From the NCBI GenBank assembly GCA_030754035.1, contig JASMBC010000001.1, positions 181,650 through 234,729 on the forward strand: a stretch of DNA of 53,080 nt. The letters run 5' to 3'. A program made the position numbers and the translations under genes. This document shows positions 1 to 53,080 of the stretch, one piece after another. Positions within the stretch are counted from its first letter, which is position 1; every line of letters begins with the position of its first letter. This stretch comes from Arenicellales bacterium (GTDB taxonomy: Bacteria > Pseudomonadota > Gammaproteobacteria > Arenicellales > UBA868). The notes beneath the pieces are model-generated. The model saw nothing but the letters and a program-made list of their open reading frames with translations. It was not told where the DNA came from and made no database searches.

Positions 1-194
1 CTACTTTAAAGCAGGACCTACAGGGGAACGCACAACCCAAGGCTAATATCAACCGACGCCAGTGCGTCGCTCTTTTTCGACTGGCGGGCCAGTTTCGTCG
101 CTGGCCACACGGTGCGGTTGACGAAACTCTCTTTCTGGAAGATATTTCATCCCAACTCCAGGCGCCACGCGGTAAGGGTGATTACGACCTATGA
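1..194 (+). CDS. Probable 3' end of holB (DNA polymerase III delta' subunit), partial
   Basis: An open frame runs from the window edge to a TGA at 192-194 that overlaps the pilZ ATG (ATGA). It encodes 63 residues ending in GKGDYDL. The visible residues (for example LFRLAGQFRRW) fit the helical C-terminal domain of a clamp-loader subunit but carry no diagnostic motif. The call rests on context: tmk-holB-pilZ-tatD is a common order in gammaproteobacteria. The start-stop overlap suggests translational coupling to pilZ. The identity is inference; the open frame and its overlap are seen directly. Confidence 0.5.
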   Translation, partial: TLKQDLQGNAQPKANINRRQCVALFRLAGQFRRWPHGAVDETLFLEDISSQLQAPRGKGDYDL

Positions 195-571
195 ATCAAT
201 CAGAGTTGCAGTCCTCAGGGAGTGAAAATTCGGGGAAAGCCCGGCCGCGGGTGGTATCGGTAACTATTAAGGACATCCGCACTCTGCAAGCATCCTACAT
301 GCAATTTCTCAAGAACGGTGGATTGTTCGTACCGACAACTTCCTCCTATAACATCGGCGACGAGGTCTTCCTAGTCCTCAAACTCCTGGAGAAAGAACAG
401 TTTGCGGTTGCTAGCACGGTAGCCTGGACCACACCCGCAGGAGCCCAGGCCAGCCGTACCCCCGGGGTTGGCATCCATTTCAAGGGCTCTGAGGGGGTAA
501 AACTCAAGGAAAGAATAATGGAGTTGCTGACGCAAGCAGGCGAGAGCAAACGAGCCACCCATACGCTCTAG
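191..571 (+). CDS. pilZ: PilZ domain protein, type IV pilus assembly PilZ-like
   Basis: This 126-residue protein is a single PilZ domain after a short polar N-terminus. The segment VVSVTIKDIRTLQASYMQFL followed by GGLFVPT and a hydrophilic GDEVFLVLKLL strand matches the pilus-type PilZ proteins. Those proteins lack the RxxxR and DxSxxG residues that bind cyclic di-GMP in canonical PilZ domains, and neither motif is evident here. In Pseudomonas and Xanthomonas such proteins are needed for type IV pilus assembly, working with PilB and a GGDEF/EAL partner. The ATG overlaps the stop of the preceding frame, and tatD follows after 42 bases, so the three probably share a transcript. No pilus genes lie in the window. 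Confidence 0.85.
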   Translation: MNQSELQSSGSENSGKARPRVVSVTIKDIRTLQASYMQFLKNGGLFVPTTSSYNIGDEVFLVLKLLEKEQFAVASTVAWTTPAGAQASRTPGVGIHFKGSEGVKLKERIMELLTQAGESKRATHTL

Positions 572-613
572 TCAACCCCGTATATATTCAATCCTTTATC
601 TTCCTGATTTCCC

Positions 614-1423
614 GTGTTGGTAGATTCACACTGTCATCTCGATTTTCCCGGCTTGGTCGAACAACTCCCAGCCGTCATCGACCGGGCTAAGGCCGCCGGC
701 GTTGAGCACCTGTTGTGCATTGGGGTCAACCTCGAAGATTTCAATAAAATGATGGCGCTGCTCGATGACTACCCCAACGTCTTCGCATCGGTTGGGATCC
801 ATCCCAATACACCGTACCAGGAGGAGCAAGAGTCTGATGCGGGCGCGCTGGCGGCGCTTGCCAGTGACCCGCGAGTGGTTGCGATCGGCGAAACCGGTTT
901 GGATTTTTTTCGTAGCAAAGGAGACCTTGAATGGCAAAAACAACGCTTTAAGACTCACATCGAGGCAGCAACATTTGCCGGTAAACCTCTAATAATTCAC
1001 ACTCGAGAGGCAGCACAAGCGACACTAGATGTAATGCGTGCTGCAAGCGCGCAGACGGTGGGCGGCGTTATGCATTGCTTTGCCGACGAATGGGAGGTGG
1101 CCAAAGCGGCTCTTGATCTCGGCTTTTTCATCTCCTTTTCTGGGATCGTCACTTTCAAGAGTGCCGATTCGCTGCGTGAGGTTGCTCGGAGGGTGCCGGA
1201 TGACAGAATCCTAATCGAGACTGACGCGCCGTATCTGGCGCCGGTACCGCACCGTGGCAAAACCAATGAACCAGCTTTCGTCCGAGCCACAGCCGCATGC
1301 CTGGCCGAATTGCGCGGTCAGTCGCTGGTTGAAATTGGCCGCATGACGACCGAAAACTTCTTCGCGCTCTTTAGCAGCGCTACCCGGATTTCCTCTAAAA
1401 GCGTGCCTCAGCACGCGGGCTAA
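614..1423 (+). CDS. tatD: TatD family metal-dependent hydrolase (DNase)
   Basis: This 269-residue TIM-barrel hydrolase is of the TatD/YcfH type, the usual length for the family. Metal and catalytic residues are in place: HxH at H6/H8 (DSHCHLD), E93 in GETGLDF, H129 in IIHTREA, H154 in MHCF and D204 in ETDAPYL. Family members are cytoplasmic 3'-5' exonucleases or deoxyribonucleases with two metal ions, and the true substrate of each paralogue is often uncertain. The start is GTG at 614; a TTG one codon on is an alternative. It follows pilZ closely in the same direction, as in Pseudomonas, where the pilZ-adjacent copy is YcfH-like. A gap of 271 bases follows. Confidence 0.9.
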   Translation: MLVDSHCHLDFPGLVEQLPAVIDRAKAAGVEHLLCIGVNLEDFNKMMALLDDYPNVFASVGIHPNTPYQEEQESDAGALAALASDPRVVAIGETGLDFFRSKGDLEWQKQRFKTHIEAATFAGKPLIIHTREAAQATLDVMRAASAQTVGGVMHCFADEWEVAKAALDLGFFISFSGIVTFKSADSLREVARRVPDDRILIETDAPYLAPVPHRGKTNEPAFVRATAACLAELRGQSLVEIGRMTTENFFALFSSATRISSKSVPQHAG

Positions 1424-1484
1424 GCCCATCGCGACCGTTAGGCTGCAATATGGCGCTCGCGCTTTAAGTAACGATATTAATTCG

Positions 1485-1500
1485 CATAATATATATTATG
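1485..1500. repeat. 16-base perfect AT-rich palindrome upstream of bactofilin
   Basis: CATAATATATATTATG equals its own reverse complement. It lies in the 271-base gap between tatD and the bactofilin gene, about 195 bases before the bactofilin start, in the most AT-rich part of the gap. It could be an operator or overlap a promoter -10 region. No known operator consensus was recognised. Confidence 0.5.
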
Positions 1501-1694
1501 TAAACTCAGCGAGATCACCAGGATTAGATTTCAATATCTTACGTTTCAATCCGGAGAAGTTTGACCAACTGCGCTGGGTCAACGACAATCCCCTCCTCGG
1601 CCTAGCCCCAAATTGTGGAGGTGCGAAAGGGCAGAAAGCCGGCGCACGGCGGCGTTCTGCCGTCTGATCGGCAACTACGAGGACTAACAGCACA

Positions 1695-2231
1695 ATGACT
1701 CAGAAAGAAATTACGGAAACGACAGAGACCGAGCAGCCCTTTGACGCCGGGGCTTCGAGTGCCCCGCCCAAGCCAACACCGGCCTCCGGTGGGGCGCGTG
1801 GTGCTAAAAAAGCGGCCACTATAGGCTCTTCAATCGTTATTCACGGTGACGTGGCTGGCGAGGAGGATCTGGTGGTGGACGGCACCATCGAAGGGACCGT
1901 CAACTTTAAGGACAACAACCTGGTTGTTAGCAAGAACGGCCGGGTCACCGCCAATATCAACGCACGAATCATCCGGGTTGACGGCGAGGTCAAGGGCGAA
2001 CTGCGGGGTAGCGAGCAGGTCGTGATCAGCCCGAGTGGTAAGCTCAAGGGCGATATTCGGGCCCCTCGTGTGGTTCTTGAGGACGGCTGTCAGTTTAAAG
2101 GTTCGGTGGATATGGAGGGTGAAAAGCCGTCCGCCAGCGAGCGTTCAGCGACACCCCGGCTACGCCCTGCCACTAGCCGCCCGGTGCGACCGGGTCGCGA
2201 TTCAGGCGAGGCTGGCTCGATGCGTAACTGA
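1695..2231 (+). CDS. Bactofilin (polymer-forming cytoskeletal protein)
   Basis: This 178-residue protein has the bactofilin layout: a disordered Thr/Pro/Ala-rich N-terminus (about 1-40), a central beta-helical core (about 45-140) and a disordered basic C-terminal tail. The core opens with IGSSIVIHGDVAGEEDLVVD, followed by GTIEG, then repeated short turns (GRVTANINARIIRVDGEVKG, SGKLKGDIRA). Bactofilins self-assemble without nucleotide into filaments on the inner membrane and scaffold cell-shape, stalk or polarity proteins. In many gammaproteobacteria the neighbour is an M23 peptidase; none is present here. The start is ATG at 1695, and a strong terminator closes the gene. Confidence 0.92.
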   Translation: MTQKEITETTETEQPFDAGASSAPPKPTPASGGARGAKKAATIGSSIVIHGDVAGEEDLVVDGTIEGTVNFKDNNLVVSKNGRVTANINARIIRVDGEVKGELRGSEQVVISPSGKLKGDIRAPRVVLEDGCQFKGSVDMEGEKPSASERSATPRLRPATSRPVRPGRDSGEAGSMRN

Positions 2232-2244
2232 GCAGGGTTAGGAT

Positions 2245-2277
2245 AAAAAAAGCCGCGGTGAAGCCGCGGCTTTTTTT
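2245..2277. terminator. Bidirectional rho-independent terminator
   Basis: A perfect 14-base-pair inverted repeat: A7 then GCCGCGG, loop TGAAG, then CCGCGGC and T7. The A-tract before and the T-tract after make it work in both directions. It sits between the stop of the bactofilin gene (2231) and the stop of the small minus-strand gene (2295), so it probably ends both transcripts. Confidence 0.93.
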
Positions 2278-2294
2278 ATGATGCGAGATTCAGC

Positions 2295-2507
2295 TCAAGC
2301 CCGCTCGGTATTCTCTCCAACACCAGAAGTGCCAGTAGACCGCGAAATTGGTCCGGTTTGCTGATCGTGCAACTGCGCACTACCCTGCTCCACCCCTTTT
2401 CCCTCGACGCGGTGCAGCGAGTTAAATGCGGCTATTGGGCCAACTATTCGCTCTGGATGCTCATACAGTAAATCATCCGTTAACGGCACGAAGACGACTT
2501 TTGGCAC
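2295..2507 (-). CDS. Small conserved-looking hypothetical protein (70 aa)
   Basis: Opens MPKVVFVPLTDDLLYEHPER and continues IVGPIAAFN, a protein-like composition, then becomes polar and Gly/Ser/Thr/Gln-rich. From memory, short proteins opening with this kind of VPLTD(D/E)LLY-HPE motif occur in gammaproteobacteria, but I cannot name a function. Evidence that it is real: the GTG start at 2507 is preceded by a strong Shine-Dalgarno sequence (AGGGAGGA, then ATT, then GTG), and its stop lies 17 bases from the bidirectional terminator. It is divergent from the response regulator, with about 180 bases between them. No membrane segment, signal peptide or metal-binding cluster is visible. Confidence 0.68.
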   Translation of the reverse strand: MPKVVFVPLTDDLLYEHPERIVGPIAAFNSLHRVEGKGVEQGSAQLHDQQTGPISRSTGTSGVGENTERA

Positions 2508-2685
2508 AATTCCTCCCTCTCTGACGCGTGTTTCGGGGAACTTTATCCTTCGAAGAGGGTCGGGAAACGGTCAACCTGTGGTAAAAGAATGGCAACAACA
2601 TGGGTATTTCCCAGACGATCCCGTGGGTACTGGTTTTATTAGCCCAACAGGGTGAGTTCAATCCGTCTGCTTGCCTGGAGGCACC

Positions 2686-3393
2686 ATGGCTAAAGTAATC
2701 GCTATTGTCGAGGACGATCTGGACCAGCGGGAGAATTACGCAGACGTCCTTTCCTCCCACGGCTATGAAGTACGCTGCTACGCGGACAAGGCCGACGCCG
2801 AGGAAGGCTTTCGCACTGCTTTGCCAGACCTCGCTCTTCTCGACATTATGCTGGGTGAGGACATGGATGGGGGCTTTGACTTGTGTATGGAGTTGCGCAA
2901 CCGGAGCCCTGCTCTACCCATCATTTTTCTCACAGCAAGGGATAGTGATACCGATCGTATTTCTTCCCAGCGGATGACCGCCTGGGATTACATTACCAAA
3001 CCTGTCAGCCTGGAATTTCTGGTTGCTCGAGTTCACGCGTTACTCAAAATAGCTGAGCAACTCAAATCGCAAGAAAGCGAGCCGCCTGTATCGCTGCTTG
3101 AGGTCGACCAACTCGAACTGGACGAAAACAGTATGTCGGTGCGTTGGTGCGGTGAGGTGGTAAGCTTAACGCTGACCGAATTCTGGATCGTTGAATCGCT
3201 TGCGCGTAATCCTGGCCACGTAAAGACATACGATGTGCTTAATGACGTCACCCGCCAGGGCTTGGTAGAGCGGAATACTATCAACGGGTATATACGCCGG
3301 ATTAGAAACAAGTTCCGCCTGCTGGATCCGGCTTTCGATCGAATCCAGACCGTACATGGCACTGGCTATAAGTGGGCTAAGGATCTCGGTTGA
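2686..3393 (+). CDS. OmpR-family response regulator (dedicated-sortase-system type)
   Basis: A 235-residue response regulator with an N-terminal receiver domain (about 3-120) and a C-terminal winged-helix DNA-binding domain (about 140-235). Acidic pocket D10/D11, phosphorylation site D53 (LLDIML), T83 and K105 (TKP) are present. The start at ATG 2686 is preferred to an in-frame TTG at 2671 because GGAGG lies just before it. The insert GEDMDGGFDLCMELR after D53 resembles the regulator family of the proteobacterial dedicated sortase system (PdsR type; inference from memory). The usual GADDY before the lysine reads TAWDY. The stop overlaps the kinase start by four bases, so the two are coupled. 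The phosphorylated protein is expected to bind DNA; targets cannot be read from this window. Confidence 0.88.
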   Translation: MAKVIAIVEDDLDQRENYADVLSSHGYEVRCYADKADAEEGFRTALPDLALLDIMLGEDMDGGFDLCMELRNRSPALPIIFLTARDSDTDRISSQRMTAWDYITKPVSLEFLVARVHALLKIAEQLKSQESEPPVSLLEVDQLELDENSMSVRWCGEVVSLTLTEFWIVESLARNPGHVKTYDVLNDVTRQGLVERNTINGYIRRIRNKFRLLDPAFDRIQTVHGTGYKWAKDLG

Positions 3394-5651
3394 GCCGTTT
3401 TGCCGGACGTACCGAGATGCTCGCCTCCCGGAACAAGCGACGAAAACATCGCGAACCAGGTTTCCGGCCAAAGATACGCCCGGGCCTCAAGATAAGAACC
3501 AAGCTGCTATTACTGGTACTGTTATTACTAGCTATCCCGTGGATGGGTTACAAGTCAGTACGGGAAATGGAAAATTTTCTGCTAGAGGGTCAGCAGCAGG
3601 CCCTTGAACTGACGGCGCAGGGTATTGCCAGCCTGCTCGGCAACCGTCGAGATCTGTTCGCTCTCGCTGCCGGCGTGCCCGAAGTTCTTGGAAGACCTTT
3701 TTACATTGTTCCGCAGGATTTGATCCAAGCGTTACCGGTAGATGCGGCTGCTGAGCTCTGGGCAGCGGCCATTGGCGAGTTGACCGATTTTTCTGGTTTT
3801 GGACTCTTCGAGTGCAACAAGGATTATCAGCCTGACTCTTTCGCCCTGCGTCACGGGCTGGGGGCCCACGAAAATTCGATCTTCAGCTTTTTCGACGTGA
3901 CCGATGATAGCGTGATTTTTCGTGATCCCGAGAAGATTGCCTTGGATCACAATGACCAACTTAGAATGACCGTGCAGGATAAAGCCGGGGCAACACAACG
4001 TTACCTGCTGACTGCTCAGGCTGAGGGGCGCCTCAGCATTTACCGAATGAAGCGCAACTGGCGAGAGCCAGAGACCGGCGAGGCGCTTCGGGAAATCGTG
4101 GCAGTGATGGAGTTGACCTCCTGGGGTTATGCAATCAAGTTGCGCATTCCTGGCGATTACCTCGGCACCGGCTCTCGACTCAAGTTCGAATTGGTTGACG
4201 TTGATGATAAACGAGACAGGAAGATCGAAAAAATCATCAGTACTGAGCCTGACCCTTTCCGCTATGACACCAGACGCATTAGACTGATGACACCGGAGTT
4301 GGCTAAGTTAATTCAACCGCTATACCTTCCCGAGGGCAATATCACAATCTGGGACAGGTATTTTCGCTTGCGTGCCGAATTGGGTTCGATTTTCCCGGAA
4401 GATGCCAGGCTGAGGCAGTTACGGTTGGAAAATCCCTCGTTCCTTGACCGTGTCGAGTTGGCAGGCATTTCTTTGTATGAATGGGTATTTCGTGATCCTG
4501 AAGGGGGTGATAGCGATATTCCGGACGACTCTAGCCGGGAGGATCGTAGTCTGCTTCAGAAAGTGCTAGCCAAAGGTCAGGGCGAGACCAGCCGGCGACG
4601 CTACGGTGACGCTAGACTGATTGTGACAGCAGTGCCGATTTGGGCTCAAGGGGAGATTGAGGGCGCCATCCTGATCAAGCAGAGTGGCAACAAGTTGCTG
4701 GCTCTGCAGTACGGAACTTTGCGCCGCTTCACCGTGCTCTTCCTTGGCGTTTTTCTGTTCCTGGCTCTCGCTATCCTAATATTTTCCAGCAGACTTACTT
4801 ACCGTGTGGGTAAATTGCAGCGGGAAACTGAGCTGGCCACCACCCCAGAGGGCCGCTTGCTCAAGGATCGGATTGTAGCCGGTGCTCGCGCCAGCGATGA
4901 GTTGGGTAATCTTACCCGCAGTATTTCCCTGATGCTGCAGAACCTCGGTCACTACACCCGCTACCTGGAAAAATTGCCCGATACGCTGGCACACGAACTA
5001 CACAATCCGCTCAATGTGGTGAACTCCTCGCTTGAGAATCTCCAGTACCAGCACGCTGAGTTAACCGACGACAAGTATCTACAGCGCGCTCGTAACGGAA
5101 TCAATCGACTGCGATCGATCATCACCAGCCTGACAGAAGCCGTTAATCTGAAAGATGCCCTGATTCAGGGGTCGGAACAGTTCGAGCGCTTCGACCTTGC
5201 TGCCTTGGTAACAAGTTGTGTTGAAGGCTACCAGGCAGCCAATCCAGAGCAACGCTTCTTGGTCCAGGTTTTTCCAGGTACCCTGTTAATTGATGGCGCC
5301 CCGGATCGTCTGGCCCAGCTACTCGACAAACTGGTCGACAATGCGATCGAATTTGGGAAAAAAGACGGTTTAATCACGGTGACACTGCACCGGACGGATA
5401 CCCAAGCGCAGTTAACCGTAGCTAACCAAGGCTCTTTATTGCCAGAAGAGATTGCCGAACGTCTGTTCGACCCGATGGTCTCAAGTGGCAAAGATGCCCG
5501 CAGGACACACCTCGGGCTCGGCCTGTATATAGTCCGTCTGGTGGCTGACTTTCATGGTGGTACGGTACAGGCTAGGAACCGCCGTGGCCTGGATGGCGTA
5601 GAGGTGACGGTAACCCTACCCCGCCCCGACCGGAATACCAGGCTGGATTGA
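3390..5651 (+). CDS. Membrane sensor histidine kinase (dedicated-sortase-system type)
   Basis: A 753-residue kinase starting at a TTG that overlaps the regulator's stop; an in-frame ATG at 3417 is an alternative. Order: basic N-terminus, membrane segment about 34-55 (KLLLLVLLLLAIPWMGY), a long extracytoplasmic region, second membrane segment about 446-468 (FTVLFLGVFLFLALAILIF), HAMP linker, dimerisation/phosphorylation domain with H535 in LAHELHNPLNVV, and an ATPase domain with N-box DNAIEFGKK and G-box GLGLYIV. The N-terminal membrane segment followed by EMENFLLEGQQQAL resembles kinases of the proteobacterial dedicated sortase system (PdsS type; inference). It would sense an envelope signal and phosphorylate the regulator before it. 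No sortase or LPXTG substrate is visible nearby. Confidence 0.88.
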   Translation: MSRFAGRTEMLASRNKRRKHREPGFRPKIRPGLKIRTKLLLLVLLLLAIPWMGYKSVREMENFLLEGQQQALELTAQGIASLLGNRRDLFALAAGVPEVLGRPFYIVPQDLIQALPVDAAAELWAAAIGELTDFSGFGLFECNKDYQPDSFALRHGLGAHENSIFSFFDVTDDSVIFRDPEKIALDHNDQLRMTVQDKAGATQRYLLTAQAEGRLSIYRMKRNWREPETGEALREIVAVMELTSWGYAIKLRIPGDYLGTGSRLKFELVDVDDKRDRKIEKIISTEPDPFRYDTRRIRLMTPELAKLIQPLYLPEGNITIWDRYFRLRAELGSIFPEDARLRQLRLENPSFLDRVELAGISLYEWVFRDPEGGDSDIPDDSSREDRSLLQKVLAKGQGETSRRRYGDARLIVTAVPIWAQGEIEGAILIKQSGNKLLALQYGTLRRFTVLFLGVFLFLALAILIFSSRLTYRVGKLQRETELATTPEGRLLKDRIVAGARASDELGNLTRSISLMLQNLGHYTRYLEKLPDTLAHELHNPLNVVNSSLENLQYQHAELTDDKYLQRARNGINRLRSIITSLTEAVNLKDALIQGSEQFERFDLAALVTSCVEGYQAANPEQRFLVQVFPGTLLIDGAPDRLAQLLDKLVDNAIEFGKKDGLITVTLHRTDTQAQLTVANQGSLLPEEIAERLFDPMVSSGKDARRTHLGLGLYIVRLVADFHGGTVQARNRRGLDGVEVTVTLPRPDRNTRLD

Positions 5652-5690
5652 AGACCCGAGCAGAGTTCGCTCCACCACGAGTCAACTCTT

Positions 5691-6272
5691 TCAGCCGCAA
5701 CTGTCGCCCAGGTCATTGACGATATCGGCAATTTCCGGTTTGCCAATGGTTACCTCATCGCTCGATAGTCCCTGCAGCTCATGCGGAAACACCAGCCATT
5801 TATCCGTCTGATGGATAAAATAGTCTGGTGCCCGGCCGGTTCGATTCTTGCTAGGCTTGTACCACGGGGTCGCGATACGCAGGTCGTTCGGCATGTTGCG
5901 CCGGCATCGCTCGCGAAGATCAGTAATCACTGCCTCAATACTCATGCCGGTGTCGAAGACATCGTCGACAATCAGCACATTGTCCTCCTGATTGAGTTTC
6001 CTGACCAGATATCCCAGGCCATGCACCTGGACCTTGTTCTGGGTGCTTTCAATCCCGGTGTAATAGGAGGTCCGGATGGCGATATGGTCAGTGGGAATCC
6101 CGGCATAGTCCAACAGTTCTTGAACGGCGATTCCGACAGGGGTTCCACCGCGCCAAATACCAACAATAAAATCCGGCCGAAATCCACTATCTATGATGCT
6201 TTTGCCCAGTAGGAATGAATCCCTTAACAGATCCTGGGCCTGAATAAACATTTTCTCTTCACTGGAACTCAT
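5691..6272 (-). CDS. Purine (hypoxanthine-like) phosphoribosyltransferase
   Basis: A 193-residue type I phosphoribosyltransferase. The PRPP-binding loop VLIVDDVFDTGMS spans about 99-111 with D103/D104, and the early FIVGIWRGGTPVG (about 36-47) holds the pyrophosphate loop. Near the C-terminus, DKWLVFPHE resembles the purine-contacting loop of hypoxanthine/xanthine-guanine enzymes. The reaction is purine base plus PRPP to nucleoside monophosphate, in the cytoplasm. Which purine is preferred cannot be decided from sequence alone. It ends 39 bases from the convergent kinase gene, and the polysaccharide lyase-like gene lies 26 bases upstream on the same strand, so the two may be cotranscribed without obvious functional linkage. 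Confidence 0.8.
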   Translation of the reverse strand: MSSSEEKMFIQAQDLLRDSFLLGKSIIDSGFRPDFIVGIWRGGTPVGIAVQELLDYAGIPTDHIAIRTSYYTGIESTQNKVQVHGLGYLVRKLNQEDNVLIVDDVFDTGMSIEAVITDLRERCRRNMPNDLRIATPWYKPSKNRTGRAPDYFIHQTDKWLVFPHELQGLSSDEVTIGKPEIADIVNDLGDSCG

Positions 6273-6298
6273 AAAGTAAATATGCGCTTCCTGGGAGC

Positions 6299-7207
6299 CT
6301 ATTGATTGCGACTCCCTTCAAGTTCTGGGTCTTTTGTAGAGGTGTCGGCCTGGCCAGTTCCCGTAGCGTCCCCATTGGAGCGGTCAGTGGAGGATGGTAT
6401 TAAGGTCGGCGGGATGATTATCGGCTCAACTTTTTCAACCAGTACCGGTTCAATGGGAATCCAGCCGGGGTCCGTCAGCCGCATTTCCGGTGGGCTGAAA
6501 AATACAACTTGGACCGACAGCTCACGGTCCGGATAGTGTTCGCGGTACTTTGTCAGATTGCTGCGCTGGATTCCGTAACTGAAAAACACTCGACAACTAC
6601 TGCATGTGGGCCCGCGGTAGGCAGTCTTCTGCTCGCCGTCGATCCAAGCATCCAGCCGTCCCTGACTGCTTGACCAGTTGATGCGCAGGACAATTTCATG
6701 CCACTGGGCCTTGAGTTGATTTTCATCGATTAGTGGAAAGTACCGTTGTTCGTGGTCAAATGCACTGCCCAACCAGAAGGCTCCGGTGCTACCAACTTCT
6801 AGTACCCACGCCGGGCGTGCATCTGCATGCTGCAGAAACTGCCCATGGCGCGCTCGTGCCGGGTAAATATCTGGATAATCTTTCGGGAAGTAGAGGTGCC
6901 AGCGGTACCATTCGGTAGCGGATACAGCCGCCCGAGGGCGGCGCATCTGAGCCATCTCGGTTCTTTCTGCCCCGGCACCACAATCATCGTAGAGCGGCGT
7001 AACGGAGCAGTCTCCGGCACGGAGTTCGAAGCGTTCTATCGGGTCGACCGGCGCCAGACCAGTCGGATCGACTACGACTTCGTACCCCCACTGACGATCA
7101 TTTAGAAACTTCTTAAACGCAATATCATTTTCGCTGGCCTCAACTGATGAGAAACAGCCCGCTGCAAGCAAGAATACCGCTGCCAGTATATGAATGAATC
7201 GTCGCAT
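6299..7207 (-). CDS. Secreted polysaccharide lyase-like protein
   Basis: A 302-residue exported protein. The N-terminus is a signal peptide (basic MRRFIH, then a hydrophobic run to LLAAGC). Cys18 could be lipidated, although the -3 position is Ala, not Leu; cleavage after VEA is the other option. The body resembles the heparin-lyase-I-like beta-sandwich family (Pfam polysaccharide lyase, PF14099). It has IERFELRAGDC (about 57-67), EWYRWHLYFPKDY (about 99-111), GQFLQH (about 122-127) and a WHEIVLRINWS strand. The last 45 residues or so are Pro/Ser/Thr/Gly-rich and probably disordered. The lyase fold assignment is moderate; the substrate is unknown. Four cysteines (two near 67/76 and a CSSC pair) could form disulfides outside the cytoplasm. 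tRNA-Leu lies 49 bases upstream on the same strand. Confidence 0.68.
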   Translation of the reverse strand: MRRFIHILAAVFLLAAGCFSSVEASENDIAFKKFLNDRQWGYEVVVDPTGLAPVDPIERFELRAGDCSVTPLYDDCGAGAERTEMAQMRRPRAAVSATEWYRWHLYFPKDYPDIYPARARHGQFLQHADARPAWVLEVGSTGAFWLGSAFDHEQRYFPLIDENQLKAQWHEIVLRINWSSSQGRLDAWIDGEQKTAYRGPTCSSCRVFFSYGIQRSNLTKYREHYPDRELSVQVVFFSPPEMRLTDPGWIPIEPVLVEKVEPIIIPPTLIPSSTDRSNGDATGTGQADTSTKDPELEGSRNQ

Positions 7208-7256
7208 AACGAATGTTACAGATTGCGTCAGTCGCTGCTGTTACAAATAAAGGCCC

Positions 7257-7343
7257 TGGTGCCGGGGGCCGGACTCGAACCGGCATGGTATTACTACCGA
7301 GGGATTTTAAGTCCCTTGCGTCTACCAGTTTCGCCACCCCGGC
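7257..7343 (-). tRNA. tRNA-Leu(UAA)
   Basis: Read on the minus strand, the acceptor GCCGGGG (7343-7337) pairs with CCCCGGC (7267-7261), followed by A and an encoded CCA. The anticodon stem AGGGA/TCCCT frames loop CTTAAAA, giving anticodon UAA. A long variable arm and the T-arm GGTTCGAGTCC are present, as expected for a class II leucine tRNA. It corresponds to leuZ of the E. coli glyW-cysT-leuZ cluster, but here it is separated from tRNA-Cys by 673 bases. Confidence 0.97.
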
Positions 7344-8016
7344 CGCATTGATTAATTAAGGGAAAACCGGAGTTTGAGATTTAAGATATCTCCCGGTGCA
7401 CCGCCTTTGCATCTCCAGACTGAAAAATGGATCAAATAACAGTCCATTTTAGCACCCAGTCATACCCTATAAACGGCGGCCATGGATACATTTTGCATCC
7501 CCCGCCTGCCGGTTGCTGGACCTGGAAAGGCGGCTTCGCGATGCGCATTTTCCTACCTTGCCTCCCCTACCGGGGCTGTGCGGGAATTTGCTCTAAGGAT
7601 GATACGAACGCCCTAGGTCTAGACCCCTGCCCCCGAATACTGAATCACGGGGAAAACATCACCAGCGCGCTTGTGCGGTTTTTGGCACCTCGTTTTCTGA
7701 TTTAACCGCTATCCCTGATTACGGGGCCGTACAGGCCTCTTCACGGGGTAGACGTCCGGGGGCAGGCCCCAGGTACGGGTAAGCACATATATGTGCTGCG
7801 GCAGCCCGTACGGGCACGCTAGGAGGGCAAGCGTTGATATTTGAGTATGAGCCTACCTTACCTGGGCGCCTAGAGAGCGAAATATTGTCTCAGCCTCGCC
7901 GGGTCGATCCGCCGTCAATGATGATTTAGAGGACGGCCCTACCCTGCGCGCTGTAGCGAATAACACTTCCGTATTAATTTTTCTTGTTGTCTTTTAAGTT
8001 TCAATTTCAAAAAGTT
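7344..8016. other. 673-base region without a convincing gene, inside the tRNA cluster
   Basis: This stretch lies between tRNA-Cys and tRNA-Leu. The longest open frames are short and not protein-like: a 92-codon plus-strand frame at 7427-7705 has odd composition and no clear ribosome-binding site. Several inverted repeats are visible, including a nested hairpin at 7773-7811 and GCCGTC/GACGGC at 7911-7937. I found no tRNA, tmRNA, RNase P or 4.5S RNA hallmark, no transposase and no copy of the flanking tRNA 3' ends marking an attachment site. It may hold a structured RNA, a decayed insertion or long spacer with promoter activity for tRNA-Leu. Confidence 0.6.
7773..7811. repeat. Nested inverted repeat / hairpin
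   Basis: GTACGGG at 7773-7779 pairs with CCCGTAC at 7805-7811, enclosing the 16-base perfect palindrome AGCACATATATGTGCT at 7782-7797. The outer right arm is itself part of the palindrome CCCGTACGGG (7805-7814). No T-tract follows on either strand, so it is not a typical rho-independent terminator. It could be an RNA hairpin or a protein-binding site. Confidence 0.6.
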
Positions 8017-8090
8017 TGGAGGCTGAGGGCGGAATCGAACCGCCGTACACGGCTTTGCAGGCCGCTGCATAACCACTCTGCCACCCAGCC
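8017..8090 (-). tRNA. tRNA-Cys(GCA)
   Basis: On the minus strand the acceptor GGCTGGG (8090-8084) pairs with CTCAGCC, including one G-T pair, followed by T and an encoded CCA. The anticodon loop CTGCAAA gives GCA, and the T-arm GGTTCGATTCC is present. It is 71 bases downstream of tRNA-Gly and corresponds to cysT of the gammaproteobacterial cluster. Confidence 0.97.
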
Positions 8091-8161
8091 CGGTGATTTT
8101 CCATGATGACAGTCGAACCGCGGCCGCCACCAGCTCGGAGTCAAAAATAAGGGGGGGGAAT

Positions 8162-8236
8162 TGGAGCGGGTGAAGAGATTTGAACTCTCGACCCTCACGT
8201 TGGCAACGTGACGCTCTACCACTGAGCTACACCCGC
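8162..8236 (-). tRNA. tRNA-Gly(GCC)
   Basis: On the minus strand the acceptor GCGGGTG pairs with CACCCGC and is followed by T and an encoded CCA. The D-arm GTAGCTCAGTGGTAGAGC is canonical, and anticodon loop TTGCCAA gives GCC. It lies 55 bases downstream of pgsA in the same direction, matching E. coli pgsA-glyW. Confidence 0.98.
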
Positions 8237-8291
8237 ATACGAAACGCAAGATTCTAGCCTGGCCAAACAGCCTGTCAAGTTTGCTGGAAGT

Positions 8292-8864
8292 TCATGCATC
8301 TGAAAGAGTGGGCCAGGCAGCCCGAAGGTACAGCAGCATAGACCACAGGGTCAAAGCACCGGCGGCGTAGAGCAACAACTCCCCCAAAGGCCGCATAGCG
8401 AGGTTAGCTAGTTCCCCATCGTAAAGCAGTAGAGTAATGGCAATAAACTGCAACGTAGTTTTGATTTTGCCGATCGAACTCACCGCTACGACTCCGCGAC
8501 TGCCCAGTTCGGCCATCCACTCACGCAAGGCAGAGACGGCAATCTCGCGCCCGATAATTATCCCAACTACCACGGTGAACACGACCGGGCTGAACAGCGA
8601 GGTCATCAGCCCGACATCACTCACCAGCAGAACCAAGACAACTGCCACCATAAGCTTGTCAGCAACGGGGTCCAAAAATGCACCAAAACGTGAGGTCTGG
8701 TCCAGGTGGCGAGCAAGGTAACCGTCCAGCCAGTCAGTCAGGCCAGCCAACAAGAAGACCCCGGCGACGTACATTCCGGATACCGGCAGGTAGTAGAGCA
8801 GCACGATTACGGGGATCAGTGCGACCCTTAGCAGGGTCAGCAAATTCGGTGCGTTCCAGCGCAT
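8292..8864 (-). CDS. pgsA: CDP-diacylglycerol--glycerol-3-phosphate 3-phosphatidyltransferase
   Basis: PgsA makes phosphatidylglycerophosphate from CDP-diacylglycerol and glycerol-3-phosphate at the inner membrane, the committed step to phosphatidylglycerol and cardiolipin. The CDP-alcohol phosphatidyltransferase motif DGx2ARx8Gx3Dx3D is complete in DGYLARHL...GAFLDPVAD. Several hydrophobic helices surround it. I start at ATG 8864 (MRWNAPNLLTLLR, 190 residues), where the family's N-terminus begins; the longer frame to 8912 would overlap uvrC by 44 bases. The start lies four bases after the uvrC stop, so the two are translationally close, an order shared with E. coli. Three tRNA genes follow. 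Confidence 0.95.
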   Translation of the reverse strand: MRWNAPNLLTLLRVALIPVIVLLYYLPVSGMYVAGVFLLAGLTDWLDGYLARHLDQTSRFGAFLDPVADKLMVAVVLVLLVSDVGLMTSLFSPVVFTVVVGIIIGREIAVSALREWMAELGSRGVVAVSSIGKIKTTLQFIAITLLLYDGELANLAMRPLGELLLYAAGALTLWSMLLYLRAAWPTLSDA

Positions 8865-8868
8865 CGCT

Positions 8869-10680
8869 TTAGTGTACCCTGTAGTGCTGGTATATCCGAT
8901 TGGCCAGGGCAAGACTGATCCCGGTTACTCCGGCAAGATCCTCGGGCGCAGCCCTTCTGACCTGCTGCAACCCGCCGAAGTGATTGAGTAGTGCTTGACG
9001 TCTTTTTGCGCCAACGCCGGGGATCTGTTCCAAGGCCGAGGAGGTTCGCGACGCGGTCCGTTTCTTGCGGTGGCCGGTGATAGCGAAGCGGTGCGCCTCG
9101 TCCCGAATCTGCTGTAACAGCAGCAATGCTGGTGAGTCCGAATCAAGGACCAGGGGCCGTTGTCCACCGGGCAGAAACAGCCGCTCCCGGCCCGGCTTGC
9201 GTGAGCGGCCTTTGGCAATACCTGCCACCGGTATGTTTTCAAGCAGATACTCGCTGAGCGCCTCGTTGGCCTTAGCGACTTGTCCGGCGCCGCCGTCAAT
9301 TAACACCAGGTCGGGCTTGACGCCGTCCCCCTCGGCAACTTTTCTGAAACGCCGCCTGATCACCTGCGCCATCGCACCATAGTCATCCCCTGCTGTAACG
9401 TTGCGGATATTGAAGCGGCGGTATTCCGCAGTCACCGGACCCACGCTGTCGAAAACAACGCAGGCTGCGACTGGATGTTCGCCAGCCGTATGGCTGGTGT
9501 CAAAACATTCAATACGGACCGGTGCATCAGGGAGTTTGAAAACCTGCCCCAGTGCCCGCAGCCGCTCGCTATAGGCGGCTTCACTGGCCAGGTGACGATC
9601 GAGGTAATCCGTGGCGTTGAGCAGTGCGAGTTCCAGCCACCGCGCCCGGAATCCCCGCACGCGGTGCTTTAGCGTCACCCGCCTGCTTGCTTTTTCAGAG
9701 AAGAGTGCAGCCAGGACAGCGGGTGTATCGGTATCGGGCGTCACCAGCACCTCGGCCGGCGCTGGGCGATCGCGATAGTACTGTACGAGTAGAGTGCTTA
9801 ACATTTCAGCAGCCGGCGCTTCTAACGGGTCGCGGCTTATAAAATGTTTGCTGCCGATGTTTTGACCATGGCGTATGGACATCACCGAAAAACAAATGAG
9901 TCGGTTATTGCTAAGGAGAGTCGCAACGTCCGCATCACGGGTACCACCCGCAACATACTGCTTTTCCTGCATTTTTCGCAAAGCGCTGATTTTGTCGCGA
10001 TAGCGGGCTGCTTGCTCGTATTCAAGGCTCTGGGCTGCCCGATCCATGTCAGCGGCAAATATTCGCGAGATATCTTTATCGTGGCCTTCCAGGAGCATGA
10101 CGACATGGCGCACGTCGCAGCCATAGGCCTCGGGACTGATATTGCCCACGCAAGGCGCCGAACAACGCTTTATCTGATACTGCAGACAGGGGCGACTGCG
10201 GTTTCGGAAGTAGTTGTTGTCGCACTGCCGGATTGGAATGATTTTTTGTAACTGGTTCAGCATCAGGCGAATGGCGCCCACATTCGCATAGGGGCCGAAA
10301 AACTGGCCCGGCCCGGAAGTTGTGCCCCGATGCACCACCAGCCCCGGGTATTGGTCTTCTACCGACAACCGAAGGTACGGGTAGCTCTTATCATCCCGCA
10401 AGAGTACGTTGTACCGTGGTTTTAAGCTTTTTATGAGATTGCTCTCCAGTAGCAGTGCTTCGGTTTCTGTGGTGGTGACGTGGATTTCGACATCCGCAAT
10501 CTTTGCCACCATCAGCCCTGTGCGGCCCGACTGGCTTGCCCTATAGAAATAACTTTTGAGCCGGTTCTTCAGATTGCGAGCCTTACCTACATAGAGCGGT
10601 TTGGCGGCGCTGTCACGCATCACATAAACACCGGGTCCCCGGCGCAAGTTTTTAAGAAATGCCTTGCTGTCAGGCAGCAT
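8869..10680 (-). CDS. uvrC: Excinuclease ABC subunit C
   Basis: UvrC makes the two incisions of nucleotide excision repair after UvrA/UvrB load on damaged DNA. At 603 residues it has normal length. Order: GIY-YIG nuclease domain (about 15-95; GVY at 17-19, YVG at 30-32, R35), a cysteine-containing middle region, UVR motif (about 205-240, EYEQAARYRDKISALRKMQ) that binds UvrB, RNase H-like endonuclease domain (RIECFDTSHTAGEHPVA, VLIDGGAGQ) and C-terminal helix-hairpin-helix pair (IPGVGAKRRQALLNHFGG). Its start overlaps the 3' end of the uracil glycosylase gene by 11 bases, so the repair genes may share a transcript. Confidence 0.98.
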   Translation of the reverse strand: MLPDSKAFLKNLRRGPGVYVMRDSAAKPLYVGKARNLKNRLKSYFYRASQSGRTGLMVAKIADVEIHVTTTETEALLLESNLIKSLKPRYNVLLRDDKSYPYLRLSVEDQYPGLVVHRGTTSGPGQFFGPYANVGAIRLMLNQLQKIIPIRQCDNNYFRNRSRPCLQYQIKRCSAPCVGNISPEAYGCDVRHVVMLLEGHDKDISRIFAADMDRAAQSLEYEQAARYRDKISALRKMQEKQYVAGGTRDADVATLLSNNRLICFSVMSIRHGQNIGSKHFISRDPLEAPAAEMLSTLLVQYYRDRPAPAEVLVTPDTDTPAVLAALFSEKASRRVTLKHRVRGFRARWLELALLNATDYLDRHLASEAAYSERLRALGQVFKLPDAPVRIECFDTSHTAGEHPVAACVVFDSVGPVTAEYRRFNIRNVTAGDDYGAMAQVIRRRFRKVAEGDGVKPDLVLIDGGAGQVAKANEALSEYLLENIPVAGIAKGRSRKPGRERLFLPGGQRPLVLDSDSPALLLLQQIRDEAHRFAITGHRKKRTASRTSSALEQIPGVGAKRRQALLNHFGGLQQVRRAAPEDLAGVTGISLALANRIYQHYRVH

Positions 10681-11326
10681 TAGCTTGATCGACTAGTTGT
10701 CGCACTATCCGAAATACCTCCCGGAACATGGCTTCGGTTAAGCGGCGAGTCTGGGTGTTGTAACGACTACAGTGATAACTGGATACCAGGTGACGATTAC
10801 CGGCCAACTCGTAGGTCTCAGCATGCCTGAATGGCTTGTCTTTAATCTTCTCGCTCTCGGCCCGAATTACGCTGTCGTGGGCCAGCCTGCCAAGCGCCAG
10901 CACTACCCCGCCAACTGGTATCGCGCGCAACTCATTTACAAGGTAGTCGCGACAGGCGTTGATTTCACGGGCAATGGGCTTGTTTTCGGGTGGCAGGCAC
11001 TTAACCGCATTGGTGATACGGCAACCAGACAGCACAAGATTGTCGCCCGGGTTTGAGGACGGTGCGGATGAGTAGCCAAATTCGTAGAGCATTTGATAAA
11101 GCAGCCGCCCGGCGTGGTCGCCGGTAAATGGGCGGCCGCTGGCATTGGCACCGTGCTTGCCTGGAGCCAAGCCAACCACCAGCAGCGTGGCCTCGGCATC
11201 GCCAAATGGCGGCACGGGCTGACAGAAGTATTGCGGATTATCGGCCCGTACAAGTTCCAGGTAGTGAACCAGTCGAGGACAACGCCGGCAAAGCGGGTCA
11301 TACCATTTGTTCATCATATCGACCAC
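10670..11326 (-). CDS. Uracil-DNA glycosylase, family 5 (UdgB) type
   Basis: A 218-residue Fe-S uracil-DNA glycosylase that removes uracil, and in family 5 also some deaminated purines, from DNA. The family 5 signature is clear: motif GLAPGKHGANASGRPFTGD at about 52-70, with Ala in place of the acidic/Asn catalytic residue of other families. The second motif YHCSRYNTQT holds H185. Cysteines 13, 16, 110 and 125 fit the four ligands of the iron-sulfur cluster. The first start is GTG at 11326; ATG codons at 11317 and 11314 are equally plausible and none has a strong ribosome-binding site. It overlaps uvrC by 11 bases and is divergent from efp. UdgB is better known from thermophiles, actinobacteria and alphaproteobacteria. 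Confidence 0.88.
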   Translation of the reverse strand: MVDMMNKWYDPLCRRCPRLVHYLELVRADNPQYFCQPVPPFGDAEATLLVVGLAPGKHGANASGRPFTGDHAGRLLYQMLYEFGYSSAPSSNPGDNLVLSGCRITNAVKCLPPENKPIAREINACRDYLVNELRAIPVGGVVLALGRLAHDSVIRAESEKIKDKPFRHAETYELAGNRHLVSSYHCSRYNTQTRRLTEAMFREVFRIVRQLVDQANAA

Positions 11327-11428
11327 ACATGCCTCGATTGGGAGGTTAATTGGAAGAAACAGCGCTTGTTGCTCTCAGGTGCACGGACTAAAATTGCTGC
11401 TTCTTGCGAGCGGCTCCTCTTTTCACCA

Positions 11429-11995
11429 ATGAAGATTTCAGCATCTGACGTTCGTGTTGGCAACCTCCTTGAATATCAAGGAAAACTCTGGCGCGTGCTT
11501 AAAAAAAATCATGTCAAACCGGGCAAGGGCGGTGCATTTGCGCAACTCGAGATGAAGGAAATTCACGATGGCACCAAACTCAATGAGCGGTTTCGCTCAG
11601 AGGAAAAGCTAGAAAAAGCCCATGTTGAGCCCCGCCAGATGCAGTATCTGTACCTTGACGGGGAAAGTTACGTTTTCATGGACCTTGAAACCTATGAGCA
11701 GATCCAGTTGACAACCGAAGATTTATCTGGGCAGGCCGAATATTTGTTGCCCAATGTCGATATCCAGATTAATTTTCATAATGGGAATCCGATCGGCGTC
11801 GAACTGCCGGCTACCGTCACCCTTGAAATTGCCGACACTGAGTCAGTGGTCAAGGGGCAGACCGCGGCTAGCTCGGCCAAGCCCGCAATCGTCGAAACCG
11901 GGCTTCGAGTTATGGTGCCGCCTTTCGTGAGCGTGGGGGATCGTGTTCGCGTGAATACTGATACCGGCGAGTACATGGAACGGGCAGATAACTGA
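11429..11995 (+). CDS. efp: Translation elongation factor P
   Basis: EF-P relieves ribosomes stalled at polyproline. The start ATG at 11429 gives 188 residues, the normal length; an open frame extends further upstream but overlaps the divergent gene. Three beta-barrel domains are present. The tip loop reads VKPGKGGAF with K33 at the modified position, so this is a lysine-type EF-P, not the arginine type rhamnosylated by EarP. The sequence (GTKLNERFRSEE, TYEQIQL, VVKGQTAASS, VRVMVPPFV, then a terminal YMERAD) looks much closer to alphaproteobacterial EF-P than to the usual gammaproteobacterial form. No epmA, epmB or earP is in the window. It ends nine bases before the convergent nagZ stop. Confidence 0.96.
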   Translation: MKISASDVRVGNLLEYQGKLWRVLKKNHVKPGKGGAFAQLEMKEIHDGTKLNERFRSEEKLEKAHVEPRQMQYLYLDGESYVFMDLETYEQIQLTTEDLSGQAEYLLPNVDIQINFHNGNPIGVELPATVTLEIADTESVVKGQTAASSAKPAIVETGLRVMVPPFVSVGDRVRVNTDTGEYMERADN

Positions 11996-12004
11996 ATGTC
12001 GGGC

Positions 12005-13015
12005 TTAGTTCGTTAGCTGCTCCAGGCGCTTAATCGCCTTGACCCAATTGATGTCGGTTGCTCCGGCCGTCGTGCCCGTTGCCTCCAGCCGCGCCAGGCG
12101 TTGCGCTCTTTTTACCTCCGGCTTGAAGGCTCCTAAGGTACCTAGAATCTGGTCGACGGCGGCATCGTCATTGCAGGCAAGAACCATGTCACTGCCTGCA
12201 TCCAGGGCGCGGGTGACCCGCTGTGACGGTGTTCCTGCAGCACTGGCCCCCACCATCAGCAGATCGTCAGAGAATATCGCACCGCGATAACCCAAAGCCC
12301 CGCGCAACTCTTCTTGCACCCAGTAATGCGAGCAGCTCGCCGGTATCGGGGCAACCGCAGAAAATAACACGTGGCAAGTCATGATTCCTCCGTACAAACT
12401 GCAATCAAGATCGCGATAAGGCACCAGGTCGCACTCACGTATCTGGTTAAGAGATCGAGAATCCACCGGTAGGTGAAGATGTGGGTCTTCGACAACGTGG
12501 CTGTGGCCCGGAAAATGCTTGGCAACTGCTGTCATGCCCACCTCGGCCATTCCTTTCGCGAGTTTATGGCCAAGCCGCCGCACAACCCACGGGTCAGAAT
12601 GAAACGCCCGGTCACCGATTGAGCTCTGCTCGTTGTACAGGTCAAGGACTGGTGCAAAACTGATGTCAATCCCATACCGGCGAAGTTCCGCAGCGATGAC
12701 CTGACCGGCCGCGTGGGCCGCATTGCATCCTGCTGCCGGCTCTTGGTCAAAGGCGCTACCAATCGTCCGCATAGCAGGCACGGCGGTAAATCCCTGCCTA
12801 AACCGCTGCACCCTGCCCCCTTCCTGATCGACCGCCACCAGCAGTGCCGGTGTCTTGATCGCCTTGATCTGGGCCACCAGTTGTGTGAGTTGTTCGGGGC
12901 TTTCGAAATTTCGACTGAAGAGGATGACGCCACCGATAGCGGGATGCCGCAGGCGTTCGCAGGTTGTTAGATCGAGGTGCTTGCCCTCGACGCTGATCAT
13001 CAGTATCCCGGTCAT
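12005..13015 (-). CDS. nagZ: Beta-N-acetylhexosaminidase NagZ (peptidoglycan recycling)
   Basis: A 336-residue glycoside hydrolase family 3 enzyme that removes GlcNAc from 1,6-anhydro-muropeptides in the cytoplasm. Its product can feed AmpR/AmpC induction in species that have them. Visible motifs: substrate loop DQEGGRVQRFR (63-73), KHFPGHSHV (166-174) with the catalytic-loop histidine, and SDDLLMVGA (249-257) carrying the nucleophilic aspartate. Length and layout match single-domain NagZ. Start ATG 13015. It lies 45 bases downstream of the phosphatase gene on the same strand and may extend that operon. Confidence 0.96.
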   Translation of the reverse strand: MTGILMISVEGKHLDLTTCERLRHPAIGGVILFSRNFESPEQLTQLVAQIKAIKTPALLVAVDQEGGRVQRFRQGFTAVPAMRTIGSAFDQEPAAGCNAAHAAGQVIAAELRRYGIDISFAPVLDLYNEQSSIGDRAFHSDPWVVRRLGHKLAKGMAEVGMTAVAKHFPGHSHVVEDPHLHLPVDSRSLNQIRECDLVPYRDLDCSLYGGIMTCHVLFSAVAPIPASCSHYWVQEELRGALGYRGAIFSDDLLMVGASAAGTPSQRVTRALDAGSDMVLACNDDAAVDQILGTLGAFKPEVKRAQRLARLEATGTTAGATDINWVKAIKRLEQLTN

Positions 13016-13060
13016 AAGCCCAGCAAGTATCGGTTTAGTGCAGCAGCTACCGCATGCAAT

Positions 13061-13561
13061 TTAAATATTCCAACGTGAGCGGATTTCAGCGAGCAATCCG
13101 GTAGCGGCGTTCTCGATGAGGTCGAGCACCCGTTCAAAGCCATTGTTACCGCCGTAATATGGATCGGGTACCTCCTGTTCCTCACAGTCGGTGGCAAAAT
13201 CTAATAGCAGACCCAACTGTGCCTTGGCCTTGGGTGGTGCAATTCTGGCCAGGTGAGACAGGTTTGACTGGTCCATGGCAAGGACGAAATCGAACTCGTA
13301 GAAGTCCTCACTATCGGTTTGGCGACCACGAAACGCACTGAGGTCTATCTGCCGCAGCTGGGCTGCGGCAATGGCCCGAGGGTCGGGTTTTTCCCCAACA
13401 TGGTAATCGTGAGTGCCGGCTGAGTCGACCCGTATTAGTTCTTCCAACCCGGCTGACTTGACTATGCACCGGAATACACCCTCGGCGGTAGGAGAACGGC
13501 AGATGTTACCCAGACAGACAAAGAGCACCGCAGCACCAGCACTTTTCCGGGCGTCATTCAT
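13061..13561 (-). CDS. Low molecular weight protein-tyrosine phosphatase
   Basis: A cytoplasmic phosphatase of about 166 residues with the P-loop CLGNICRS (Cx5R; Cys nucleophile at about 16, Arg at about 22) near the N-terminus and the general-acid aspartate in VPDPYYGG. In gammaproteobacteria a phosphatase of this type commonly follows kdsB, as here. Its partner kinase, if any, is not in the window, so it is not clearly part of a capsule-regulating pair. The ATG at 13561 overlaps the kdsB stop (TGATG), implying coupling; a GTG one codon earlier is also possible. Confidence 0.93.
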   Translation of the reverse strand: MNDARKSAGAAVLFVCLGNICRSPTAEGVFRCIVKSAGLEELIRVDSAGTHDYHVGEKPDPRAIAAAQLRQIDLSAFRGRQTDSEDFYEFDFVLAMDQSNLSHLARIAPPKAKAQLGLLLDFATDCEEQEVPDPYYGGNNGFERVLDLIENAATGLLAEIRSRWNI

Positions 13562-14328
13562 CACCTGAGACTCTGATATTCATGAATAATTCTTTCCAGG
13601 TCGTCCAAGGTGTCAACCCCGGGGCCCGGTCGAGTCGCGGCATCGCAAACGATGATGCGATCGCCGTACCACAGCGCGCGCAGTTGCTCCAGTTTTTCCG
13701 CTGCCTCTGGGGGGGCCATAGTCCGCGCCGTGAAGGTCGCCAGGTAGCTGCAGTGGTACGCATAAATGCCGATGTGGCGTCGAATCTCCGACCAGGCTAC
13801 ACGGTCATCGGTGTTGGGTTGGTGAGCGCGGTAAAATGGCACGGGTGCCCGTGAAAAATAGAGCGCGTAGCGATCGCAGTCACGGACCACCTTTACGACG
13901 TCGGAGTTGTCGTATTCCTCAGGGTGCTCGAGGTGACAGCACGCGGTAGCCACCGACGCACTACTATGTTCGACCAGTTCCTGAGCGACCTGCCTGATCA
14001 GATCACTCGGCATGCCGGGTTCGTCACCCTGAAGATTGACCACGATTGCATCAGCCGGCAGACCAATTTTCTGGACAGCCTCGGCCACGCGATCGGTGCC
14101 GCTGGCATGTGTGGAGTCGGTCATGCAGGCCGTGCCGCCAAAGCTATCCACCACCCGGGCTATAGCCTCATCGTCAGTTGCCACAACGACAGCGTTGGCA
14201 CCGCTCTGGGCGGCTGTTTCGAAAGTGCGTTGAATCAGCGGTTTGCCGTCTACGTCCCGCAACGGCTTACCCGGAAGACGCTGGGAGGCAAAGCGCGCCG
14301 GAATCACCACGGTAAACTCAATGTTCAA
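13561..14328 (-). CDS. kdsB: 3-deoxy-manno-octulosonate cytidylyltransferase
   Basis: KdsB activates Kdo with CTP to CMP-Kdo, the donor for the inner core of lipopolysaccharide. The nucleotide-binding N-terminus VVIPARFASQRLPGKPL and the VNLQGDEP metal/sugar motif are clear. I place the start at TTG 14328, giving 255 residues close to the family norm. The frame is open to 14421, but that would overlap lpxK by more than 100 bases. From TTG the overlap is 11 bases and a GGGG ribosome-binding stretch sits upstream. The trm112-like gene often found between lpxK and kdsB in related bacteria is absent. Confidence 0.95.
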   Translation of the reverse strand: MNIEFTVVIPARFASQRLPGKPLRDVDGKPLIQRTFETAAQSGANAVVVATDDEAIARVVDSFGGTACMTDSTHASGTDRVAEAVQKIGLPADAIVVNLQGDEPGMPSDLIRQVAQELVEHSSASVATACCHLEHPEEYDNSDVVKVVRDCDRYALYFSRAPVPFYRAHQPNTDDRVAWSEIRRHIGIYAYHCSYLATFTARTMAPPEAAEKLEQLRALWYGDRIIVCDAATRPGPGVDTLDDLERIIHEYQSLR

Positions 14329-15310
14329 GCGTCGCCCCGTTAAGTAATTCCCGCAGTTGTTCGATAAAAGCCGGTTCAATATCGATAGCCTGACCGACTT
14401 CCCACCAATGCGAATCGGCAACCCTGCGACACTTTACCGCGTCTTTTGCGGTCATTAACACAGTGATTCCCCGTAGTGGCTCGAGCTCGGACATTCTGTA
14501 ACGATGGTGATCTGGAAACGGTAAGCCGGTGATGCCGATACCGCGCTCGCGCAATTGCCTGAAAAAGTGATCCGGGTCGGCGATCCCGGCAAGTGCTGTG
14601 ACCGACGACCCGGAGAAGTCGCTGAGAGGCCGTTCTTCGTTACTGGTCAGGTTACGGGCTGAGGCCAGAGTGAGCCTCATCGAGAACTCTTCAGATGACG
14701 CAATACCGCCATTTCTAACCACAATGTCGACACTGTCAAGGCGGCTCTTGGGTTCGCGCAAGGGGCCTGCCGGCAATAGGCGACCGTTGCCGAATCGACG
14801 TTTGTCATCGATCACGGCTATTTCTACGCTGCGACCCATGCGCAAATGCTGCAAGCCATCATCAGAAACGATAACGTCGACGGAGGTATCATTCAAGAGT
14901 ATATCGACCGCTCGCGGTCGGTTGCTGTCCACGGCCACCGGCACCCCGGCTAGACGGGCGATCAGTGCCGGTTCGTCACCTACCTCGTCTGGGTCGCTGT
15001 CCACTGTTGCTCTAACCGAGCACTGCGACTGCCGTCGGTAACCCCGGCTGACTACCCCCGGGCAAAAACCGATGTTGCGCAGTGCTCTAACGGTGGCAAT
15101 CACCAGTGGGGTCTTGCCAGCGCCCCCAACCGTCAAGTTGCCGATGACGACCACCGGAACGTTCCAGCGTCGCACCTGCAACAAGCCAAGGCGGAAAAGA
15201 TTTCTTCGTAACCACACCGCAAGCCCATAAACCATGCTCACCGGGGTCAACACGAGAGACAACACGCTAGTTTGGTGCCAGCTCTGTTCCAGGTACCCGG
15301 CGAACTTCAT
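14318..15310 (-). CDS. lpxK: Tetraacyldisaccharide 4'-kinase
   Basis: LpxK phosphorylates the 4' position of the tetraacyldisaccharide-1-phosphate to make lipid IVA at the inner-membrane surface. From the ATG at 15310 it has 330 residues, the expected size; the longer frame to 15421 overlaps msbA. A hydrophobic N-terminal helix (VLSLVLTPVSMVYGLAVWL) precedes the Walker A loop GNLTVGGAGKTP, and the family motif SDDGLQHLRM follows. It begins four bases after the msbA stop and overlaps kdsB by 11 bases, forming a tight lipid A/Kdo operon. Confidence 0.97.
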   Translation of the reverse strand: MKFAGYLEQSWHQTSVLSLVLTPVSMVYGLAVWLRRNLFRLGLLQVRRWNVPVVVIGNLTVGGAGKTPLVIATVRALRNIGFCPGVVSRGYRRQSQCSVRATVDSDPDEVGDEPALIARLAGVPVAVDSNRPRAVDILLNDTSVDVIVSDDGLQHLRMGRSVEIAVIDDKRRFGNGRLLPAGPLREPKSRLDSVDIVVRNGGIASSEEFSMRLTLASARNLTSNEERPLSDFSGSSVTALAGIADPDHFFRQLRERGIGITGLPFPDHHRYRMSELEPLRGITVLMTAKDAVKCRRVADSHWWEVGQAIDIEPAFIEQLRELLNGATLEH

Positions 15311-15314
15311 GGCC

Positions 15315-17069
15315 TCACCCGCCAGTCGTACCGGCTGCAGGCTGTTGTGCCTCCTGGCTCCGCCACAGCGCGGCGTAATGTCCCGCCTCGGCCAGTAAGG
15401 CGTGGTGGGTCCCCCATTCAACTATGCGCCCTTGGTCCATCACGTAAATACGATCAGCGTTAGTGACAAGGCTTAACCGGTGGGCGATAAGAATCAACGA
15501 CTGATCGCTGGCGAGCCGTGCAATCTCGCCCTTGAGTTCGCGTTCCGAGACTGGATCCAGGGCGGAAGTAGCCTCGTCAAGCACCAAAATGGCCGCTTGC
15601 CGGTAAAGTGCACGTGCCAGCGAAACCCGTTGGCGCTCGCCTCCGGAAAGGCGGGCACCGAACTCGCCCATGGTGGTTGCGTCGGGTCCATTGCCCAGGG
15701 TAGCAAAACGGTTAACACCAGTGGCGGCTGCAACGACATCAAGTCGATTAGTATCGACTTGCGCCTGGCCATAGGTGATGTTGTCCTGTACCGCACCCTG
15801 GAAAAGAATCGCTTCCTGCGGCACAAGTGCGACTGTCTTGCGAAGTTCGGTGAGCTGGTACTCATCCACCGGCACACCATCGATCAGTACCGAGCCTCGC
15901 TGGGGTGGGTAAAAACCGAGCAGCAAAGCCGCGGCAGTGGATTTACCGCTGCCAGACGCGCCAACCAGAGCAACGGTGCTGCCGGCCGGCACCATGAATG
16001 ACACCTGATCAAGAGCGGGCTCTTCGGTATCTGGATAGGTAAAAGTCACGTCACGAAATTCCACCTCACCGCGGATAGCCTGGGAAGTCATACTCCCGCC
16101 TTGCCCTTCAGGTGGCAGGTCGAGGACTGAAAAAATACTGTGGGCGGCAGCTAGTCCGGCCTGCAAATACTCGTTGACCCGGGCAAGGCGTTTGATCGGG
16201 CCCATTAAAAGCAAAATGGTGCCGATGTACGAAATAAAGGTTCCCGGACTGACAAATGTGGTGATGGTGTCGGTCATGGCAATATAAATGATGACCGCTA
16301 CCGCGGTTCCGGCCAGAAGAACCAGCAGCGGCACGCTGATAGATGCTACCAGCGCCTTGCGCAGTGACTGGCGGCGATTGGCTTGATTAGCTGCCTGGAA
16401 AATTCGGTTCTCATACTTGTAACCAGCATACGCTTTGATCACTTTATGCCCTTGAAAAGCTTCCTTGGCAACATGGGTGATGCCGCCCATAGATGCCTGG
16501 ATGCCTTCACTGGAACTACGGAATCGCCGACCGGCCTTGCCCACCACGATCGCGACAAACGGTGTAATCAGTAGAAATATCAGCGTCAACTGCCAACTGA
16601 GCAAGAACATCCACAAGATCAAGCCAGTGCAGAGTAGGCTGTCCTTGACCAATACTCTGACCGATGTGGTACTTGCTTCAGCGACCTGTTCAAGATCGTA
16701 GATCAGTTTCGAGATGAGTCCGGCAGAGGGATGACGATCGTAGTAGGTCACTGGTAACCTGATCATTCGGTCGAACAACGCCTGACGCAAGTCGAATACC
16801 ATCTGTCGGCCCACCCAGGCAATACTGTACTGATCTGCGAACGCGCCCAGCGCCCGGGCGGCAAAAACGCCGATCAGCAGAAACGGTGTGGACTGAATAA
16901 TTTCCGAGTCCCGCTCAATGAATCCACCGTCCATGATCGGCTTGAGCAGCGCGGCAAATACGGTTTCGGCCGCAGCGACGGCTACCATGCCAACGATGCT
17001 AAGGGCAAACACCCAGCGATACGGCAAAACGTAACCAAGTAATCGCCGGTACAGGCCAGTGGTGTTCAA
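15315..17069 (-). CDS. msbA: Lipid A export ABC transporter MsbA
   Basis: A half-size ABC exporter that flips lipid A-core to the outer leaflet of the inner membrane. An N-terminal six-helix membrane domain is followed by an ATPase with Walker A GASGSGKST, signature LSGGERQRVSLARAL, Walker B ILVLDEATSALD and H-loop AHRLS. I choose TTG at 17069, giving 584 residues (E. coli MsbA is 582), with GGAG upstream. The frame is open to an ATG at 17150, which would add 27 residues and overlap exbD by 65 bases. Adjacent lpxK and kdsB support lipid A transport over drug export. Confidence 0.94.
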   Translation of the reverse strand: MNTTGLYRRLLGYVLPYRWVFALSIVGMVAVAAAETVFAALLKPIMDGGFIERDSEIIQSTPFLLIGVFAARALGAFADQYSIAWVGRQMVFDLRQALFDRMIRLPVTYYDRHPSAGLISKLIYDLEQVAEASTTSVRVLVKDSLLCTGLILWMFLLSWQLTLIFLLITPFVAIVVGKAGRRFRSSSEGIQASMGGITHVAKEAFQGHKVIKAYAGYKYENRIFQAANQANRRQSLRKALVASISVPLLVLLAGTAVAVIIYIAMTDTITTFVSPGTFISYIGTILLLMGPIKRLARVNEYLQAGLAAAHSIFSVLDLPPEGQGGSMTSQAIRGEVEFRDVTFTYPDTEEPALDQVSFMVPAGSTVALVGASGSGKSTAAALLLGFYPPQRGSVLIDGVPVDEYQLTELRKTVALVPQEAILFQGAVQDNITYGQAQVDTNRLDVVAAATGVNRFATLGNGPDATTMGEFGARLSGGERQRVSLARALYRQAAILVLDEATSALDPVSERELKGEIARLASDQSLILIAHRLSLVTNADRIYVMDQGRIVEWGTHHALLAEAGHYAALWRSQEAQQPAAGTTGG

Positions 17070-17085
17070 ACGTTCAGGGTCTCCA

Positions 17086-17523
17086 TTACTCGGGCGCAAC
17101 CCGGGTGGCAAACGCAATTCGACTGAAACCGCCGTGGCGGACTGCTTCAAGTGCTGTCATCACTCGCTCGTGGGGGGTTTTGGCATCAGCACGAATAACG
17201 ACCAACGGTTGCTTGATACCTTGCGCAGCCAATTGCAAAACCTCAGTAAGTGTGACGGCGTCAACGGCGGCCCGCGCTGTTGTGACCGCTGAGCCTGCGA
17301 CTGAGACGCTGTACCCAGCAGCAGCGCCAATTGTTATGGTGATAGTCGATGGCTGCAGTTGTTTCTGGGGAGTGTTCTCGGTTTCAGGCAGTCGGATCTC
17401 GAGTTGGGCCTCCCGCGTAAACGTGGTAGAGACCATGAAGAAAATAAGCAACAGAAAAACGACATCTATAAGGGGCGTCAGGTTGATCGACACCTCTTCA
17501 GCCTTGCTGCTGGCGAACTTCAT
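17086..17523 (-). CDS. exbD: ExbD/TolR family biopolymer transport protein
   Basis: A 145-residue protein with a short cytoplasmic N-terminus, one membrane helix about 15-35 (LTPLIDVVFLLLIFFMVSTTF) and a periplasmic domain. The aspartate in LIDVVF is the conserved proton-channel residue. With ExbB it forms the proton-driven motor that energises TonB or a related partner. ATG 17523 is preferred because a longer frame overlaps exbB. No tonB is in the window. This exbBD pair sits in the comEC-msbA neighbourhood seen in Pseudomonas, so its partner protein is uncertain. Confidence 0.93.
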   Translation of the reverse strand: MKFASSKAEEVSINLTPLIDVVFLLLIFFMVSTTFTREAQLEIRLPETENTPQKQLQPSTITITIGAAAGYSVSVAGSAVTTARAAVDAVTLTEVLQLAAQGIKQPLVVIRADAKTPHERVMTALEAVRHGGFSRIAFATRVAPE

Positions 17524-17528
17524 GTGTG

Positions 17529-18131
17529 CTAGCGTTGGCGCAGCAAATCGACTAACCACAGCGCTTGTTGTTCCATACTGATAGTAAGTTCATTGATACG
17601 ACCCCGAAAAAACCGGTGGAACATGAGACTTGGAATACCTACCGAGAGTCCCGCTGCAGTTGTAATCAGGGCCTCGGAGATGCCACCCGCGAGGATTTGG
17701 GGGTTGCCGACGCCAACCGTGGTTATCGCGGCAAACACCTTGATCATGCCGATCACTGTTCCAAGCAGGCCTAGCAGCGGCGTGGTCGCGGCGATAGTGC
17801 CCAGTGCGTTAAGGTAACGCTCCAATTCGTGGGCCGCGTGCCGGCCGGACTCCTCGATGGCATCGCGGATGGCGCGGGGATCCGTTTCCGTACATGCCAA
17901 CCCGGCCGCCAGGACCTGCCCCAGCGATGAACCGCGTCGGATACTGGCAATCCGGGCGGCCGTCAGTTGTCCCTCCCGCAACAGCCGCTCGGTTTCCTGC
18001 GCCAAGCCCGGCGGCGCCACGGTGCTACGTTTCAGCACCCATGAACGCTCCAGGATGATCGCTAGAGAAAGCACCGAGCAGGCCAGGATGGGCAGCATTA
18101 ACCAGCCGCCACTCGTGATGATTTCAAACAT
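17529..18131 (-). CDS. exbB: ExbB/TolQ/MotA family proton channel protein
   Basis: A 200-residue inner-membrane protein with three hydrophobic helices: N-terminal (WLMLPILACSVLSLAIILER), middle (LGTIAATTPLLGLLGTVIGM) and C-terminal (ALITTAAGLSVGIPSLMFH). The TPLLGLLGTV motif and the threonine-rich third helix are typical of ExbB. It pairs with the exbD gene starting six bases downstream. The ATG is at 18131. The stretch from here to comEC (18132-18242) holds no gene. Confidence 0.94.
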   Translation of the reverse strand: MFEIITSGGWLMLPILACSVLSLAIILERSWVLKRSTVAPPGLAQETERLLREGQLTAARIASIRRGSSLGQVLAAGLACTETDPRAIRDAIEESGRHAAHELERYLNALGTIAATTPLLGLLGTVIGMIKVFAAITTVGVGNPQILAGGISEALITTAAGLSVGIPSLMFHRFFRGRINELTISMEQQALWLVDLLRQR

Positions 18132-18242
18132 GCTCTAGACTTGTTGCTAAAGGGGCGCCCAGTAACCGGATATGGGGCTACATCTGACATGGACGGCTAA
18201 TTCTAACCGCCGTTTCTGGAGCGCGGTACTGGGGTTATTGTA

Positions 18243-20588
18243 TCAGCGGTGCCAGAAGCGCCGGCCGGCATCGGCCCAAGTCTCAATCGTCCAGCCTTGC
18301 GCGGTCGAGGCAAGGTTCAGCTGACCAGTTAAAGCGGTGTCCATCATCTTTATGTCGGCTCGCTCGAAACGTTTGATGACATCATCCGCCGGGTGGCCAT
18401 AGCGGTTTTCACTACCGCGGCTCAGTAAAGCCAGTGACGGTGACGTCGCTGCAAGAAAACCGGTAGTCGAGGAGGTATTTGATCCGTGGTGAGGGACCTG
18501 CAGCACGTCGACCACAAGGCCTTGGTGGTAGCGAGCCAATAGTGCGCGCTCACCTCGCCTCTCCAGGTCCCCGGTCAGCAACGCACTACCGTGGCGCCCG
18601 CTAACCCGCAGCACACAAGATGCGTCGTTGACGGAAAGATTTACGCCATCCTTGGCAGCGCTCATAATCTCAAAGTACACCCCATCCCAATACCAGCCAG
18701 GGAACCCATTACAGTCGCCACTGCCTACAATCTCTGTCGGTGCGCTGGTTAAGATGCGCTTGACGGCGATGCCTGCTCGTACCGCAGGTAATCCACCGAC
18801 GTGATCTGCGGACGCGTGGCTGGCAATGGCGAGATCCAACCACCTGATATTGGCACCCCTAAGGTACGGTAAGACGACCGTTTGACCAAGGCTGAAATTA
18901 CCGTAGCGGGGCCCGGCGTCATAAAGCAACACATGGTGGCGGGTACGCAGAACTACGGCCAGCCCCTGCCCCACATCGAGCATCACCAGGTGAAACTCAC
19001 CGTTTGCCGGACGTTCGGGCAACATCAACAACCCGGCACAACAGCTCAACAAGCCGCAGATAATTGCCCGGCTACGGCGCCTCACGCGCAATAAGAACCA
19101 GGCAGAAATACTCAATGCCGCCAGTACGCCACTCCCTGGGCTGAGGGTGGCTGCGGCAAAAGAAGAATCAGCCAAAGGCGCTACCAGTGCCAAGGTCCAA
19201 TCGATAACGGTGCCGCCGGCAGCCAGCATGCACCACGCCAGAGAACTGCCGCTTAGCAACAGTACGGTACCGACGAGAACCAGCGGCACCGCTACGAAAC
19301 TAAATATCGGCACTGCAACTAGGTTAGCTACTGGGGCAATCAAGGAAATCTCACCGAAGTAAAACAGCAGTACTGGCGCCAAACCCAGAAATAACGCCCA
19401 CTGGATACACAGCAAATTCGTCAAATAACGACTGCAGCGCCGGCCGAAGGCTTGCACGATACTGTCATCGGCTACCGGTGTTCGACTTGACTGGCGCAGT
19501 TCCAAGGTACGAAAAATCAGCCAGACGGCCAGAAAGGAAAGCCAAAACCCAGCAGATGCACACTCTAGCGGCCACAGCGCTGATAGCAACAGCAAAGCCG
19601 CACCAAGTAAGTTGCCGTAGTGGCAGCGATACAAGCACAAGGCCAGGGTAATGAAAGCGCCGATCATAGCGAGAGCGCGACAGGTGGGAAGTGGAAAACC
19701 CGCGAGTGCCGCGTAAGCTCCAGCGCTTGCCAGCGACAGCCACAGCCCTACGGTACGCGCGGCCACGATCCGCTTCAGGGCGCCGCTTAAAACCCACAGT
19801 CCCCGGCCTAGTGCGAAACCAAACAGCGCCGCCAAACTCACATGCAGGCCAGAAATCGCCACCAGGTGGCTGAGTCCGGCCCGGCGCAGCAGGCGCCATT
19901 GCAAGGAGGTGATAGCCGACCGCTCACCGACCGCCAACGCGGCTACGATTCCGGCGGCCGGTAGTTCGGGGATTCCATCTGCGGGAGCTTGCAGGGCATC
20001 GGCCAAATTTTTGCGCAGGCCGGCCAACGATCGATGCTGGGATAATCGCCGGGGTGTTACCGGAGGCTTAGCCAACACGTAGCCGGTGGCGCCGATGCCG
20101 CGGACAAACAGATGCCGTTCGTAATCTATGCCCCAACGGTTGTGATAACCCCGCGGCGCCCTGAGCTTGACCCACAAGGACCAGTTATCTCCTGGGCGCA
20201 ACGGTGGTGGGTTGCTATACCAACGCAGCCGAATCGTGCCAGAATTGTGTTGTACTTGCCCGTTTAGGCGGATCTCGGCCAATTCCAAATCGAAACGTGT
20301 CGCGTGTTTGTCACGCCGGGGAATACCCCGTATCTCGCCAGTGACCAGCACTGGTACCCCAAGGTATTGAGGGTCTGGGTGCTCGGCGAGCTGTTGGGTA
20401 CTGGCGACGTTGCACCAAGCCCAGCCTAAACAAAGCGCAGCTATCCAAGGCGCGCGGCAGGCCCCCAGCAATGGCAGTACCGCCAGTGCCAGGGCGAAAA
20501 GCAATGGGGTGGGCACAAGCACCGCCTGGGCGCTGACCGCACACGCACCCAGGGCGAAGCCGATCCCGGCTTGCAGCAGTTTTGGCAT
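18243..20588 (-). CDS. comEC: ComEC/Rec2 DNA-uptake channel protein
   Basis: A 781-residue polytopic membrane protein. An N-terminal soluble region (about 45-180) sits between the first helices, the competence domain (about 200-500, with HLVAISGLHVSLAALFGFAL) spans the membrane many times, and a metallo-beta-lactamase-like domain forms the C-terminus (about 520-770). ComEC carries single-stranded DNA across the inner membrane during transformation. In the hydrolase domain MLDVGQGLAVV, VPHHGSNTS and SHASADHVGG are visible; the last has Ser where homologues usually have Asp or His. Other competence genes are not in the window. The gene is divergent from the DUF2062 gene and upstream of exbB. 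Confidence 0.94.
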   Translation of the reverse strand: MPKLLQAGIGFALGACAVSAQAVLVPTPLLFALALAVLPLLGACRAPWIAALCLGWAWCNVASTQQLAEHPDPQYLGVPVLVTGEIRGIPRRDKHATRFDLELAEIRLNGQVQHNSGTIRLRWYSNPPPLRPGDNWSLWVKLRAPRGYHNRWGIDYERHLFVRGIGATGYVLAKPPVTPRRLSQHRSLAGLRKNLADALQAPADGIPELPAAGIVAALAVGERSAITSLQWRLLRRAGLSHLVAISGLHVSLAALFGFALGRGLWVLSGALKRIVAARTVGLWLSLASAGAYAALAGFPLPTCRALAMIGAFITLALCLYRCHYGNLLGAALLLLSALWPLECASAGFWLSFLAVWLIFRTLELRQSSRTPVADDSIVQAFGRRCSRYLTNLLCIQWALFLGLAPVLLFYFGEISLIAPVANLVAVPIFSFVAVPLVLVGTVLLLSGSSLAWCMLAAGGTVIDWTLALVAPLADSSFAAATLSPGSGVLAALSISAWFLLRVRRRSRAIICGLLSCCAGLLMLPERPANGEFHLVMLDVGQGLAVVLRTRHHVLLYDAGPRYGNFSLGQTVVLPYLRGANIRWLDLAIASHASADHVGGLPAVRAGIAVKRILTSAPTEIVGSGDCNGFPGWYWDGVYFEIMSAAKDGVNLSVNDASCVLRVSGRHGSALLTGDLERRGERALLARYHQGLVVDVLQVPHHGSNTSSTTGFLAATSPSLALLSRGSENRYGHPADDVIKRFERADIKMMDTALTGQLNLASTAQGWTIETWADAGRRFWHR

Positions 20589-20657
20589 CCTTGCCAGGCC
20601 CTATAATCCGTTACCAGGCCAGAATCTGCATTATACGGCGACTTTGCCGGAAACCAC

Positions 20658-21164
20658 GTGCCTAGAAAAACCATTCGCCGCCTGCTACCCAAGCGCGTCA
20701 GCACGAACCAGAAGATAGGCTACCTGAAGCGCTGGCTGGGTAACGAAAACCTTTGGCATTTGAACCGACGCTCGGTTGCTCGCGGCACCGCTATTGGCTG
20801 TTTCTGGGCGTTAGTGCCAGTACCCATGCATACGCCACTGGCCGCGCTCAGCGCTGCCGCATTCAGGGCGAACCTCCCGGTGACAATCGTCGCAGTATGG
20901 CTTTCCAACCCACTGACCATGGTGCCGCTTTATGGCAGCGGCTTTCTACTCGGCGCTTACCTGCTGGGTACGCCGCTGGTACCGGTCGCGGAAATGAGCA
21001 TACCGTGGCTGCTGGCACGATTGCCGGAACTGTGGCTTGGTTGTGGCCTGCTGAGCGTGCTGGCCGGTGGGTTCGGTTACGGCCTGGTAAACCTACTGTG
21101 GCGGCTCAAGGTCAACCAGAACTGGCGGCAACGGCGGGCGGCACGGCAACGCACCCGAATCTGA
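20658..21164 (+). CDS. DUF2062 domain membrane protein
   Basis: A 168-residue protein starting at GTG 20658. A basic N-terminus (PRKTIRRLLPKRV) is followed by a DUF2062 domain with two or three hydrophobic helices: GTAIGCFWALVPVPMHTPLA, PVTIVAVWLSNPLTMVPLYG and a helix near the C-terminus, ending in a basic tail. The SNPLT motif is typical of the family. The molecular function is unknown. Such a gene often lies next to comEC or exbB in gammaproteobacteria, as here. It converges on lolD with 22 bases between the stops. Confidence 0.88.
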   Translation: MPRKTIRRLLPKRVSTNQKIGYLKRWLGNENLWHLNRRSVARGTAIGCFWALVPVPMHTPLAALSAAAFRANLPVTIVAVWLSNPLTMVPLYGSGFLLGAYLLGTPLVPVAEMSIPWLLARLPELWLGCGLLSVLAGGFGYGLVNLLWRLKVNQNWRQRRAARQRTRI

Positions 21165-21186
21165 GCTATTTGGGGAATACTCCGCT

Positions 21187-21879
21187 TCAATCGCCCGTGC
21201 TGCGCAGGACGCCATTTTCTAACCGGTAGACGCGCTCCAGCATGCCGGCAAGCCGCAGGTCGTGGGTAGCCAGTACCAGGGCTGTGTTCATCTCCTGGTT
21301 AAGTTCCAGCATCAATGCTTGAACCGCTGCGGCCGTTTTCCAGTCCAGATTGCCGGTCGGCTCATCGGCAAGGATGCAGGCCGGAATCGTGACCAGCGCA
21401 CGGGCTACTGCTGCCCTCTGACGCTCACCCCCGGAGAGTTCCCCCGGCGTGTGCTCGAGCCGGTGCCCCAATCCAACTCGGTCAAGCATCGTAACTGCCC
21501 GCGCCCGCGCTTCAACCACGGGGGTTCGACGTATAAGTAAAGGCATGGCGACATTCTCGGTGGCGGTAAACTCCCCGAGCAGGTGGTGGAACTGGTAAAC
21601 GAAGCCTAGCGACCGATTGCGCAGCAAGCCCATTTCCCGGGTACCGAGTTTTGCCATATTTCTACCGCCCAGTGTTACCTGTCCGGCTGTCGGCCTTAGC
21701 AGGCCGCCGAGTGCGTGCAACAAGGTGCTCTTGCCGCTGCCCGATGCACCCGTGATGGCGATTGTTGCACCGCGTTCGACGTCGAGACTAACGCCCCGCA
21801 ACACCTCTACTTCGAGGTCGGCCTCCGAGAAAGTGACCGTCAGGCGTTCAGCCGATAGCACTTTGCGCCCCTCACTCAT
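21187..21879 (-). CDS. lolD: Lipoprotein-releasing ABC transporter ATPase LolD
   Basis: A 230-residue ATPase with Walker A GASGSGKSTLLHALGG, Q-loop, signature LSGGERQRAAVARAL and Walker B CILADEPTGNLD. With a membrane subunit it extracts outer-membrane lipoproteins from the inner membrane and hands them to LolA, which is also encoded in this window. LolD-specific features include HHLLGEFTATENVAMPLL. Its ATG overlaps the stop of the permease gene by eight bases. Confidence 0.96.
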   Translation of the reverse strand: MSEGRKVLSAERLTVTFSEADLEVEVLRGVSLDVERGATIAITGASGSGKSTLLHALGGLLRPTAGQVTLGGRNMAKLGTREMGLLRNRSLGFVYQFHHLLGEFTATENVAMPLLIRRTPVVEARARAVTMLDRVGLGHRLEHTPGELSGGERQRAAVARALVTIPACILADEPTGNLDWKTAAAVQALMLELNQEMNTALVLATHDLRLAGMLERVYRLENGVLRSTGD

Positions 21880-23119
21880 AGCGCAGCGCCTCTACCGGCT
21901 GGGTCTGCGCTGCTCGCCAGGCCGGGTATAAGGTGGCCACGAGACTGATTCCAAAGGATGCTGTGGCGATGTGGATCACGTCCAGCCAACGCAGCTCGCC
22001 CGGGAAGTCGTTGATCACGTAGACGCTCGCCGGGAAAAATTCGATGCCAAAAAGACTTTCTATCCATGGCACCAGAGTCTCGATATTGACCGCAGTCAAT
22101 ACACCCAGCGCTGACCCGAGCACCGTGCCAACCAGTCCAATTATCATGCCCTGGACAACGAATATCGCGGTGACACTGAGCGGCGGCAGACCCAGAGTGC
22201 GAAGAATGGCGACCTCGGAGCGTTTGTCGGCAACGACCATAATCAGAGTGGAGACGATATTGAAGGCGGCGACTGCGACAATCAGAAGCAGGATGATGAA
22301 CATGACCCGTCGTTCGATCTTGAGTGCCCGGAAAAAGTTCCTGTGTTCCCGGGTCCAATCGCTAACCCGCAGATCGCCGCTGAGAAACTGTCTTAGTTTT
22401 GCACTCACCAGTGGGGCATGGTAGATGTCCTCCAATCGCAGGCGAATGCCGCTGACCCCGGAGCCGGCCTCGAGCAGCGCGGCAGCATCGTCCATGTGGA
22501 TCAGCGCCAGGGTGCTGTCGTATTCGTACATGTTCATTCCGAAAATGCCGGTGACCGTGAACCGCTTCAACCGAGGCAACAGCCCGGCTGGGGTGATCCG
22601 ACCCTTGGGTGCAATCAGTGTGACCTTGTCACCAACCGTGACGCCGAGTTTCAATGCGAGTGCAGACCCCAGCACCATACCCCAGCGATCGCTCGCCAGC
22701 GACTCCCAGTTACCGCTCTGCAGATGCTGCATTATCGAGGACACCTTGGCTTCGTGCTCCAGCAGCACTCCCCGCACCAACACGCCGGTAACCGTCGCGC
22801 CCCGTGTAAGCAAGCCCTGCCCTATAATAAATGGTGCCGCGCTGGTAACTTGTGGCTCAGTCGAAACCACTTGTGCAAGTTCTGGCCAGTCCTGCAACCA
22901 GCCTTGCCTTACACTGATGGTCACATGAGAAGCAACCGTCAGTATCCTGTTTCGCAGTTCGCGTTCAAAGCCGTTCATCACCGACAGCACGGTGATCAGC
23001 GCCCACACGCCGACTGTGATGCCGAGCATCGACGTTAACGCAATGAAGGAAATAAAATGACTGCGCCGCCTGGATCGGGTATAGCGCAAGCCAATAAAAA
23101 GTTCCAGCGGTCGAAACAT
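21872..23119 (-). CDS. lolC: Lipoprotein-releasing system permease, LolC/LolE family
   Basis: A 415-residue inner-membrane protein with the LolC/E layout: one N-terminal helix (about 25-50, FISFIALTSMLGITVGVWAL), a large periplasmic domain (about 55-260) and three C-terminal helices (from about 270). MNGFERELRNRILTV and SEVAILRTLGLPP are family motifs. It is followed directly by lolD. Only one permease gene is present, unlike the lolC-lolD-lolE arrangement of E. coli, so it may act as a LolF-like homodimer or have a LolE partner elsewhere. The ATG is at 23119, 28 bases after the lysS stop. Confidence 0.93.
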   Translation of the reverse strand: MFRPLELFIGLRYTRSRRRSHFISFIALTSMLGITVGVWALITVLSVMNGFERELRNRILTVASHVTISVRQGWLQDWPELAQVVSTEPQVTSAAPFIIGQGLLTRGATVTGVLVRGVLLEHEAKVSSIMQHLQSGNWESLASDRWGMVLGSALALKLGVTVGDKVTLIAPKGRITPAGLLPRLKRFTVTGIFGMNMYEYDSTLALIHMDDAAALLEAGSGVSGIRLRLEDIYHAPLVSAKLRQFLSGDLRVSDWTREHRNFFRALKIERRVMFIILLLIVAVAAFNIVSTLIMVVADKRSEVAILRTLGLPPLSVTAIFVVQGMIIGLVGTVLGSALGVLTAVNIETLVPWIESLFGIEFFPASVYVINDFPGELRWLDVIHIATASFGISLVATLYPAWRAAQTQPVEALRYE

Positions 23120-23147
23120 GAGGGTGCCGCCCTTAGGGCAGGGTTAT

Positions 23148-24644
23148 TCAGCCCGAGGTTTCTGGGCGCATGTGCGGAAACAGAAGTACGTCCCTTATCG
23201 AAGGGCTATCGGTCAGTATCATGACGAAACGATCTACGCCGAGTCCGCCGCCGGCATTTGGCGGCAGGCCGTACTCCAAGGCTGTGATGTAGTCAGCGTC
23301 GTAGGACATCGCCTCTTCATCCCCTTTCGCCTTGGCCGCAGCCTGCTCCAGGAAGCGGCTGGCTTGATCGTCCACGTCGTTCAGTTCTGAAAAGCCGTTA
23401 GCAAGTTCGCGGCCAGCAGCGAACAATTCAAAACGGTCGGTGATCTGCGGATTAGCTCGGTTGCGGCGGGCAAGCGGCGAGACCTCCGCCGGGTAACCAG
23501 TGATGAAGGTCGGCTGGGTCAGCTTGACTTCGACAGTCTCCTCAAACAAATCCAGTAGCAGTTCTCCACAGGTTTTGTCCGGTTCGCTGTCGAGCCCGAT
23601 TGTTCGGAGGTAAGCGGTGAGTTGCCCAGAATCCAGGCAGTCTGCCGGAGTCAGCGGGGGATTTTCTCGGCAGACCGCCTCGACCATGGTTACGCGCTCA
23701 AACGGAGGAGCGAAATCGATCAGCGCATCCTGGTAAGGTACCTGTAGTACGCCCATCACCTCCCCAACCACCTGGCGCAGCATCTCCTCGGTCAAGTCCA
23801 TATAGTCGTGGTAGTCGAGGTAAGTTTCGTTGTACTCAAGCATCGTGAATTCGGGATTGTGCTGTGTACTGAGACCCTCGTTGCGGAAATTGCGGTTCAG
23901 CTCATAGACCCGTTCGAAACCACCGACCAAGCAGCGCTTGATGGAAAGCTCCTGGGCAACCCGCAGGTACAGATCCATGTCCAGCGCGTGGTGGTGAGTG
24001 ATAAATGGTCGAGCATTCGCACCGCCAGGTATAGATTGCATGATGGGTGATTCGATCTCCAGGTATCCTCTTTCATCTAGAAAGCGTCGTAGTGCTGTGA
24101 TCGTAGCAGCACGTTTTCGGAATACTTCACGCGAACGGGTATTGACCATGAGGTCGAGGTAACGTTGTCGATACCGGGTTTCTATATCGGTCAACCCGTG
24201 GAACTTTTCCGGCAGTGGGCGTAGTGATTTGACCAGCAGTCGAAGTTGAGTGGCAGCTACTGTCAACTCACCGGTACGCGTTCGAAACATTGTACCGTTA
24301 ATGCCGACGATATCGCCGAGATCAAGTTTCTTGAAAGTGGTTTGGTAGGTGCCTTCGGGCAGAGTGTCGCGTTGCAGGTAAATCTGCAAGTCGCCGGTCT
24401 CATCCCGGATGTGGGCAAAGCTGGCCTTGCCCATGATGCGCCGGGTCATCAGCCGGCCGGCGACGCAAACCTTAAACTCCTGTTCCTTCAACTCGGCCTC
24501 GTCAAGGTCACCGCATCGGGATATGATTTCGGTCGCCCGATGCTCGCGCCGAAAATCATTCGGGTAAGGCTCACCTGCGTCACGAAGTTGCGCCAATTTG
24601 GCTCGGCGTTGTTCGACTTGTTCGTTATGTTCCGTGTTGCTCAT
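23148..24644 (-). CDS. lysS: Lysyl-tRNA synthetase, class II
   Basis: A 498-residue class II synthetase that charges tRNA-Lys. The N-terminal OB-fold anticodon-binding domain (about 60-165; VAGRLMTRRIMGKASFAHI) precedes the catalytic core. Motif 2 is near FRNEGLSTQHNPEFTMLEYN and motif 3 near the C-terminus (GLPPNAGGGLGVDRFVMIL). The C-terminus LLFPHMRPE is typical. It lies 14 bases downstream of prfB, the same order as E. coli prfB-lysS. Confidence 0.98.
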   Translation of the reverse strand: MSNTEHNEQVEQRRAKLAQLRDAGEPYPNDFRREHRATEIISRCGDLDEAELKEQEFKVCVAGRLMTRRIMGKASFAHIRDETGDLQIYLQRDTLPEGTYQTTFKKLDLGDIVGINGTMFRTRTGELTVAATQLRLLVKSLRPLPEKFHGLTDIETRYRQRYLDLMVNTRSREVFRKRAATITALRRFLDERGYLEIESPIMQSIPGGANARPFITHHHALDMDLYLRVAQELSIKRCLVGGFERVYELNRNFRNEGLSTQHNPEFTMLEYNETYLDYHDYMDLTEEMLRQVVGEVMGVLQVPYQDALIDFAPPFERVTMVEAVCRENPPLTPADCLDSGQLTAYLRTIGLDSEPDKTCGELLLDLFEETVEVKLTQPTFITGYPAEVSPLARRNRANPQITDRFELFAAGRELANGFSELNDVDDQASRFLEQAAAKAKGDEEAMSYDADYITALEYGLPPNAGGGLGVDRFVMILTDSPSIRDVLLFPHMRPETSG

Positions 24645-24658
24645 ATCTGAACCAAGCT

Positions 24659-25757
24659 TTAGAGACCGGCTTTCAAGCTGGCTTCAATAAAAGGGTTAAG
24701 GTCACCGTCGAGTACAGCCTGGGTGTTGCCGGTTTCCACTCCAGTTCTCAAATCCTTAATGCGGGACTGATCAAGCACGTAAGAACGAATCTGACTGCCC
24801 CAGCCAATGTCGGCTTTGGAATCCTCGAGTTGTTGCTGTTGCTCGCGCCGCTCGCGCATTTCGGCCTCGTACAAGCGGGCCCTCAGCACAGTCATCGCTT
24901 CGGCCTTGTTACGGTGCTGAGACCGGTCGTTCTGACACTGCACGACGATTCCGCTGGGCAGATGGGTGATGCGCACGGCCGAATCTGTTCGGTTGACATG
25001 CTGGCCGCCGGCGCCACTGGCCCGGTAGGTGTCGATGCGAAGATCCGCCGGATTAATCTCGATCTCGATGCTGTCATCTATCTCGGGATAGACGAAGACC
25101 GAGGCGAAAGAGGTGTGGCGGCGGTTACCCGAGTCAAACGGGGATTTTCGGACCAATCGGTGTACGCCGGTCTCTGTTCTGAGCTTACCGTAAGCATATT
25201 CGCCCCTTAGGTGTACCGTCGCACTCTTGATGCCGGCCACTTCACCTTCAGATTTTTCTACAAGTTCGGTGACCAAGTCTTCATCCTCAGCCCAGCGTAG
25301 ATACATCCTGAGCAGCATTTCGGCCCAGTCCTGGGCTTCGGTCCCTCCCGATCCGGCCTGGATGTCGACAAACGCACTGGCAATATCTAGCTCGCCGGCG
25401 AACATCCTCAGAAATTCCAGTTTCCCGAGGCGTTTGCCAAGTTGCAGGACATCCCGCTCGATTTCCGTCAGTGCTTCAGCGTCGTCCTCCGCCCGAACCA
25501 GTTCCAACAGCTCGATCGCATCGTGAGTCCGGATGTCGAGGTCATCCAGGGTCTGAACAGTCTCCTCCAGCCGGGCACGCTCCTGGCCCAACTTCTGGGC
25601 CTGGGTCGGATCACTCCAGACCGCTGGATCCTCCAGCCTCAGCAGCACCTCTTCCAGACGCTCCTTGCGGGTGTCATAGTCAAAGATACCCCCTGAGCGC
25701 CTCGACCCGCACCCGGATATCCTCCAAGGTATGTTGGGTCTCACCGGTTTCAACCAT
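24659..25757 (-). CDS. prfB: Peptide chain release factor 2, programmed +1 frameshift
   Basis: RF2 terminates translation at UGA and UAA. Translation starts at ATG 25757 and reads 25 codons ([20 protein letters not shown], then LRGYL) to an in-frame TGA at 25682-25680. A +1 shift at CTTTGAC continues as [12 protein letters not shown] for 340 more residues, giving 365 in total, the same as E. coli RF2. The SPF codon-recognition tripeptide ([10 protein letters not shown]) and the GGQ catalytic motif (GAGGQHVN) are both present. As in other bacteria, low RF2 at the internal UGA favours frameshifting, so the protein controls its own synthesis. lysS follows. Confidence 0.97.
25679..25694 (-). promoter_or_regulatory. 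prfB programmed frameshift element
   Basis: On the minus strand the sequence is AGGGGGTATCTTTGAC: a Shine-Dalgarno-like AGGGGG three bases before the slippery CTT, then the TGA stop and C. As I recall it, it is identical to the E. coli prfB site. It makes RF2 synthesis depend on RF2 level. Confidence 0.95.
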
Positions 25758-25963
25758 CGACTGCTGCCTCTTCTATTGTGCACCAAGGGGCGAAGGATAC
25801 CGGATTTAGCACGGCTGGTAATGTCTGGCGCTGGTCATCGTGATCGGTATCCAGGTTGGCTGACATTAACGGTTGATGCTAGCGACGCTTTTAGCGACAA
25901 TCCCGCCTTTGTCTGAACTGTGGCCATTGATCCGGCCCACTACCTAAAATTACGTACGCGAAA

Positions 25964-27523
25964 ATGCGCATTGGCGTTCCCAGGGAGATTTTTTTCGGCG
26001 AGCGACGGATCGCGGTCGCGCCCGACTCAGTCCCTCTTCTGGCCCAACTCGGGTTCGAAGTTGCCGTGGAACGGGGCGCTGGTACCGCTGCCGGGTTCAC
26101 CGACGGCGTCTATAGCGAGGCCGGGGCGACCTTGGTGGCCAGCCCGATCGAGCTATGGTCATCGGCCGAAATCATTCTCAAGGTTCGCCCGCCGGGCCAC
26201 CATCCGGACCTTAACCGGGACGAATCAAGTCTGCTTAGTGCGGGCAAAACACTCATTAGTTTTATTTGGCCCGGCCAAGATTCAGAACTTCTGGCGCGTC
26301 TCGCTGCCAGCGGCGCCACCGTCCTGGCCATGGACGCCGTGCCACGTATTTCCCGAGCCCAAAAACTCGACGCTCTGAGTTCCATGGCCAATATTGCAGG
26401 CTACCGGGCCGTAGTGGAAGCTGCAGCCCATTGTGGGCGTTTCTTTACAGGCCAGGTGACTGCTGCCGGAAAAATTCCGCCAGCCAAAGTGTTGATTATC
26501 GGCGCCGGCGTGGCGGGCTTGGCCGCGGTCGGTGCCGCCGGCGGCATGGGCGCAATCGTTCGCGCCTTTGACACCCGACCGGAGGTAAAAGAGCAAGTTG
26601 AGAGCATGGGTGCCGAGTTCCTGATGCTTGATTTTTCAGAAGACGGCAGTGGTGAAGGCGGCTACGCCAAAGTCATGAGTGAGGAATTTATCGCTGCCGA
26701 GATGAAGCTTTTTGCTGAGCAGGCACGGGAAGTGGACATCATCATTACAACGGCTCTGATACCCGGCAAGCCTGCACCAAAACTTATCCTCGCCGATACG
26801 GCCCGTGCCATGAAACCGGGCAGTGTCATCGTTGACCTTGCTGCCGAGCAAGGGGGCAACTGCGAATTGACACAGCCAGGGGAAGTTATCGAAATCGGGG
26901 GGATCACCGTAATTGGTCTGACTGACCTGCCGAGCCGGATGGCGGCGCAATCCAGCCAGTTGTACGGCAACAATGTTCGACACTTGCTGGCCGAGTTGTG
27001 CCCGGACAAAGACGGGCAGATCGACGTCAATATGGAGGATGAGGTAATCCGAGGCGTCACCGTGGTAAAAAATGGCGAGATCACCTGGCCACCACCACCA
27101 CCGAAAGTAGCAGCCGTTCCACCCACACCATCACCCACAACGCCCGCTACGACAACGGCGGTGAAGCAAAAATCGCGCGGCTTGGGCACGTTGGCCGCGT
27201 TGATGGTAGCGGTGGCTACCATTCTTGGGGTCGGCGCAGTGGCGCCGGCATCGTTCATGGCTCACTTCACCGTATTCGTACTCGCTGTGTTCGTCGGCTG
27301 GCAGGTCGTCTGGAATGTCACTCCGGCGCTGCACACCCCGCTCATGAGCGTTACCAATGCCATCAGTGGAATCATTATCATTGGCGCCCTACTGCTGATC
27401 GATTCCGACTCTGCTCTGGTAGCAACCCTCGCCGGCGTCGCCCTTTTGATATCTAGTGTCAATGTCAGCGGCGGTTTCCTGGTGACCCAGCGCATGCTGC
27501 ACATGTTCAGGAAAGACACCTGA
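25964..27523 (+). CDS. pntA: NAD(P) transhydrogenase subunit alpha
   Basis: A 519-residue subunit of the proton-translocating transhydrogenase, which uses the proton gradient to reduce NADP+ with NADH. The NAD(H)-binding domain I opens [20 protein letters not shown] and has the Rossmann segment [17 protein letters not shown] near 175. A long Pro/Thr-rich linker (about 365-395) leads to four membrane helices (about 400-510). Alpha is one chain, as in E. coli, not split into PntAA/PntAB. The stop overlaps the pntB start (TGATG). Confidence 0.97.
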
Positions 27524-28908
27524 TGCCTGCAGGAATCATTCCCGCGGCCTACATAGCCGCAAGTATTCTTTTTATCCTTAGCCTGGGCGGGTTGAGCCAC
27601 CAAGAAAGTGCCCGGCGGGGTAACCTGTTTGGGATCCTCGGCATGCTACTTGCCATCGGCGCTACCCTGTGGGACGGGGCGGTCACCGGCTATACCCTTA
27701 TTATCGTGCTGATGGCCGTTGGCGGAGCGGCGGGTGCAGCGGTCGCCTCACGGGTCGAGATGACCGCTATGCCGCAACTGGTGGCGATGTTGCATAGTTT
27801 CGTCGGCCTGGCGGCGGTGCTAGTCGGCATTGGCAGTTACCTCGATCCTGGTGCACAGTTCACAGATGCCGAAAAAACGGTGCACGACGCTGAAATTTTC
27901 CTGGGCGTGCTGATCGGTGCGGTCACTTTTACAGGTTCCATAGCGGCTTTCGGTAAACTGCAAGGGGTTATTTCCTCGAGCCCACTGCTGCTGCCAGGCC
28001 GCCACCTCATTAACTTAGCGATCGGCCTGACCTGCCTTTGGCTGGGTTATGTTTTTCTGGGTGCGGACTCCAATGCCAGCGGCATGTGGCCCTTGCTGCT
28101 GATGACAACATTAGCGCTGGTGTTCGGTGTGCATATGGTTATGGCCATAGGTGGTGCCGACATGCCGGTGGTTATCTCTATGCTGAACAGTTACTCTGGT
28201 TGGGCTGCTGCCGCTACAGGGTTCATGTTGTCCAACGACCTGTTGATCGTGACCGGGGCGCTCGTTGGCAGCAGCGGTGCGATACTGAGTTACATTATGT
28301 GCCGGGCAATGAATCGGCGCTTCCTAGCCGTAATCCTGGGCGGCTTCGGCACCACTGGTAGTAGTAGCGCAATTGAGGTAACTGGTGAGGTGATCGCGTT
28401 GTCGGCGCCGGAAACTGCCGAACTGCTGGCTACTGCCGGCAGTGTGGTGATCGTTCCTGGTTACGGCATGGCGGTCGCCCACGCTCAGCACCCAGTCTCG
28501 GAGCTTACTCGCAATCTGAAGCAGCGCGGGGTAGAGGTTCGATTTGCCATTCACCCGGTGGCCGGCCGTATGCCTGGTCACATGAATGTGCTCCTGGCCG
28601 AGGCGAAAGTATCCTACGACATCGTTCTCGAAATGGATGAAATAAACGTTGATTTCCCGCAGACAGACGTCGTGCTGGTCATCGGAGCCAACGACATCGT
28701 CAATCCAGCCGCCCAGGAAGTACCAGACAGCCCCATCGCCGGTATGCCGGTACTTGAGGTCTGGAAAGCTGAGACCACCGTGGTCTTGAAGCGCAGCATG
28801 GCTACTGGCTATGCCGGTGTGGACAACCCACTTTTCTACCGGGAAAACACACGGATGCTTTTCGGCGATGCCAAGGAGAGTATCGAACAGGTGCTGACCG
28901 CCCTCTAG
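27523..28908 (+). CDS. pntB: NAD(P) transhydrogenase subunit beta
   Basis: A 461-residue partner of pntA. The N-terminal 280 or so residues form membrane helices of domain II (for example [20 protein letters not shown] and [20 protein letters not shown]). The C-terminal 180 or so form the NADP(H)-binding domain III, with [18 protein letters not shown], then [19 protein letters not shown] and [14 protein letters not shown]. Length and layout match E. coli PntB. The start is coupled to pntA. It converges on sucD with a 40-base gap. Confidence 0.97.
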
Positions 28909-28948
28909 GCGGTAATTCCCGCCATCCTTGCCTACTATTGACGCCGTA

Positions 28949-29827
28949 TCAGCCTAAGGCCGCTCGCATGGCTTCGCCTATTCGGGCTGGATTGCGGGTT
29001 ACTGCTACGCCGGCGGCCTCCAGTGCGCGAATCTTATCCTCGGCAGTGCCTTTACCACCGGCAATGATAGCTCCGGCATGACCCATGCGCTTGCCCGCTG
29101 GTGCCGTACTGCCGGCGATGAACGCCGCCACTGGTTTTTTTAGGTGCTGGCCGATCCAGTCCGCGCAGGTCTCCTCATCCATACCGCCAATTTCCCCACA
29201 CAAGACAACCCCCTCGGTTTGAGGGTCATTGTTGAATAATTTCATCACCTCCAAATGCTTGAGGCCGCCAACCGGGTCACCACCAATACCGACGCAAGTC
29301 GATTGGCCGAGACCCAATTTGCTTAACTGGTCCACGATTTCATAAGTCAGGGTACCCGAACGTGAGACCACGCCGATTGGGCCTTGCTGATGAATATAGC
29401 CGGGCATGATGCCAATCTTGACCACATCTGGTGTAATTATCCCAGGGCAATTGGGTCCGATTAACACCGAGCCACTACCTTTCATTCGCTGGCGGCTGAG
29501 GATCATATCCTTTACCGGCACACCTTCAGTGATGCAGATAATGGTCTCGATGGCAGCCTCCACGGCCTCATCGATCGCGGCAGCGGCAAACGCCGGCGGC
29601 ACATAAATTACTGACACATTTGCCCCGGTCTCTGCCCGGGCTTGTGCTACCGTGTCAAAGATCGGAATCCCTTCGAAAACCTGGCCGCCTTTACCTGGAG
29701 TGACCCCTGCGACAAATACAGCCCGACCATGGGCATAGGCCAGGCAGTTGCGCGTGTGGAATTGCCCGGTCTTGCCAGTGATCCCCTGGGTGATGATACG
29801 GCTAGATTCGTCTATCAAGATGGCCAT
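28949..29827 (-). CDS. sucD: Succinyl-CoA synthetase alpha subunit
   Basis: A 292-residue TCA-cycle enzyme subunit interconverting succinyl-CoA and succinate with nucleotide triphosphate formation. The CoA-binding Rossmann domain (about 1-125; [18 protein letters not shown]) precedes the ligase domain with the phosphohistidine in [12 protein letters not shown] (about 247-258). It starts six bases after the sucC stop. No sucAB or sdh genes are next to it, so sucCD is detached from the usual TCA cluster of E. coli. Confidence 0.98.
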
Positions 29828-29832
29828 GGCGT

Positions 29833-30996
29833 TCAGGCCCCAGCGGCGGTTACGGCCAGTTCTGCCGCATCGGCCATAGTTGAGGCGGCGATCATGTCAA
29901 GGTTCGAATCCTGCAGAATTTGCCGGCCAAGTTCCACGTTAGTGCCTTCCAATCGCACCACCAGCGGGACCCCGAGCTTCACAACTTTGGCCGCCTGCAC
30001 CAAACCTTCGGCGACTACGTCGCAGCGCATAATTCCCCCGAATATATTGACCAATATGGCTTCGAGATTCGGATTTTTTAGCATAACCTTGAATGCCTCG
30101 GTGACCTGTTCGGTAGTGGCGCCCCCGCCAACGTCGAGGAAATTGGCCGGCTCCCCACCGTAGAGTTTAATGATGTCCATGGTCGCCATGGCCAGGCCCG
30201 CGCCATTTACCAGGCAGCCAATATTGCCGTCGAGGGCGATGTAGCTGAGACCCGCGTTGGCGGCCGTAATTTCATTGGGGTCTTCCTCCGCAAGGTCGCG
30301 CATCTGTAAGACCTCGGGATGACGAAACAAGGCGTTGTCATCAAAATTGATTTTTGCATCGAGCGCAATCACCTGACCATCGTTGGTCAGCACCAGTGGG
30401 TTGATCTCAGCGAGGGTTGCGTCCATTTCCCAAAATGCCCGATACAGCTGCTGCAGGATCGTGCTGGCGTTTCTTGCCGAGCCCTGTTCAAGGCCAATAT
30501 ACTGTGCCAGTTGTAGCGCATCGGTTGCCCCTAATTCCTTGCCTGGTTCTACCGTGAACTGGCAAACTCTCTCCGGTGTCACTTGTGCCACTTCCTCGAT
30601 CTCGGTGCCGCCTTCCGCGCTTACCATCATGGTTACTTTTTGACTGGCTCGATCAACTACCAGGCCAACGTAAAACTCCACGCTAATGTCAATACCTTGC
30701 TCGACCAGCAACCGCTCAACTTTTTGCCCCTGGGGCCCGGTCTGGTGAGTTACCAACTGCATTCCTAAAATATCTCCGGCGTGCGTGGTTACCTCCTCGA
30801 TCGACGCAGCGAGCCTTACGCCGCCCCCCTTACCTCGACCACCAGCATGGATCTGGGCTTTGATCACCCACCGGTCACCGCCGATCGTCTCGGTGGCTTG
30901 GACAGCCTCCGCAACACTGAAGCAGGCGCATCCTGCAGGCACCCGTACACCATAATCCTTCAGTATTTTTTTAGCCTGGTACTCGTGGACTTTCAT
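29833..30996 (-). CDS. sucC: Succinyl-CoA synthetase beta subunit
   Basis: A 387-residue nucleotide-binding subunit. The ATG at 30996 ([20 protein letters not shown]) is the family N-terminus and has GAGGATCAGGA upstream; the frame remains open to 31245, inside the malic enzyme gene. The ATP-grasp domain covers about 1-235, and the ligase domain with [12 protein letters not shown] completes the protein. It pairs with sucD immediately downstream and lies 40 bases after the malic enzyme. Confidence 0.98.
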
Positions 30997-31036
30997 TCCT
31001 GATCCTCGATAATTGTTCTGTGGTTCGGCTGGACTC

Positions 31037-32278
31037 CTACTTTGCCGACTTGCCTCTGCTTTGGCTCTCACCCTTGTGCTGGTCCTTGTCAACGGCCGCC
31101 TCGATGGCCGGAACCAGGGTGTCGTACAGCCGCGGATCAAATTGCGTCGGCAGGATATACCCTGGACCGAACTCAAGCTTATCAACCTGGTATGCCGCAA
31201 GAACGGCGTCGGGTACTGGCTCACGGGCAAGCCCGGCCAGCGCATGCATTGCCGCTACCAGCACCTTATCTTCGATTTGCTGAGCGCCAGCATTCAATAC
31301 CCCGCGGAATAAAAACGGGAAGACCAAAGAGTTGTTGACCTGATTAGGGAAATCCGAACGCCCCGTCGCCATAATGATATTAGGGTTGGCTGCGAGTGCT
31401 TCCGTGGGCGATATTTCGGGGTCAGGGTTCGACAAAGCAAATACGATCGCGCGGCGGGCCATAGTACGTATCATCGCTTTGTTGATTAGATTGGGCCCAG
31501 ATACACCGATGACTACATCTGCCGAGACCAACGCCTCCGCCAGAGTGCGTTTCGGTGTATCGATCGCACAGGCCTCCTTGTAAACATTGAGGCCATCTCG
31601 ACCGCTGTAGATGACACCCACGCTGTCGACCAGCAAGATGCTGGACCGTGGCACGCCTAAGCGATACAGAAGTTTGGTGGTGGCTATTCCAGCAGCCCCG
31701 GCCCCGATAATCACGATTTCGACTTCTTCTAACAACTTGCCCTGCAGTTCCAGTGCGTTTATTAACCCCGCACAGGTAATTACCGCTGTACCGTGCTGGT
31801 CATCATGAAAAACCGGTATCTCGAGCCGTTCTCTAAGCGCTTGTTCTATGGCGAAACACTGGGGCGCAGCGATATCTTCCAGATTAATTCCACCAAAGGT
31901 CGGCGCAATGTTAACTACAGTCTCGATAAACGCCTCGGTACTGGGCGCCGATACCTCAATGTCGAACACGTCAATATCCGCAAATCGCTTGAACAAAACT
32001 GCTTTGCCTTCCATGACTGGCTTTCCCGCGAGCGCGCCGACTGCACCGAGACCCAGAACTGCAGACCCATCAGTTACGCAGGCAACCAGGTTTCCTTTAT
32101 TGGTATAGGTGTAAGCTTTTGTCGGGTCGCGGGCAATTTCGCGAACCGGTTCGGCAACGCCGGGTGTGTAAGCTAGCGAGAGGTCTTCGGCAGTGGCAAA
32201 TGGCTTGGTTGGTTGTATGCTGATCTTGCCGGGGCGTCCAGCAGCGTGATACTCGAGGGCTAAGCGGTCGGAATTCAT
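31037..32278 (-). CDS. Malic enzyme, short form (oxaloacetate-decarboxylating)
   Basis: A 413-residue malic enzyme converting malate to pyruvate and CO2 with NAD(P)+. The N-terminal malic domain contains [13 protein letters not shown] and [11 protein letters not shown] (metal and substrate residues). The NAD-binding domain contains [16 protein letters not shown]. It corresponds to the first half of MaeB but lacks the C-terminal phosphotransacetylase-like domain of the 750-residue form. NAD versus NADP preference cannot be read safely. Its ATG overlaps the sseA stop (ATGA), so it is coupled to sseA, with sucCD downstream. Confidence 0.95.
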
Positions 32279-33189
32279 CGCCCGCTTGCCGCTTTGGTTT
32301 TGACACCCCTGGCAGACTTAGCCACGACTCCGTCACCGGTGGCGACAGGCCGCTTGGAATCGGTGATCCACTCGCTCCACGAGCCAGGGTAGAGGCGTGA
32401 ACCAGCGAGTCCGCAATAGTCCATGGCGAACAAGTTGTGGCAGGCGGTCACACCAGAACCACAACTATGAATGACTCGTGTCGCATCGAGGCCGCCAAGC
32501 AATTTCCCGAACTCCTCGGCGAGGGTCGCCTTAGGTTTGAACAACCCGCGGCTAAGATTCTCTAGAAAAGGTCGATTGACAGCGTGCGGTATATGCCCTG
32601 CTTTGATATCGAGGGGTTCGGTGTCACCCCGAAAACGCGCTGGCTCGCGAGCGTCGATCACCAGCAATTTTCGTCGATCGATATTCTCGAGAATCACTTT
32701 CGCCTCTGCTTGCATTCCAGAACACACCTTCCCGACAAAATCTGCTGCCGGATACCGGTTGTTACCCCGTTCCGTCGGGAGCGCCCGGCGTTCCCATTCA
32801 GCCATACCACCATTGAGTAACGCCACCGAGTTAACGCCAGACCATTTCAGCATCCACCATAATCGCGCTGCCATCGCGCCGCTGCCCTCATCGTAGGCAA
32901 CCACCTGGCTGTAACGGGTAATGCCCAATTTGCCCAGCGTTTGTAGCCAGCGAGCGGCCGCGGGCAATGGATGACGGCCACTAGCAGTCGTAATCGGGCC
33001 AGCCAGGTCTCGCCCTAGGTCAACGTAGGTCGCGCCTGGAATATGATTGGCCTGGTAGGACTCCCGTCCAGCATGCTCGTTCACCAGGGAGAATCGGCAG
33101 TCACAGAGGCGCAGGGTATTGTCGCTCAGTCGATCGACCAGTTCATTAGCGTTCACTACGCCTGCTATCGGTTCAGGAGTGCGCACCAC
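32275..33189 (-). CDS. sseA: 3-mercaptopyruvate/thiosulfate sulfurtransferase
   Basis: A 304-residue protein with two rhodanese domains (about 15-150 and 165-290). Only the second carries the active cysteine, in the loop CGSGVTA, which is the 3-mercaptopyruvate type; classic thiosulfate rhodaneses have CRKG(V/T)T loops. It transfers sulfur from 3-mercaptopyruvate to cyanide or thiol acceptors. The start is GTG at 33189. It sits between the thioesterase (7 bases upstream) and the malic enzyme (ATGA overlap). No functional link to these is evident beyond likely cotranscription. Confidence 0.93.
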   Translation of the reverse strand: MVRTPEPIAGVVNANELVDRLSDNTLRLCDCRFSLVNEHAGRESYQANHIPGATYVDLGRDLAGPITTASGRHPLPAAARWLQTLGKLGITRYSQVVAYDEGSGAMAARLWWMLKWSGVNSVALLNGGMAEWERRALPTERGNNRYPAADFVGKVCSGMQAEAKVILENIDRRKLLVIDAREPARFRGDTEPLDIKAGHIPHAVNRPFLENLSRGLFKPKATLAEEFGKLLGGLDATRVIHSCGSGVTACHNLFAMDYCGLAGSRLYPGSWSEWITDSKRPVATGDGVVAKSARGVKTKAASGR

Positions 33190-33196
33190 TGCAGGC

Positions 33197-33661
33197 TTAC
33201 TTCAAAGGGTTGGTGATCAAACTATCGCCGAGTTGGGTGATGTTGCCCAACTCCTCAAGGGTCTTTCGCATGTAGTCGGGTATAGGGTACGACTTGAGAT
33301 TACCGTCCTCCTGGATTCGGGCGTAGATGCGAACGGCACGACCCTCACAAATGAGATCACCCGAGCGGGCGTTGGTTGCGACACAGTTCCAGTGCAGTGT
33401 CCGCTCACCAAGCTTTTCAAGACTCACTTTGGTCATCACCCGGTCACCGTACGCTGCCGGCCCGATGAACCGGAAGTGAATTTCACCCATCACGAACGTA
33501 GTTCGGTCATCGCGAATCATCTGGTCGATCGGGTAACCTATCGTCCGGAATAGTTCGTGCTCGGTATCGTTGAACCAGGCTACGATTCTCGGGTAATACA
33601 CCAGTCCGAAGGGATCTGATTCTCCCCATGGTACGGATATTTCACGCCAATACATTGTCAT
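33197..33661 (-). CDS. Acyl-CoA thioesterase, 4HBT/YbgC-like hotdog family
   Basis: A 154-residue single-hotdog protein. The motif WGESDPFGLVYYPRIVAWFN (about 12-31) holds the acidic catalytic residue in the position of 4-hydroxybenzoyl-CoA thioesterase, and HWNCVATN forms a later strand. It should hydrolyse an acyl- or aroyl-CoA ester in the cytoplasm; the substrate is unknown. It is not in a tol-pal operon, where ybgC proper is found. The ATG is at 33661; a second ATG two codons later is possible. A tRNA-Ser gene lies upstream on the same strand. Confidence 0.87.
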   Translation of the reverse strand: MTMYWREISVPWGESDPFGLVYYPRIVAWFNDTEHELFRTIGYPIDQMIRDDRTTFVMGEIHFRFIGPAAYGDRVMTKVSLEKLGERTLHWNCVATNARSGDLICEGRAVRIYARIQEDGNLKSYPIPDYMRKTLEELGNITQLGDSLITNPLK

Positions 33662-33725
33662 AATTGAATCGCCACTGGTGTTGACCAGGTCACGAAGGTT
33701 TCCCGAGTATGTAATATTGATTTAA

Positions 33726-33817
33726 TGGCGGTGGGGGTGGGATTTGAACCCACGGAGGTCGTGAAACCTCGCCAGTTTTCAAGACTGGTACATTAAGCCG
33801 GACTCTGTCACCCCACC
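33726..33817 (-). tRNA. tRNA-Ser(UGA)
   Basis: On the minus strand the acceptor GGTGGGG (33817-33811) pairs with CCCCACC, followed by G and an encoded CCA. The anticodon stem CCAGT/ACTGG encloses loop CTTGAAA, anticodon UGA. The long variable arm (GCGAGGTTTCACGACCTC) is typical of serine tRNAs. It lies 239 bases downstream of serS, whose product charges it. Confidence 0.97.
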
Positions 33818-34056
33818 GTTTTGAGGCGCCACTAGGGCACCTATCCGGCTGGTCGAAAGTGCAACACAGGCGGTTACTACTGCTTATAAGACCGGATTGT
33901 AGGTGTTATGAAAAAATCTTACCAGTTGAGAAACACATTTTTACTTCTGCAGGCCGCAACTCCTGTGCTGTCAGTGCTGGTTGGTTCGCTAGCCTTGGGT
34001 CTAGCCGTCACGGCGAAAGCATACCGCGTTTTATTGTTAGCCCCGGCTTGCTGTTG

Positions 34057-35457
<1,401 letters not shown>

Positions 35458-35465
35458 TCATATAG

Positions 35466-36089
35466 CTACCCACTATCGGTGATCACGTCGACGCCTGGTG
35501 GTGGCTTGAACAGGAATACGTCATCTGGCAGCGGGCGATTCTCCACCGCATTCTCTAACCGCACCCGAGTGACCTGCTCGAGAGTATCGAGCATTTGAAT
35601 GAGTTTCAAGGCGCCGCTCTCAAAGCCCAGGTGAATATGGGAAAACTGGCTGTTGGTGGCTCGCGGAGTGAGTGAAATCCATTCGAGGGACCCTTGCTTG
35701 CCCAGATCCTCAATCTGATAGCTGTCAGTAAAGTCGCCCTCCCCGGCTAACAACTCCGCCGGCGTATTGCCAAGTGCAGCTTGTTGATCTCTGACCGTGA
35801 CCTGCTCGAGCGTCACATCATAAACCCAGAGTTGCTTACCATCGGCGATGATGCTTTGCTCCAGGGGATCACCGTAGTCCCAGCGGAATCGGCCGGGTCG
35901 GGTCAGCCATAAGTGGCCGGCACTTTCTTCCAGTGCTATCAAGTTCTCGTCGAGAATGACCTGCGAAAAGTCGGCCTCAAAGGTCGCAACTCCAGCAAAA
36001 AATCTCTCAAGCCTGTCGGTGGCGTCAGCAAAGCACAAGGGCTGACCGGCCAGGGTGAGTAGTAACAGGCCTAAGCGAAATGAAGCCAT
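35466..36089 (-). CDS. lolA: Outer-membrane lipoprotein carrier LolA
   Basis: A 207-residue periplasmic chaperone that receives lipoproteins from LolCDE and delivers them to LolB. A signal peptide (about 1-21, ending PLCFA) is followed by DRLERFFAGVATFEADFSQ, the typical LolA start, then RPGRFRWDYGDPLEQSIIADG, a hallmark strand pair. Size and order downstream of ftsK match gammaproteobacteria. The matching permease and ATPase genes are at 21187-23119. Confidence 0.95.
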   Translation of the reverse strand: MASFRLGLLLLTLAGQPLCFADATDRLERFFAGVATFEADFSQVILDENLIALEESAGHLWLTRPGRFRWDYGDPLEQSIIADGKQLWVYDVTLEQVTVRDQQAALGNTPAELLAGEGDFTDSYQIEDLGKQGSLEWISLTPRATNSQFSHIHLGFESGALKLIQMLDTLEQVTRVRLENAVENRPLPDDVFLFKPPPGVDVITDSG

Positions 36090-36129
36090 ATGAATATATC
36101 GCCGTGGCGGAGACTGTCAGGGCGCCCCG

Positions 36130-38499
36130 TTACTCCGCGGGTGGCGGGGCAAGCACTTCCCGTTTGCCGTTTTCGAGTGGGCCGACAGCACCCGCGAGTT
36201 CCATCGCCTCGATCATGCGAGCTGCCCGGTTGTAGCCGACGCGGAGATGTCTTTGGACCGACGAGATTGAGGCGCGGCGATTCTCAGTCACAAACGCTAG
36301 CGCTTTATCGTATAGCGGATCCTCTTCGCCGCCTTCGGACTCGACTTCACCTGGCAAGTGCTCAGTCAACACCGCGCTATGGACCACGGCATCTAGGTAT
36401 TCGGGAGTGCCACTTTGCCGAAGCTCAGCGGCTACTCGGTGCACTTCTTGATCCGATACAAAAGATCCATGCACTCTAACGGGAAACCCAGTTGCTGGCG
36501 GCAAAAATAGCATATCGCCATGACCGAGCAATTGCTCCGCTCCCATCTGGTCGAGCACGGTCCGTGAATCAGCCCGCGAACTAACCTGAAAAGCGATCCG
36601 GCAGGGAATATTTGCCTTGATCAAGCCCGTTACCACATCGACCGATGGCCGCTGAGTTGCGAGCACCAGGTGAATACCGGCCGCCCGAGCCCGTTGCGCA
36701 ATGCGAGTGATAAGTTCCTCGATTTTTTTACCGACCACCATCAGCAGATCGGCGAACTCATCAACGATAACCACAACATATGGCATCTTACTCAGAGTTG
36801 GTGCGTCTTCAGGCTGCCCCTCTTCAAGGGCGCTATAAAGCGGGTCGGGAATAGGTTTACCTATTTGGATCGCCGCAAGCACTTTGCGGTTATAGCCAAC
36901 GATATTCCTGACCCCGAGCGAGGCCATCAACCGGAAGCGGCGGTCCATCTCGACAATGCACCAGCGCAGGACATTGGCGGCTTTTTGCATATCGGTTACC
37001 ACCGGAGTCAACAAGTGCGGGATACCGTCGTATGCCGAGAGTTCTAACATCTTCGGGTCCACCATGATTATGCGCACGTCCTCTGGCGTCGACTTGTAGA
37101 TGATGCTGAGGATAATGGCATTGACACAGACCGACTTGCCCGCACCAGTGGTACCGGCGATTAGCAGGTGCGGCATTTTGGACAGGTCCGAAATTACTGT
37201 TTGGCCCGCGATATCTTTACCCAGCACTAGGGTCAACGGACTCTTGCTGGCCTCGTAGACTTGAGAGGCGAGGCCTTCGAGAAGAAATACAGTCTCCCTT
37301 TCCTCGTTGGGGATTTCCAATCCAATAAAAGTTTTTCCGGGAATGTTCTCTACCACCCTGACGCTGACAACTGACAGGGCGCGCGCCAGGTCCCGAGCCA
37401 GACCCACAATCTGGCTGGCTTTGATCCCCGGCGCTGGATCTATCTCAAATTGGGTAATGACAGGGCCCGGCTGCACCGACTCTACCCGTACGTCAACGTT
37501 GAAGTCCCGCAATTTCTTCTCGACCAGTCGGGACATCATCTCCAACGCTTGCTTGCTGTAGCCACCCACATGTTGGCCTGGCTCATCCAGCAGAGTCAGC
37601 GTCGGCAGGTTGCCCTTGGGGGCCTTTCCATCGATAAACAAAGGTATCGTCTTCTGCTTTTCTTTCTGCAGTCGGATGCCTTCCCGCGGTGGTATCACTT
37701 TAGGCTCTATCCTAGGGGGCTCTTTTTGTTCCATTTTCCGCTTAATTTCGGCAACCGATTCTTGCCGCTTGCGCCTTGAGCGCGCACCGCGGGTGCGATC
37801 AGAAAGCTGTACCAGTTCTTTCCATCCCACCACCGCCCAGTGGCAAGTGGCAGCACCGGTTCGATCCATGACGGCAAACCAGGATACGTCCAGGGCCCAG
37901 GAAACACCTGCGAAGAGAGTCACCAGTAGCGCGACAGTGGCTCCTACGATTCCAAAAACGACCAACAGCCACTGGCCTGCGGCCAGTCCAAGCCAGCCAC
38001 CTCCGGCGGTTGCCGCCGCTGTTGCGCCTCCAGGGAAATGCAGGAACTCCAGCCCGCAGGCCGAAACTACAGTGAGTACCATGCCGAGCCCGTGCACGAA
38101 ACGACTGTATGGGGGGACCCCTTGTTTCCGGTACCGAAGCAGGCGCCCACTGAGTAAGGCGAAGATCAGTGGAAAAAAGTAGGCCGAGTAGCCAAATGCA
38201 TTAAGGAAAAGGTCGGCAGACCAAGCGCCAAAACGCCCCCCTTTGTTTTGCACCTCACTACCATCACCGCTGTAGGTCCACGCCGGATCTGAAGCTGAAT
38301 AACTCAGCAGGCAGATAAGAAAATAGCCCGTCAACGCCACCAGCCCGATCACGAGAACTTCGCGACCCAGGCGGGCAAGCCGGGGTGAAATCCCCCTGGA
38401 AGCGGGAGAAACGGTGGTTTTTCGGCTGACTTGGACCAAGTTAACGGGGCCTATAGAAAACCCGCGCAACAGATCGCAGGTAACCGTGATTATATCCAA
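36130..38499 (-). CDS. ftsK: DNA translocase FtsK
   Basis: A 789-residue septal DNA pump that clears chromosome dimers through XerCD/dif and stabilises the divisome. The N-terminal membrane domain (about 45-210) has four or five helices. A short linker (about 225-290, Lys/Arg/Glu-rich), much shorter than that of E. coli, leads to the motor: Walker A GTTGAGKSV and Walker B VVIVDEFADLLM. The C-terminal winged-helix gamma domain (SSVQRHLRVGYNRAARMIEAME) reads KOPS sites. The first start is TTG at 38499; further TTG codons at 38469 and 38439 are possible, and the last would place the first helix at the usual distance from the N-terminus. Confidence 0.96.
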   Translation of the reverse strand: MDIITVTCDLLRGFSIGPVNLVQVSRKTTVSPASRGISPRLARLGREVLVIGLVALTGYFLICLLSYSASDPAWTYSGDGSEVQNKGGRFGAWSADLFLNAFGYSAYFFPLIFALLSGRLLRYRKQGVPPYSRFVHGLGMVLTVVSACGLEFLHFPGGATAAATAGGGWLGLAAGQWLLVVFGIVGATVALLVTLFAGVSWALDVSWFAVMDRTGAATCHWAVVGWKELVQLSDRTRGARSRRKRQESVAEIKRKMEQKEPPRIEPKVIPPREGIRLQKEKQKTIPLFIDGKAPKGNLPTLTLLDEPGQHVGGYSKQALEMMSRLVEKKLRDFNVDVRVESVQPGPVITQFEIDPAPGIKASQIVGLARDLARALSVVSVRVVENIPGKTFIGLEIPNEERETVFLLEGLASQVYEASKSPLTLVLGKDIAGQTVISDLSKMPHLLIAGTTGAGKSVCVNAIILSIIYKSTPEDVRIIMVDPKMLELSAYDGIPHLLTPVVTDMQKAANVLRWCIVEMDRRFRLMASLGVRNIVGYNRKVLAAIQIGKPIPDPLYSALEEGQPEDAPTLSKMPYVVVIVDEFADLLMVVGKKIEELITRIAQRARAAGIHLVLATQRPSVDVVTGLIKANIPCRIAFQVSSRADSRTVLDQMGAEQLLGHGDMLFLPPATGFPVRVHGSFVSDQEVHRVAAELRQSGTPEYLDAVVHSAVLTEHLPGEVESEGGEEDPLYDKALAFVTENRRASISSVQRHLRVGYNRAARMIEAMELAGAVGPLENGKREVLAPPPAE

Positions 38500-38571
38500 A
38501 TGAACGCTGGCCCGAGGGCTCAGCGACCTTCGGCTACCTCAAGCCATGGAACCCGGCTGCCGGTTCGGTGA

Positions 38572-39564
<993 letters not shown>

Positions 39565-39573
39565 GGCGAACCC

Positions 39574-40107
39574 ATGGCAGCAAAGCGAAAAGATTCGAAA
39601 CCGCCATTGGGGCCGAATGAGGTAGATCTTTTTCGCGAAAGCATGCGCAACGTGACACCGCTTAAGTCCGAGCCGCCCGCACCAGGCAGGCGCGGGCCAC
39701 CCGCTCGCAAAGCGATCAATCTTCAGCATCGACAAGCTCCGGCCGGGATCGTGCGCCTCGATGGCGATCTTTTCTACCGCCCCGGAGTGTCGGCGGCTGT
39801 GCTCACCGACCTCAAGAAAGGGCGGCTGCGCCCGACCGCCACCATAGACCTACACGGTTCATCGGCGAACGAAGCCGCAGTTCGTTTACAGAGGTTTATT
39901 GATAGCCGCGCGAACGTGGCGCCACAATGCCTGCTGGTTATCACCGGCCGCGGCAGCCATTCTCCAGGCGGGCACTCGGTTATCCGAGAGCAGACGCTCG
40001 AGCAGTTGCGCCGACATTTCACCGTACAGGCCTATGCGTGCTCACGGCCAGCCGATGGTGGCAGCGGCGCTTTTTATGTGCTTGTTCGCTCAGGTCGACT
40101 CGATTAA
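39574..40107 (+). CDS. Smr domain protein
   Basis: A 177-residue protein with a basic, disordered N-terminal half (about 1-85) and a C-terminal Smr domain (about 90-175). The domain holds ATIDLHGSSANEAAVRL and the nucleic-acid-binding loop ITGRGSHSPGGHSVIR. Proteobacterial Smr proteins (SmrA/SmrB) act as nucleases; E. coli SmrB cleaves mRNA at collided ribosomes. This protein keeps the DLHG motif, but I cannot tell which subfamily it belongs to. Its last 18 bases overlap the convergent ispF stop. Confidence 0.87.
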   Translation: MAAKRKDSKPPLGPNEVDLFRESMRNVTPLKSEPPAPGRRGPPARKAINLQHRQAPAGIVRLDGDLFYRPGVSAAVLTDLKKGRLRPTATIDLHGSSANEAAVRLQRFIDSRANVAPQCLLVITGRGSHSPGGHSVIREQTLEQLRRHFTVQAYACSRPADGGSGAFYVLVRSGRLD

Positions 40108-40566
40108 CACGATCGCCTGTGCTGCCATGCCCTCTCCACGACCAACGAAGCCCAGTCCCTCAGTCGTTGTAGCTTTAATGCTGACCACATTTTTTTCCAA
40201 ACCGAGATCATCTGCCAGATTCTGCCGCATCGCACCCAGGTACGGCGCCAATTGCGGCCGCTGAGCCAGCAGGGTGGTATCGATGTTAACAATTCGCCAG
40301 GCGGCCGCCTGCAGCAGTCCGTGTACCTGGCAAAGGAATTCGCGGCTGGACCTGCCGGCATGACGGCTGTCATCATCGGGGAAATGCTGGCCGATATCGC
40401 CCAAAGCTGCGGCCCCAAGTAAAGCATCGCAAAGTGCGTGAATCAACACATCGGCGTCGCTGTGTCCTACCAGGCCGGCTTCGGCGGGAATCTCGACGCC
40501 ACCCAGCACCAGCGGCAAGCCGGCTTTCAGCCGGTGAACATCATAGCCCTGCCCTACCCGCCGCAT
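40090..40566 (-). CDS. ispF: 2-C-methyl-D-erythritol 2,4-cyclodiphosphate synthase
   Basis: A 158-residue enzyme of the non-mevalonate isoprenoid pathway. The metal-binding RVGQGYDVHRL at the N-terminus (D8, H10), GHSDADVLIHALCDALLGAA and FPDDD are the family's active-site segments. The C-terminus GFVGRGEGMAAQA is the cyclase loop. It overlaps ispD by 13 bases, so the two are coupled, and it converges on the Smr gene. Confidence 0.98.
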   Translation of the reverse strand: MRRVGQGYDVHRLKAGLPLVLGGVEIPAEAGLVGHSDADVLIHALCDALLGAAALGDIGQHFPDDDSRHAGRSSREFLCQVHGLLQAAAWRIVNIDTTLLAQRPQLAPYLGAMRQNLADDLGLEKNVVSIKATTTEGLGFVGRGEGMAAQAIVLIEST

Positions 40567-41270
40567 CGGTGTATCGCCTGTTGTTCCAGAATCAACTCGG
40601 CCAACACAAGGTCAGCGGGTGAAGTGATTTTCAGATTGCACCAGTCGCTCTCGACCAGGCGTGGGGTGAGGCTGAGCTGCTCGATAGCTTCTGCTTCATC
40701 GGTGCAGCCCCGCCCGCTGGAGTGGGCCTGGTCCAGCGCGGTTGTGAGGGTATCCAGGGGAAATAACTGGGGCGTCTGCGCCCGCCACAGGCCTACTCGT
40801 GGCACCGTCGTGGCAACCCGGCCCTGCCCGGTCTCGCGCTTTATGCTATCTCGCACAGGGATCCCAAGCAGCCCGCCTTCAGGTGAAAAGGCGACCTCGT
40901 TGATTAGGCGCTGTACGTCTGCGGGTTGAATACAAGGTCGAACCGCGTCATGTACCAGTACCCAGTCGCCGGCTACAGCCTTAGCACTGAGGCTATCCAA
41001 CCCGCGCCGAACCGTGTCCGCCCGCGTTACGCCACCGGTGTAGGTCCATAAATTTTCGGTTGAGGGTTTTTCGAGAACTTCCCAGTTGGCATCTTCCACG
41101 GAAAGTCCAACCGCGATACCGCGTATCGCTTTAACCTGGGCGATACGTTCCAAGGTATGGGCGAGCACGGGCTTGCCTTTGATAAAGTGGTACTGCTTCG
41201 GCCGTTGGCTGCCAAACCGGGTACCAGATCCGGCTGCAGGAATCAGCGCCCAGATACCGGGTGAATTCAT
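40554..41270 (-). CDS. ispD: 2-C-methyl-D-erythritol 4-phosphate cytidylyltransferase
   Basis: A 238-residue enzyme that makes CDP-methylerythritol. The nucleotide-binding loop ALIPAAGSGTRFGSQRPKQY and VLVHDAVRPCI, the CTP and MEP sites, are clear. IspD and IspF are separate here, unlike the IspDF fusions of many alphaproteobacteria. The ftsB gene that often precedes ispD in gammaproteobacteria is missing, and ispD instead faces mfd divergently. Confidence 0.98.
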   Translation of the reverse strand: MNSPGIWALIPAAGSGTRFGSQRPKQYHFIKGKPVLAHTLERIAQVKAIRGIAVGLSVEDANWEVLEKPSTENLWTYTGGVTRADTVRRGLDSLSAKAVAGDWVLVHDAVRPCIQPADVQRLINEVAFSPEGGLLGIPVRDSIKRETGQGRVATTVPRVGLWRAQTPQLFPLDTLTTALDQAHSSGRGCTDEAEAIEQLSLTPRLVESDWCNLKITSPADLVLAELILEQQAIHRCGG

Positions 41271-41321
41271 AGAGAAGTTGCCTGTCGAATCGAAAACACT
41301 AGCGAGTCAAGGCCGAAGTTT

Positions 41322-41327
41322 ATTATA
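41322..41327 (-). promoter_or_regulatory. Candidate -10 element for ispD
   Basis: On the minus strand this is a perfect TATAAT, about 52 bases before the ispD ATG, within the AT-rich spacer shared with mfd. No good -35 hexamer is found 16-18 bases upstream, so the promoter call is weak. The overlapping plus-strand sequence TATAAA could serve mfd. Confidence 0.3.
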
Positions 41328-41361
41328 AAATACGGACTTACTCCTCGTTACTTTTCGGATC

Positions 41362-44300
41362 GTGTCCGCTACTCCTTTTACCCCGCCACTGCCCACCGTA
41401 GACGCCGTCAGCTTGCAATGGCAGGGGCTTGCCGGAACTTCCCTTGGCCTTGCGGTCGCGGAGGCGGCCCAAATCCAGTCTCGGATAGTTGTCGTTGCCG
41501 ACTCACCTCGTGAACTGCAGTTGCTGGAAAGCGAAATTCGTTTTTTCCTGCCAACTGGGGCTCCTCCCTTGCACCGCCTGCCGGATTGGGAATGCCTTCC
41601 CTACGATCATTTCTCGCCGCACCCGGAAATAACATCCGAACGGCTGCAAACGCTTGCCTGCCTGAGTCGGGGTGAAGCCGCCCTAGTGCTGCTAACTCTG
41701 GAGGTACTGCAGGGACGTCTACCACCGGTAGATTTCGTGCTTGGGCGCAGTTTTCGGATTTCCACCGGAACCGACATTGACTTCATGTCGCTTCGCGCCC
41801 AACTCCCACAGGTCGGCTACCTAGCCGTTTCCCAAGTCATGGCGCCGGGTGAGTACGCCATACGTGGCGGTGTCTTCGATATTTTCCCGATGGGTAGTGA
41901 CACCCCATTTCGCCTTGACCTATTCGGCGACGAGGTCCAGAGCATTCGCTACTTTGACCCCGAAACACAGAAATCAACCCGGAGTACCAGCCAGTTGGAA
42001 ATTCTGCCGGCACGGGAATTTCCGCTGGAGGATGCCGCTATTGAACGATTCCGGGCGAATTATCGGCGCGAATTTGAAGGTGATCCGCAGTCTTCATTGA
42101 TTTATCGCGAGGTAAGCTGCGGCAATTTGCCCGCAGGGATCGAATATTATTTTCCGCTTTTCTTCGAACCTGGCACTACCGCGTCCTTGTTCGACTATAT
42201 GCCAGACGATACTTGCTGGCTGCTGCCGGGCAACCCCGAAGCCGGTGCTCGCAAAATAAGCGCAGCGGTTTTAGATCGCTACCAACAGAGATCGATAGAT
42301 TTCGAGCGTCTACCACTGGCACCCAACCGACTCTATCTTTCGGTTACGGAACTTTCGAGCGCTCTACAGTCAGCCAAGAAAATCGTTCTGGTGGATCAAG
42401 ATACCACTGCCGAGACTAACGCAGTACTACACGATTTTGCTGTGGTCCCGCCACCCGCCTATCCGGTGGATGCCAGCAGCAACCAGCCGTATTCCCGATT
42501 GATTGCTCGGCTACGGGATTGCCGGCCATGGCGGATACTGCTCTCGGTTGATAGTGCCGGGCGCAGCGAGGCCCTGCGCGATGTGCTTCAACACTACGAT
42601 ATCCATCCTGTCCGCCTGGAACACTGGCACGAGTTCACTGTGGACCATGCACCGATCATTGGTATCGTCACGTCTGCGCTCGACCGCGGCGTACAGTTGC
42701 CACTGGAACGGATCGAGATCATCACCGAGTCGCAACTTTATGGAGAACGCGTCCACCAGCGGCGCCGTGAGACCCGTGACCCTGGCAGTATTCTTCAAAC
42801 AGTGGCCGAACTACATTCGGGTGATCCGGTGGTCCACCGCGACCACGGTATTGGCAGGTACGCCGGCTTAGAAACGCTCAAGGTTGCGGGTACCAGTGCC
42901 GAATTTGCTGTGCTGCGCTACCAAGACAACGACAGACTCTATGTTCCGGTGTTTAACCTGGCATCTCTCGCTCGTTACCTTGGCGGAGATGCCGAGAATG
43001 CACCGTTGCATCGGCTCGGCAACGATAAATGGAATAAGGCAAAGGCGCGAGCTGCTCGCCGTGCTCGTGACGTTGCGGCGGAACTTCTCAAGACCCAGGC
43101 ACTGCGATCTCTGCGTGACGGCAGTGAATTTACTGTGCCGGAGGACGACTATCCGGCCTTTGCCGGCCGCTTTTCTTTCGATGAAACACCGGATCAGGAA
43201 GTAGTTATCAATGAAGTACTCTACGACTTGCGCTCGGCAACACCAATGGACCGGCTGGTCTGCGGCGATGTTGGCTTTGGCAAAACTGAGGTTGCCCTAC
43301 GGGCAGCATTTATCGTCGCTTCCAACAGCCATCAGGTAGCTATCCTGACCCCAACTACCCTGCTGGCTCGGCAGCATTTCGAGACCTTCCGTGACCGCTT
43401 CGCAGATATGGCGATACGGGTCGAGCTGCTTTCCCGCTTTAGAGACCGCGCCCATAACGCGGCAACGACAGCGGGATTGCGCAGCGGTGAAATTGACATC
43501 GTCATCGGCACGCATCGCCTACTCCAGGCGGACGTTGCTTTCAGGTCTTTGGGTCTGGTGATTATCGACGAGGAGCACCGTTTCGGGGTACGCCAGAAAG
43601 AGCGGCTCAAACAATTGCGACAAGAGGTCGACATTCTTGCATTGACCGCAACACCGATTCCCCGGACACTCAACATTGGCCTTGCCGGACTGCGTGCCAT
43701 CTCTCTAATCGGAACACCACCGCCTAACCGGGTTTCAATCAAGACCTTCGTCCGTTCTTTTAGCATGGCTCTGGTGCGAGAGGCCTGCTTGCGCGAGATT
43801 CACCGGGGTGGGCAGGTGTACTATCTGCATAACGCCGTCCGAACAATTGGCGAAGCTGCGAGCCGCCTTGCCGACGCAGTGCCCGAAGCCAGTATCCGCA
43901 TTGCCCACGGTCAGATGCCAGAGATTGAGCTTGAGCGGGTGATGCAGGATTTCTATCACCAGCGCTTCAATATTTTGGTTTGCAGCACCATTATAGAAAG
44001 CGGCATTGACGTGCCCACAGCCAATACCATTATCATCAATCGTGCCGATCGGCTTGGCCTTGCCCAGCTACACCAATTACGCGGCCGTGTTGGCCGCTCA
44101 CGCCACCAAGCCTATGCATTCCTTCTTACGCCAGCAGAAGGTCCAGCAACCACTAACGCGGCCAAGCGACTCGAGGCCATCGTCTCACTTTCGCAGCTTG
44201 GCGCTGGCTTTACCCTCGCCAGCCATGACCTCGAGATAAGAGGAGCGGGCGAATTGCTTGGTGAAGGCCAAAGCGGCGCTATCGATGAAATTGGCTTCAG

Positions 44301-44880
44301 TTTGTACACCGAGTACTTGACCAGAGCGATACGTGATCTCGGGCAGAAAGAGCAATCGTCAGATTGCTGGGTGTATGCCCCGATCCAAAAACCAGAGATT
44401 AATCTTGAGATTACCGCGCTTTTCCCGGACAGTTACCTGCCGGATGTCCACTCCCGCTTGCTCCTCTACCAGAGAATTGCTGCCGCCCAGACAGAAGCTG
44501 AACTCTACGAGCTACAACTCGAAATCGTCGACCGCTTCGGTCTATTGCCGGTAGAAGTCAAAGCCCTGCTGCGAATCTCTGTGTTGCAACTACGAGCGGC
44601 CGCTATTGGGATTCGAACCATGGAAATCGGCTCAGTTCGAGGGAAACTCGGTTTCCAGGAAACAGCCGTCGTCGAACCTATCGTAATGACCGACCTGCTC
44701 GCGCGAAACCGGGCCAACATGTCGATGTCATCACCTATAGAGATGCGTTTACAACACGATCTGCCTGAGCCTCTAGATCGATTGACTTTCGCCGAAAAAC
44801 TAATTGGCAACCTAATGGGTGAGGATGCTGAACAGGTTAAGCTTAGTGAAGGGCTGACCCACAGCGAGCGCAAGCGATAA
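41362..44880 (+). CDS. mfd: Transcription-repair coupling factor Mfd
   Basis: A 1172-residue translocase that removes RNA polymerase stalled at DNA lesions and recruits UvrA. Order: UvrB-like N-terminal module (about 10-330; LPDWECLPYDHFSPHPEI), RNA-polymerase-interacting domain (about 475-570; GDPVVHRDHGIGRYAGLE), superfamily 2 motor with Walker A CGDVGFGKTE near residue 635 and box VIIDEEHRFG near 734, a helicase C domain with RAD/TRG elements (LRGRVGRSRHQAYA), and the C-terminal autoinhibitory domain. The start is GTG at 41362. It works with UvrABC; uvrC is encoded at 8869-10680. csiV follows on the same strand. Confidence 0.98.
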   Translation: MSATPFTPPLPTVDAVSLQWQGLAGTSLGLAVAEAAQIQSRIVVVADSPRELQLLESEIRFFLPTGAPPLHRLPDWECLPYDHFSPHPEITSERLQTLACLSRGEAALVLLTLEVLQGRLPPVDFVLGRSFRISTGTDIDFMSLRAQLPQVGYLAVSQVMAPGEYAIRGGVFDIFPMGSDTPFRLDLFGDEVQSIRYFDPETQKSTRSTSQLEILPAREFPLEDAAIERFRANYRREFEGDPQSSLIYREVSCGNLPAGIEYYFPLFFEPGTTASLFDYMPDDTCWLLPGNPEAGARKISAAVLDRYQQRSIDFERLPLAPNRLYLSVTELSSALQSAKKIVLVDQDTTAETNAVLHDFAVVPPPAYPVDASSNQPYSRLIARLRDCRPWRILLSVDSAGRSEALRDVLQHYDIHPVRLEHWHEFTVDHAPIIGIVTSALDRGVQLPLERIEIITESQLYGERVHQRRRETRDPGSILQTVAELHSGDPVVHRDHGIGRYAGLETLKVAGTSAEFAVLRYQDNDRLYVPVFNLASLARYLGGDAENAPLHRLGNDKWNKAKARAARRARDVAAELLKTQALRSLRDGSEFTVPEDDYPAFAGRFSFDETPDQEVVINEVLYDLRSATPMDRLVCGDVGFGKTEVALRAAFIVASNSHQVAILTPTTLLARQHFETFRDRFADMAIRVELLSRFRDRAHNAATTAGLRSGEIDIVIGTHRLLQADVAFRSLGLVIIDEEHRFGVRQKERLKQLRQEVDILALTATPIPRTLNIGLAGLRAISLIGTPPPNRVSIKTFVRSFSMALVREACLREIHRGGQVYYLHNAVRTIGEAASRLADAVPEASIRIAHGQMPEIELERVMQDFYHQRFNILVCSTIIESGIDVPTANTIIINRADRLGLAQLHQLRGRVGRSRHQAYAFLLTPAEGPATTNAAKRLEAIVSLSQLGAGFTLASHDLEIRGAGELLGEGQSGAIDEIGFSLYTEYLTRAIRDLGQKEQSSDCWVYAPIQKPEINLEITALFPDSYLPDVHSRLLLYQRIAAAQTEAELYELQLEIVDRFGLLPVEVKALLRISVLQLRAAAIGIRTMEIGSVRGKLGFQETAVVEPIVMTDLLARNRANMSMSSPIEMRLQHDLPEPLDRLTFAEKLIGNLMGEDAEQVKLSEGLTHSERKR

Positions 44881-44923
44881 TATCGCCTATGATTTGAACG
44901 TATATGGATTCCTTGGGTAACTG

Positions 44924-45541
44924 ATGCTAGGTACTACAGCGCATAGACTTGCTGGTTTTGTCCTGTGGGGACTGTTAGTTGGTGCCCCGGATTTTGCCAT
45001 GGCGCAAAACAGCTACCAGGTTGAAATATTACTATTCTCTCAAAGCACCATAACTGATAAGGAGGTATTCAGCAGTCGGGCGCCGGATACCCTTTACCTG
45101 GAAGCCCGCCTGCGCTCTGTCATGCGATTGACCAGTTCGATCGAACCACAGCCGTCGCTCACGGGCCACTTGGCGGCTATCCGGGACATCTTGGCGCGTA
45201 ACCCCAACTACGATGTCCTCTCTCACACACACTGGATACAGGATGCGCCGACCCCCTCAGTTGCGACATGGGTCACCATCGATACTTCAATGGAGGCTAG
45301 CGCCGAGCTATCGGGCCACTTTCGCCTTTACACCGCTGGCCCACTCTACTTCGATACGTTGGTCCAGTACCGGCCGCAACTCGAAAGACACTCGTCCAAC
45401 CTCGAGATGTCTGCTGACGGCGATAATGTGCAACCAACTTATTTCCTCGCTCAGACCCGGCGCTTGAAACTCAAGGAGGTGCACTATTTCGATCATCCCC
45501 GGTTTGGGCTGCTGGCCACCATCTGGCCCGTTGGTAAATGA
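44924..45541 (+). CDS. csiV: CsiV family protein
   Basis: A 205-residue exported protein downstream of mfd, the same position as in Pseudomonas and Shewanella. A signal peptide (about 1-27, ending DFAMA) is followed by the family opening SYQVEILLFSQ. The C-terminal RRLKLKEVHYFDHPRFGLLA is the most conserved CsiV segment. CsiV is a periplasmic peptidoglycan-binding protein described in Vibrio cholerae as needed for the response to D-amino-acid stress through peptidoglycan regulation (family knowledge from memory). Its 3' end is 15 bases from the convergent dehydratase gene. Confidence 0.87.
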   Translation: MLGTTAHRLAGFVLWGLLVGAPDFAMAQNSYQVEILLFSQSTITDKEVFSSRAPDTLYLEARLRSVMRLTSSIEPQPSLTGHLAAIRDILARNPNYDVLSHTHWIQDAPTPSVATWVTIDTSMEASAELSGHFRLYTAGPLYFDTLVQYRPQLERHSSNLEMSADGDNVQPTYFLAQTRRLKLKEVHYFDHPRFGLLATIWPVGK

Positions 45542-45556
45542 TCGAGATCTCCTGCG

Positions 45557-47449
45557 TTAGCCGGTATCGGCGATTGTCTCCGTTTGCTCGTCCATCAACC
45601 GGTACTCCGGTACCAGTTCCGAAACGATGGCATCAATAACCTGATAGTTGTAGACGTTGCAGGCTTTATCCAACTCTGCCATTAGTTCTGTGACCCGTTT
45701 CTCATCTACCGGCCGATTTTCCGCCAGCAGGATCTTCTCATAGCCCGTGTCTGTGAGATTCTCTCCAGGGTGGAACAGCTCTTCGGCCAATTTTTCACCG
45801 GGGCGAAGACCGGTGTAGGTGATTTCAATCTCTTCACCGGGTATGTGTCCGGACAGTCGAATCATCTGCCTTGCCAGATAATCGACCTTGACCGGCTCAC
45901 CCATGTTGAGAACGAATATCTCGCCACCCTTGCCAATCGTGCATGCCTGGAGGATCAGTTGGCAAGCCTCGGCTATGGTCATAAAGTACCGGGTCATATC
46001 GGGATGAGTAACGGTAATTGGGCCGCCAGCGCGAATCTGACGCTCGAACAGGGGCACCACGCTGCCGGCTGAGCCAAGAACGTTACCGAATCGCACGGTT
46101 ACAAACGCAGTGGCCGATTGGCGATTAAATGAGTGCACGGCGATCTCAGCCAGACGTTTACTCACTCCCATCATGCTGGTCGGATTGACTGCCTTATCAG
46201 TCGATATCAGGGCCATGGTCTTGGTGTGACTGGCCAATGCCGCACGGGCCACAATCAAGGTACCGATGACGTTGTTACGGACTGTTTCGCGAGCCTGTTC
46301 CTGCAACATCGGCACGTGCTTGTACGCAGCAGCGTGGAAAACAATGTCTGGTGGGTAATTGGAGAAAATGCGCTCGACTGCTGCCTTGTCACAAACGTCG
46401 CCAAGCAACTGTGCTACCTCCACACCCGGAAAGTGATCTTTGATCTCTAGGCCCAGAGAATAAAGATTGAACTCGTTCTGCTCGACTAGAATAATCTGGC
46501 TTGGCTCAAGTCGGGCGACCTGGCGGCACAGTTCGCTGCCTATAGAGCCCCCGCCGCCAGTGATGAGAACCCGTCGACCACCCATTGCCTGGGTAATTGT
46601 CTGCCAATCGAGCGAGACAGGCTCGCGACCAAGCAAGTCGTCGAGTCCTACTGTGCGTAGGTCAGCGCTGCGGGCAGTGCCGTCGAGAATATTCTGAACC
46701 TTAGGCAGGGTGCGAAATGGCACTTCGGCTTTTTCGCAATACTCGACTACCCCGCGCATTTGCTCAGAGTTCGCGCTTGGAATTGCAATCAGAATGAGTT
46801 CTGCCCGTAGCAACTTTACCAGTTGCGGCAGGGCCGAACACCGATCCAGCACCCGAACCCCCTGGATCTCTGTGCCTTTCTTGTTTTGGTCATCGTCTAG
46901 AAAGCCGATCGGTTCATAGATTGCCGGCTGGGTTCGTCGAATGTCCCGGACCAGCATGTCCCCGGCCGCGCCGGCCCCCACGATCAGCACTCGCTTACCC
47001 GGCGCCTTGCTCACCTGTCGGTCCCGGAATAGGCGGTAGAGAACCCGGCTACCTATCAGTAGACCGATCAAGAATACCGCGTGCAGTGGGAATACCGAAC
47101 GGGGAATGGCGAGCAAGCGGGTGAGAAAAAAAATACTGATGGCGACGACCGCGGTGCCTACCGCCACTGACTTGAGGATAGCCCACAAGTTGGGGATCGC
47201 TGTGAACCGCCAGGCGCCGCGATGCACACCAAAGACTGCAAAAAAGACCAGGTGCCAAAATATTACCAATGGCAGCATCGCCAAGGCCTGACCGAGAAAA
47301 ATTCCCGGAATAACATCGAGGTTGAAGCGAAACCAGTAGGCCCCCAGCCAAGCAATAGGTACTACTAGCGCATCGTGCAGCAAAACTGGCCAGCGGCTAA
47401 AAAAATAGCGGCCGTGGGCAAGCAGTCGGTCAAATACAGTTTGTTTCAA
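45557..47449 (-). CDS. NDP-sugar 4,6-dehydratase, WbpM/FlaA1/CapD family (membrane form)
   Basis: A 630-residue inner-membrane enzyme that makes a 4-keto-6-deoxy nucleotide sugar for surface polysaccharides, probably from UDP-GlcNAc. Four N-terminal helices (about 20-125) precede a CoA-binding-like domain (VLIVGAGAAGDMLVRDI) and the catalytic SDR domain with ITGGGGSIGSELCRQV and STDKAVNPTSMMGVSKR. In that motif Met takes the Tyr position, as in WbpM and FlaA1. I place the start at TTG 47449, five bases after the upstream gene's stop; the frame stays open to 47680, overlapping that gene by over 200 bases. It is the downstream end of the polysaccharide locus. Confidence 0.9.
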   Translation of the reverse strand: MKQTVFDRLLAHGRYFFSRWPVLLHDALVVPIAWLGAYWFRFNLDVIPGIFLGQALAMLPLVIFWHLVFFAVFGVHRGAWRFTAIPNLWAILKSVAVGTAVVAISIFFLTRLLAIPRSVFPLHAVFLIGLLIGSRVLYRLFRDRQVSKAPGKRVLIVGAGAAGDMLVRDIRRTQPAIYEPIGFLDDDQNKKGTEIQGVRVLDRCSALPQLVKLLRAELILIAIPSANSEQMRGVVEYCEKAEVPFRTLPKVQNILDGTARSADLRTVGLDDLLGREPVSLDWQTITQAMGGRRVLITGGGGSIGSELCRQVARLEPSQIILVEQNEFNLYSLGLEIKDHFPGVEVAQLLGDVCDKAAVERIFSNYPPDIVFHAAAYKHVPMLQEQARETVRNNVIGTLIVARAALASHTKTMALISTDKAVNPTSMMGVSKRLAEIAVHSFNRQSATAFVTVRFGNVLGSAGSVVPLFERQIRAGGPITVTHPDMTRYFMTIAEACQLILQACTIGKGGEIFVLNMGEPVKVDYLARQMIRLSGHIPGEEIEITYTGLRPGEKLAEELFHPGENLTDTGYEKILLAENRPVDEKRVTELMAELDKACNVYNYQVIDAIVSELVPEYRLMDEQTETIADTG

Positions 47450-47454
47450 AAGAA

Positions 47455-48480
47455 TCAGCGCTTTATCTTTGCTTCGATGCGTCGTACCTGTCCTGCCGCA
47501 ACAGCCAGGCCAAGGAACCCTATACTGATCCATAGTACCGGATGTCCCGCGCCCGACACATTCAGGGAAGCCAGCGTGGCCAGAGTAATGCAACCGACTA
47601 ATGATACCGCAGATACTTTTTTGTGACTCCAACCCGCGCGTACCAGCCGTTGGTATAGATGATTCCGGTGGCCGCGCCACCAGTCCTCGCCCCGAATAAT
47701 CCTGACCACCAACGTATAGGAGGCGTCGAAAACGAAAAGCCCATAAAGCAGCAGGAACGCCTCAAAAGGAAGCTTGCCCGAAATGGCCCCCAAGATCGAC
47801 ATCCAGCCGAACCAGGCGCCAAGAGAAAGGCTGCCTACATCACCCAGAAAGACCCTGGCTGGTGACCAGTTGAAAAGAGCAAATGCCAGTACGCTGCCTG
47901 CCAAGGAAAAATTTATCAGACCCAAGAAAGTTTCACCGTTGGCATAAAACCAAAAGCCAAGCGTAAACGCTGCCACAACCGCCTGGGCTGCCGCTAAACC
48001 ATCTATGCCGTCCATAAAATTAAACAGGTTAACCATCCACAGCAGCCACAATCCAAGGGCCGGTAGCAGTAACCACAGAGGCAGAAATAAGGTCTGTTTG
48101 AAAATCGGAAAATAATCCGCCGGCTGGATCCACCCAATTTGAATGGCAGTCACGAAAAGGCCACCAGCGAAAATAGTTTGGGCCACTAAACGCTGGCTGA
48201 TCGACAGAAGATTCCGGTCGTCCAACAGTCCAATCACGGCATAGCCTAACAAACTAGCCCCGATAATCAGTTGCCATGTCCACTTCCCAGGCTCTGGTAC
48301 CCACAGCCAGCCAGCGATGACTGCTACAGTCATGATGATAGCAATTCCGCCGCCGCGCCGAGCGGTTCCAGTATGTAGGCTACGCTCATTGGGAATGTCT
48401 TCAACGAGAATGCTGTTGCGACAGTGCACTAACCCGGCTAGGATAACGGCACATCCAGCCATCGACAGAGCAGTCACCAA
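47455..48480 (-). CDS. WecA/WbpL-type undecaprenyl-phosphate sugar-1-phosphate transferase
   Basis: A 341-residue polytopic glycosyltransferase family 4 enzyme with about ten membrane helices. It starts glycan synthesis by moving HexNAc-1-phosphate from UDP-sugar to undecaprenyl phosphate. The catalytic loops are clear: NLFNFMDGIDGLAAAQAV, FLGDVGSLSLGAWFG and the HRNHLYQRL histidine motif. WbpL of Pseudomonas (GlcNAc/FucNAc donors) is the best guess because the WbpM-like dehydratase is next to it. The first start is TTG at 48480; an ATG at 48462 is as likely. Confidence 0.88.
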   Translation of the reverse strand: MVTALSMAGCAVILAGLVHCRNSILVEDIPNERSLHTGTARRGGGIAIIMTVAVIAGWLWVPEPGKWTWQLIIGASLLGYAVIGLLDDRNLLSISQRLVAQTIFAGGLFVTAIQIGWIQPADYFPIFKQTLFLPLWLLLPALGLWLLWMVNLFNFMDGIDGLAAAQAVVAAFTLGFWFYANGETFLGLINFSLAGSVLAFALFNWSPARVFLGDVGSLSLGAWFGWMSILGAISGKLPFEAFLLLYGLFVFDASYTLVVRIIRGEDWWRGHRNHLYQRLVRAGWSHKKVSAVSLVGCITLATLASLNVSGAGHPVLWISIGFLGLAVAAGQVRRIEAKIKR

Positions 48481-48529
48481 GGCAGCGTGGTTATCGATTA
48501 TTTCTCACCTCGTGAGCGCCTTAGAAGGG

Positions 48530-50293
48530 TCAAGGATGAAACTTCCGGGGGGAAAACTTTACCAATTTTCGCGCATCACCATTGGCAAAACAAAAATCGT
48601 CCTGCAGTCGACGAATCAGTATCGGTGGGAGATCTCTCCTTAAGGTCAACAACTGTGCCAGCCACACGGCTGCCTGTAGGACAGTTTTTCCCAGCGAGAT
48701 CACCAGCAGTTTTTCACCGGTAGCTAAAGCCGAGCGTTTCACCATTACGGCAAATGAGATTTTCTCCGCGCCTGCAGTTGTCACCGTGGTTGTCCCGGTA
48801 ACGCTGATATCCGCTCCCGTTAACCTAAGGCACCACTCAGCGAGGTCATCGGCGTGAACCGGCTGACACAGCCCCGTCGGGAAATTTATTCTAGGGACAG
48901 TTTGAGATATAGCACTGAGGTGTTTGATTCTATTGATATTTTCATTTCTTGTCCCACCATAAACAAGCATTGATTGGGCAATCACCGAGTGCCACCCCGC
49001 TTGCTGTGAAACATTTTCTGCCCAAGTCTCGCTCGTACCAGCTGCTGCCGCGAAGCGTTCCTTTCGGTTGCGGCTCGGTTGACGCATCAATATGTTGTTT
49101 GAGTCAAAGAACACCCGCAGGCGCTGAGCAGGAATAGCCTGCAGCGCATGTTTGAACTTCGGTAATAGTGAAATCGGTAGTGTACTAATAATGCCGTTGA
49201 CGTTGAGATGATTTCTCGCGAAAAAATTTGCGAGATATTCTGGATGTAGCGGCGCTACTCCAGGTAGTGTCGGCAGATCTTCAGGCCTATGAGTAATGAC
49301 TAGAGCGGCCCAACCAGCAGCACTAAGGCGCGGCAGTAGAAACTGGCCAATATCGCTGCGCGGACCCAGAACCAGCATTACTGGCCGCTCGCCCAAGGCT
49401 ATACCACCCAATGCGGGATGGGGCATTTTCGACACGGGCTTACGAGTCCGAAAATTCCCGATGATCCGCGCGGTTACCAGGCCAACCGCAGACAAGACGT
49501 AGAGCAGGACAAAAGCGGGCGATGAACGAGCGCATTTTGACCGGCGAAGGTAGCGCAGCATTCCTGCACGTTTATGTTTATAGATCGTATGTTCCTGCGT
49601 ACCAGCGGAAGCACCTTGGTAATGAAAAACCGGCGCATCTGGCAAAAAGAAAACCTTAAATCCAGACTCTCTCACCCGCCGACAATAATCGAGATCTTCA
49701 AAATGCAGAAAAAACGCTTCATCAAAACCTTTGACAGATTTATGCACATCGCGCCTGACCATCATAAAAGAACCTGAAACCGCATCGACCGGCACCGGGT
49801 TTTGCGGCAACGGCTGGAACGTCAGGTCGAAGGTGGGAAACAGCAAGTTCGGAAACAAACTCGTTAGACCTTTACCAATGATACTCCCAGGTGTTGGATC
49901 ATGGCGTCGGCAGCCCGCTTGCTCGCGCCCGAAGAAATCAAGCACTAGCCCGCCACAGAGTCCGCATTCAGAATTTGTCTCTAGAAACTGAGCAAGGATC
50001 TGGATCGTACCGGGCAGGACGAGACAGTCCGGGTTTAGGAATAAAACGTACTTTCCGTCGGTCAGCGAAGCTCCCTGATTAGCAGCCCGGGAAAAACCTA
50101 GGTTTTCTTGGTTTTGGTGCAACAAGACCTTGTCCGCACGAGGCTGCTTAAGGAATTCGACGCTCAGGTCAGTTGAGCCGTTATCAACAACGGTAATTTC
50201 GTATTTTCCAGATCTGCGTTGCAGGCTTCCTAGGCACTGTTCTAGGAATTTGCCGGAGTTATAGTTGACGATGACTATGGAAACATCGACCAT
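48530..50293 (-). CDS. Fusion: family 2 glycosyltransferase and NAD-dependent epimerase/dehydratase-like domain
   Basis: A 587-residue two-domain protein. Residues about 1-260 are a GT2 glycosyltransferase of the WbbL/rhamnosyltransferase type: VSIVIVNYNSGKFLEQCLGS, NPDC (metal site), SGSFMMVRRD and FEDLDYCRR. A hydrophobic helix (about 265-285) leads to a second region (about 305-587) resembling extended SDR epimerases: VLGPRSDIGQFLLPRL, QPVHADDLAEWCLRL and the C-terminal FxPRxF ending. In the SDR part the glycine motif is weak and the usual YxxxK pair is not clear (YGGTRNENI), so catalysis is doubtful. It may add a sugar and modify it, or use the second domain as scaffold. The ATG is at 50293. 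Confidence 0.8.
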   Translation of the reverse strand: MVDVSIVIVNYNSGKFLEQCLGSLQRRSGKYEITVVDNGSTDLSVEFLKQPRADKVLLHQNQENLGFSRAANQGASLTDGKYVLFLNPDCLVLPGTIQILAQFLETNSECGLCGGLVLDFFGREQAGCRRHDPTPGSIIGKGLTSLFPNLLFPTFDLTFQPLPQNPVPVDAVSGSFMMVRRDVHKSVKGFDEAFFLHFEDLDYCRRVRESGFKVFFLPDAPVFHYQGASAGTQEHTIYKHKRAGMLRYLRRSKCARSSPAFVLLYVLSAVGLVTARIIGNFRTRKPVSKMPHPALGGIALGERPVMLVLGPRSDIGQFLLPRLSAAGWAALVITHRPEDLPTLPGVAPLHPEYLANFFARNHLNVNGIISTLPISLLPKFKHALQAIPAQRLRVFFDSNNILMRQPSRNRKERFAAAAGTSETWAENVSQQAGWHSVIAQSMLVYGGTRNENINRIKHLSAISQTVPRINFPTGLCQPVHADDLAEWCLRLTGADISVTGTTTVTTAGAEKISFAVMVKRSALATGEKLLVISLGKTVLQAAVWLAQLLTLRRDLPPILIRRLQDDFCFANGDARKLVKFSPRKFHP

Positions 50294-50443
50294 ATTAGTT
50301 CTCAGAAATAGCGTCGATTGCTGGCGAAAAAACGCCGGCCATCTATGGAGATGCGCACGCCACTCAAAGCAAAAGGTAGTCGTTGAGGTTCGAGCTAGGG
50401 AAGGTGCTGCGGTCTGGGCGGGGGATGTCGAACACCGGAAAAG

Positions 50444-51421
50444 CTACGAAACTGTCGGTTTATTGGGTTCGTCGGCTCGGTAGACGTGCCTGATTTCGTA
50501 AATGCGCTTATCCTGCGATTCGTGATAAGTCCTGGCTTGAAGTTCCGCAAATAAGCCGACACTGATGAACTGGAACCCTGCCAGCAACAGTAGTATTCCA
50601 AGGAATATCAGCGGTCGATCACCCACCGGCACGCCAAGAAATATCCGTTCGAACGCCAGCCAACCCAATATCAGGCTGCCGGCAAAACTAAGTGCGAGTC
50701 CGATGCTGCCAAAAAACTGGATGGGCCGATGGGAATAACCCAATAGAAACTTTACCGTCAATAGATCCAGTAACACGCGAAATGTCCTTGAGATTCCATA
50801 CTTAGAAACCCCCGCGGTCCGCGGCCTATGATTTACTTTGATCTCCGACATCTGCACGCCATACCAATTGGCGATTGCTGGAATAAATCGATGCATTTCG
50901 CCATAAAGACGAAGGTTATCGGCAACATCGCGTCGCATTGCTTTTAAGGTACAGCCATAGTCGTGTAACTTGACCTCAGTGGTAATCGAAATAAGATAGT
51001 TGGCAATGCGCGACGGCAACAGTCGCAGCCAGAATCCGTCTTTTCGTTCATGTCGCCAACCACAGACGAGGTCGTCCCCTTGATCAATAGCAGCAAGTAG
51101 TGCCGGGATATCGGCAGGGTCATTCTGCCGGTCCGCGTCCATGGTTACTACAACCTCCCCGGTGGAAGAACGCAGGCCAGCCGCCAACGCTGCCGTTTGA
51201 CCGAAATTTCGCCTGAACTCGAGTACGCTGACCCGGGGATCAGCTGCCTGTATCTCCTTCAGATGCTTGAGCGATTGATCATGACTCCCATCGTCGATAA
51301 ATAGGATCTCATATGATCTATCCAGAGAGTCCAAGACCGAGACTAGCTCGCCGTATAGGGGAACAAGGTTATCTTGTTCGTTTAAGACTGGCAATATGAC
51401 TGACAATTCAACCATTTTCAC
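50444..51421 (-). CDS. Polyprenyl-phosphate glycosyltransferase (GtrB/DPM1-like)
   Basis: A 325-residue family 2 glycosyltransferase. The catalytic domain (about 1-230) opens LSVILPVLNEQDNLVPLYGE, has DDGSHDQSL and the metal site MDADRQNDP. Two C-terminal helices (about 235-258 and 268-292) anchor it, as in GtrB and ArnC. It probably loads a sugar onto undecaprenyl phosphate for use on the periplasmic side. A GTG at 51421 has AAGG five bases upstream; an ATG two codons later is possible. The start overlaps the previous gene by 14 bases. The 150 bases between this gene and the GT-SDR fusion hold no recognised feature. Confidence 0.87.
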   Translation of the reverse strand: MKMVELSVILPVLNEQDNLVPLYGELVSVLDSLDRSYEILFIDDGSHDQSLKHLKEIQAADPRVSVLEFRRNFGQTAALAAGLRSSTGEVVVTMDADRQNDPADIPALLAAIDQGDDLVCGWRHERKDGFWLRLLPSRIANYLISITTEVKLHDYGCTLKAMRRDVADNLRLYGEMHRFIPAIANWYGVQMSEIKVNHRPRTAGVSKYGISRTFRVLLDLLTVKFLLGYSHRPIQFFGSIGLALSFAGSLILGWLAFERIFLGVPVGDRPLIFLGILLLLAGFQFISVGLFAELQARTYHESQDKRIYEIRHVYRADEPNKPTVS

Positions 51422-53080
51422 TACGACCTTTTGTGCCGGGGTGCTCCTGTAATCTTTCCTGGGGAGGTGTTGAGATCTCCATTCGACTTTCGTTACCTGA
51501 AAGGAGTTTGATATCGAAACCTTCTGTGTCTAGCCTAAAGTTTGGATTGTAATAGGGATCCCCTGCCTGAAGAACTCCGGCATGACGCACCCGGAAACGC
51601 TGCTTCTCGGCGTCAAAACGAGCCATCTTCTCGGGATCATCCTCGTAGCCGCGGCTGACTGACTCTGCATGGTAAGCCATAGCATAAGGAGTAAAAACGT
51701 TACGCAGGCCCATTTCGGCAAGTCGCAGGCAAAAATCGACGTCGTTTCCAGCGATCGCGAAATTTTCTGCGTCAAAACCACCAACTTTTTCATAGATACT
51801 TTTTTTGCACATCAGCATCGCCCCGGTTACCGCTGATACATTTTGGACGATATTCAAGCGGTTGAAATAACCTGGGTCGTTGCCGGCCCGGTGCTTGTGC
51901 GAATGACCGGCGTATCCGCCTATACCGACAATAATTCCAGCGTGCTGGATGGTGTTATCCGGATAATAGAGTTTCGCACCCACGGCACCGATCGACGGAC
52001 GCTGCGAATGCTCGAGCATCGCTTCCAGCCAGTCATTGTTGATTACCTGGATGTCGTTGTTGAGCAGCACGATATGCTCGCCTTTTGCCTGCTGGACTCC
52101 ATAGTTCACGATCGCAGAAAAATTAAATGGCCCACTAAACCGGTGAAATCGCACACGCAGTTGGTTTGGCAACCGTGCCATGAACTCCATGGTCAACTCG
52201 TCTTCGCTACTATTGTCTATGCCGATGACCTCATAGTTTTGGTAGCGTGTGCAACGGTTAAGCGCGTCAATACACTCAAAAAGCAATCTGGGTTGGTCAC
52301 GAAAAGGTATGATGATACTGACCAGTGGTTCGCCAATGATCTCATGTTGCACACGGAAGTAGTGTGGCCTGTTGGCCGTCAGAACTCTGCCGTGGATGGC
52401 CCTTCTGGATAAAGCCTGTTCCAGAGCCTTCTGAGCTCGGTGGTGCGCGGCTGGTTTGGCAGCGCTATCCAGGGCGGTCGATTGAGCAGATTGCCGCCAG
52501 TGGTACAGTAGTTTGGGAATGTGGAAAACCTTGTCGGTTTTCTCAGTCAGCCGCAGCAATAAGTCGTAGTCCTGGGCACCGTCAAATTCAGAACGCGTTC
52601 CACCGATCTCATCGAGCAGTTTTTTGCGAACGACCAGCAAGTGGGTAATGTAGTTGTGCGACAGCAGCAGTGCGGGTGAATAGTCAGGTTTCAGGTGGGG
52701 GTGGCCAAAGTGGGCAGTGTCAACACTAGTCGATGCATCGCCGAAAATGATCTCATCGGTATAGAGGACATCGGCCTCCGAGCGGATAATCTCGGCGGCA
52801 ACCTCGGCGAGAGCTCCTAGCGCCAGCATATCGTCGTGGTCTAGAAAGGCAACATAGTCGCCACTTGCTGACTTAATCCCTAGATTTGTTGCTGCCGAAA
52901 TGCCGAGATTACGGGTAGAGGGGATGATTGTAATTTGTGGGTGATCCAGCCCATCCAGTATCGCTTTTGTCTCCGCTGCTTTGGAGCCATCATCGATTAT
53001 CAACAATTCCCAGTGCGAATAAGACTGGTTGGTGATTGACTCAACCGCGTCAGTCAGCCACTCCTTTGGTGTATCGTACA
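51408..53080 (-). CDS. Tandem family 2 glycosyltransferase, 5' end outside the window
   Basis: The reading frame runs without a stop to the window edge; the codons before position 53006 read SYSHWELLIIDDGS, a normal GT2 N-terminal strand, so the gene continues beyond 53080. About 557 residues are visible with two GT2 domains: the first with LLIIDDGSKA and FLDHDDM, the second with PLVSIIIPFRDQPRL, NNDIQVINNDWLEAM and GNDVDFCLRLAEMG. Tandem GT2 enzymes build O-antigen or rhamnan-type chains and can add sugars with alternating linkages. Its 3' end overlaps the GtrB-like gene by 14 bases. Confidence 0.9.
   Translation of the reverse strand, partial: YDTPKEWLTDAVESITNQSYSHWELLIIDDGSKAAETKAILDGLDHPQITIIPSTRNLGISAATNLGIKSASGDYVAFLDHDDMLALGALAEVAAEIIRSEADVLYTDEIIFGDASTSVDTAHFGHPHLKPDYSPALLLSHNYITHLLVVRKKLLDEIGGTRSEFDGAQDYDLLLRLTEKTDKVFHIPKLLYHWRQSAQSTALDSAAKPAAHHRAQKALEQALSRRAIHGRVLTANRPHYFRVQHEIIGEPLVSIIIPFRDQPRLLFECIDALNRCTRYQNYEVIGIDNSSEDELTMEFMARLPNQLRVRFHRFSGPFNFSAIVNYGVQQAKGEHIVLLNNDIQVINNDWLEAMLEHSQRPSIGAVGAKLYYPDNTIQHAGIIVGIGGYAGHSHKHRAGNDPGYFNRLNIVQNVSAVTGAMLMCKKSIYEKVGGFDAENFAIAGNDVDFCLRLAEMGLRNVFTPYAMAYHAESVSRGYEDDPEKMARFDAEKQRFRVRHAGVLQAGDPYYNPNFRLDTEGFDIKLLSGNESRMEISTPPQERLQEHPGTKGRSENG

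Follow-up and report, generated by a model that had tools for sequence, protein, structure and literature searches.

A probable promoter and leader region of tRNA-Leu(UAA), with a conserved upstream unit, in the 673-base spacer behind tRNA-Cys of an Arenicellales bacterium

The 673 bases that separate tRNA-Cys from tRNA-Leu(UAA) in the window, that is, in the whole 53,080-nucleotide stretch of DNA analysed, probably comprise a separate promoter and leader of tRNA-Leu(UAA), here called R1, and a conserved upstream unit, R2, with dyads that are probably bound by regulators. On the favoured interpretation, it is a variant, specific to this lineage, of a known arrangement, the separate tRNA promoter/leader. 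In the lineage of the window, tRNA-Leu(UAA) would have been uncoupled from the Gly-Cys-Leu operon, and R1 would supply the promoter and a leader of about 95 nt for a tRNA-Leu transcript of its own.

The genome of the window is a draft of 1.75 Mb (69% complete, 125 contigs). The ARAGORN tRNA borders place the spacer at exactly 7344-8016, which confirms the length given in the preliminary description. On the minus strand, a pgsA-like ORF is followed by tRNA-Gly, tRNA-Cys and tRNA-Leu(UAA); the ORFs upstream of the tRNAs, which we take to be PgsA and UvrC, were named by eye, both in that description and here, and not by family search. The gene order behind pgsA is that of the E. coli glyW-cysT-leuZ operon, whose tRNAs are indeed close together, as the preliminary description said, with gaps in MG1655 of 54 bp between glyW and cysT and 12 bp between cysT and leuZ; the latter contrasts with 673 in the window. 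E. coli leuZ is not known to have a promoter of its own. Within the family of the window, the Cys-Leu gap measures 674 bp in G001, 843 in G031 and 1323 in G020, and it ranges from 3.4 to 8.4 kb in five more genomes (G008, G024, G003, G010 and G030); in other families of the order it measures 25 bp (G055) and 3.4 kb (G038); several of the longer gaps contain ORFs of ordinary length. In G003, contig C57 stops at 47677, the exact 3' end of tRNA-Leu(UAA), and contig C19 stops at 17442, the exact 3' end of tRNA-Thr(UGU), as if the population were variable there.

The spacer was first described as having several inverted repeats, no convincing reading frame and no recognised RNA, and this description holds. 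No match to its ORFs was found in Pfam (five ORFs tested) or PHROGs (two ORFs tested); the covariance-model search gave no Rfam family at gathering score, and at a low threshold the best matches touching the spacer reached E values of only 1.4 and 4.2. The low-threshold search of the window stretch and four relatives returned tRNAs and sub-threshold matches only, and the best of the latter, a ribosomal-protein leader (E 0.018, L047), sits upstream of R2. Inverted repeats are present, though folding of the tRNA strand is at chance level (z -1.1; 3 of 20 shuffles equally good); folding of the opposite strand is somewhat better than that of shuffles (z -2.7; 0 of 20). The blastn search of plasmid and phage collections gave no match, and weak matches of the spacer in three genomes of other families (E 0.002-0.008) were regarded as chance.

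The word "unexplained" fits the spacer when the window is taken alone, but with relatives 317 of the 673 nt are accounted for. Along the tRNA strand, the spacer consists of 163 nt, R2 (157 nt), an insert (193 nt) and R1 (160 nt), followed by tRNA-Leu (Table 1). Blast searches with the window stretch returned a core in front of tRNA-Leu(UAA) in G029 and in front of tRNA-Leu(CAA) in G018; the genome of the window and G001 each gave a further, partial match, in both cases ahead of tRNA-Leu(CAA). Where both modules occur, their order is R2-R1-tRNA and they lie about 12 to 340 nt apart (193 nt in the window). R2 was not found before R1 at the G003 Leu(UAA) gene, in G019 (whose contig ends shortly upstream), in G026 or at either of the two G010 copies, and in G014 R2 is present without R1. 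The trees of R1 and R2 carry a short, mixed signal; among the copies in G029, in G018 and at the G003 Asn gene, R2 is 75-79% alike against 59-66% for R1. A short ORF just upstream of R1 has related versions in L230 (G021) at 2220-2474 and in L229 (G019); the one in G021 lies between an R2 remnant and R1 and has no Pfam or PHROG match. In L051 (G000:C11), two similar repeats (GGTGTGCGGTGGCATCG...) stand ahead of the second R2-R1 copy.

Table 1. Features of the tRNA-Gly, tRNA-Cys and tRNA-Leu(UAA) region, in window coordinates.
Feature	Position	Strand	Basis
tRNA-Leu(UAA)	7257..7343	-	ARAGORN; Rfam tRNA, 58.6 bits
Module R1, promoter/leader region adjoining tRNA-Leu	7344..7503	-	alignment of 13 copies; 15 copies in 11 genomes
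Conserved R1 end before the tRNA	7344..7362	-	alignments; CCCTTAATTAATCAATGCG in the window, CCCTTATAAATCAATG in most relatives
TGCA-N6-GTGCA dyad/repeat, TGCAAAGGCGGTGCA	7397..7411	-	single pattern match in the 53-kb window; alignment complementarity
AATC-N7-GATT dyad over the presumed start, imperfect in the window copy	7435..7448	-	complementarity 0.77, R1 alignment
Promoter TTTATA, 16 bp, TAAAAT with TG (extended -10)	7446..7473	-	promoter scan; conserved -10
GGATGC-N5-GTATCC dyad upstream of the promoter	7484..7500	-	complementarity 0.80, R1 alignment
Insert between R1 and R2, 193 nt, this genus only	7504..7696	-	blastn against compared loci; elsewhere matches of about 20 nt only
Module R2, conserved upstream unit	7697..7853	-	alignment of 8 copies; 9 copies in 7 genomes
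163 nt adjoining tRNA-Cys, identical in G001	7854..8016	-	blastn against compared loci
tRNA-Cys(GCA)	8017..8090	-	ARAGORN; Rfam tRNA
tRNA-Gly(GCC)	8162..8236	-	ARAGORN; Rfam tRNA
Promoter-like site before tRNA-Gly, TTGACA-16-TAGAAT	8251..8278	-	promoter scan

The comparison covered 109 genomes of the order, 33 of the window's family and 76 others. The R1 model gave 15 matches at E 1.7e-10 or better in 11 of the 33 family genomes and none at a convincing score in the other 76; 13 of these matches had built the model, and the remaining two are G001, a near twin of the window, and a copy before tRNA-Asn in G010 (E 1.7e-10), which the model found without having been built on it. R1 matches of E 0.001 to 1, the sole R1 signal in 20 further genomes, were regarded as chance. 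All 15 convincing copies directly precede a tRNA gene, namely Leu(UAA) in seven cases, one of them a truncated gene (G032), Leu(CAA) in six and Asn(GUU) in two. The R2 model gave nine matches at E 2e-20 or better in seven genomes, eight of which belonged to the model, and its remaining matches were at E 0.003 or worse. Class-wide, 369 genomes were searched with each model, including G000 and some members of the order, and matches were convincing in G000 only; weak ones (E 0.001-0.009) were seen in three further genomes for R1 and four for R2. The pattern GTGYTARAAT-N25-55-TGCA-N6-GTGCA, written from the R1 copies themselves, has ten matches, which lie in 8 of the 109 genomes and coincide with R1 sites in every case; the reversed pattern has no match. 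A pattern of the R1 end, which the window copy does not fit, matched five contigs in the genome_contigs collection (described as covering 84,980 species), whose lengths agree with contigs of G003, G029, G032, G019 and G026.

The search of G003 (95% complete) turned up 39 tRNA genes, with a single gene for each anticodon apart from two for Met; R1 precedes its sole Leu(UAA) gene as well as its sole Asn gene, and a Leu(CAA) gene was not found. The remaining tRNA genes compared in G000, G001, G003 and G010 showed no R1, the gene sets of G000, G001 and G010 being partial. Leu(UAA) genes without R1 occur in at least eight family genomes (G008, G011, G019, G020, G021, G025, G030 and G031), so that R1 is not indispensable; with an Asn gene in G000 and a Leu(CAA) gene in G010 that also stand without it, the same gene therefore has R1 in some members of a genus and lacks it in others. 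The Leu tRNAs behind R1 read UUA and UUG, which make up 5.9% and 19.2% of leucine codons in 34 mechanical ORFs of the window. It is highly improbable that the spacer is merely unconstrained DNA left by a rearrangement between tRNA-Cys and tRNA-Leu; such DNA would agree with a Cys-Leu gap of 0.67 to 8.4 kb within the family and with the fact that the insert and the 163 nt, together 356 nt of the 673, have no relative outside the genus in the compared loci, short matches aside, but both modules are conserved across genera and at different tRNA genes, and for their part of the spacer this contradicts it.

The promoter scan found three sites in 1251 bases against 0.4 expected: one in R1, a strong one before tRNA-Gly and one near tRNA-Cys. 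The R1 promoter of the window has 9 of the 12 sigma-70 consensus bases, and the extended -10, GTGYTARAAT, is present in 13/13 aligned R1 copies. In 10/10 copies measured, the start of the -10 is 104-109 nt upstream of the tRNA, and the extended -10 promoter of the window lies at 108 nt. RNA polymerase would be expected to start near 7439, and the leader would be removed by RNase P. When 997 windows of the R1 alignment (14 copies) were scanned for two-fold symmetry (mean 0.26, SD 0.11), the three highest values belonged to TGCA-N7-TGCA (0.83), GATAC-N5-GTATC (0.80) and AATC-N7-GATT (0.77), which by count lie at about +35, at about -53 and over the presumed start, respectively. Both outer bases of GGATGC-N5-GTATCC are changed together in the G010 tRNA-Asn copy. 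Judged from the alignment, the three dyads look like candidate protein-binding sites, and they would probably be bound by one or more regulators. Since R1 stands at Leu(UAA), Leu(CAA) and Asn genes and its dyads are probably so bound, the tRNAs for UUA, UUG and AAY codons would be controlled together.

The reading of R1 as a promoter with its leader builds on its conservation, position, promoter match and dyads, and from these we infer transcription, a start site, processing and a regulator. An own promoter of tRNA-Leu is favoured by the fact that R1 is always found before Leu(UAA), Leu(CAA) or Asn, and by the nearly constant distance of the -10; against it stand the weak -35 of R1, the family Leu(UAA) genes that lack R1, and possible read-through of transcription begun at the promoter-like site ahead of tRNA-Gly. 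Nor would a promoter alone account for R2, which is as conserved as R1, yet lies at a varying distance from it.

R2, which may act as RNA or as DNA and which we regard as either a regulatory element lying upstream or one of a set of dispersed repeats, is represented by eight aligned copies with a mean column identity of 71%. Two short helices within it keep pairing through double-sided changes (GC to AU, UA to GU, GC to UA and GC to CG), and the covariation score of the short-helix set lies above that of 500/500 shuffles, although its doubly changed pairs are matched by 34/500; for a set of long-range helices, 2/500 shuffles reach the covariation score and 64/500 the doubly changed pairs. All of these helices were chosen on the same eight sequences that were used for scoring. 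The preliminary description had suggested a new structured RNA processed with the tRNAs, and these helices give a hint of such an RNA in R2. Nevertheless, it is improbable that a structured RNA comprising R2, or the entire spacer, is released from the tRNA precursor, for the third helix of the short-helix set pairs in just 61% of cells, the consensus structure of R2 has an energy of -4.2 kcal/mol and its covariation term is unfavourable, the R1 alignment has no consensus RNA fold, and the folding and Rfam results for the spacer given above likewise speak against it.

The tRNA-Leu(UAA) and tRNA-Asn genes look like island sites in the family of the window. A displaced 3' fragment of tRNA-Leu(UAA) was found in G032 and another in G010, where it lies 3.8 kb past the intact gene; such fragments of tRNA-Asn were found in several genomes. 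Both Leu(UAA) fragments found in the family are preceded by TGCA-N6-GTGCA, a pattern set beforehand from R1, at 130 and 132 nt, and the same repeat also stands 75 nt after the intact tRNA-Leu(UAA) of G010. About 0.9 Mb of loci, which are redundant and were chosen for R1, contain it in 17 contexts, of which 12 are R1 (10 sites, two of them on both strands), three are arms and two are unrelated, giving 15 distinct sites. Because R1 shares this repeat with islands in tRNA-Leu(UAA), an origin from mobile elements is possible, though we consider it unlikely: R2-R1 would have been left by integrative elements entering tRNA genes, and the spacer in the window would be what a lost island left behind. 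Such an element would bring an attachment-site arm and a promoter, and the rebuilt tRNA would then be transcribed from the element promoter, as in archaeal pTN3-like elements. The variable presence of R1 at the same tRNA inside one genus is in line with this origin, as are the R2 copy of G014 that lies ahead of a tRNA-Thr 3' fragment and the arrangement in G032, where R1 and then a 21-nt tRNA-Leu 5' fragment are followed by the start of an ORF with 30% identity to a G032 protein of 399 aa, itself a Phage_integrase match (E 5.9e-6, 26.6 bits) just under the Pfam cut-off of 27.1. Against it, this ORF has no Pfam match by itself, only a weak PHROG match (E 0.0098) whose function is not described, and a different repeat, CCGTCACAAA, beside it twice. 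In the R1 copies, TGCA-N6-GTGCA lies 92-96 nt from tRNA position 29 and not 130 nt away as at the fragments, and R1 is therefore not simply an island arm. Also against a mobile origin, the repeat is absent at 14 tRNA-Asn and three tRNA-Thr fragment rows (one Asn row being without upstream sequence) and at both tRNA-Leu fragments outside the family; a recombinase ORF was not apparent in the tRNA-Leu island of G010; nothing in IMG/VR matches the R1 and R2 patterns; and neighbours are mixed, with a downstream gene common to 7 of 12 Leu(CAA) loci and upstream genes common to subsets.

A displaced tRNA-Leu 5' or tRNA-Cys fragment is likewise missing from the window spacer and from eight other Cys-Leu gaps, and the 11 stretches searched for a displaced tRNA-Cys fragment gave chance matches of 10-13 nt only. 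Across relatives, the conserved sequence goes with tRNA-Leu and not with tRNA-Cys. Both results speak against the decayed mobile element targeting tRNA-Cys that had been proposed at first; of the idea of an insertion, what stands is the variable size of the gap, which is 25 bp in a different family and as much as 8.4 kb in that of the window, and an island link, which lies at tRNA-Leu and not at tRNA-Cys.

Several further observations were made at these sites. The tRNA-Leu(UAA) of G032 seems split into positions 1-21 (L243, G032:C53, 344-364) and 31-87 (L258, G032:C82, 1754-1810); the C53 fragment comes with R1 and the recombinase-like ORF start, the C82 fragment has downstream ORFs like those of the window, and a rebuilt tRNA-Leu(UAA) was seen on neither contig. 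In L049 (G014:C119), at 1-290, the tRNA-Thr(UGU) 3' fragment behind R2 starts at the anticodon stem. In G006 (L302, G006:C33, 1568-6321; L303; L306), tRNA-Asn is followed by two tandem displaced 3' fragments (positions 22-76); ORFs between the Asn fragments are cargo-like, one resembling a glutathione transferase and one a phytanoyl-CoA dioxygenase by eye only, and no recombinase ORF was noticed in this region. Repeats of 11 bp and of another type occur upstream of several Asn fragments. The motif TTTRTARGSGTTT, allowing at most one mismatch, occurs in 8/14 R1 copies, 6/15 fragments and 0/173 control tRNAs; it was written to fit both groups, has opposite strands in them and is missing from three R1 copies, that of the window and those at Leu(CAA) in G000 and G001, and it was set aside and not used as proof.

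Sigma-70 stable-RNA promoters of the tyrT type have upstream binding sites. The R1 region resembles them in having a promoter ahead of a tRNA with dyads around it, and differs in its extended -10, its leader, its dyads over and after the start and its restriction to three tRNA kinds. The Islander collection comprises 3919 islands, 3760 with a displaced 3' and 159 with a displaced 5' tRNA fragment (PMC4383910); as in such tRNA-targeted islands, two relatives have displaced tRNA-Leu 3' fragments with the R1 repeat at their flank, whereas the window spacer is without island, fragment or recombinase. For pTN3-like archaeal elements, a rebuilt tRNA expressed from the integrase promoter has been described, an arrangement said to be seldom encountered in bacteria (PMC8371274). 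Integration into the 5' half of a tRNA would likewise place an element promoter before the tRNA, but pTN3-like elements are archaeal, and no island of the 5' type is shown in these relatives. More doubtfully, R2-R1 could be a travelling tRNA promoter, by which integrative elements entering tRNA genes from the 5' side, with a promoter of their own and recombinase-binding repeats, take over the transcription of single-copy tRNA-Leu and tRNA-Asn genes, and the recombinase or a partner could control them. Among the titles and abstract openings surveyed, to which the original tycheposon paper did not belong, no report of an R1/R2 element was found.

Under the preferred reading, a separate promoter and leader of tRNA-Leu(UAA), the presence of R1 at just three tRNA kinds, two of them single-copy in G003, would point to joint control of UUA, UUG and AAY decoding in an uncultured lineage. 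Of particular interest is the R1 repeat, which recurs in islands at this tRNA. If it means that mobile elements supplied the promoter, the family would offer a bacterial case of the pTN3-like arrangement, rare in bacteria according to PMC8371274.
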